Virus record (IMG/VR): IMGVR_UViG_3300025168_014602
Coordinates: 1 to 27,936 of that record
Length of the DNA: 27,936 nt
Reading direction: 5' to 3' (one strand)
Origin: a virus
Part shown: positions 1 through 27,936 of the stretch, one piece after another
Numbering within the stretch: position 1 is the first letter of the stretch
Layout: every line of letters begins with the position of its first letter
Position numbers and translations under genes: made by a program
The notes under the pieces: model-generated
What the model saw: the letters and a program-made list of their open reading frames with translations, nothing else
What the model was told of the DNA's origin: nothing
Database searches by the model: none

Positions 1-697
1 GTTGGGCTCCATCTGCAAATCTACTGCCTCTACAAGTCATATGATAAACAAATCCTTCCCATGTTTGGATAAACTTAATCCCATTTAAATGAAACCGATT
101 AAATATATCTGTGTCTTCTTTTGATTGAGGAGCAAATATAGGATCATGACCTCCTATTTGCTGAAAGTCTTTTTTCCAAAATGCCCAAGGTGCAAATATA
201 CCTTCTGTTGTTTCTTTAGCCATTCGAGCGTTAGAAATAAATTCTAGTAATTCATCTTCATTAAATTCCTCAGGTTCAATCCCAAAATCTTGTAATACTT
301 TTTCTGGTCCATCAGGATGTAATGGTGGTTCAATTCTAGTAAGTGATACTATTGTTTTTTCTTTTAGTTGTTCTTCAATAGCATCTAAAGCACCAGGACA
401 TAAGTACATATCTGCATGGTAAATCATACAAATATCACTTGTAGCTACTTCATTTACTAAGGTATCATACAATATAGTATGACCTAATCTAGTTGGTCCT
501 TCGTTTCTAATTGCTTTGAAATGAGGATCTTTTTCCATTCTTTCTTGACACCATTCCCAAGTACCATCTTTATCACTAAAATCATCTGCTACACAAATTT
601 CTACTTCGTGATTGCCTTGATTTTTTCTTATTGAATTATAAGACCATTTAAGATATTTTAAGTTGTTCCTTGACGGTTGTATTAAACTGATTTTCAT
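1..697 (-). CDS. Family 2 (GT-A) glycosyltransferase, C-terminus cut by window edge
   Basis: The gene reads from an ATG at 695-697 and is still open at position 1, giving about 232 residues without a stop. The N-terminus (KISLIQPSRN, then ADDFSDKDGT at residues 37-46) is the nucleotide-binding start of a GT2 domain, and HADMYL (94-99) sits where the metal-binding DxD is expected. The later part has acidic and aromatic segments typical of a GT-A acceptor side. It should transfer a sugar from a nucleotide donor in the cytoplasm; donor and acceptor cannot be told. It overlaps the end of the preceding gene by 50 bp, the longest overlap in the window. No better downstream ATG keeps the GT2 start motif, so I keep this start. 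It is the last visible gene of the sugar locus. Confidence 0.85.
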   Translation of the reverse strand, partial: MKISLIQPSRNNLKYLKWSYNSIRKNQGNHEVEICVADDFSDKDGTWEWCQERMEKDPHFKAIRNEGPTRLGHTILYDTLVNEVATSDICMIYHADMYLCPGALDAIEEQLKEKTIVSLTRIEPPLHPDGPEKVLQDFGIEPEEFNEDELLEFISNARMAKETTEGIFAPWAFWKKDFQQIGGHDPIFAPQSKEDTDIFNRFHLNGIKFIQTWEGFVYHMTCRGSRFADGAQ

Positions 698-1589
698 GAT
701 AATGTTCTTTATATTTTTCTTTTGCTATATTACTACAATATAAATAAAATTTATTGTCTTTCCTAAGTTTATTTGCTATTTCTTTTGCTTTTATTATATC
801 TCCATCTTTTACTGTACATTCTGGATGGCATAATTCTTGTGTATCTAATCCTTCATATCCAATACATGGTATTCCTAAAAATGCACAATTCAAAGCAAAT
901 GTTCCAGCTGCATGAGTTCTCATTAAATGAACTCCATATTTAGATTTATTTAGTTGTTTTATCCAATCAACCCAATCCATATATGGAAGATGATTCAACC
1001 CAGGCAACCCTTCTTCACCTTTAATTTTTCTACCCATACTAGGAATAAAAATTCCAGTGCCAAACTCTTGTGCTACCATATATGAATCAAATCCACCATA
1101 CCAATGACAAAAATTGCCACCTATCATTACGGACTCTCGCTGCACTACTGGTAAATTATTAATTAAATCTTCAATCATTAATGTTGGCATTAATCTACAT
1201 TCTTTATCTGTTAATCCTTTATAATATGATATATCAGATTTATTATGAACGTACAACCAATCCATTTCCATTAAAATATTAAAAAACCAAATTTGATGAT
1301 CTAATGAATAATCTTGAAAATACCAATGTGGTCCTTCTTGCATATATGCAATTTTATCACAACAAGCCCGTAAACTTTCTATTAAGGGATATTGTGATAA
1401 CATGTCTATATTTTTTTTAGGTATAGTGACTATTCCTAAATCATATTTTTCAGTTATATTATGTATAGAATTTATTGGATAATGTGTTGCATCTAAAACA
1501 CACATCCACGCAGAGTCATTTCTCATTGCTTTGAATTCTCTAGGAATTTTTCCAGACCAACCACCTTCAGTAAACCATGCTATTTTCAT
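648..1589 (-). CDS. Putative GT-B-like glycosyltransferase
   Basis: A 313-residue protein starting with MKIAWFTEGGWSGK, a glycine-rich first strand-loop like that of GT-B enzymes. Around residues 220-265 it has HLMRTHAAGTFALNCAFLGI followed by PCIGYEGLDTQ, which resembles the donor-binding half of GT-B transferases (conserved small residues, then a proline and acidic residues). No exact family is recognised, so the call rests on fold-like pattern and on its position among sugar genes. No signal peptide or membrane segment is seen. Its ATG overlaps the stop of the PseB-like dehydratase as ATGA, implying translational coupling. It may transfer the sugar made by that neighbour, but this is inference. 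Confidence 0.6.
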   Translation of the reverse strand: MKIAWFTEGGWSGKIPREFKAMRNDSAWMCVLDATHYPINSIHNITEKYDLGIVTIPKKNIDMLSQYPLIESLRACCDKIAYMQEGPHWYFQDYSLDHQIWFFNILMEMDWLYVHNKSDISYYKGLTDKECRLMPTLMIEDLINNLPVVQRESVMIGGNFCHWYGGFDSYMVAQEFGTGIFIPSMGRKIKGEEGLPGLNHLPYMDWVDWIKQLNKSKYGVHLMRTHAAGTFALNCAFLGIPCIGYEGLDTQELCHPECTVKDGDIIKAKEIANKLRKDNKFYLYCSNIAKEKYKEHYHENQFNTTVKEQLKIS

Positions 1590-2497
1590 TCAATTAATTT
1601 TTTAAGTTCGTCAGCTGACATTTTTTCTGCAGTTAATGAAGAATGTTCGTGTTTAAGATTATCTTTAGATAACTGAGGCGTATTAAAAATAAATACATAG
1701 TTACCATTTACTTTAGTATAGGGTAATTCTTTTTTACTTATAAGAGTTTCATTTAATTTTTCTCCAGGTCTAAGACCTACTATATTAGGAGACTTATCTG
1801 ATATTACGTGAGCTAAATCTAACATATTTACTGTTTTCATTATATTAGACAATATAAAAGATTCATTTACTATATAAGCCTGTTGATATGCTTTAAAAAT
1901 TAAATCAGCTGATGCATCTGTTGAAAACATTAATCTGTTCATAGAAGTAGAAGTTAATTTAAGTGGTAAATCTTGTTTGGCTAAATTTTTCCAAAAGGGA
2001 ATTACAGAACCATTACTTTTAGCAACATTGGCAAATCTAGTACAAACAAATTTTGTCTCTTTATTGCTATGTTCCATAAACATACGTTCCATTATACGCT
2101 TTGTATAACCATATATATTATCTGGATCGCATGCTTTATCAGTACTTATTCCAATTGTCAACGGAATCTTGGCTCTAATACTAGCCTTTATAACATTATA
2201 ACTTCCATTAACGTTTATTTCTACTGCAGATGTAGGATTCTCTTCTGCTAAATTTACATGTTTTAATGCTGCAGCGTGTATAACAATATCTGGCTGAACT
2301 TGTTCAAATACATTAATTAATCTTGTTAAATCACAAACATCTCCTATAAAATTTTCTACTAATGGATAGTTTTGTTTTAATTTAGCAATATGAGTTTCAT
2401 TTCTGCTATAATTATAAAACTTAAATGTATCATAATATTTTTTGATAAACGCAGTACCTACCGTACCAGATCCGCCAGTTATCAATATTCGCTTCAT
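1586..2497 (-). CDS. PseB/FlaA1/CapD-like UDP-GlcNAc 4,6-dehydratase (short SDR)
   Basis: An extended short-chain dehydrogenase of 303 residues. TGGSGTVG at residues 7-14 is the NAD(P) loop, STDKA at 118-122 is the hallmark of the FlaA1/PseB/CapD group, and YGYTK at 129-133 supplies the YxxxK catalytic pair. HAAALKHV near residue 74 is also typical of this group. Known members convert UDP-GlcNAc to 4-keto-6-deoxy intermediates, some with C5 inversion, on the way to amino-dideoxy sugars such as pseudaminic acid, bacillosamine or FucNAc. A DegT aminotransferase in the same locus (6096-7016) could use the keto product. A 39-bp gap separates it from the upstream GT; its stop overlaps the next start as ATGA. 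The exact stereochemistry is not readable from sequence. Confidence 0.85.
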   Translation of the reverse strand: MKRILITGGSGTVGTAFIKKYYDTFKFYNYSRNETHIAKLKQNYPLVENFIGDVCDLTRLINVFEQVQPDIVIHAAALKHVNLAEENPTSAVEINVNGSYNVIKASIRAKIPLTIGISTDKACDPDNIYGYTKRIMERMFMEHSNKETKFVCTRFANVAKSNGSVIPFWKNLAKQDLPLKLTSTSMNRLMFSTDASADLIFKAYQQAYIVNESFILSNIMKTVNMLDLAHVISDKSPNIVGLRPGEKLNETLISKKELPYTKVNGNYVFIFNTPQLSKDNLKHEHSSLTAEKMSADELKKLIE

Positions 2498-2536
2498 AAT
2501 TAATAATAATATTTTTTATTCATTTAACCAAATTAT

Positions 2537-3277
2537 TTAGCTACGATATGCCATTAAATTTTTATAATCTATCTGTAGATCTGGATAAAATTTTGGTTGA
2601 ATAAATCTAAATATATCTTGATCTTGCGAACCAATTGGATAATTTATAGGATTGCTATTTAAATAATTTTTATATTCGCCCATTGTTACTCCATGTGGCT
2701 GTATATATTTTATAGCTTCTTCAAAAAACTTTTTTATAAATTTTGTTTTACCTATATATACTCCGCTATTCATATATCGTTTATTACTGTTTGGAATAGT
2801 ATCAGCCCATTGTTTTATATCCGTCATACAATTATATCCGTCTGTAGAATGAGTAGACATAAATAACATTTCGCAATTAAATGTTTTAAATATATTTATG
2901 ACTTCTTGTGGATCATCTTTAAATATAACATCTATTGCATCACAATACATAAGATATTCAGTTTCACATTCACCAGATTGTAAATAATTATGTATATTTT
3001 CTATTTTAAATGTATTCCTCCATGGAAGTCGATCATCTCTAAGTATTACTAAATCGTCAATACCTAAATAGTTTAAACTGCTTTCTAATATTGAAGTTTT
3101 GTTATATCCAGACAAAGATGGTATTATTCTATCATCCATATCTCCAGAATTTCGACATGTTAATATTGTTAAATTTTCTGGTTTTATAAATACATTTTCA
3201 TATATTTTTTGTTGTTTTATATAATTAAAAGCATTTTTAACTATATGTCGATCATGTATAATAGGCTGTGTTATCAT
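2537..3277 (-). CDS. PLOD/procollagen-type glycosyltransferase domain protein
   Basis: The 246-residue protein resembles the glycosyltransferase domain of lysyl hydroxylase/procollagen galactosyltransferases, a family also found in large viruses. Seen directly: YCDAIDVIF at residues 111-119 as the metal-binding DxxD block, YMNSGVYIGK as the donor-loop block, and SQDQDIFRF near the C-terminus as the late acidic motif. These three occur in the order expected for the family. The likely role is transfer of hexose from UDP-sugar; the acceptor is unknown. No hydroxylase domain is attached. Its ATG overlaps the stop of the methyltransferase at 3274 as ATGA. A 39-bp gap follows it, containing a CTAAATA-like string (about 2533-2540) only partly resembling a T4 late promoter. 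Confidence 0.7.
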   Translation of the reverse strand: MITQPIIHDRHIVKNAFNYIKQQKIYENVFIKPENLTILTCRNSGDMDDRIIPSLSGYNKTSILESSLNYLGIDDLVILRDDRLPWRNTFKIENIHNYLQSGECETEYLMYCDAIDVIFKDDPQEVINIFKTFNCEMLFMSTHSTDGYNCMTDIKQWADTIPNSNKRYMNSGVYIGKTKFIKKFFEEAIKYIQPHGVTMGEYKNYLNSNPINYPIGSQDQDIFRFIQPKFYPDLQIDYKNLMAYRS

Positions 3278-3864
3278 AATGTTATTTCTGCTATACTAGT
3301 TCTACCTGAACCAGTAAGGTATTTCATTTTAAAAACTTGTTGATTAAATTTTTTATTAAAGTCGTTTAATGTATTAATATTAATTCTTGGATGATTTGGA
3401 CTACCACCTTCTATTATAATTTTAGATCCAGTTTTAATTTTGTTGTTTATGAATTTATTTTCTATAAGAATTTTATATAAACTATCCCATGTATTATCTA
3501 TGTCTATATATAATAAATCAAAATCAATTGGAGATTCTATATATGTTGAAAACACATTACCTTCAGTAAATGTTATTATATCTCGAAGGCCTCTCTTTAA
3601 AATTCTATCATAGGCTGACTCAGTTGCATATTTTTCATAACCAAAACATGGATAATATTTAGTTGAACTTATTATGTCATAGCTATGTACTTTTCCTATA
3701 GGATTCACTTGTTGCAGAGCCAAAGCCATTGCAGCTGTAACTGCTCCAGATCCATGTCCTAATTCAACTATAGTATTAGGCTTATGTTGAATTACAAAAT
3801 TATACATTAATTTTTCAATTTCTTGATATCTATGCATTGCTACAAAATTTACATCTTCAATCAT
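3274..3864 (-). CDS. Class I SAM-dependent methyltransferase-like protein
   Basis: A 196-residue Rossmann-type protein. IVELGHGSG at residues 32-40 is the SAM-binding motif I, VHSYDI is the acidic end of the second strand, and DFDLLYIDID is the motif IV strand. It is close in layout to the small methyltransferases of cephalosporin-hydroxylase/TylF-like type found in sugar clusters. The substrate is probably a hydroxyl on a sugar or glycan, by context only. The ATG directly abuts the TAA of the carbamoyltransferase (no gap), and the stop overlaps the next ATG, so it sits in a tightly coupled trio of carbamoyltransferase, methyltransferase and glycosyltransferase. Confidence 0.7.
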   Translation of the reverse strand: MIEDVNFVAMHRYQEIEKLMYNFVIQHKPNTIVELGHGSGAVTAAMALALQQVNPIGKVHSYDIISSTKYYPCFGYEKYATESAYDRILKRGLRDIITFTEGNVFSTYIESPIDFDLLYIDIDNTWDSLYKILIENKFINNKIKTGSKIIIEGGSPNHPRININTLNDFNKKFNQQVFKMKYLTGSGRTSIAEITL

Positions 3865-5319
3865 TTATAAAACTTTTATATTGTAAAATTGTTCAAATTC
3901 CTGTGCATCCTTTTTTGTGTTAACCATTGGCTGTCCTTTAATATTTAAACTAGTATTTAATAACATTGGACAACCTGTTTTATCATAAAATAATTTTAAT
4001 AAAGCATAAAACCCCGGATTATCTTTTTTAGATACTGTTTGAACTCTACTTGTGTTATCTACATGACATATTGCAGGATATTTATCAGGATATTTACATG
4101 TTGCTGTATATTGCATATATGGAACTTTATTAATAGGCATATCAAAAATTTCATGAGCAAATTCTTCCATAATTGCTGGAGCAAATGGTCTAAATTTTTG
4201 TCTTCGTTTTATTTCGTTAACTTTATCTTTTATTTTACTACCTCGCGGATCTGCTAATAAACTTCGATTACCTAATGCCCTAGGGCCGAATTCAGCTGGA
4301 CCATTAGCTATTCCAATTATTTCTCCTTTAATTAATAAGTCGCATGCTGTTTTTACTGGATACTCGCCTTTAATGTTAGATCCTAAAAATGCAGTTTTCC
4401 ATGTTATATGTTTTCCATATATAGCAGCCGCAGCTCCTAATGAAGAACCGGCATCTCCTGGGTTTGGCATTATCCATGTATTATTATAATATTTAGGAAG
4501 TATTTTTCCATTAGCAACACAATTTAAAGCACACCCACCCATATAAACCAAACTATCTATATTAGGTAATATTTTTTTAGTATGATTAATAATTCGATCT
4601 AATATATGTTCTGTTAACGTTTGCGTGCTAGCTGCTACATCCCAATTTTTCCATTTATCACAATACGATCCTAAACCTTTATGTAAATTATAGTTTAATT
4701 TTAATAATTTAGTTGTATCAAATAAATCAGATTCTATTTGTTTCCAATGATTATCTTTACCCCACGCAGACATACCCATTAGTATATATTCTTCTTCACA
4801 TGGTTTTAAATTAATTGCCTGTGTTGCAGCTGAATAAAATAATCCAAGTGAGTGTGGATATTTTATACTATATATTTTTTTAATATTATTACCCTTACCA
4901 TGCCATATTGTTAAAACATCCCATTCTCCAATTCCATCTATTACTAATATAGCTGCTTCTTTATATGGGGAGGTATAATATCCTGCCGCTGCATGACTTA
5001 AATGGTGATCAACATATTCAATTTTATAATCTTTAAACCATTTATTTAAATAGTTTTTAGGTAAATTTTTAAGGTTAAATACTTCACTGTATTGTCCAGC
5101 ATATAGTTGTCTTGATTTTTTTATCCATGGACGCTCATAATATACTATTTTATCAGGTTTTCCATAACTCAACGCTTCATTAATTATAGCATCATTAAGA
5201 TACATATCGTTTTTAATTCTACTGTATCGTTCTGAATGAGCTGCAAATACAATATTACCATTGTCTATGACTGAAACAGCTGCATCGTGATTAAGACAAT
5301 TAATTCCTAGTATTCTCAT
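3865..5319 (-). CDS. Carbamoyltransferase, NodU/CmcH/TobZ family (copy A)
   Basis: A 484-residue O-carbamoyltransferase. Known members use carbamoyl phosphate and ATP, make a carbamoyl-adenylate in the N-terminal Kae1-like domain and pass it to a sugar hydroxyl. Seen here: NHDAAV near residue 10, DHHLSH with H105 and H109 plus D128 at the same spacing as the metal ligands of TobZ, GGCALNCVANG at 261-271, and the C-terminal YrdC-like part with GPRALGNRSLLADPRG (345-360) and MLLNTSLN. It is shorter than the more usual 540-600 residues and ends abruptly after the LNTS motif, lacking the last strand that the second copy keeps. It follows the tiny basic ORF by 4 bp and is joined without gap to the next methyltransferase. 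Confidence 0.92.
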   Translation of the reverse strand: MRILGINCLNHDAAVSVIDNGNIVFAAHSERYSRIKNDMYLNDAIINEALSYGKPDKIVYYERPWIKKSRQLYAGQYSEVFNLKNLPKNYLNKWFKDYKIEYVDHHLSHAAAGYYTSPYKEAAILVIDGIGEWDVLTIWHGKGNNIKKIYSIKYPHSLGLFYSAATQAINLKPCEEEYILMGMSAWGKDNHWKQIESDLFDTTKLLKLNYNLHKGLGSYCDKWKNWDVAASTQTLTEHILDRIINHTKKILPNIDSLVYMGGCALNCVANGKILPKYYNNTWIMPNPGDAGSSLGAAAAIYGKHITWKTAFLGSNIKGEYPVKTACDLLIKGEIIGIANGPAEFGPRALGNRSLLADPRGSKIKDKVNEIKRRQKFRPFAPAIMEEFAHEIFDMPINKVPYMQYTATCKYPDKYPAICHVDNTSRVQTVSKKDNPGFYALLKLFYDKTGCPMLLNTSLNIKGQPMVNTKKDAQEFEQFYNIKVL

Positions 5320-5323
5320 AATT

Positions 5324-5434
5324 TTACTTGTAAATAAATGGATCTTTTACATTCATTTTTTTCATTTTCTTTTTGAATTTTCTGCGACGAATTCGTGTCT
5401 TTATAAAATTCAATATTTGTTTTAAAATTTTCAT
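5324..5434 (-). CDS. Tiny highly basic protein (36 residues) ending in DPFIYK
   Basis: A 36-residue ORF fills what would otherwise be a 111-bp gap. Its ATG (5432-5434) overlaps the TGA of the preceding SGNH-like gene as ATGA, and its TAA ends 4 bp before the carbamoyltransferase ATG, which is strong positional evidence that it is translated. It has 15 Lys/Arg and a single Asp; the middle (TRIRRRKFKKKMKK) is a near-continuous basic stretch and the tail reads KDPFIYK. There is no signal peptide or cysteine. The charge suggests binding to nucleic acid or an acidic partner, but no function is assigned. A short peptide with a DPFIY-type tail seems familiar from other marine myoviruses, which I cannot confirm here. 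Confidence 0.75.
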   Translation of the reverse strand: MKILKQILNFIKTRIRRRKFKKKMKKMNVKDPFIYK

Positions 5435-6099
5435 ATCGTTTTAAAATATTTATTAATTAACTTTAAAGCTGCCATATCCGCAGTTTTATTTGGATGGGGG
5501 TCTTTAATTATAACATTCGTTGGAGCAATTATATTCCAATAACGTCTTAAAATTGTAGTACCATTTAAAGGATTGTTTTTATGATAATATTCCCAAAATT
5601 CTTCATCTAAACATTCTTCTTCGTCTAAACCATATCCGGATTTTCCTTCATATGATAAATACAAATGTTTTAAATTATTAGATTTTAAAAAAGTTAACAT
5701 GTTATTATCTGCATCATCACTAAAATTATATGGATGCCTTAACGGATATCCACCTACATTATATAAAAAAAATACAACATTATCATGTAATTTATTTATT
5801 TCTATTATAGTTTGTTTATATTTGTTAAGTAGTTCTGTTGCCGCAGTTTCCTCTCCATTCGTTTTAATTTGTTCAATAAAATTATAAAATCTTTGTGTAG
5901 TATCGTTAGATTTTATTATATCCCTAATAGGAGTAGGAAGTTGAATTACAATACCATCATAATTGTTTAAATTTTTAGATTGTAAATAATCTTGTATATA
6001 CCAAAGGCCTCTTCCACCAAATGATGCATATTCATAATTTGTATTGTATTTATGCATTTTTTGTACCCAACTACAACCAGTAATAAGAATATTTTTCAT
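5431..6099 (-). CDS. SGNH/GDSL-like hydrolase or acyltransferase
   Basis: A 222-residue protein that begins MKNILITGCSW, with Ser10 in a GCSW block I as in many phage SGNH proteins, followed by YASFGGRG (block II-like Gly), a strand YDGIVIQLPTP, and FLYNVGG in the position of block III. The end has KDPHPNKTA with Asp200 and His202 in the place of the catalytic Asp-His pair, though the spacing is D-x-H rather than the common D-x-x-H. Such proteins usually add or remove acetyl or other acyl groups on glycans. No membrane segment is present, so a cytoplasmic role is likely. It is coupled by ATGA overlaps to both the upstream DegT aminotransferase and the downstream small basic ORF. Confidence 0.6.
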   Translation of the reverse strand: MKNILITGCSWVQKMHKYNTNYEYASFGGRGLWYIQDYLQSKNLNNYDGIVIQLPTPIRDIIKSNDTTQRFYNFIEQIKTNGEETAATELLNKYKQTIIEINKLHDNVVFFLYNVGGYPLRHPYNFSDDADNNMLTFLKSNNLKHLYLSYEGKSGYGLDEEECLDEEFWEYYHKNNPLNGTTILRRYWNIIAPTNVIIKDPHPNKTADMAALKLINKYFKTI

Positions 6100-7016
6100 A
6101 TAAATTTCTCAATTTTATTAATTACATATAATATCTGTTCATCAGTTAATTCTTCATGAAATGGAATACTAGCAGTTTGTTTTGATAGTTTCGATGAATT
6201 AGGACAATTATCTGTTAGCCAAGGACTATACACTTCGTTTTCATGTAAAGCATCATAATGAATACCACATGTAATACCTTTCCCATTCATATATTTTATA
6301 AATTTTTTGTTATCATTTACTTTTATTCTATATAAATGATCACTTGTATTATTATACCCTAACTCACTATTATAAAAGTCTCTAATTTTCTTTAATTTTC
6401 TTTTTTTATAATCTAATAACTTTAAATTTTCATTAGCAATATAACATTGAATGGAGTTCATATACATTTTATAACCTGGAAATTTAATTTTTCTATCCCA
6501 ATTATTGTGAGAATAAGACATACCGTTCATAGTTGCTTCTTTAAACCATTTAATTTTTTCTTCGTCATTGGAAACAATAATTCCTCCATCCGAGCTTCCT
6601 ATAGGTTTAGTAGGATAAAAACTAAATATCATTAAATCTGCATCATTAGCTTCTTTATTAAATTGATTCAAATCTACTTTTTGGGCTGAGTCTATAATTT
6701 TATAATCTTCAAATTCATGTAATATATAAGAATCTCCTACCCATTCAGTATCATCAGTAAAATTTATTTTATTTCCGGAGGTTAAAACTGCGTTACATAC
6801 TACTGGGGGTATCATGCTAGGAACATTTACTGTAATATTTTTGTTTAACATTGATAAAAATATTGCATTTGTAGCACTATTAACCGTGCATGAATATTTT
6901 GCACCTACATATTCTCGAAAATTATGTTCAAATTCACTAACTATGTTGCCGTGTAGATAATGTGTAAACTTACTAGTATCTACATTATAATTTGGTATGT
7001 TAAATAAATTAATCAT
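6096..7016 (-). CDS. DegT/DnrJ/EryC1/StrS-type sugar aminotransferase (short form)
   Basis: A PLP-dependent aminotransferase of the family that puts an amino group on keto-deoxy nucleotide sugars. SATNAIFLSML (48-58) is the phosphate-binding region, IIDSAQ carries the PLP-pyridine Asp109, and SFYPTKPIG carries the Schiff-base Lys137, followed by DGGIIV as in the family. HYDALHENE and SIPFHEELT near the end match the C-terminal domain. At 306 residues it is shorter than the usual 360-400, mainly by compact loops rather than an obvious break; both ends look intact. A likely substrate is a 4-keto sugar such as the product of the PseB-like enzyme at 1586-2497. It overlaps the pyruvate-kinase-like gene by 8 bp and the SGNH gene by ATGA. 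Confidence 0.85.
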   Translation of the reverse strand: MINLFNIPNYNVDTSKFTHYLHGNIVSEFEHNFREYVGAKYSCTVNSATNAIFLSMLNKNITVNVPSMIPPVVCNAVLTSGNKINFTDDTEWVGDSYILHEFEDYKIIDSAQKVDLNQFNKEANDADLMIFSFYPTKPIGSSDGGIIVSNDEEKIKWFKEATMNGMSYSHNNWDRKIKFPGYKMYMNSIQCYIANENLKLLDYKKRKLKKIRDFYNSELGYNNTSDHLYRIKVNDNKKFIKYMNGKGITCGIHYDALHENEVYSPWLTDNCPNSSKLSKQTASIPFHEELTDEQILYVINKIEKFI

Positions 7017-7536
7017 TTTTAAAAATTACACCATTTAATTCTAAAATATTTACATTGTTATTTTTACAAACTTCGCGAGCTCTGTTTTTTAAATATAAAA
7101 ACAATTCTTGATCATTTAAAACATTAGTATATAGATCTTCTGCATCTAACATAATATATTTAATTGGATTATTTTTTAAGATTGTATCTAAATTTACAAC
7201 TCCTTTCCATGTTTCTATTTTTGGAACAAAACTAACATGACTTGGTATTGTATCAATAATCATTTGTGTTTCTGAATTAGTTTGTATATTGGAAACGGCA
7301 AAATATTTAATATTTTTATATTTTTGCATTGCGTTTAATGCATCTGGTATATGTAATGTAGGTACAGGTGGTTTAGTTCTGCCTTTTGGATAATCTAGAA
7401 ATATATCATGTGGTACTTTAAGATATTTGTCTAGTTCAGTCTGATTTTTTACATGTGCCATGTTTATTCTAATAACTACATCATTTAATGAGTTAAACTG
7501 AGACATTTCTGTTAAATGATTTGAAATAAGAATCAT
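7009..7536 (-). CDS. Miniature pyruvate-kinase-like (PEP/pyruvate TIM-barrel) protein
   Basis: The 175 residues align by eye, in order, with the catalytic A domain of pyruvate kinase. RINMAH (23-28) matches R(I/L)NxSH, IFLDYPKGRTK (45-55) matches the LLDxKGPxIRT strand, YFAVSNIQTNSE (78-89) matches the xxASFIRxxxD strand, VPKIETWKGVVNLDTIL (104-120) matches the AKIENxxGVxNxDEIL segment, and MLDAEDLYTNV (129-139) lies where ARGDLGVEI is. Lys106, Glu108 and Asp134 thus occupy the positions of the catalytic lysine and the two metal ligands. The B domain (expected between residues 55 and 60) and the allosteric C domain are absent, and the Ser of RxNxS is Ala. It may bind PEP or pyruvate, perhaps for glycan work, rather than act in glycolysis. 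Start ATG overlaps the upstream TGA. Confidence 0.6.
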   Translation of the reverse strand: MILISNHLTEMSQFNSLNDVVIRINMAHVKNQTELDKYLKVPHDIFLDYPKGRTKPPVPTLHIPDALNAMQKYKNIKYFAVSNIQTNSETQMIIDTIPSHVSFVPKIETWKGVVNLDTILKNNPIKYIMLDAEDLYTNVLNDQELFLYLKNRAREVCKNNNVNILELNGVIFKND

Positions 7537-7889
7537 GATTTTAATTGTTTCCTTATATTTGTTGCTGATATTTGTTTTATATCAATGGGAGGTTCGTGTT
7601 CTATTATATCATACCCAACAGTTCTTCCATAATTTACAGAATCTATAGGAGGTATTATTATAACAATAACTTTACCTTGATCTATTAAGTCTTTTAATTT
7701 ATTTTTTATATTTGCATAAACTTCCTCAGTAGTAAATGGATTTTTTTCTGGTTCTATTTCATGTATATCCATTATAGCTATACAAATCTTTTTACCCAAT
7801 TTTAACCGTTGATCAATTAACCATCTATGGCCATCATGAAATGGTTGATATCTTCCTATAAATAATGAATGCCTTGTTTTAAAATTCAT
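7533..7889 (-). CDS. Single-domain nucleotidyltransferase (NMNAT/cytidylyltransferase-like)
   Basis: A 118-residue alpha/beta phosphodiesterase-fold nucleotidyltransferase. GRYQPFHDGH (12-21) is the (H/T)xGH-type signature with His18 and His21, and ISATNIRK (107-114) is the C-terminal ISxTxxR motif that holds the triphosphate. EPEKNPFTTEEVYANI is typical of the NMNAT/NadR-like side of the family. It joins a nucleotide to a phosphorylated small molecule; the substrate is not clear. I start at the ATG at 7887-7889, overlapping the sulfotransferase end, rather than a TTG two codons upstream. Its stop overlaps the ATG of the pyruvate-kinase-like gene as ATGA, so the two may act in one pathway. 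Confidence 0.75.
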   Translation of the reverse strand: MNFKTRHSLFIGRYQPFHDGHRWLIDQRLKLGKKICIAIMDIHEIEPEKNPFTTEEVYANIKNKLKDLIDQGKVIVIIIPPIDSVNYGRTVGYDIIEHEPPIDIKQISATNIRKQLKS

Positions 7890-8529
7890 AATCAAATAAT
7901 TCTAAGTCTCGTTTATAATATGTCGACACAATTTCTATTAATTCGTTTGTATAATAATCTCTGTAATTTTTAACTCCAGGTCCATGTCTTGAATTCATAT
8001 GAATTAAATGTTTATCAAGTTTTAATTTATCTGCAATATAATTCCAATCTTCTTGTAGATTTTCATATTTACCTACAAAATCAACAAAGCTGTTATCTCT
8101 TGAAAATTCTGTATAATAATGTAATGGTAAAAAATGTTCATTTGTTAAAGTTCCATTTTTATTTAACCAACTTAATCCTGTAGTATTTTTTATAAATTCG
8201 TCAAACGTTGTGTGTTCATACATACCTTCTTTATTATATCGAAATGCATTCCAATTGGAAACCAATCTATCATATGGATTTCTAACAAACGTAAATGTAA
8301 AATAATTTTTTTCTCTATCAGTGTCTGTAATATTCCAAAACTTGCTAGAATAGTTATTATTAACTTCATGTCTATCATGTACTGAATGCATTGCATGTTT
8401 CCATATAGAAGTTCCTGCAGTTCTTCCTGGCTTCAGATAAATAAATTTTGATGATTCAGAATACATAACAGATACAGCATGCGGTCCTAATGTATTGTTC
8501 TTAATATGATTTTGAAAATTATAACTCAT
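7879..8529 (-). CDS. PAPS-dependent sulfotransferase (Sulfotransfer_2-like)
   Basis: A 216-residue sulfotransferase of the carbohydrate type related to chondroitin/dermatan sulfotransferases. YLKPGRTAGTS (31-41) is the 5'-phosphosulfate loop, with an Arg-Thr variant of the usual KTGGTS, and FVRNPYDRLVSNW (81-93) is the 3'-phosphate block. The C-terminal segment with YRDYYTNELIEIVSTYYKRD and LFDYEF is a well-known ending of this family. It should move sulfate from PAPS to a sugar hydroxyl. The eukaryotic relatives have a membrane anchor; this one has none, so it would act in the cytoplasm. It is preceded by the longest non-coding gap (49 bp) and may head a small transcription unit. Confidence 0.85.
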   Translation of the reverse strand: MSYNFQNHIKNNTLGPHAVSVMYSESSKFIYLKPGRTAGTSIWKHAMHSVHDRHEVNNNYSSKFWNITDTDREKNYFTFTFVRNPYDRLVSNWNAFRYNKEGMYEHTTFDEFIKNTTGLSWLNKNGTLTNEHFLPLHYYTEFSRDNSFVDFVGKYENLQEDWNYIADKLKLDKHLIHMNSRHGPGVKNYRDYYTNELIEIVSTYYKRDLELFDYEF

Positions 8530-8578
8530 TACTATATTTAATATATAAATAAATATTGTATATTCAAATAGTTTATGA
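8530..8578 (-). promoter_or_regulatory. Possible promoter in the longest intergenic gap
   Basis: On the minus strand TTGAAT (8562-8567) is followed 16 bases later by TATATT (8540-8545), a fair sigma-70-like pair. The implied start would lie only a few bases before the sulfotransferase ATG at 8529, giving an almost leaderless message without a Shine-Dalgarno site. The whole gap is nearly pure A/T, so such matches arise easily by chance. A short inverted pair TATTTA/TAAATA in the same gap is too weak for a terminator. Confidence 0.2.
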
Positions 8579-9283
8579 TTATTTTAATAAGTTTTTCATT
8601 TTTGTAATATCCATAGAAGAATCCTTTCCCATACCAACATCTGTTATATTTTTAAGATATATTTTTTCTATATTAATATTGTCTTTTTTTACAAATTCAT
8701 ATGGAGACATCGAATCTCCTCCTACATTTATTACGCCAAATTTATCAATAAGTTTTATTATTATGTCTGCAGCATCATCCATATACATATATGATTTTTT
8801 TATATCTGCTAATGCTTTAGGATGAGGAAATGGTTTTTGACATAATGCCATTCTTAATATTAAAGAGTTTTTATATAAATTAACAGCACACTCTCCACCT
8901 AATTTTGACCACGCATATTCATTAACTGGAAATAATGCATCTGTTTCTGAATAATTACCAGTTGTACATGGATATACATAATCTGTTGAAATATATACTA
9001 ATTTAATATTATATTTCATGCATGATAATACCATATTTGATGTTCCTATTATATTAGCCTGAATACTAATATTAGGTGACTCGATATGTTTAATCATAGG
9101 CCGAGTTAATGCTCCAGCATGAATAATTGTATCCGGTTGGTGTGTTTTAATTGCAGTTTCTATTTCATTAATATAACATACATTTAACACATCTTTTGAC
9201 AATAAAACTATTTCATGAGTATTTGTATTGTGAAGTATTTCTTGAGCTAATTTACCTGAGCCGCCTGTTACTAATATTTTCAT
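8579..9283 (-). CDS. RmlD-like SDR reductase (dTDP-4-keto-sugar reductase type)
   Basis: A 234-residue SDR resembling RmlD, the dTDP-4-dehydrorhamnose reductase. TGGSGKLA (6-13) is the nucleotide loop, ISTDYVYPC (98-106) and YAWSK (123-127) match the RmlD STDYVF and YxxxK motifs, and YSETDALFPVNEYAWSK follows the family order of E-D-P then YxxxK. At 234 residues it is shorter than typical RmlD (about 290), lacking part of the C-terminal substrate domain, but shows no frameshift. It probably reduces the 4-keto group of a deoxysugar made by the FdtA/RmlC-like neighbours. Its ATG overlaps the stop of the GalE-like gene as ATGA. Confidence 0.78.
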   Translation of the reverse strand: MKILVTGGSGKLAQEILHNTNTHEIVLLSKDVLNVCYINEIETAIKTHQPDTIIHAGALTRPMIKHIESPNISIQANIIGTSNMVLSCMKYNIKLVYISTDYVYPCTTGNYSETDALFPVNEYAWSKLGGECAVNLYKNSLILRMALCQKPFPHPKALADIKKSYMYMDDAADIIIKLIDKFGVINVGGDSMSPYEFVKKDNINIEKIYLKNITDVGMGKDSSMDITKMKNLLK

Positions 9284-10185
9284 TTTAAATTTTTTAATTT
9301 ACGTAATGTTCGTATAATATTATCTCTAATATTTTCGTCTGACTCAAAACCTATATCTTTTATTTTTTTATCACTTACTTGATATGAAAACTGATTTAAT
9401 AATGGAGTATCAATTAAATTTAATGTAACTGGTGTTATTTCTGAAATATATTCAACTATCTCATCTAGTTTACAATTATTAGTTAATATGTTATATGTTT
9501 CATTCCAATATGTTTCATTGTATTTTTTCGTAAAAAACATTATAGATTTTATTGCATCTTTAAGGCCTAAATATGGTCGGTATTGATCATAATTTTGTTT
9601 CCAAATTGTTAATGGGATATTTAATGAAGCTTCATAACAAAATTTATTTACTGCAGTATGAAATCTCATTCCAGAGCTAGTTCCAAATATAGTTCCAAAT
9701 CTTAATATAACATAATTATCACAATGTTGTTTTAAATATTGTTCAATTTGTATTTTTGATTCAGCATATGGACTTTGCGGATTCAAAAAGCTATCATCAT
9801 TTTCATGAACAATATCAGTAGCTACTCCATATACACTTGTAGAAGATGGAAATATAAATTTACAGTTTGATTGTTTACATTTGTCTATAAAATCTTTAGT
9901 TTGATTGTAATTTATTTTTTCAACTACATCTTTATTTTTAAATGACCCAGCTGCGTTGGTTATTGCTGCTAAATGAATAACTATATCAATATTTGCTAAA
10001 TCGTGTACTGTTAAATCTTTAATATCTTTTTCTACAAATTTAATTGGATTTGGTAAATCAAATAAAGAGCAATATCTTTGTGTTAGTAAATTATCTACAA
10101 CGGTAATACTATGTTCAGTTGTAATATTAGATCTAATTAATTCTGATCCGATATGGCCACAACCTCCTGTTATTAATATATTCAT
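9280..10185 (-). CDS. GalE-like NAD-dependent epimerase/dehydratase
   Basis: An extended SDR of 301 residues: ITGGCGHIGSEL (5-16) is the NAD loop, VVDNL (29-33) binds the adenosine ribose, HLAAIT (71-76), SSTSVYG (114-120) and YAESK (140-144) complete the catalytic set. SSTSVYG is the form seen in GalE-type epimerases and some reductases; the TDE signature of RmlB-type 4,6-dehydratases is absent, so it is unlikely to be the missing RmlB. It probably epimerises or reduces a nucleotide sugar. It is coupled by ATGA to both the FdtA-like gene upstream and the RmlD-like gene downstream, which suggests one pathway. Confidence 0.82.
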   Translation of the reverse strand: MNILITGGCGHIGSELIRSNITTEHSITVVDNLLTQRYCSLFDLPNPIKFVEKDIKDLTVHDLANIDIVIHLAAITNAAGSFKNKDVVEKINYNQTKDFIDKCKQSNCKFIFPSSTSVYGVATDIVHENDDSFLNPQSPYAESKIQIEQYLKQHCDNYVILRFGTIFGTSSGMRFHTAVNKFCYEASLNIPLTIWKQNYDQYRPYLGLKDAIKSIMFFTKKYNETYWNETYNILTNNCKLDEIVEYISEITPVTLNLIDTPLLNQFSYQVSDKKIKDIGFESDENIRDNIIRTLRKLKNLK

Positions 10186-10607
10186 ATACCTTTTATATTT
10201 TTAAATTCATCAAAATCATGTATATAATCTAAAGGTTCATATTTCATGTTAGATAATACTAATAAAACTGCATCAGAAGTTAAATATACCTGTTCATCCC
10301 ATATCATTTCTGGTATGTATAATGCTTGTTGTGGAGACTCTAATAAATATTTTTGTTTTTTAATGCCATCATGAACTAAAACTTCTACTTTTCCATTAAC
10401 ACATATTAAAACTTGTTTTGTTTTATAATGTGCATGTTTTCCTCGATCATTTTGATCTTTAACACCATAAACATAAAAAACTCGTTTTATATTAAACGGA
10501 ACATCATGATTAGACTCAATTGGAACTAAATTTCCATCTGGTTCTACCATAGTTCGAGTGTTAAAAAATTTAACATCATTAATTGTTATTTGTTTTCTGC
10601 TTGCCAT
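10182..10607 (-). CDS. FdtA/QdtA-type sugar 3,4-ketoisomerase (WxcM-like cupin)
   Basis: A 141-residue cupin. VFYVYGV (43-49) followed by RGKHAHYKTKQVLICV (55-70) is the signature of dTDP-4-keto-6-deoxyglucose 3,4-ketoisomerases, with His58 and His60 in the active-site positions. YIPEMIWDE and the tail PLDYIHDFDEFKN also match the family. Known members produce dTDP-3-keto-6-deoxy sugars, which normally go to a DegT aminotransferase to give 3-amino sugars such as Fuc3N or Qui3N. No RmlA/RmlB pair that would make its substrate is visible in the window. The 22-bp overlap with the cupin upstream and ATGA with the GalE-like gene downstream support a joint unit. Confidence 0.88.
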   Translation of the reverse strand: MASRKQITINDVKFFNTRTMVEPDGNLVPIESNHDVPFNIKRVFYVYGVKDQNDRGKHAHYKTKQVLICVNGKVEVLVHDGIKKQKYLLESPQQALYIPEMIWDEQVYLTSDAVLLVLSNMKYEPLDYIHDFDEFKNIKGI

Positions 10608-10993
10608 ATTTCTTTAAAATCACCTGGTTTTGCTCGTAATTCATCAGCAGGATTATATTTTTCTGTTAAATAATACATTAGTATCGAGCCCGGTTCTAAT
10701 GCTTTATATCCATGATATATGCCTGGTGGTATTTTTAATATTTTAGGATTTTTATCTGATAAATATTCAAATTTAGCTCCTTCTTCGTGTGTTGCTAAAC
10801 CTACCTTGAAAGATCCTTTTATACAACACCAATAATCTATTTGTATATTATGTTTGTGCCATGCTACTACATGATCTGTAGAATTAACATATGAAATATT
10901 AATTTGCCCAGGACCTAATTCTTCAAATACATTTAAATAACGCTGAGCTCTGTCATCTTCATTATATTGTATTGGGTGTAAACTATAATTCAT
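10586..10993 (-). CDS. RmlC-like cupin (sugar 3,5-epimerase family)
   Basis: A 135-residue cupin. WHKHNIQIDYWCCIKG (45-60) and KIPPGIYHGYKAL (87-99) correspond to the RHxQ/KL and VPxGxAHGF regions of dTDP-4-dehydrorhamnose 3,5-epimerase, and YYLTEKYNPADE (107-118) matches the RmlC SExYxPxxE stretch. It is shorter than RmlC (about 180) and ends soon after that point, so the activity could be single-site epimerisation or another cupin reaction. I place the start at the ATG 10991-10993, one base after the upstream stop, with AGG nine bases before it, rather than a TTG three codons earlier. It overlaps the FdtA-like gene by 22 bp. Confidence 0.72.
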   Translation of the reverse strand: MNYSLHPIQYNEDDRAQRYLNVFEELGPGQINISYVNSTDHVVAWHKHNIQIDYWCCIKGSFKVGLATHEEGAKFEYLSDKNPKILKIPPGIYHGYKALEPGSILMYYLTEKYNPADELRAKPGDFKEIWQAENK

Positions 10994-10994
10994 A

Positions 10995-12161
10995 TTATAC
11001 AACCTGAACTACCGGGACATGTGTTATAAACTTGCCACCTTGATTTAAATAGGTATTTTCTTTTTTTGTTATTTCTTTAATAAAATTCCATGCACCTAAA
11101 TAAGCATAGTCGACAGAGTCATCAAATCCATTATCTGGTGAAACAATTGGAATATGCACGCCTGGAGATAATTTTCCTTGTTTCTCTGGAGTAGTATCTG
11201 TGATATATTGTATTAAATCAGTGCCGATACCACAATAATTAAATATCGTTGTTGATTTTGAAGTAGCACCATAACTTATTACTTTTTTATTCTCTGCTTT
11301 GCATTGAGTTAATAATCTTAGCAGATCTTCTTTTGATTGTTTTACTTTTTCTGCAAATCTAACAAATGTTTCAAATTTATCTAAACCTAATATACGTTCA
11401 TATGATTTATTCTTTTCTACAGATGGATCAATTAATCCATTACCTTTTTTCATAGCATATATCCTATTAGAACCACCATGTACTGTTAGATTTTCTACTT
11501 GAATTATCTCTAATCCATTTCGTTTTAATATATTATCTAATGCAATCACTGAAAATATATGTGGATGTTCATCATATATTTGATCATATGAATTATTATT
11601 AATCATTCCTGCTAATGACGGATCTTCAAATATAAAAACACCATTATCTGTTAGTAAATTTTCTACGGCTTTAAATGTATCATCTAGATCTGGAATATGA
11701 CAAATACAATTAGCAGAAAATATAATATCTTGATATCCGTGTTTTTCTTTTATTGTATCTGACAAATCAGTAGTCCAAAAATTAGGATATGTTGTATAAC
11801 CTAAATCTTGAGTTTCTATTGCAAAGTTTTTACATGGTTCTACTGCTACAACATTTTTAGGATTCCAATTTTTTATGAAAACACCATCATTACTTCCAAT
11901 TTCTAATATTTTACAATCAGCCGGCAATGATTTGCTTAGTTGTTTAAAATGATCTCTCATAGTAGCAGACATCGAACCTCTGTATGCATAATTTTCATTA
12001 AACATTAATGGAGCGTCTACATAAAGCATTTGCGTTACTAATTTAGTTTCATCATCAAATCCTACCTGTAAATCAAAGAAGAATTCATCTTTAATTTCAC
12101 TTTTATATAGAAATCCATTTGCTATAGGCTGTTTACCTAAATCTAAAAACTGTTTTTTCAT
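10995..12161 (-). CDS. Deoxysugar C-methyltransferase (NovU/TcaB9 family) lacking the zinc-binding cysteines
   Basis: The 388-residue protein has the three-part layout of sugar C-3/C-5 methyltransferases. The N-terminal part starts FLDLGKQPIANGFL, a strongly conserved block. The SAM domain has ILEIGSNDGVF (85-95), VEPCKNFA and IFEDPSLAGM. The C-terminal domain has ISYGATSKSTTIFNYCGIG and KQGKLSPGVHIPIVSP, which are hallmarks of the Methyltransf_14 region. In known relatives such as TcaB9, two CxxC pairs around the first block bind zinc; the first 80 residues here have no cysteine at all, and the protein begins right at the block that normally follows the first pair. It should add a methyl branch to a keto-sugar. 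The start overlaps the FkbM gene stop as ATGA, after AAGGA. Confidence 0.88.
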   Translation of the reverse strand: MKKQFLDLGKQPIANGFLYKSEIKDEFFFDLQVGFDDETKLVTQMLYVDAPLMFNENYAYRGSMSATMRDHFKQLSKSLPADCKILEIGSNDGVFIKNWNPKNVVAVEPCKNFAIETQDLGYTTYPNFWTTDLSDTIKEKHGYQDIIFSANCICHIPDLDDTFKAVENLLTDNGVFIFEDPSLAGMINNNSYDQIYDEHPHIFSVIALDNILKRNGLEIIQVENLTVHGGSNRIYAMKKGNGLIDPSVEKNKSYERILGLDKFETFVRFAEKVKQSKEDLLRLLTQCKAENKKVISYGATSKSTTIFNYCGIGTDLIQYITDTTPEKQGKLSPGVHIPIVSPDNGFDDSVDYAYLGAWNFIKEITKKENTYLNQGGKFITHVPVVQVV

Positions 12162-12808
12162 TTAATTTCCTTATTTTTAAATAATATATCTTTTTGAAGA
12201 ATTACGTCGTCATCTACATGTTCTCCAATTGTAGCTATATTTTCAAAGCCAATATTTTCCATAAAATTAATAACGTCTAATTCTAAAGGAGCTCCAAGAT
12301 TATATTCAGTAACAGCTACTTCTAATATAATATATGAAGATTTTTTGCATATTCCAAGGCCGCCTTTTATTATATCTAATTCAGATCCCTGAGTATCCAT
12401 TTTTATTAAATCAAATTTAGAATTATCATCAAATAAAACATCTAATGTTTGTAGTTTTTTTGGTATTTCTAATACTAGTTGAGGAATATCCCAATATGCA
12501 GATTCTTTATAATATGATGCACCCTCTGTATGAGGTTTATCTGATCTTGTATAAAATGTTACATCTCGTTCTGAATCTCCTAGTACTGCAATAGTATATC
12601 GATCATCATTATTCATTGTTAATTGATTTAATTGGTATGAATGACAATCATTAGCTTCCAGCATCCATACAAATGAATCTGGCCATACATTTTTTACCCA
12701 ACCATAAAATTGACCGGTATGTGCTCCTATATCTAAAATTGTTTCAGGATTAAATCCTAATTTATTTTTAAGATATTCTAATTTCATTGATTCTCCTAAT
12801 CTATACAT
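12158..12808 (-). CDS. FkbM-family SAM-dependent methyltransferase
   Basis: A 216-residue FkbM methyltransferase: ILDIGAHTGQF (24-34) is motif I, VWMLEAND is the acidic second strand, and FDLIKMDTQGSELDIIKGG is the most typical FkbM signature. Such enzymes O-methylate hydroxyls in polyketides and many surface glycans. Two starts are possible: the ATG at 12806-12808 with AAGGAG six bases upstream, and an ATG at 12785-12787 (Met8) with its own AGGAG five bases upstream. I keep the first; the second would give 209 residues without loss of any motif. The gene overlaps the DUF5672 gene by 8 bp. Confidence 0.88.
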   Translation of the reverse strand: MYRLGESMKLEYLKNKLGFNPETILDIGAHTGQFYGWVKNVWPDSFVWMLEANDCHSYQLNQLTMNNDDRYTIAVLGDSERDVTFYTRSDKPHTEGASYYKESAYWDIPQLVLEIPKKLQTLDVLFDDNSKFDLIKMDTQGSELDIIKGGLGICKKSSYIILEVAVTEYNLGAPLELDVINFMENIGFENIATIGEHVDDDVILQKDILFKNKEIK

Positions 12809-13547
12809 TATATTCTCCTTGTAAATTTTTTAATACTTCAATTTCGTTACAAACTTGTTTTATTTGATCATATGCCCTACCGTGTCCTTTTGCTGGATTA
12901 ACACCCCATGGTTTATGAATTGCAAATGGTGCTTCCATATTTAATGGTGCAATATAACCACAATCTATAGAAAATGTTATAACCTGTTTAACAGTAGGAT
13001 GTTTTTCTATACACGCACTTACAAAATAGTCTTCACAAGTATTTCCTCCGCTTGCTACATATGGTTCCCATTTATTTCTTATAATATCAAGCATAAATTG
13101 TTTTTTTCTAATTGAAACTCCACCATTCATTACTACTGGGTATTGTTCATTTAAATCATATAATTTATTGCCCCAATAACCTCCAATATAATCAAAATCA
13201 AGAAAATCATCTACTTTGTATTTAGAATTTGGACATAACATGGAATCACACTCAAAATACAATATAATATCTCCATTAACCGAACTCCAAAATTGTTCAG
13301 ATAACATTATTTCACTTGAAGCTTCTTGTGTTACGCTTTCTATATTAAGATTGGTAAAACTTATTTTTTCTTTGATTGATGTTAATAAATTATTAGATTC
13401 TATAATATTATTGATATATTGTAAATTATTTAATCCGTGAAATATTTGCAAATTCCAATCAGGTGGAAGAATGGTCATAACATTATTCAAAACAAATTCT
13501 AATGCTTTGTGTTTTCTTGTTTCTACTATAACAGCTGTTTTTTTCAT
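12801..13547 (-). CDS. DUF5672-type putative glycosyltransferase
   Basis: A 248-residue protein of the DUF5672 type. VIVETRKHKALEFVLNNVM (7-25) and WNLQIFHGLNN match the conserved N-terminal region, LYFECDSMLC (96-105) is the DxD-like strand end, DYIGGYWG and MNGGVSIRKK are later conserved blocks, and GNTCEDYFVSACIEK is the acidic final motif. The order of DxD strand, Asn-Gly-Gly and Glu-Asp is that of GT-A transferases, so I read it as a glycosyltransferase of unknown donor. It ends in codons that also carry a Shine-Dalgarno for the FkbM gene. One base separates it from the carbamoyltransferase upstream. Confidence 0.75.
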   Translation of the reverse strand: MKKTAVIVETRKHKALEFVLNNVMTILPPDWNLQIFHGLNNLQYINNIIESNNLLTSIKEKISFTNLNIESVTQEASSEIMLSEQFWSSVNGDIILYFECDSMLCPNSKYKVDDFLDFDYIGGYWGNKLYDLNEQYPVVMNGGVSIRKKQFMLDIIRNKWEPYVASGGNTCEDYFVSACIEKHPTVKQVITFSIDCGYIAPLNMEAPFAIHKPWGVNPAKGHGRAYDQIKQVCNEIEVLKNLQGEYNV

Positions 13548-13548
13548 A

Positions 13549-15162
13549 TTATTTTTTACTTAATAAAATTCCATGATCTCTAAAATATAGATAATCAATA
13601 TTTGTATTTAAAAAACAATTAATTGCATGTTTTGGAGTTTCAACTATTGGCTCTCTATCATTAAAACTAGTGTTCAATAAGATTGGAACTCCTGTTTTTT
13701 CTTTAAATTTTTTGATAAAATTATAATACCACGGATTATCTTCTTGTTTGACTGTTTGTAATCTCGCTGTTCCATCATGATGTACAACAGCTGGGACTTG
13801 TTTTATTTTGTCTGGTTTAAATGGTATTGCAAAACTCATATATGGACTGTCTACATCGTTTATAAACCAATTGGTTACTTCTTCTCGCAATATAGATGGG
13901 GCAAATGGCCGGAACCATTGTCGATGTTTTACTTTTTCATTAACAATATCTTTAATTTCAGGATATCTAGGATCAGCTAAAATACTACGATTTCCTAACG
14001 CACGCTTACCAGACTCTGAACCTCCACCAAATATAGATATAATTTTTTTATCAATTATTTCATTTATAACATATTCGTCATCTACTTTGTTAATTACTAG
14101 TTTATCAGAATATTCATTAATTGTATTGTCAATTATATCTTTACTATATGTCTGTCCCAAATATGGCGTATGATTTTTAGGATTATTGTAAATTCTAGGA
14201 TTGTCATGTATATGATGCCAAATATATCTACATGAGCCAATTGTTAGACCAGCGTCATGAGGTATTGGATCACAGAAAATATTAATACCAGGAAACCAAT
14301 TTAACATTTTACCCATAGCAACACAATTTAAACTTACACCACCGGATAAACAAATATTTTCTGGTTTATATTTTTCTATGTATGGTGTTAATATATCGTA
14401 TAATACTGTTTCTGTTTCTTTTTGCAATGCAGCAGCAATATCAAATTTATTTTGTTCACTCTTATTTGCTTCTTCAGCTAAAAAATTAATATCATAAGGT
14501 CCCCAATTTTTAGTAAGACGTGCATCTTTTAAATTTCTAAAATATTTTAAATATTTATCTGGATTTCCAAATGCAGCCATCCCCATCACAGTTCCTTCTT
14601 CTCCGCGCTTTACTGGATTTCTATTTAAACCAAAAATGTGATATGTACAGGTATCCCAATATAAACCTATATTAATATTTCCGCGATCAAACATATGTAT
14701 TGGTTCTATTTTATTATCAATACCATTCCATATAGTAAAACTAGTTACAATACTACCGGGAGCTGTATGATCGTCTAAATCTTTCCATTGTACTTCTTGA
14801 CCGTTTAAAAAATCAACGCCTCCTCCGTCTATAGTTACTACTAATGCATTTTTATATGGACTAGTATAAAATGCATTGGCTGCGTGAGCTTGATGATGTC
14901 CTGAAATATACATTTTAGATTTTGGACAACGATTATTTACTTTAGATAATGAATCAGTATATTTTGTAATATTTCCAGTTCTATGAGTTGTATGATATGT
15001 AAAATCAGTCATTGTTTCGTTTTCTAAAAACAATTTAATAGAATCGCCTTTACATCCTTTTTCACGATTAAATCTTTCTAATTCATTATGAACACTAGGT
15101 AATCCGTTATCTAAAATACCATATGCTGCGTCATGTCCATTACTAAAACCTATTATTTTCAT
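13549..15162 (-). CDS. Carbamoyltransferase, NodU/CmcH/TobZ family (copy B)
   Basis: A second, full-length (537 residues) O-carbamoyltransferase. FSNGHDAAYG near residue 10, GHHQAH with His89 and His93, and Asp112 in TIDGGG reproduce the metal-site spacing of TobZ. SGGVSLNCVAMGKM, DAGLTIGSC, and in the C-terminal domain KRALGNRSILADPRYP, HRQWFRPFAPSI and ILLNTSFND complete the family set. Unlike copy A it keeps the final region (AINCFLNTNIDYLYF). The two copies share only the family motifs by eye, so they are likely to act on different sugars or positions rather than being a recent duplication. It is flanked by methyltransferase and glycosyltransferase genes with gaps of 1 to 3 bp. Confidence 0.93.
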   Translation of the reverse strand: MKIIGFSNGHDAAYGILDNGLPSVHNELERFNREKGCKGDSIKLFLENETMTDFTYHTTHRTGNITKYTDSLSKVNNRCPKSKMYISGHHQAHAANAFYTSPYKNALVVTIDGGGVDFLNGQEVQWKDLDDHTAPGSIVTSFTIWNGIDNKIEPIHMFDRGNINIGLYWDTCTYHIFGLNRNPVKRGEEGTVMGMAAFGNPDKYLKYFRNLKDARLTKNWGPYDINFLAEEANKSEQNKFDIAAALQKETETVLYDILTPYIEKYKPENICLSGGVSLNCVAMGKMLNWFPGINIFCDPIPHDAGLTIGSCRYIWHHIHDNPRIYNNPKNHTPYLGQTYSKDIIDNTINEYSDKLVINKVDDEYVINEIIDKKIISIFGGGSESGKRALGNRSILADPRYPEIKDIVNEKVKHRQWFRPFAPSILREEVTNWFINDVDSPYMSFAIPFKPDKIKQVPAVVHHDGTARLQTVKQEDNPWYYNFIKKFKEKTGVPILLNTSFNDREPIVETPKHAINCFLNTNIDYLYFRDHGILLSKK

Positions 15163-15165
15163 TTG

Positions 15166-15885
15166 TTATAACTTTTTTTGAATAAATGCTAAACTAGTTG
15201 GCCAACTATAATCTTTATAATTATGAACACATGTTTCGATGTTACACGATTCAATATTATTTTTTATATATGTCATTGTATTTTCGTCAATATAATTAGT
15301 TTCTGAATATTGTTGTTCATTTGTATTTTTAAAACTTTTTAATAAATCAGTAGTAATTGTATCGCCATTTGCTATAGTTTTTCGGCCATATAACATATCC
15401 CATTGACCACTACATGTATGCAAATCTTCTATAACATACAAGCCTCCAGGCTTTAATGCTTTGAATAAAACTTTAAGTGAAATTTGATGTTGTCTCATAG
15501 TATGTCCACCATCATCAATTATAATATCAAAGTCATTACCATGTTGACTCAAAAAATCGTTTAAATCTGTTTCATTTTCTTGATCTCCATCAAATGATAT
15601 AAATCTATCTCGATATGGATTAGTTTGCATTGATTTGGTAAATTGTTCACATACTTGTCGGTGCCTAGGATGTGATGAGCTATAAAAACTATCCATGCCA
15701 TATACTGTTGCATTTGGAAAATATTCTAGCCACATTTTTTGTGAATCTCCTAGAGCTATTCCAATTTCTAATATTTTTATTGTGCTATCTTTTAATGAAT
15801 TAAATTTTGATTCATAGTGTGGCATATAGCCTAGTTCGTATTTATCAGCATTATATTTTTCTGATAAGTTAATTAATTGTCCCAT
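15166..15885 (-). CDS. TylF/MycE-like SAM-dependent O-methyltransferase
   Basis: A 239-residue methyltransferase resembling the macrocin/mycinamicin O-methyltransferase group. The start has LSEKYNADKYELGYMPHYES, a conserved N-terminal block of sugar-cluster methyltransferases, then ILEIGIALG (38-46) as motif I and VYGMDSF as the acidic strand. DIIIDDGGHTMRQHQ (120-134), with the DD pair and His128, is the characteristic metal and catalytic site, and YVIEDLHT (150-157) gives further acidic residues. It probably methylates a hydroxyl on a sugar. Spacing to both neighbours is 3 to 5 bp. Confidence 0.85.
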   Translation of the reverse strand: MGQLINLSEKYNADKYELGYMPHYESKFNSLKDSTIKILEIGIALGDSQKMWLEYFPNATVYGMDSFYSSSHPRHRQVCEQFTKSMQTNPYRDRFISFDGDQENETDLNDFLSQHGNDFDIIIDDGGHTMRQHQISLKVLFKALKPGGLYVIEDLHTCSGQWDMLYGRKTIANGDTITTDLLKSFKNTNEQQYSETNYIDENTMTYIKNNIESCNIETCVHNYKDYSWPTSLAFIQKKL

Positions 15886-15890
15886 ATATT

Positions 15891-16673
15891 TTACTTTATT
15901 ATTGAGTGAATCTCATAACCTGTTTCCCGATCTGGTTTTCCGTTATGTCGATATAAAAAATTATTAAAATTAGTAATCTTATATAATAGATTATTATTTT
16001 CTAAGTGTTGTTGTAATAATTGTTCATGGCCTACTAAATCAACAGTAGGACAATAATTTGTAGTTTTAATATTGTTATTATATGAATTTAAAACTTTATC
16101 AATTTTAAGATATAAATCTGAATAAATATCTATATTTTTACTAGAACCTATAGCAAATTGGTCATTGAATCCATAGTTATGTTCGCAATCGTTTGGAACA
16201 TATATACAATTATTATCGTATTCATTGAATTTTATTAATTTATCAAAACCAAAATCAAACCGAATTCGAATAACCCAATCATATTTAAAGTTATTTTCTA
16301 ATTCATATTGTTTTTTTAATTCATTGCATTTATATATACTATACATTCCGCTATGTATATTAAATGCATTTGAATACCGAGTTTTTCTTTTTAATAAATT
16401 TTCACTAACCTTAAAATCAACTTGACTTTCTAAATTTATTTTTTTTACGTTATATTTTTTATATAACATATCAATCCATGTATTGTCTATAGGTTCGCTA
16501 ACTACGTCATTTAATTTAGCTGCATTTGATTTTGTGAATAATGTTTTAGATGAATTACTATCCCACCATGCATGAACAAAAACGTCAAATTCGTCTATAA
16601 CATTATGTAATAATATTTTAATACCTCGCTCAACATTTCTAGGCTGACCAGAAATACATACTGCAATTTTCAT
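15891..16673 (-). CDS. Putative glycosyltransferase with an ISGQPRN N-terminus
   Basis: A 260-residue protein beginning KIAVCISGQPRNVERG, a motif shared by a group of virus and bacterial proteins in glycan loci. DVFVHAWWD follows as a second conserved strand. YDWVIRIRFDFGF (near 150) and FNDQFAIGSS resemble a GT-A acidic site and donor loop, so I favour a glycosyltransferase. No exact family or donor is known to me. This is one of the most AT-rich genes: the three 60-base lines I counted wholly inside it (from 15961, 16081 and 16321) have 8, 7 and 16 G/C. The start has AAGGA six bases before the ATG. Confidence 0.55.
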   Translation of the reverse strand: MKIAVCISGQPRNVERGIKILLHNVIDEFDVFVHAWWDSNSSKTLFTKSNAAKLNDVVSEPIDNTWIDMLYKKYNVKKINLESQVDFKVSENLLKRKTRYSNAFNIHSGMYSIYKCNELKKQYELENNFKYDWVIRIRFDFGFDKLIKFNEYDNNCIYVPNDCEHNYGFNDQFAIGSSKNIDIYSDLYLKIDKVLNSYNNNIKTTNYCPTVDLVGHEQLLQQHLENNNLLYKITNFNNFLYRHNGKPDRETGYEIHSIIK

Positions 16674-16674
16674 A

Positions 16675-17118
16675 TTAATCCTTATATCTGTCTATATAAT
16701 CGCTACATATTGCATAACAATCATTAATATTGCCATTATAACCTAATTCTGGTAATACGCATATACTATTATAGTATAATAATTTATTTGGATAAGTCCA
16801 AATAAACCTATTAGATGTTATAGTATAATTGTCGTCTTGATGCCAAAAATATTTAAAGTTGTGTGGCTGTTCATTAAACCATCCTAATGCTTCTATATTT
16901 TTACAATGCAACCATAAGCTGTCTGATCGTTTTTTTAGCCATTCTAATGTAACTTCATAATCCGGATTATCATGTCCTAAGAAAAAAACACCCCAAGACT
17001 CTATCCTAATATCAATCTCAACATCGTACCCCTGTTGTATTGCATGATCAATATAATCTGGATGATTTTCTTCTTCAGTAGGCCCAGTTGTGTTTCCTCT
17101 ATGTGATATCAATTTCAT
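16675..17118 (-). CDS. Short GDPD/PI-PLC-like barrel protein
   Basis: A 147-residue protein with the beginning of a glycerophosphodiester phosphodiesterase: ISHRGN with His6 and Arg7, a run of acidic residues and NHPDYIDHAI, then GYDVEIDIR with Glu34 and Asp36, and FLGHDNPDY with His49. These are the catalytic and metal residues of the family in their normal order. Canonical GDPDs have about 240-350 residues, so the last part of the barrel is reduced, yet no frameshift or lost start is seen. The ATG overlaps the stop of the HAD-nucleotidyltransferase fusion. Here it may cleave or bind a phosphodiester-linked sugar intermediate rather than scavenge lipid; that is inference. Confidence 0.7.
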   Translation of the reverse strand: MKLISHRGNTTGPTEEENHPDYIDHAIQQGYDVEIDIRIESWGVFFLGHDNPDYEVTLEWLKKRSDSLWLHCKNIEALGWFNEQPHNFKYFWHQDDNYTITSNRFIWTYPNKLLYYNSICVLPELGYNGNINDCYAICSDYIDRYKD

Positions 17119-18476
17119 TTATAGTTATCTATATAATATTTTAAATCTTCTGGAGTTCCTAGTCCCCACATTTTATTTACATTAAATGTTCTTATTTGTT
17201 TTTTGTCTTGTATAGCTTGATTAAAAACTGGACAAACATAGAATTCGTTATTGACTCGTATGTTAGATTCTATCATTTGCTCAGCATACTTTACAAAATC
17301 TGAGCCATGTTTCCAATAGTAATATCCTACAGTTGCAATATCTGATATTGGATTCTTTTCAGCTACCTCAGTCACTAATCCTTTTTCATTAATCTTTGCA
17401 AAGCTCCATTTAGGGTGTGTTGCGGTAAACGACACAATACCTCCATCAGCATCAGTTTCATTCATCTTATACATAAATTCATTCGAATCCCATTCTACAA
17501 ATTGATCTGAGTTAGCAAAGAATAGCGGATCGTCGCTATTAATGTAGTCTTTAGCTAACAACGCTGTGCATGCTGCTCCTTCTGTCATATCATCAACTTC
17601 AACTACTTTACAATTTGGAGTAATTAAATTTAACAAAGTATCTAAATTATATTGTTCTCTGTGACTTTTTTGTACTACAAATATGAAATTAGCATCAATG
17701 TTTAAGTTTTCAACAACAAGCTGTATCATAGGTTTACCTTTTACTTCAATCAAAGGTTTTGGAAATGTATACCCGGCTTTCTGAAATCTGCTTCCAGCAC
17801 CAGCCATTGGAATTAGAACATTTAACTTTTTATCTACCCATTTTGGTTCGTCTGTGGATTCTCCCATATCTATTTCTTTTATCTTTTTGTTTATATTATC
17901 ATATATAACTTCTATTGGATTTTTAACTCTTAATATATGTGAGTTAGATCGAGATGCTGCTAGTAAACCATATGGCGAGTCTTCAACAATTAATGTTTCA
18001 TTTGGTAAACAACTCATCATTGATATGGCTTTCCAATACATTTCTGGATGTGGTTTAGAATTCTTTACATCTTCATTAGATATCACAAGATCCATATATT
18101 CCATTATTCCTAAGTTAGATAGCACTGTTAGTACAGTCTTTCTAATAGAGTTAGAACACACTGCAATCTTATATCCTTCATCAACAAGCTGTCTCATACA
18201 TTGACATAGTTGAGGTGATCGTTTTAATTTTTTAAGAGCTGTTAAGGTGTATTGTTGTTTTTTAATCCAAACCTCTTCATGTTTGCTTCGTGGTAAATTT
18301 TTTAAGTTGCTTAACTTGTTTAACTTTTCATTTGTTTTCAATCCATCATACATTGATAAATGTTCATCCCAGCTTATATGATAGTTAAGTCCTAGAGCCT
18401 TGTTTAACGAATCATAATGTATGTTTTTAGCTTCTACTAAAACACCATCTAAATCAAATATAATCAGTTTAATCAT
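17115..18476 (-). CDS. HAD phosphatase fused to a sugar nucleotidyltransferase
   Basis: A two-domain enzyme of 453 residues. Residues 1 to about 200 form a HAD hydrolase of the beta-phosphoglucomutase type: FDLDGVLVE (7-15) with Asp8 and Asp10, CSNS (107-110), KPHPEMYW with Lys141, and VEDSPYG (164-170). Residues from about 217 form an NTP_transferase: LIPMAGAGSRF (221-231), FPKPLIEVKGKPM (238-250), EGAACTALLAK and ANSDQFVEW (321-329) where the metal-binding Asp lies. This would make an NDP-sugar and handle a sugar phosphate in one chain. It resembles GlmU/RmlA-type transferases, but the base and sugar used are uncertain. Several lines of it have clearly more G/C than the gene at 15891, hinting at a separate origin. 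Coupled to both neighbours by ATGA. Confidence 0.88.
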   Translation of the reverse strand: MIKLIIFDLDGVLVEAKNIHYDSLNKALGLNYHISWDEHLSMYDGLKTNEKLNKLSNLKNLPRSKHEEVWIKKQQYTLTALKKLKRSPQLCQCMRQLVDEGYKIAVCSNSIRKTVLTVLSNLGIMEYMDLVISNEDVKNSKPHPEMYWKAISMMSCLPNETLIVEDSPYGLLAASRSNSHILRVKNPIEVIYDNINKKIKEIDMGESTDEPKWVDKKLNVLIPMAGAGSRFQKAGYTFPKPLIEVKGKPMIQLVVENLNIDANFIFVVQKSHREQYNLDTLLNLITPNCKVVEVDDMTEGAACTALLAKDYINSDDPLFFANSDQFVEWDSNEFMYKMNETDADGGIVSFTATHPKWSFAKINEKGLVTEVAEKNPISDIATVGYYYWKHGSDFVKYAEQMIESNIRVNNEFYVCPVFNQAIQDKKQIRTFNVNKMWGLGTPEDLKYYIDNYK

Positions 18477-19219
18477 AGTCTAGATTCCAAATAATAATCT
18501 TGTACCGCGGTATGACCTACATGTAAAATAATTTCATCTCCACAACCAACATAGCCGCCGCCAACTCCCCATTGTTTTGGCATCGAATATGGATAAACAC
18601 CAGTATTCCATGCTGCTCTAGACATTTGTAAAGGAGCTCTTCTTGGATTTGTTTCCATTAATCTACAAAATTCAGTTAGCCATTTTCTGGCTCGTGGATC
18701 TTTTGTATTAAAACTTGTCCACCACAAATCATATGTTAATAAATTACCATTACTAGCATCTTCTCCAATATGATAATCACCATCATTTCCTCTAGTATGT
18801 ATTGCATCTATTTTTACCAATTGACGTTCATTAGTTGGAACACAAACACCAAATTTTTTAGTTATAGGAATTATACTTTGTATTTGATCTGATACAAATA
18901 ATAAATCGGAATCCATAGAAATTGCAATATCTGCAGTCGAATTAAGTAGCCCATATGCTTGATAGTAATCACAACAATGCCAACCCCATCTTGGGTTATT
19001 TTTTGAAAATGGACTTTGTTCAATATTAATAAGTTTTACTTGTATATCTGGATATTGATCTACCAAATCTGTTTGATCTGTATATAATGTTAATTTAGCA
19101 TGCGGAAAATATTGTTTTACTGTACTATATGTTGGATCTAATCTTCCCATAGAATTAACCCAATTCTGATTTGCATTACTTCTAGGTCCAAATTCAGCAA
19201 ATATTATTTCTATATCCAT
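18473..19219 (-). CDS. Putative GT-A glycosyltransferase (DSD motif)
   Basis: A 248-residue protein with the pattern of a GT-A enzyme: an N-terminal strand, LTLYTDQTD (43-51), WHCCDYYQAYGLL as a conserved helix before the metal site, and AISMDSDLLFVS (99-110) with Asp103-Ser-Asp105 as the DxD. AWNTGVYPYSMP supplies the Asn-Thr-Gly donor-loop motif seen in GT8-like proteins. It cannot be assigned to one family with certainty. It starts at an ATG that shares one base with the TAA of the cytidylyltransferase gene and ends in an ATGA overlap with the HAD fusion. Confidence 0.68.
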   Translation of the reverse strand: MDIEIIFAEFGPRSNANQNWVNSMGRLDPTYSTVKQYFPHAKLTLYTDQTDLVDQYPDIQVKLINIEQSPFSKNNPRWGWHCCDYYQAYGLLNSTADIAISMDSDLLFVSDQIQSIIPITKKFGVCVPTNERQLVKIDAIHTRGNDGDYHIGEDASNGNLLTYDLWWTSFNTKDPRARKWLTEFCRLMETNPRRAPLQMSRAAWNTGVYPYSMPKQWGVGGGYVGCGDEIILHVGHTAVQDYYLESRL

Positions 19220-19644
19220 TATGACCGCTTTTTTATTATTTGTTTTATTGTATTTGTAGTGCTATAATCATGATCTCTATTATTGAATATAACAGATATA
19301 TCCAAATCATCTCCCGTATATGGCTTATCTTTATGATCTGCGCCTATAATTCTAACATCTATATTTGATTGATTTTGTTTTAGATAATTATATAAATCTT
19401 CTTCGCCGCCATATAAAAATGCTTTGTTTACATATTTGCAAGATGATACCATAAATAAACGTTCTTCTGGTGTCCATATGGGTTCATTTTTATAACGACC
19501 GTCAGGCTGAGGTGTTTTTATTTTATATGCATTAACTGCAACTAATAAAAAATCACAATATCTTGTGCATTCTTCTAACATCATAACATGTCCTGGATGC
19601 ATAATATCAAAATACCCACTAGTAAATCCTATTATTTTTTTCAT
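19219..19644 (-). CDS. TagD/RfaE-type cytidylyltransferase-like protein
   Basis: A 141-residue single-domain nucleotidyltransferase. GYFDIMHPGH (10-19) is the HxGH signature in the form used by glycerol-3-phosphate cytidylyltransferase and HldE/RfaE-C, WTPEERLFMVSSCKYV (58-73) matches the family RxxxVxxxxyV segment, and DYSTTNTIKQI (126-136) takes the place of the usual RTxGISTT end motif. The product would be a CDP- or ADP-linked polyol or heptose; the choice is not readable. I start at the ATG 19642-19644, overlapping the TGA of the previous gene, rather than a TTG two codons earlier. Its mate kinase is not seen nearby. Confidence 0.82.
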   Translation of the reverse strand: MKKIIGFTSGYFDIMHPGHVMMLEECTRYCDFLLVAVNAYKIKTPQPDGRYKNEPIWTPEERLFMVSSCKYVNKAFLYGGEEDLYNYLKQNQSNIDVRIIGADHKDKPYTGDDLDISVIFNNRDHDYSTTNTIKQIIKKRS

Positions 19645-20546
19645 ATCCAATTTTGTTGTTTTAATAAGTTTTGCAAATTAGAAACATAATTTTCTCCTGC
19701 GTTATTATTGCTAACTAATCCACGTTCTCCTTCTATACAATATTTACTAACTCTTTTTGTATTAGATAACCATCTAGTTTTTTCTACTAATTCTAAATCT
19801 CCTAGTCCGGAGTATAAAAAGTCTCTAAATGTACCTGCGTGAGTATTCCATGCTTTTATTCCGTCATATCCAACACTATTAGTTTTTCCATTTCTATTAA
19901 CAATACCTAAACCACCATCTTCATACATATTAAATTTATTATCTGGTAATAAATCTATTAATTCTTTTTTATAAAAACTAAAAGATCCACGCGGTGTAAA
20001 CGCTTTTGGAATATCTTCAGAATACCCATTATCTAAAAAATACCAATCATTTTTATTGTCTACTATTTCAATATTAAACTGATCTCTATTAATTCGTGTT
20101 TGTTTTATAGGTTTATATAGTTTAGTATTTATATTTGTAATATCCAAGAAAATTTCATCAGATAGTATAAAATTGTCATCATGTGTTATAAGAATAATAT
20201 CATATTGTTTATAATCATATTTATTGCTCCATTGATTAAAAACTTCCATATCTCCTATAGTATTTTCTTCTAACATAAATTTCCAGCCATATGATTCAAT
20301 TTGATCTTTTGTTATAATCTGTTCATACATAAGTTTATCTAATTGTTGTAAAAAATTTACAGGATCGGCTGATCTTATATTATCTTTTTCTGTTATAGTA
20401 TTATTATCAGTTGGCATTCTGTGTGCTATACAAAAATAATCAATATCCCATCCGTCTGGAATTTGCTGTTTTGCCATTTTTTCATAAAAATGCGAACTAA
20501 AGTGCCAACCAGTAGCTAATACTAATATTTTTTTTATTTGTTCCAT
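19641..20546 (-). CDS. Uncharacterised protein, possibly GT-A-like
   Basis: A 301-residue protein I do not recognise. The N-terminus (KKILVLATGWHFSSHFYEKM) is a strand-turn-helix, and YDIILITHDDNFI at about residues 115-127 looks like the acidic metal site of a GT-A fold. SFSFYKKELIDLLP and NMYEDGGLG resemble the middle part of GT2 enzymes, where an aromatic donor loop is followed by an acidic catalytic pair. Together with its place between glycosyltransferases this suggests sugar transfer, but the evidence is thin. I use the ATG at 20544-20546 rather than a TTG nine codons upstream; the overlap with the previous gene is then 13 bp. Confidence 0.5.
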   Translation of the reverse strand: MEQIKKILVLATGWHFSSHFYEKMAKQQIPDGWDIDYFCIAHRMPTDNNTITEKDNIRSADPVNFLQQLDKLMYEQIITKDQIESYGWKFMLEENTIGDMEVFNQWSNKYDYKQYDIILITHDDNFILSDEIFLDITNINTKLYKPIKQTRINRDQFNIEIVDNKNDWYFLDNGYSEDIPKAFTPRGSFSFYKKELIDLLPDNKFNMYEDGGLGIVNRNGKTNSVGYDGIKAWNTHAGTFRDFLYSGLGDLELVEKTRWLSNTKRVSKYCIEGERGLVSNNNAGENYVSNLQNLLKQQNWI

Positions 20547-21343
20547 AATTCGTTGTAAATTCGTTGCATCCAATATGATCTGTCTCTATTTAATTCATTT
20601 GCAGGTATTGCATTAAACTGATAAACCCAACCTGAATTGTATAAATTTGTTAAATCATCTTTCCACCAACATTTATTTGTTAAATACAATAAATTTTTTC
20701 TAGCTAAATCCATTAATCCATATTCTCTTGATAATAAATTTAGTTCTACATTAAATTCTTTCCGCATACAATTCATCAATGATATATCACTTCCAGTTAA
20801 TAGTGTGTCATATGATTTTATAATTTGTTCTTTGTTTTTGTTATAAAATTCAATAACTTTATTAAAAAATTCTTTGTGTGTTTTATTAATTATAACAAAA
20901 CCGGTCATAAAAAATTCATATGTTGGAATACAAAATTCTTTATTAAAAAACATTTTAGAATATCCACTTATTGCTCTATTCACCCATTCATAATCGCCAT
21001 CTGTTAATACGCTGGTAAATTTGTGATTTGTTAATTCAAAGAAATTAGGACAATCTGGATGAACTATAGAATCTGCATCTACTACTAATACTTGATCGTA
21101 ATCTATATTATTATGTTCTAATATTTCTAATACATACCACCGTTGCCATGTTATTAACATTTCAGATTCTGGTAATAAAAGATCTGACATTACGTATAAT
21201 TCACAATTATTTTTATCGCACCATTTTTTCCATGAATCGATGCCATATTCATATCCATTATGTCTTCCAGCATGTCCTATACTTGAAGATTTAGTGATTG
21301 CATGATCTCTTTTTATATATGGTATAAAAACTATATTTTTCAT
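20534..21343 (-). CDS. Putative GT-A glycosyltransferase (DAD motif)
   Basis: A 269-residue protein. WKKWCDKNNCELYVMSD is a typical helix-strand of nucleotide-diphospho-sugar transferases, ITWQRWYVLEILE (64-76) the conserved helix before the metal site, and QVLVVDADSIVHPDCPNFFE (84-103) the metal-binding strand with Asp89-Ala-Asp91. FFMTGFVIINK provides the glycine-containing donor loop and LTGSDISLMNCM the late acidic segment. The order matches GT8/GT77-like and galactosyltransferase-type folds. Donor and acceptor are unknown. AGGA lies seven bases before the ATG, which also overlaps the upstream TGA. Confidence 0.72.
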   Translation of the reverse strand: MKNIVFIPYIKRDHAITKSSSIGHAGRHNGYEYGIDSWKKWCDKNNCELYVMSDLLLPESEMLITWQRWYVLEILEHNNIDYDQVLVVDADSIVHPDCPNFFELTNHKFTSVLTDGDYEWVNRAISGYSKMFFNKEFCIPTYEFFMTGFVIINKTHKEFFNKVIEFYNKNKEQIIKSYDTLLTGSDISLMNCMRKEFNVELNLLSREYGLMDLARKNLLYLTNKCWWKDDLTNLYNSGWVYQFNAIPANELNRDRSYWMQRIYNELWNK

Positions 21344-22023
21344 TTTTTTCCTGTGTGTCCTGTATGATCAAAAAATTCATTATTTCTAAGATCGCCATCT
21401 ATATAGTTAAATTTTAAATTTTGTTTCCATGCAACATAATTAAAACTTAATTGATCTCGTTTACTATTATACTTAACTTCATTCCACCATTTTTCCATTG
21501 CATTAATAACATCAGATTCATTATGTCGCCGTATAATTATACCACCTTTAATTAAACCATTATTTTGTGGATATTTATCTGCATAATATCGTTGAATCTG
21601 TTTATTTATTACATTAGGATTATCTTTATAATTTTTAGTACCCCTTTCTGGACTTCGTTTCATATTAATTTCGCCTAATTGAAAAATTGCAGATGCTTCT
21701 TGATATATACAGTTTCTAGAATCAATTGTAGTGTTTTGATGATTAAAAAAAGCTATATTTGAATCTGATAAATATTTATCTACTAATACATTAATATCAC
21801 CTATAATTCTAAAGTTTCCATCTATCCAAATACTATATTCATAATTAGATAGATATCTATGTGGTAATAATTTAAACTTCTTAGCATTTCTATTGCTATC
21901 TTCATATAAAGGTAAACTATTATTTTCTGAAAAACATTTAAAGTCCCAATCATTAGGAACTGTTAATTCCTGCCTATCATCAAATCCACCAAAAATTGAA
22001 GTATAAACTATTTTATTATTCAT
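21340..22023 (-). CDS. DUF616 (TOD1/MUCI70-like) glycosyltransferase
   Basis: A 227-residue protein of the DUF616 type. VYTSIFGGFDD (6-16) is the conserved opening, FKLLPHRYLSNYEYSIWIDG (50-69) the central block with Asp68 in an IDGNF loop, RNCIYQEA the next block, then KGGIIIRRHN and SKRDQLSFNYVAWK near the end. The same blocks in this order define the family, whose plant members TOD1 and MUCI70 act in cell-wall or pollen glycan work and are treated as glycosyltransferases. A phage copy would be a soluble cytoplasmic form, since no membrane segment is present. ATGA junctions on both sides. Confidence 0.75.
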   Translation of the reverse strand: MNNKIVYTSIFGGFDDRQELTVPNDWDFKCFSENNSLPLYEDSNRNAKKFKLLPHRYLSNYEYSIWIDGNFRIIGDINVLVDKYLSDSNIAFFNHQNTTIDSRNCIYQEASAIFQLGEINMKRSPERGTKNYKDNPNVINKQIQRYYADKYPQNNGLIKGGIIIRRHNESDVINAMEKWWNEVKYNSKRDQLSFNYVAWKQNLKFNYIDGDLRNNEFFDHTGHTGKK

Positions 22024-22922
22024 AAGTATGTTTCCCCTTTTACAAAATTATGACCTAATACTGATTGTCGCTGTACTTCATAAACATCAGAATATCTAAC
22101 TACACAATGATTAGTTCCACACTGATTTCCAATATTTATTTTAGCTTTAGATTTGATATAAAGTTGAATGCGTAAATCTATATTACGAACATCTAATACA
22201 CTATCTACAAAATCAAATCCTAATTCATTTAAAGGTTTATAAGTCCAACAAAAATACGGCATTATATTATTATTAAGTAGTTTAGATATTTTTTCATGAT
22301 CATTTTTGTATGTTTTTTCATCATGTTTACCATATTGTGTTCCAAATCTATCTGATATTAACAAACACCCAAATTCTTTTTTATTTTTAACATACTCTTT
22401 AATTATCTGATCACCTAATTGTTGTTCTTCTTTTGAAAAATATAATTCAGGCTGAGAATCTTCATATTCAGATATATCAAATTGCCAAAATTTTAATATT
22501 TGTTCTACCAATGGAATATTCGGATTATTATCGTCATATATTCTATAATGATCATGAAAAACTTCGCCTGATAATTTATCTATATAACCATCTATATATG
22601 GATTATTATTAAAAATTACTTCTACATTTTTAAAAATATTATTCCATGGATTCCAATTAGGCTGTGTCTTTATGAATAGTTCTTGTAATAATTTTGTAGA
22701 TGGTAAATATACTTTACAATTTGGATATTTTTGTTTTAATAATCTAGGCATTGCTGATAAGATTCCCCAATCACCAATACCATGGCACGTTCTCATAATT
22801 ACAAAGTTTTGTGAATCCAAATAATCATCTGGTATATACAATGCGTCAGAAGAGTCAAATCCAAGTTTTTCTACTTCTTTAACTTCGTATATATTATTAT
22901 CTATTATTCTCCAAAAAATCAT
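22020..22922 (-). CDS. GT9-like (heptosyltransferase-type) glycosyltransferase
   Basis: A 300-residue protein with a GT-B-like pattern. GIGDWGILSAMPRLLKQKYP followed by CKVYLPS (residues 48-74) resembles the first helix of ADP-heptose:LPS heptosyltransferases, where a GD pair precedes a conserved proline and a YP. In the C-terminal half there is LLISDRFGTQYGKHD where the donor phosphate is expected, and NIGNQCGTNHCVVRY as the conserved glycine/His region near the end. The pattern is weaker than for the other transferases, so other GT-B families remain possible. It is coupled by ATGA overlaps with the GT2 gene upstream and the DUF616 gene downstream. Confidence 0.58.
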   Translation of the reverse strand: MIFWRIIDNNIYEVKEVEKLGFDSSDALYIPDDYLDSQNFVIMRTCHGIGDWGILSAMPRLLKQKYPNCKVYLPSTKLLQELFIKTQPNWNPWNNIFKNVEVIFNNNPYIDGYIDKLSGEVFHDHYRIYDDNNPNIPLVEQILKFWQFDISEYEDSQPELYFSKEEQQLGDQIIKEYVKNKKEFGCLLISDRFGTQYGKHDEKTYKNDHEKISKLLNNNIMPYFCWTYKPLNELGFDFVDSVLDVRNIDLRIQLYIKSKAKINIGNQCGTNHCVVRYSDVYEVQRQSVLGHNFVKGETYL

Positions 22923-23527
22923 AGTGTATTGTAATATTCATTTTGCATTTCTTGGCGTTTAATAGTTTTTTCGTGTATTAAACACCATTCTTTATCTGTA
23001 GGTAAATGTGACATAGTTTTGTAACCTTCTAATACTTCATGTACTTTATTTTTCCATTTTATATTTGCATTATTTTTATATATTCTCCATTGATAATCAG
23101 GAAAATTTACCCAACCATTGTTATCTAATCTCCACCCCCACTGATCAATATGTTGTTGAGTAAGTCCTTTTACTGTATTAATTCTTGGAACTAATAATAC
23201 GTCTACGTCGTTTTGCTGTAAAACTTGTGGTAAAATATTAAAAATATATTCATTTGGTATTTCGTCTGCATCAATTTGGTATATATAATCGCCTGTGCAT
23301 AATGATGTCAAATAATTTTTCATTTTAGAAAAATTTCCATCAAATTTATATGGATAGAAATGAGCTCCTGTGCTTTTTATAAATTGCTCTACTTCTACAG
23401 AACCATTATTAGAATCAAATAATATTATTATTTCATCTTCATCTCGCATATTATCTAACAAAAAACTAAATAATCGTTTTAGTTCTATTAATTCATTACA
23501 TACAGTAACAGCGTAACTTATTTTCAT
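22919..23527 (-). CDS. Family 2 glycosyltransferase (compact)
   Basis: A 202-residue GT2 protein. AVTVCNELIELKRLFSFLLD (6-25) is the usual nucleotide-binding start, EIIILFDSNNGS follows, DGNFSKMKNYL is the conserved helix before the metal site, and YIYQIDADEIPNEY (81-94) has the DxD as Asp86-Ala-Asp88 with Glu89. YQWRIYKNNANIKWKNKVHE matches the RLF/H-x-x-VHE segment of GT2 enzymes of the WaaE/KdtX type, which add a sugar to an LPS core. It is short but has both conserved halves. It follows the GT4 gene by 3 bp. Confidence 0.85.
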   Translation of the reverse strand: MKISYAVTVCNELIELKRLFSFLLDNMRDEDEIIILFDSNNGSVEVEQFIKSTGAHFYPYKFDGNFSKMKNYLTSLCTGDYIYQIDADEIPNEYIFNILPQVLQQNDVDVLLVPRINTVKGLTQQHIDQWGWRLDNNGWVNFPDYQWRIYKNNANIKWKNKVHEVLEGYKTMSHLPTDKEWCLIHEKTIKRQEMQNEYYNTL

Positions 23528-23530
23528 ATT

Positions 23531-24814
23531 TTATGCTTTTTGCAGTTTAGGTAATTTTAATTTAGGTAATTCTTGTTTTGCTGACTTTAATTTAGGTAAT
23601 TGCAATTGTACTTGTTGCGGAAGACCATTGGTTTGTTCTTCAATTATATTAATAATATTATCATATATTTTTGATATTGCTTTTTTTGTAAAATTAGTCC
23701 TAACATAATATCTTTGACGTTTAGCTAATTCACTCCATTTTTTGTAATTGTTAATAACATCTTCAAACATTTTTCCAGCATATGTATAATCTACAGTAAA
23801 CCATTTAGCTTCTTTAATTAAAAATTCATTTTTAGCAGAATCATGTATGTTTGTTAATTGACCAGGTAACGCACATATAAAATCATTTTTTAGAAAATCT
23901 ACCGGGCCTGAGTAGTATGGGCATATAATAGGCTTTCCGCATGCAGCAAACTCTAATAGAGGCCGACCGAATCCTTCTGCTTTTGTAAATGATACCATTG
24001 CCTTAATCTTAGAATGATTGTATAATGCATTCATCTCTTTATTAGTTAAATCTCCATGCAAAATATAAACAGATGGTAATTTTGTGTTTGGAAACATATC
24101 TTGTATTTGATTAATTTTGTCTTCAATATCCATTCGATCTGTTATTGAATATGTAGCTCCGCTTGATTTTAATATTAAAGCTGGAGTATTTTTTTTGTTT
24201 TTAAATGTATTAAAAAAACAATGAATTAACCCTCCAATGTTTTTTCGATCTTCTCCTATAGATCCCTGTAACCAATGTCCTACACATAAAAACGCAGATG
24301 ATTCTTTTACTTCTTGATCTATTACAGAAATAGTTGTGGTAACATTTTTATTGTCATATGTCATATCATCAAAATATTCAGATACAACTTGTAAATTTGT
24401 TGTAATTGTTTTATTATGTTTTTCTGCAGTTTTTTCAAAAATTTCTTTGGTAAATGTACTAGGAACTATAGTAATTTGCATTTTATTAATATGATCAATC
24501 CATTCTACTGGACATATATCTCCTTCAGTTCCGGCTGTGACTCCAATATTATATTTTCCAATTGCTTGAAATTCAGTTGGTACTGTTATCTGAACCCAAA
24601 TATCTGGTTGAGCTTTTAATGGAAGTGGTATTATTCGTTGCATCCATTCTGGTGGTATTGGATATGTAAGTGGTGTATGACCCCATGGCATTGACAATAA
24701 TTTAATGTCCCATTCTTGAGATTTTTTCTCAAAAAGATTACTAATAACTTCTCTTGCATGATGTCCGTAGCCGCTTTGTGTGGCTACTGGTGATGATATA
24801 ACTACTGTTCGCAT
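23531..24814 (-). CDS. Family 4 glycosyltransferase with a repeated LPKLK tail
   Basis: A 427-residue GT-B enzyme. The start VVISSPVATQSGYGHHARE has the glycine loop of the acceptor domain, FLCVGHWLQGSIGEDRKNIG starts the donor domain, and SFTKAEGFGRPLLEFAACGK (275-294) is the GT4 E-x7-E motif with Glu280 and Glu288. The last 26 residues are unusual: after a normal end they read LQLPKLK, then ELPKLK, then LPKLQ, a basic repeat outside the GT fold. The upstream GT4 begins with MQLPKLR, so the two proteins share this short motif. Overlap with that upstream gene is 13 bp and AGGA precedes the ATG. Confidence 0.88.
   Translation of the reverse strand: MRTVVISSPVATQSGYGHHAREVISNLFEKKSQEWDIKLLSMPWGHTPLTYPIPPEWMQRIIPLPLKAQPDIWVQITVPTEFQAIGKYNIGVTAGTEGDICPVEWIDHINKMQITIVPSTFTKEIFEKTAEKHNKTITTNLQVVSEYFDDMTYDNKNVTTTISVIDQEVKESSAFLCVGHWLQGSIGEDRKNIGGLIHCFFNTFKNKKNTPALILKSSGATYSITDRMDIEDKINQIQDMFPNTKLPSVYILHGDLTNKEMNALYNHSKIKAMVSFTKAEGFGRPLLEFAACGKPIICPYYSGPVDFLKNDFICALPGQLTNIHDSAKNEFLIKEAKWFTVDYTYAGKMFEDVINNYKKWSELAKRQRYYVRTNFTKKAISKIYDNIINIIEEQTNGLPQQVQLQLPKLKSAKQELPKLKLPKLQKA
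23534..23610 (-). repeat. In-frame LPKLK-coding repeats at the end of the GT4 gene
   Basis: On the plus strand a 16-base string TTTAATTTAGGTAATT occurs at 23556-23571 and again at 23586-23601, a period of 30 bases or 10 codons, and a third partial copy (GTTTAGGTAATT) lies at 23545-23556. On the coding strand each copy encodes LPKLK or LPKLQ. The first 20 coding bases of the upstream GT4 gene (26291-26310) match the copy encoding LQLPKLK at 16 of 20 positions, so the motif seems to be related at DNA level too. Confidence 0.75.
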
Positions 24815-26310
24815 ACGATTCCTGTTTTTTGATATTGTTTTTTTGTAACTTTATTTAAAGTATATCTTAATCTTGGTTGTTTTGGCATTTCAAATAAATG
24901 ATTAATCATTTTTATCATTTTTTCTCCCATTTGCTTTGATGTTAATCCATTATCTAAACAAAAACTTCTGCCTTCTTGTCCGCATTCATTTCTGATATTT
25001 TGTGGCGTTTCCCACCACTGCATCATAGCAGTTGCTACATCTTCAAATTTTACTCTATCATCAAAAATATATGGTGTTGCTGGCGATCCTTGTAGTGATC
25101 TATTGCTCGGAAATACTGGAATTACCCATCGACCATGTTTTTTATACTTACCAGTATGATTTGTAGAAAATTCTCCATTAAATCTAAGCCAATTTCCAGT
25201 TTCATCTAAAAATCCACATTGATCCTGCAATCCGCCGGTTACATTATTAATAATAGGAGTTCCTGCTAACATTGATTCGGTACTACTAAGACCCCAACCT
25301 TCATTGGATGCAATATTAACAACTACATCTGCAACATTATACATTGCATTAAGTTCTGCAGAAGATAATTTACTTTCAGAAAATAATATTTTACAATTAG
25401 GTGCGATCACTTTATGTACTGCACGTATGTCTGTTCCGTTATTATCTGACGGAACGGTGTGCATTAATAATGCAACTCTTGATTGATCTTCTTTTGGTAA
25501 TTTATCTACAAATGTTTTAAATGCTAAAACTAAATCTCCTGGAGACTTTCTTCTAATATTTCTATTATTCCAAAATAATATAAAATCAACATTATTTTTC
25601 TTTTTAATATCATCGTATAACTTTATATACAACGGATCATTTTTATCTAATGGTTTAAATATATTATGATCCAATCCATGAGGAACATATCCAGTAACTA
25701 CAGTATTTGAATGTTTAAATGAATTTTTTTGTTTTGCATCGTCATAATCTATAACTTTAAAATTATTTTGTTTCAGAACCTCTCTATGAATATTATCAGA
25801 TTGCTTACTAATACCCATAATTAAATCACAACTTCCATAAAATGGAGCATTCCACATCGGATATGGTAAATCATCCCAAATAGAATAATAAATTATAGGT
25901 ATTCCAAATGTTGTTTTAACTTCATGTTCTAACGCATATAACCATGTCCAATATCTAGGATCGGTAAAATGAAAAATTGCATCTGGTTTTTCTTGATTTA
26001 ATAATGCAAATAAAACATTTCTATCTCCATATCCTGTCCATGGAACTATTTTTACAGATGCATCTAGAATTCCAGTTTGTCTTGCAACATCACTAGATAC
26101 ATCTACACCTTTTCCGTGTTCTGGATGTTTTAAAGCTGCGCCTAGCTGAACCCAATCATATTCTTTTACTGTACTAAGTATAATTTCTTTACTAATTGTA
26201 CCAATACCAGATGGCAGTCTAAAATCATCTGATAATAATAAAATTTTCTTTTTTTTGTTTTTTATTTGTGATTGATTATTATCAATTTTTCTTAATTTTG
26301 GTAGTTGCAT
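24802..26310 (-). CDS. Family 4 glycosyltransferase (first gene of the sugar locus)
   Basis: A 502-residue GT-B enzyme. The core begins at about residue 22 with KILLLSDDFRLPSGIGTISK, a GT4 acceptor-domain start with glycine loop. FILFWNNRNIRRKSPGDL (243-260) opens the donor domain, and NEGWGLSSTESMLAGTP (336-352) is the E-x7-E site with Glu337 and Glu345. A basic leader of about 20 residues (MQLPKLRK, then NKKKKK) precedes the core and shares its LPKL motif with the tail of the next gene. It is the first sugar gene after the replication-type genes, separated by a 34-bp gap with AAAGG before the ATG. Substrate unknown. Confidence 0.9.
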   Translation of the reverse strand: MQLPKLRKIDNNQSQIKNKKKKILLLSDDFRLPSGIGTISKEIILSTVKEYDWVQLGAALKHPEHGKGVDVSSDVARQTGILDASVKIVPWTGYGDRNVLFALLNQEKPDAIFHFTDPRYWTWLYALEHEVKTTFGIPIIYYSIWDDLPYPMWNAPFYGSCDLIMGISKQSDNIHREVLKQNNFKVIDYDDAKQKNSFKHSNTVVTGYVPHGLDHNIFKPLDKNDPLYIKLYDDIKKKNNVDFILFWNNRNIRRKSPGDLVLAFKTFVDKLPKEDQSRVALLMHTVPSDNNGTDIRAVHKVIAPNCKILFSESKLSSAELNAMYNVADVVVNIASNEGWGLSSTESMLAGTPIINNVTGGLQDQCGFLDETGNWLRFNGEFSTNHTGKYKKHGRWVIPVFPSNRSLQGSPATPYIFDDRVKFEDVATAMMQWWETPQNIRNECGQEGRSFCLDNGLTSKQMGEKMIKMINHLFEMPKQPRLRYTLNKVTKKQYQKTGIVCEQ

Positions 26311-26344
26311 TTATAACCTTTTTTTAAAACTTTTTATATAAATA

Positions 26345-26749
26345 TTAACCTAAAATAACTACAGGTTTTTTTAATTTCTTTATATTACTAAATGCAGTTT
26401 TTAATACTGGATCTAATGTTTCTTCATTATTCATAATAATCATATAATCACAATTCTGTGCTAATAATTTCATGCGATGATGTAATTGACTAAAATGATA
26501 TTGTTTTCCATAATATGTTTTAGGCATAGCAGAATATAGATTATATCCTGAAAATGATGGATTATATTCTTGATAATTTAATCCAAACTCTAATGTATAT
26601 TTTCTAATCATACTATTAGCCCCCTCTTTACCTCCAGCTCCTAATATAATAACAGCATCTGCAAATCGATGTTTTAATTCTGTTAATGTTTGTTGAACTT
26701 TTCTTCGATTTTGCCAATTGGTATTTCCTAATACTGCTACATGTTTCAT
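26345..26749 (-). CDS. SLOG/DUF2493-like nucleotide-binding protein
   Basis: A 134-residue Rossmann-like protein. VAVLGNTNWQNRRKV (4-18) takes the place of the GxR start of DUF2493/YspA-type SLOG proteins, DAVIILGAGGKEGANSMIRK matches the GGAxGAD block that binds a nucleotide or nucleotide-derived ligand, and LNYQEYNPSFSGYN resembles the next conserved turn. DYMIIMNNEETLD and KKPVVILG close the fold. SLOG proteins bind nucleotide second messengers or intermediates and several appear in phages without known role. I take the ATG at 26747-26749, which overlaps the nuclease TGA as ATGA, rather than an in-frame start nine codons upstream. Confidence 0.7.
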   Translation of the reverse strand: MKHVAVLGNTNWQNRRKVQQTLTELKHRFADAVIILGAGGKEGANSMIRKYTLEFGLNYQEYNPSFSGYNLYSAMPKTYYGKQYHFSQLHHRMKLLAQNCDYMIIMNNEETLDPVLKTAFSNIKKLKKPVVILG

Positions 26750-27702
26750 TCTCGAATTCTCTCTTTTTTTGGACAATTAACATCATCTGTTTTAAATGGA
26801 CACCATTTACAGTGTTTACTACCTTTGCCGGCAATTGCTAAATAAGTAGAATCTGGTTTTTTATTTCCATCTTTATCAAAACAATTAGATATAAATGTAT
26901 CTATACTTTTTTGTACTTTTTTTTGGGTAACAGTTCCAGCTGCAGGACGATGAATTTGTATTCGTTTTTGAGGAAACATTGAATTTTCAATTAACTTTCG
27001 TTTAACAATAAAAAATTCTACATCTATATTTTCTTTAGGTATCCCAAATTGTTTAGAAAAATAATTTTTATATGCAATTAATTGAGCAGATTTAATATTA
27101 TCTGCTTTTTGCCATTTATTCCAACCCATTCGGCTAGTTTTTATATCATAAATCGTTATGCTATTAGTAGGAATATGTCGTACAACTAAATCTATAAATC
27201 CATACCAAAATACATTAGGGTTATCTACAGATGCTTGAGAGCATAGTTCAACCTCTATTCCTACTAATTCATAATTTTTAGTAGAAAAATATTGAGATCG
27301 TTTTTTCTTAAACCAATCTAATATCGCAATACCATCTTCTAAATATTCTGTTAATTCATCAGGATTAGAAAAATGTTCTCCATTATTTTTTTCTACAGAC
27401 TCAATATATTCTTTACGTAAATTGTTAATTAACATAGTAGATAAATCTAATTTATCTGCTTGTTTAACTGAATCTGTATATAATACAGTTAGATAGTCTT
27501 GAAGTGTTTCATGAAATGCAGTACCAAAACTTAAATTAATTCCATAATTAAATGGAGCTAATCCGTCTATGTATGATAATTTCCATTGTTTAGGACATTT
27601 TTCATACATAGACCATTGTGAATATGATATACGTCTTGGTACTTGTGTTGCATCCCTTAAGGATAACTTATAAACTGGATTAATATAATTGCCGCTTTTC
27701 AT
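26746..27702 (-). CDS. PD-(D/E)XK nuclease, Cas4/RecB-like with Fe-S cysteines
   Basis: A 318-residue phage-type exonuclease. SYSQWSMYEKCPKQW (26-40) carries Cys36, GTAFHETLQDYL (60-71) has His64, GFIDLVV has Asp171, TIYDIKTS (183-190) is the D-x-K pair Asp186/Lys188, and QLIAYKNYF (207-215) is motif IV QxxxY. CKWCPF and NCPKKE give Cys298, Cys301 and Cys310 near the end, which with Cys36 fit a 4Fe-4S cluster as in Cas4 and AddB. It probably trims DNA ends in phage replication or recombination. It lies 36 bp after the gene at the window edge and is coupled by ATGA to the SLOG gene. The string TATAAATA lies directly before its ATG. Confidence 0.88.
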   Translation of the reverse strand: MKSGNYINPVYKLSLRDATQVPRRISYSQWSMYEKCPKQWKLSYIDGLAPFNYGINLSFGTAFHETLQDYLTVLYTDSVKQADKLDLSTMLINNLRKEYIESVEKNNGEHFSNPDELTEYLEDGIAILDWFKKKRSQYFSTKNYELVGIEVELCSQASVDNPNVFWYGFIDLVVRHIPTNSITIYDIKTSRMGWNKWQKADNIKSAQLIAYKNYFSKQFGIPKENIDVEFFIVKRKLIENSMFPQKRIQIHRPAAGTVTQKKVQKSIDTFISNCFDKDGNKKPDSTYLAIAGKGSKHCKWCPFKTDDVNCPKKERIRE

Positions 27703-27738
27703 TATTTATATAATAATAAATTTTACAATAATATCCAA

Positions 27739-27936
27739 TTATTTTATACCTTTTAATAAACGTTTTTTGTCTGTAATAGAATAACCATATAAAGTTAAAA
27801 TATGATCACATTTTTCTTTGTTCATTAAATTAATGTAGTCTGTTACTTCTGATTGACTTGTTTGATAATGTTCAGCAAATTGTTTAATTAATTCTTTATT
27901 ATACTTATCTGCAGATTTGCCTTTTATATATTTTGC
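27739..27936 (-). CDS. C-terminal 65 residues of a phage protein, possibly clamp-loader small subunit (gp62-like)
   Basis: Only the 3' part of the gene is inside the window; it is open at the right edge and stops with TAA at 27739-27741. The visible part is helical and basic, with the pattern ELIKQFAEHYQTSQSEVTDY, then a short second helix with CDHILTLYG and a KRLLKGIK tail. This arrangement (a tyrosine-rich helix, an S-x-S-E-V-x-x-Y turn, and a K-G end) recalls the end of T4-like clamp-loader small subunits of marine myoviruses. The match is from memory and short, so the name is tentative. If right, it ties the locus to the replication module of a T4-like phage. Confidence 0.35.
   Translation of the reverse strand, partial: AKYIKGKSADKYNKELIKQFAEHYQTSQSEVTDYINLMNKEKCDHILTLYGYSITDKKRLLKGIK

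Follow-up and report, generated by a model that had tools for sequence, protein, structure and literature searches.

A seven-stranded pyruvate-kinase-type barrel encoded beside nucleotidyltransferases in marine viruses and archaea

What role could a protein of 175 residues with the catalytic motifs of pyruvate kinase (PK) have in a viral glycan cluster? This question is raised by a marine virus whose complete record of 27,936 bases was analysed and is referred to here as the window. The ORF spans exactly positions 7009-7536 on the minus strand and begins with ATG. A sequence-only reading had described it as a gene coupled to both of its neighbours, and this arrangement was recovered: a 4-nt ATGA overlap joins it to the upstream nucleotidyltransferase gene (7533-7895, minus), and 8 nt are shared with the downstream sugar aminotransferase gene (6096-7016, minus). 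The coupled upstream partner is a small HIGH-type nucleotidyltransferase of about 115 AA that resembles NMN adenylyltransferases (family c5; Pfam CTP_transf_like, E 9.7e-7; NCBIfam NMNAT, E 1.5e-11, below the cut-off). Upstream of it lies a gene for a sulfotransferase-like protein (7879-8529, minus; Sulfotransfer_2, Pfam E 1.4e-18), a candidate transferase. The downstream gene encodes a PseC-like DegT/DnrJ aminotransferase (Pfam E 6.3e-37; NCBIfam PseC, E 1.1e-28, below the cut-off), which places the barrel in a glycan context.

The sizeable genes listed for the window are located on the minus strand and form a glycan cluster, which comprises SDR enzymes, the DegT aminotransferase, the sulfotransferase, glycosyl- and methyltransferases and two Nol-like carbamoyltransferases (3865-5319 and 13549-15162, both minus). 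A Polysacc_synt_2 gene of the PseB type (1586-2497, minus), together with the PseC-like gene, suggests an amino-dideoxy sugar of the pseudaminic acid or bacillosamine kind. Two further genes of the window are worth recording. The 147-AA product of 16675-17118 (minus) has a start that resembles glycerophosphodiester phosphodiesterase and no significant family match, and is perhaps another shrunken TIM barrel in the glycan cluster. The gene at 17115-18476 (minus) encodes 453 AA, in which a HAD phosphatase is joined to a sugar-nucleotidyltransferase domain.

Fold and active site of the barrel

The window protein by itself is a borderline case for profile searches. Its best single-sequence match is the Pfam HpcH/HpaI family PF03328 (E 4.9e-4; 19.9 bits, under the gathering score of 25), followed by an NCBIfam PK subfamily (E 0.0022), a PHROG (E 0.011) and the Pfam PK family PF00224 (E 0.019; 14.5 bits against a gathering score of 30), with the NCBIfam and Pfam PK matches likewise below the cut-offs. 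Other members of the family, termed c1 here, reach E 2e-6 with HpcH_HpaI, and at E<=0.01 this model matches 21 of 29 members, compared with 13 of 29 for PK. For a profile built from ten c1 sequences, the best 60 PDB matches were exclusively PKs (E 2.8e-5). As a family, c1 has no entry of its own in Pfam, PHROGs or NCBIfam.

Profile-profile alignment with hhalign gave E 4.9e-10 against whole PK and E 4.8e-11 (probability 97%) against PK from which the B domain had been removed, in the latter case collinear from end to end. With columns shuffled 25 times, the control for the B-domain-cut comparison came no lower than E 0.027, and reversal gave 0.51. Against CitE, the value was slightly weaker (E 2.1e-9; best column-shuffled control 0.0079). 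An AlphaFold model of the window protein, based on 26 family sequences, has a pLDDT of 94.1, a pTM of 0.89 and seven strands (residues 3-5, 21-25, 44-49, 76-81, 102-107, 127-130 and 163-166). Strands 3 and 4, which in PK are separated by the B domain, are linked by 26 residues in c1, and the chain stops after strand 7, so that both the C domain and the eighth barrel strand are absent. Alignment and model thus agree with the earlier description of a PK A-domain of about 175 residues without B and C domains. The alternative suggestion that the protein is one half of a dimeric barrel was dropped on strand count, as seven of the eight strands are present and only strand 8 is missing, both here and in the model of the fused homologue described below.

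In Foldseek, the window model superposes on PK and CitE/HpcH barrels with a probability of 1.0 (best E 3.1e-6), and the 50 PDB matches listed for it comprise pyruvate kinases together with barrels of the CitE/HpcH/malyl-CoA lyase type and their close kin. A fold search of BFVD returned no good match. The comparison with PDB pyruvate kinases and HpcH aldolases that had been recommended at the outset led to the same superfamily by profile and by fold.

The PK site is conserved. Seven residues that are invariant in 22 of 22 PKs (R73, N75, D113, R120, K270, E272 and D296) correspond to seven c1 residues that are invariant in 49 of 49 sequences with identities down to about 25%. These are R23 (codon 7468-7470) and N25 (7462-7464) of the RxN motif on strand 2, D48 on strand 3 (7393-7395), R53 (7378-7380), K106 at the end of strand 5 (7219-7221), and the two metal ligands E108 (7213-7215) and D134, which follows strand 6 (7135-7137); all codons are on the minus strand. 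Lys106, Glu108 and Asp134 had been singled out from the sequence as the equivalents of rabbit K270, E272 and D296, and they were confirmed at these positions; in the model, the end of strand 5 carries both K106 and E108, and D134 comes shortly after strand 6, an arrangement also seen in PK. The equivalences come from the profile alignment; that of R53, obtained with hhalign, is less certain, with a two-residue gap adjoining. An assignment of R53 to the K+ site position E117 was considered after PMC4374775 and dropped because hhalign places R53 at R120. Two further PK positions differ. T328, a threonine in 22 of 22 PKs, is not kept, and no Thr is conserved where strand 7 ends. The K+ ligand S77, which is S or A in the PK alignment, is alanine (A27) in 48 of 49 c1 sequences, as it also is in a few archaeal PKs.

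The loss of T328, the B domain and strand 8 would be compatible with a non-catalytic protein that binds a metabolite or serves as a structural partner of the nucleotidyltransferase. This explanation is given little credence, as the whole metal and phosphate site is invariant across the same 49 divergent sequences.

A natural fusion occurs in an archaeal genome. The gene L105:388-1329 (minus) encodes 313 AA, in which a PK-type barrel is followed by an RfaE-like nucleotidyltransferase (CTP_transf_like, E 3e-19) that begins a few residues past strand 7. With 37-38.7 bits, this protein exceeds the Pfam cut-off of 30 for PK; it reads IMVDVEDLAFEIG where PykF has IMVARGDLGVEIP. Its barrel domain was modelled with a pLDDT of 92 and shows the same seven strands without strand 8; all 50 PDB matches listed for this model are PKs (E from 1.8e-9, TM about 0.72, 22% identity). 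A PQ-loop gene follows the fusion gene.

Since the listed fold matches are PK and CitE for the window model and PK throughout for the fused barrel, the modelled structures settle the superfamily as that of the PEP/pyruvate barrels (PK and CitE/HpcH), with PK as the nearer side. A carbon-carbon enzyme of the CitE/HpcH type, which would join pyruvate or another keto-acid enolate to a phosphorylated aldehyde, or cleave such a product, and leave the acid phosphate to be activated by the nucleotidyltransferase, has to be weighed here. It draws on the shared superfamily, the HpcH_HpaI matches reported above, the hhalign result for CitE and the CitE-type lyases among the top Foldseek matches of the window protein. 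However, the order of motifs in c1 is that of PK, with RxN on strand 2, KIE on strand 5 and D after strand 6, whereas the CitE sequences carry RxN one strand later, on the third strand, and have no lysine before IE. The invariant lysine, D48 and R53 are likewise PK features, the fused homologue matches PKs alone among the folds listed, and c1 lacks both strand 8 and the C-terminal part of CitE. A carbon-carbon enzyme is therefore considered rather unlikely. As judged from sequence profiles and models, c1 is a PK-type barrel; the name pyruvate kinase proper is withheld, since it has neither B nor C domain and lacks strand 8 and T328.

Distribution and gene neighbourhood

A query of viral contigs with the single window protein missed all relatives in the first scan. 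Scanning for the motif DxPKGRTK recovered relatives of the same length with 35-60% identity, and alignment-based scans extended the family to about 30 distinct marine viral contigs, all of them from assembled metagenomes. In the INPHARED phage records, no relative of the window protein was found, and the fused archaeal domain gave marginal matches only. The family also occurs in about 20 marine archaeal genomes, including Nitrosopelagicus, other marine group I thaumarchaeotes and a marine group III euryarchaeote. Strong matches were found in 20 of 250 genomes of a thaumarchaeal family, and matches stronger than 1e-19 in 2 of 390 genomes of another archaeal phylum. The conserved length of about 175-190 residues indicates a complete protein and not a broken gene.

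Two distinct nucleotidyltransferase families accompany the barrel in viruses, namely the NMNAT-like c5 and a second family, c11, that resembles RfaE domain II and glycerol-3-phosphate cytidylyltransferase (GCT). One of them is found within two genes of the barrel in 20 of 28 distinct viral loci, directly upstream in 15, with c5 at this position in seven. A LicD gene is located directly downstream in 6 of 28 viral loci, and in two viral loci a PQ-loop transporter sits between. A further viral locus (L186) has, as read by eye, its nucleotidyltransferase two genes upstream (-2) and a LicD-like gene two genes downstream (+2). Sulfotransferase-like genes lie within two genes in 8 of 28 viral loci, while the remaining common neighbours are spread over many positions. 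In archaea, c5 or c11 adjoins the barrel in only 1 of 22 loci, and a sulfotransferase is directly downstream in 8 of 22. The expectation that homologues would always stand beside adenylyltransferases was thus not upheld for these two families. The context points to nucleotide-activated phospho-headgroups.

Several observations on individual loci were made alongside. In L187:1184-3109, c1 is flanked, as read by eye, by one gene resembling the N-terminal half of transketolase and another resembling the C-terminal half, and an alcohol dehydrogenase gene precedes them. L086 holds a second, shortened barrel copy of 126 AA. In both viruses and archaea (L025, L031, L034, L039, L080 and L086), the barrel and the small nucleotidyltransferase repeatedly have an APS-kinase-like protein nearby, which at about 140 AA is shorter than APS kinase itself, and phrog_10255 may be a fusion of these two companion proteins.

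In four thaumarchaeal loci (L085, L086, L088 and L091), the barrel is located beside a cluster of PEP mutase, split TPP decarboxylase and Fe-alcohol-dehydrogenase genes. A strong PEP mutase match is present in 7 of 20 c1-bearing thaumarchaeal genomes and in 14 of 230 others (Fisher p 4e-4, uncorrected for kinship and genome incompleteness). PEP mutases were counted only at PF13714 E<=3e-56 because PF13714 also picks up another protein that nearly all these genomes possess, which makes the bare presence of a match uninformative; the presence of APS kinase is near-universal and likewise uninformative. These associations, together with the parallel between the barrel-nucleotidyltransferase fusion with its LicD neighbours and the PEP mutase-PntC fusions (PMC6697681), would fit a mutase-like enzyme that rearranges PEP and so provides the nucleotidyltransferase with a carbon-phosphorus compound. 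Such an enzyme is distinctly improbable: no PF13714 match was reported among the c1 members scanned, the site is that of PK, and a true PEP mutase is already present wherever phosphonate genes are near.

Proposed function

The reading preferred here, with a probability of roughly 40%, is that c1 is a PEP-dependent, nucleotide-free small-molecule phosphotransferase that supplies a headgroup for the nucleotidyltransferase and, subsequently, for attachment to a glycan. The single-domain, seven-stranded barrel would keep the PEP/Mg2+ site of the PK A-domain, although strand 8, the C domain and the B domain that clamps the nucleotide have been lost. It would bind PEP and Mg2+, and in place of ADP a small acceptor such as an alcohol would receive the phosphoryl group (X + PEP -> X-phosphate + pyruvate, in the direction we infer). 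The adjoining and once fused nucleotidyltransferase would then turn X-phosphate into NDP-X, from which a LicD-type or sulfotransferase-like enzyme could move phospho-X onto a surface glycan. Direct transfer from PEP to an acceptor is the simplest reading of a PEP site without an ADP lid, and the neighbouring or fused nucleotidyltransferase implies that c1 probably makes a phosphate headgroup rather than energy. A role in glycan synthesis over glycolysis, as originally proposed, is favoured by the glycan cluster and the nucleotidyltransferase context; the pyruvyl or C3-unit chemistry suggested with it found no support of its own.

The PK-type site next to a nucleotidyltransferase could also be explained by local NTP supply, in which a PK reduced to its core would convert CDP or ADP back to the triphosphate for its neighbour. 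However, c1 has no B domain, the part of PK that folds down on the nucleotide. Moreover, the host is expected to possess its own NDP kinase, and we know of no precedent for an NTP regenerator fused to a nucleotidyltransferase, so that the odds for this explanation are long.

Several results count against a PEP-dependent phosphotransferase as well. These are the lost T328 and the alanine at S77, the small difference between the PK and CitE alignments, the larger number of HpcH_HpaI than PK matches, the rarity of an adjoining nucleotidyltransferase in archaeal loci, and the PEP mutase, a maker of its own phosphorus compound, in 7 of the 20 archaeal genomes. The wider proposal is put forward more tentatively still: a new family of natural one-domain PKs of about 175 residues that would act as PEP-using small-molecule kinases without a nucleotide and, with the nucleotidyltransferase, form a PEP-driven route to NDP-headgroups in marine viruses and archaea. 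In the libraries and open literature searched, no PK that naturally lacks the B and C domains is named, and no paper on B-domain-less PKs or PK-like glycan proteins was found in the open literature searched. If active, c1 would be an unusually small PK-type barrel that reveals the portion of the fold sufficient for PEP chemistry, and it would add a PEP-driven entry to the nucleotide-activated headgroup pathways with which viruses and ammonia-oxidising archaea dress surfaces. It would also give a family left unnamed in databases a testable substrate class.

Comparison with known systems

With the PK A-domain (PF00224), c1 shares the fold, strands 1-7 in order, the R-N-D-R-K-E-D site and the KIExxxG and IMxxxxDL motifs. 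It differs in the absence of the B domain, C domain, strand 8, T328 and S77, and in a setting of glycan decoration instead of glycolysis. The HpcH/HpaI aldolases and citrate lyase beta (PF03328) belong to the same PEP/pyruvate barrel superfamily and have the IExxxG and DL metal motif, but CitE places RxN on another strand, has no lysine before IE, and retains strand 8 and a C-terminal part that c1 lacks.

The Campylobacter MeOPN pathway (Cj1415-Cj1418; PMC11800397) combines an APS-kinase-like protein, a nucleotidyltransferase and group-transferring enzymes such as are found near some c1 members. The c1 barrel, however, is no part of that pathway and only adjoins, in the archaeal loci L040 and L084, a gene set with the domains of the phosphoramidate pathway proteins Cj1418-Cj1417-Cj1416.

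In phosphonate pathways that include LicD-like transferases, about 60% of the PEP mutases, which are PEP barrels too, are fusions with a nucleotidyltransferase (PMC6697681). These PEP mutase-PntC fusions resemble c1 in that a PEP-type barrel is fused or adjacent to a nucleotidyltransferase with LicD-like transferases nearby, and they show that PEP barrels do feed nucleotidyltransferases in surface pathways. The c1 barrel belongs to a different family without a PF13714 match, and its partner is RfaE/GCT- or NMNAT-like. RfaE/HldE offers a similar case, with a kinase at its N terminus joined to a nucleotidyltransferase of this type (model NF008454).

The phosphorylcholine operon licABCD encodes a kinase (LicA), a permease (LicB), a cytidylyltransferase (LicC) and a transferase (LicD) (PMC10434233). 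Both systems combine a permease, a nucleotidyltransferase and LicD with one enzyme expected to supply the phosphate ester. They differ in that a PQ-loop protein replaces LicB and the c1 barrel replaces the choline kinase LicA; it is because the gene set mirrors licABCD that the barrel would stand in the kinase's place.

Follow-up and report, generated by a model that had tools for sequence, protein, structure and literature searches.

A conserved LPKLK peptide on the ends of neighbouring phage glycosyltransferases is a probable docking motif

Two adjacent glycosyltransferase genes share a terminal peptide

The window analyzed here is a virus record of 27,936 bases, in which a run of minus-strand genes includes two GT4-type glycosyltransferase genes (Table 1). 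GT4-A lies upstream of GT4-B on the same strand, with 13 bases common to both, and a GT2 glycosyltransferase gene follows. GT4-B matches Pfam PF00534 (Glycos_transf_1) with 32.7 bits (cut-off 26.4) and GT4-A matches PF20706 (GT4-conflict) with 26.9 bits (cut-off 26), while PF00534 scores 26.3 bits on GT4-A, just below its cut-off of 26.4. A preliminary description of this DNA had reported LPKL at the tail of one enzyme and the head of the other, and we confirm this: GT4-A begins MQLPKLRKID, and the C-terminal sequence of GT4-B (QLQLPKLKSAKQELPKLKLPKLQKA) holds three copies, at residues 406-409, 416-419, and 421-424. The 30-base repeat described for this tail holds for the first spacing between copies, but the second is 15 bases, and Tandem Repeats Finder reports a period of 15 with 3.7 copies at 23546-23601. 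The likeness given for head and tail, 16 of 20 bases, is exact and yet weak as a DNA match: 38 of 500 codon-shuffled tails equal it, so that the DNA match alone proves nothing.

Table 1. Features of the window and of related loci. Positions without a record name refer to the window.
Feature	Position	Strand	Remarks
GT2 glycosyltransferase	22919-23527	-	Pfam Glycos_transf_2; commonest downstream neighbour; without the motif
GT4-B, GT4-type glycosyltransferase	23531-24814	-	ORF, 427 aa; Pfam Glycos_transf_1; motif on C-terminal tail
GT4-B tail, residues 400-427	23534-23617	-	LPKL codons 23588-23599, 23558-23569, 23543-23554
GT4-A, GT4-type glycosyltransferase	24802-26310	-	ORF, 502 aa; Pfam GT4-conflict; head MQLPKLRKID
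GT4-A head, residues 1-10	26281-26310	-	LPKL codons 26293-26304 (residues 3-6)
SLOG-like (YAcAr) gene	26345-26776	-	Upstream of GT4-A; Pfam 27.1 bits, just below cut-off 28.2
PD-(D/E)XK nuclease	26746-27702	-	Pfam; constant upstream neighbour
Two carbamoyltransferases	3865-5319; 13549-15162	-	Sugar island
GT4-B split in two ORFs	L147:7361-9401; L387:8238-9642		Possibly an intron or insertion
Headless GT4-A, immuto-like clade	L084:14932-16374
166-aa zinc-ribbon protein	L396:922-1422		With tail
Diverged zinc-ribbon protein	L573, near 10749-10781		With tail
113/114-aa protein	L435:2292-2633; L472:1586-1930	-	ELKLPKLKKV tail
About 100-aa proteins	L158:9585-9884; L583:1255-1533 (contig of L563)		Ends LPKLKKV and LPKLKKIK
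About 250-aa YLPKLAIRQEL protein	G001 12109-12873; G002 133383-134129; G003 5850-6599	-	ORFs
Protein with signal-like start	G001 155634-157589	-

The tail is a hallmark of the GT4-B family

A search of IMG/VR with the GT4-A of the window returned 236 related stretches, of which 80 loci were kept; counts from this search leave out a duplicate locus (L002), the window, and two named phages. Among these loci, LPKL lies within the last 45 residues of 56 of 63 complete GT4-B proteins, and all 49 distinct complete ones carry at least one LPxL-type copy. To obtain a wider sample, loci were fetched with a GT4-B alignment and with scan patterns in the fold (QSGYGHH and EGFGRPLL) rather than in the tail; this sample also took in the loci of the first search and eight genome-contig loci fetched by GT4-A. 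Proteins with open ends, with X, or with lengths outside 440-540 residues (GT4-A) or 390-480 residues (GT4-B) were left out of the resulting sets of 87 GT4-B and 93 GT4-A proteins and of the GT4-B alignment. All 87 distinct complete GT4-B proteins contain [LIM]Px[LIM] in their last 70 residues, and 84 of them LxLPx[LIM]. LPKL itself is found in 76 of the 87 tails as compared to 1.6% when tails are shuffled, and lies before the last 70 residues in no protein of the set; it is this conservation of the peptide that lifts the likeness of head and tail above chance. Identity within the family falls to about 35%, and the genome-contig members, at 35-47% identity to the window, keep the tail, which makes it a hallmark of GT4-B. 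The finding that would have spoken against the preliminary description, a motif missing from the orthologues of both genes, was thus not made for GT4-B, and for GT4-A it holds in some lineages only.

The comparison of copy number in related phages, which had been suggested, gave one to four motif copies per GT4-B tail: 14 of the 87 tails have a single copy, 60 have two, 11 have three, and 2 have four. The spacing of the copies differs between tails as well. In a thinned alignment of 135 GT4-B proteins, a set that includes loci found by the tail, every row has the proline of the first copy, and 93-96% of rows have its leucines; E or Q frequently precedes the motif, and the columns directly ahead of the motif, which belong to the last helix of GT4-B, are among the least conserved. 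This is the arrangement expected of a docking motif, a short conserved core in a variable stretch outside the fold. At the DNA level, the 101 tail copies of LPKL are written in 36 distinct versions. In the cultured phage immuto of Flavobacterium, GT4-B bears three motif-like copies and GT4-A none, and the Microcystis phage Mel-JY01 has a degenerate version of the motif at most. In two loci GT4-B is split in two ORFs after a similar WED sequence, with a gap of 0.65 kb (L147) or 0.08 kb (L387).

The copy on GT4-A has been gained or lost repeatedly

Close to the window, the head is nearly constant: LPKL lies in the first 12 residues of 75 of the 80 GT4-A proteins from the first search. The exceptions begin MALPQL (L025) or MELPAL (L027), have no such peptide (L078), or begin inside the fold (L051 and L066). 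In the wider sample, LPKL occurs within the first 20 residues of 52 of 93 distinct complete GT4-A proteins; with so many headless members, a copy on GT4-A is not essential. We followed the head on a tree of 69 thinned GT4-A proteins, built with near-copies dropped and the N-terminal extension left out. The head is present in 37 of these and absent in 32, and its state changes 10 times, at least seven times on well-supported (starred) branches.

Four headless GT4-A proteins, in which MEL or MQL adjoins the lysines before the fold (L316, L320, L323, and L331), look like products of short deletions. Those of the immuto-like clade (L084, L358, and L367) share an N-terminal pattern of approximately F.Y(L/V)(P/K)...RKKIL. 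L373 has a headless GT4-A of the immuto type; in its sister L348, the GT4-A has an N-terminus similar to that of L373 to which about 25 motif-bearing residues are added in front, and its head looks like a gain. Moreover, 30 bases of this head are identical to the GT4-B tail of the same genome, which looks like real and recent copying from one gene end to the other. Across genomes, the mean longest match between head and tail is 9.80 bases within a genome versus 9.22 when permuted (91 pairs; 3 of 2000 permutations reach the value), and the identity of the LPKL codons is 0.804 versus 0.790 (14 of 1000). The 71 GT4-A heads show 14 DNA versions and, given also the 36 versions of the tail copies, most heads and tails have long diverged at silent sites. 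The recombination scar proposed in the preliminary description therefore fails as a full explanation, since codons change under a conserved peptide, and survives as an origin in at least one lineage, that of L348. A trade-off between the head and the number of tail copies, which would follow from binding to a shared partner, is no more than suggestive, with p = 0.03 without correction for kinship and a median p of 0.25 when kinship is taken into account; a rule of total valency, by which a third copy on GT4-B offsets a lost head on GT4-A, is suggestive and, from independent pairs, not significant.

Few other proteins carry the motif

A terminal match to the motif was found in none of 3714 other ORFs (≥70 aa) in loci holding GT4-A or GT4-B. 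A search for LPKL at protein ends, also suggested earlier, gave a divided answer in 11 long records of 63-178 kb (G001-G005, G013-G015, and G017-G019): heads and tails of the LPKLxK type occur on GT4-A and GT4-B only, whereas LPKL or looser patterns also match the ends of a few further ORFs, among them starts of the MPRLNRK type. Three of these phages encode a protein of about 250 aa with an identical YLPKLAIRQEL end, which holds LPKL and not the LPKLxK form. In an exact scan of a viral collection, 74 of 77 matches to the C-terminal form are GT4-B. The N-terminal form gave at least 113 parsed matches, with 83 GT4-A proteins among the matches listed; the other listed matches mostly start at an internal methionine of a recurrent protein, which we take to resemble a terminase, and the remainder are GT4-B tails and fragments. 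When ELKLPKL[KQ]K was sought anywhere in a protein, the 117 parsed matches comprised 103 GT4-B, 7 GT4-A, and 7 others. A scan in which the tail had one extra residue returned 33 matches: 27 GT4-B, five labelled zinc-ribbon by BLAST, and one other. The L486 match among these five is a fragment of 20 residues in which only the tail was matched.

The carriers outside the two enzymes fall into three groups. In L396, L456, and L459, the tail is found on a 166-aa zinc-ribbon protein whose gene lies between GT4-B and GT2, and in L573 on a diverged one; the GT4-A of L396 is headless. Among distinct zinc-ribbon family members from the earlier loci, only 3 of 72 have LPxL near the end. L435 and L472 encode, two genes after their major head protein (for that of L435, PHROG match with E = 1.4e-72), a 113/114-aa protein that ends in ELKLPKLKKV. 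It had no match in the phage collection and found only itself in one viral scan; phrog_12190 was rejected as its identity because the match is weak and this family also matches in control genomes. Finally, the tail is carried by two proteins of about 100 aa in other phages (in L158 and in L563), which share 44% identity over 61 residues (E = 1e-17) and lie two genes before a presumably sigma-factor-like gene, with no GT4-A or GT4-B in the stretch seen. The zinc-ribbon carriers fit the cassette, and the other two groups consist of two members each. Recurrent origin and presence on unrelated proteins, as expected of a docking motif, were thus both observed (10 changes on GT4-A; the zinc-ribbon protein and two two-member families).

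The two enzymes probably belong to a conserved glycosyltransferase core

Upstream of the GT4 pair we found the PD-(D/E)XK nuclease in 78 of 78 loci, the SLOG-like gene in 52, and a clamp-loader-like gene in 47; of 73 loci, 68 have GT2 downstream and 30 the zinc-ribbon gene, and no other downstream family is as frequent. The rest of the window encodes sugar epimerase-like, aminotransferase, carbamoyltransferase, sulfotransferase, and methyltransferase genes. From this context, GT4-A, GT4-B, and GT2 appear to form the invariant core of a glycan pathway that otherwise varies. Two carbamoyltransferases lie in the same sugar island as the sulfotransferase and an FkbM-type methyltransferase. In G001, a protein with a signal-like start has an ending that we take to resemble type IX secretion sorting domains, which hints at a Bacteroidota host.

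We modeled artificial read-through chains with AlphaFold, using row subsets that align correctly, picked by a script. The GT4-A+GT4-B chain of L077 reached a pLDDT of 79.7 and a pTM of 0.77, with residues 1-8 and 928-939 under 50, and the GT4-B+GT2 chain of L332 a pLDDT of 88.5 and a pTM of 0.73, with residues 410-430 under 50. Head and tail are thus predicted to be disordered in these orthologues (pLDDT <50), as a docking motif would be. The pTM of 0.77, obtained without PAE for two domains of similar size and with 2 of 54 rows paired, gives a hint of an interface between GT4-A and GT4-B. The head and tail in the L077 model and the tail in the L332 model are free, with no peptide docked, and neither GT4-A or GT4-B nor GT2 is supported as the receptor. 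Foldseek matches are GT-B enzymes, including the glycosyltransferase of chlorovirus NY2A (3oy2), and the closest solved sequence by profile is chlorovirus B736L (3oy2). No chain among solved structures matched the tail peptide.

A probable terminal hook for a putative common partner

The presence of the peptide, its terminal place, its conservation, its repeated gain or loss, its near-absence from other proteins of these loci, and one copying event are direct observations. Because evolution has kept the motif, moved it, and put it on other proteins, it is probably a hook by which a group of aquatic phages gathers these enzymes on one putative partner. We consider it likely that LPKLK is a terminal, multivalent, disordered short linear docking motif that tethers the core glycosyltransferases to this partner. 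Of the two ideas in the preliminary description, the docking tag is thus the better supported one, as the motif is terminal, predicted to be disordered, kept on every GT4-B examined, repeatedly gained or lost on GT4-A, and present on a third protein of the cassette in one lineage group; the partner and the binding are putative. We propose that a motif of approximately [VI][EQ]LxLPxLxK[VI] acts in one to four copies on the loose ends of the enzymes: C-terminally on every GT4-B examined, with an N-terminal copy added on GT4-A in many lineages and a further copy on the zinc-ribbon protein in one lineage group. GT4-A and GT4-B may pack as a heterodimer, to judge from the pTM without PAE; the free peptides would then engage, through more than one copy, a receptor that they share, and multivalent binding would hold the core enzymes together at the acceptor of the glycan.

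Other explanations account for parts of these data. The peptides could form a private clasp that binds GT4-A, GT4-B, or each other by strand pairing in an oligomer of the two enzymes, with no third partner; this suits the near-privacy of the motif within their loci and the hint of an interface, but head and tail are unplaced in the model, GT4-B keeps its tail where GT4-A is headless, and unrelated proteins of other phages carry the motif, and we regard such a clasp as unlikely. Leucine/lysine alternation, terminal place, and variable copy number would also be compatible with amphipathic peptides, rich in lysine, by which the enzymes are anchored on a membrane or some other anionic surface. However, the invariant proline of the thinned GT4-B alignment and the preceding E or Q suggest specific recognition rather than charge, and we find an anchor quite improbable. 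Targeting to the phage head, for packaging or action there in the manner of encapsulin cargo peptides, is suggested by the 113/114-aa carrier near the major head protein, but this is seen in two loci only and in none of the 11 long records with both enzymes, which leaves head targeting very unlikely.

Two further possibilities are disfavoured. That the peptide is a functionless chance repeat, or a mere scar at gene ends, is hardly credible: the shared bases in L348, the slight excess of head-tail similarity within genomes, and the repeated loss of the head on GT4-A would agree with it, but the persistence of the tail in all 87 GT4-B proteins under changing codons refutes it for GT4-B, and a chance repeat is rejected on the conservation across orthologues. 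We give the least credence, close to none, to recruitment to the phage sliding clamp for DNA modification, in the manner of T4 alpha-glucosyltransferase and gp45. In its favor, clamp-loader-like and DNA polymerase genes are found close to the cassette, and co-purification of the T4 enzyme with gp45 is reported in PMC13216743. A clamp motif should recur as the terminal sequence of the phage DNA polymerase, but the likely B-family polymerases of G001-G003 (assigned by motif rather than profile search) end KFFSFG(K) and not LPKL in all three records, which makes the clamp unlikely; the neighbouring genes also resemble complex glycan synthesis more than DNA glucosylation.

The docking explanation can be taken further. 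Unrelated proteins, namely both core glycosyltransferases, their zinc-ribbon partner, the protein beside the major head protein, and the protein of about 100 aa of other phages, might all be brought to one place by LPKLK, acting as a transferable phage hook that is read by a single putative receptor, possibly one of the host, with the peptide being copied between gene ends; we put this forward tentatively, as possible but rather doubtful. Mimicry of a host peptide received no support from 196 genomes of one order, which may not be that of the host: the DNA pattern occurred in three genomes versus two with a control, and the peptide was in no ORF of ≥40 aa at the three places. Our searches of the open-licence literature turned up no description of an LPKLK motif. 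Phage gene islands for sugar building are large, and their product and acceptor are mostly not known; a conserved peptide on the core enzymes offers a handle for naming the partner, and thus the acceptor or the site of the glycan. If the docking explanation is true, this would be a clear case in a prokaryotic virus of a motif hopping between neighbouring genes, with the copying caught in one genome.

Comparison with known systems

Encapsulin cargo peptides, which bind the inside of an HK97-fold shell, the encapsulation peptides of microcompartments, and bacterial clamp-binding motifs are short, terminal, flexible, sometimes repeated, and transferable between unrelated proteins. LPKLK shares with them its length, terminal place, predicted flexibility, occasional repetition, and presence on unrelated proteins, but has another consensus and sits at opposite termini of two neighbouring enzymes, N-terminal on GT4-A and C-terminal on GT4-B. 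GT4-A and GT4-B resemble chlorovirus B736L (3oy2) and GT4-type enzymes in their GT-B fold by Foldseek and in their GT4-type Pfam matches, and differ from them in the head and tail outside the fold. T4 alpha-glucosyltransferase binds the gp45 sliding clamp, according to PMC13216743, which cites Sommer et al., 2004. The parallel lies in a phage sugar transferase reported to be recruited to a platform protein, in a phage with a pair of glycosyltransferases; the T4 enzymes belong to other glycosyltransferase families and act on DNA, and the likely polymerases of the phages studied here have a different C-terminal sequence from that of the enzymes that carry LPKLK.
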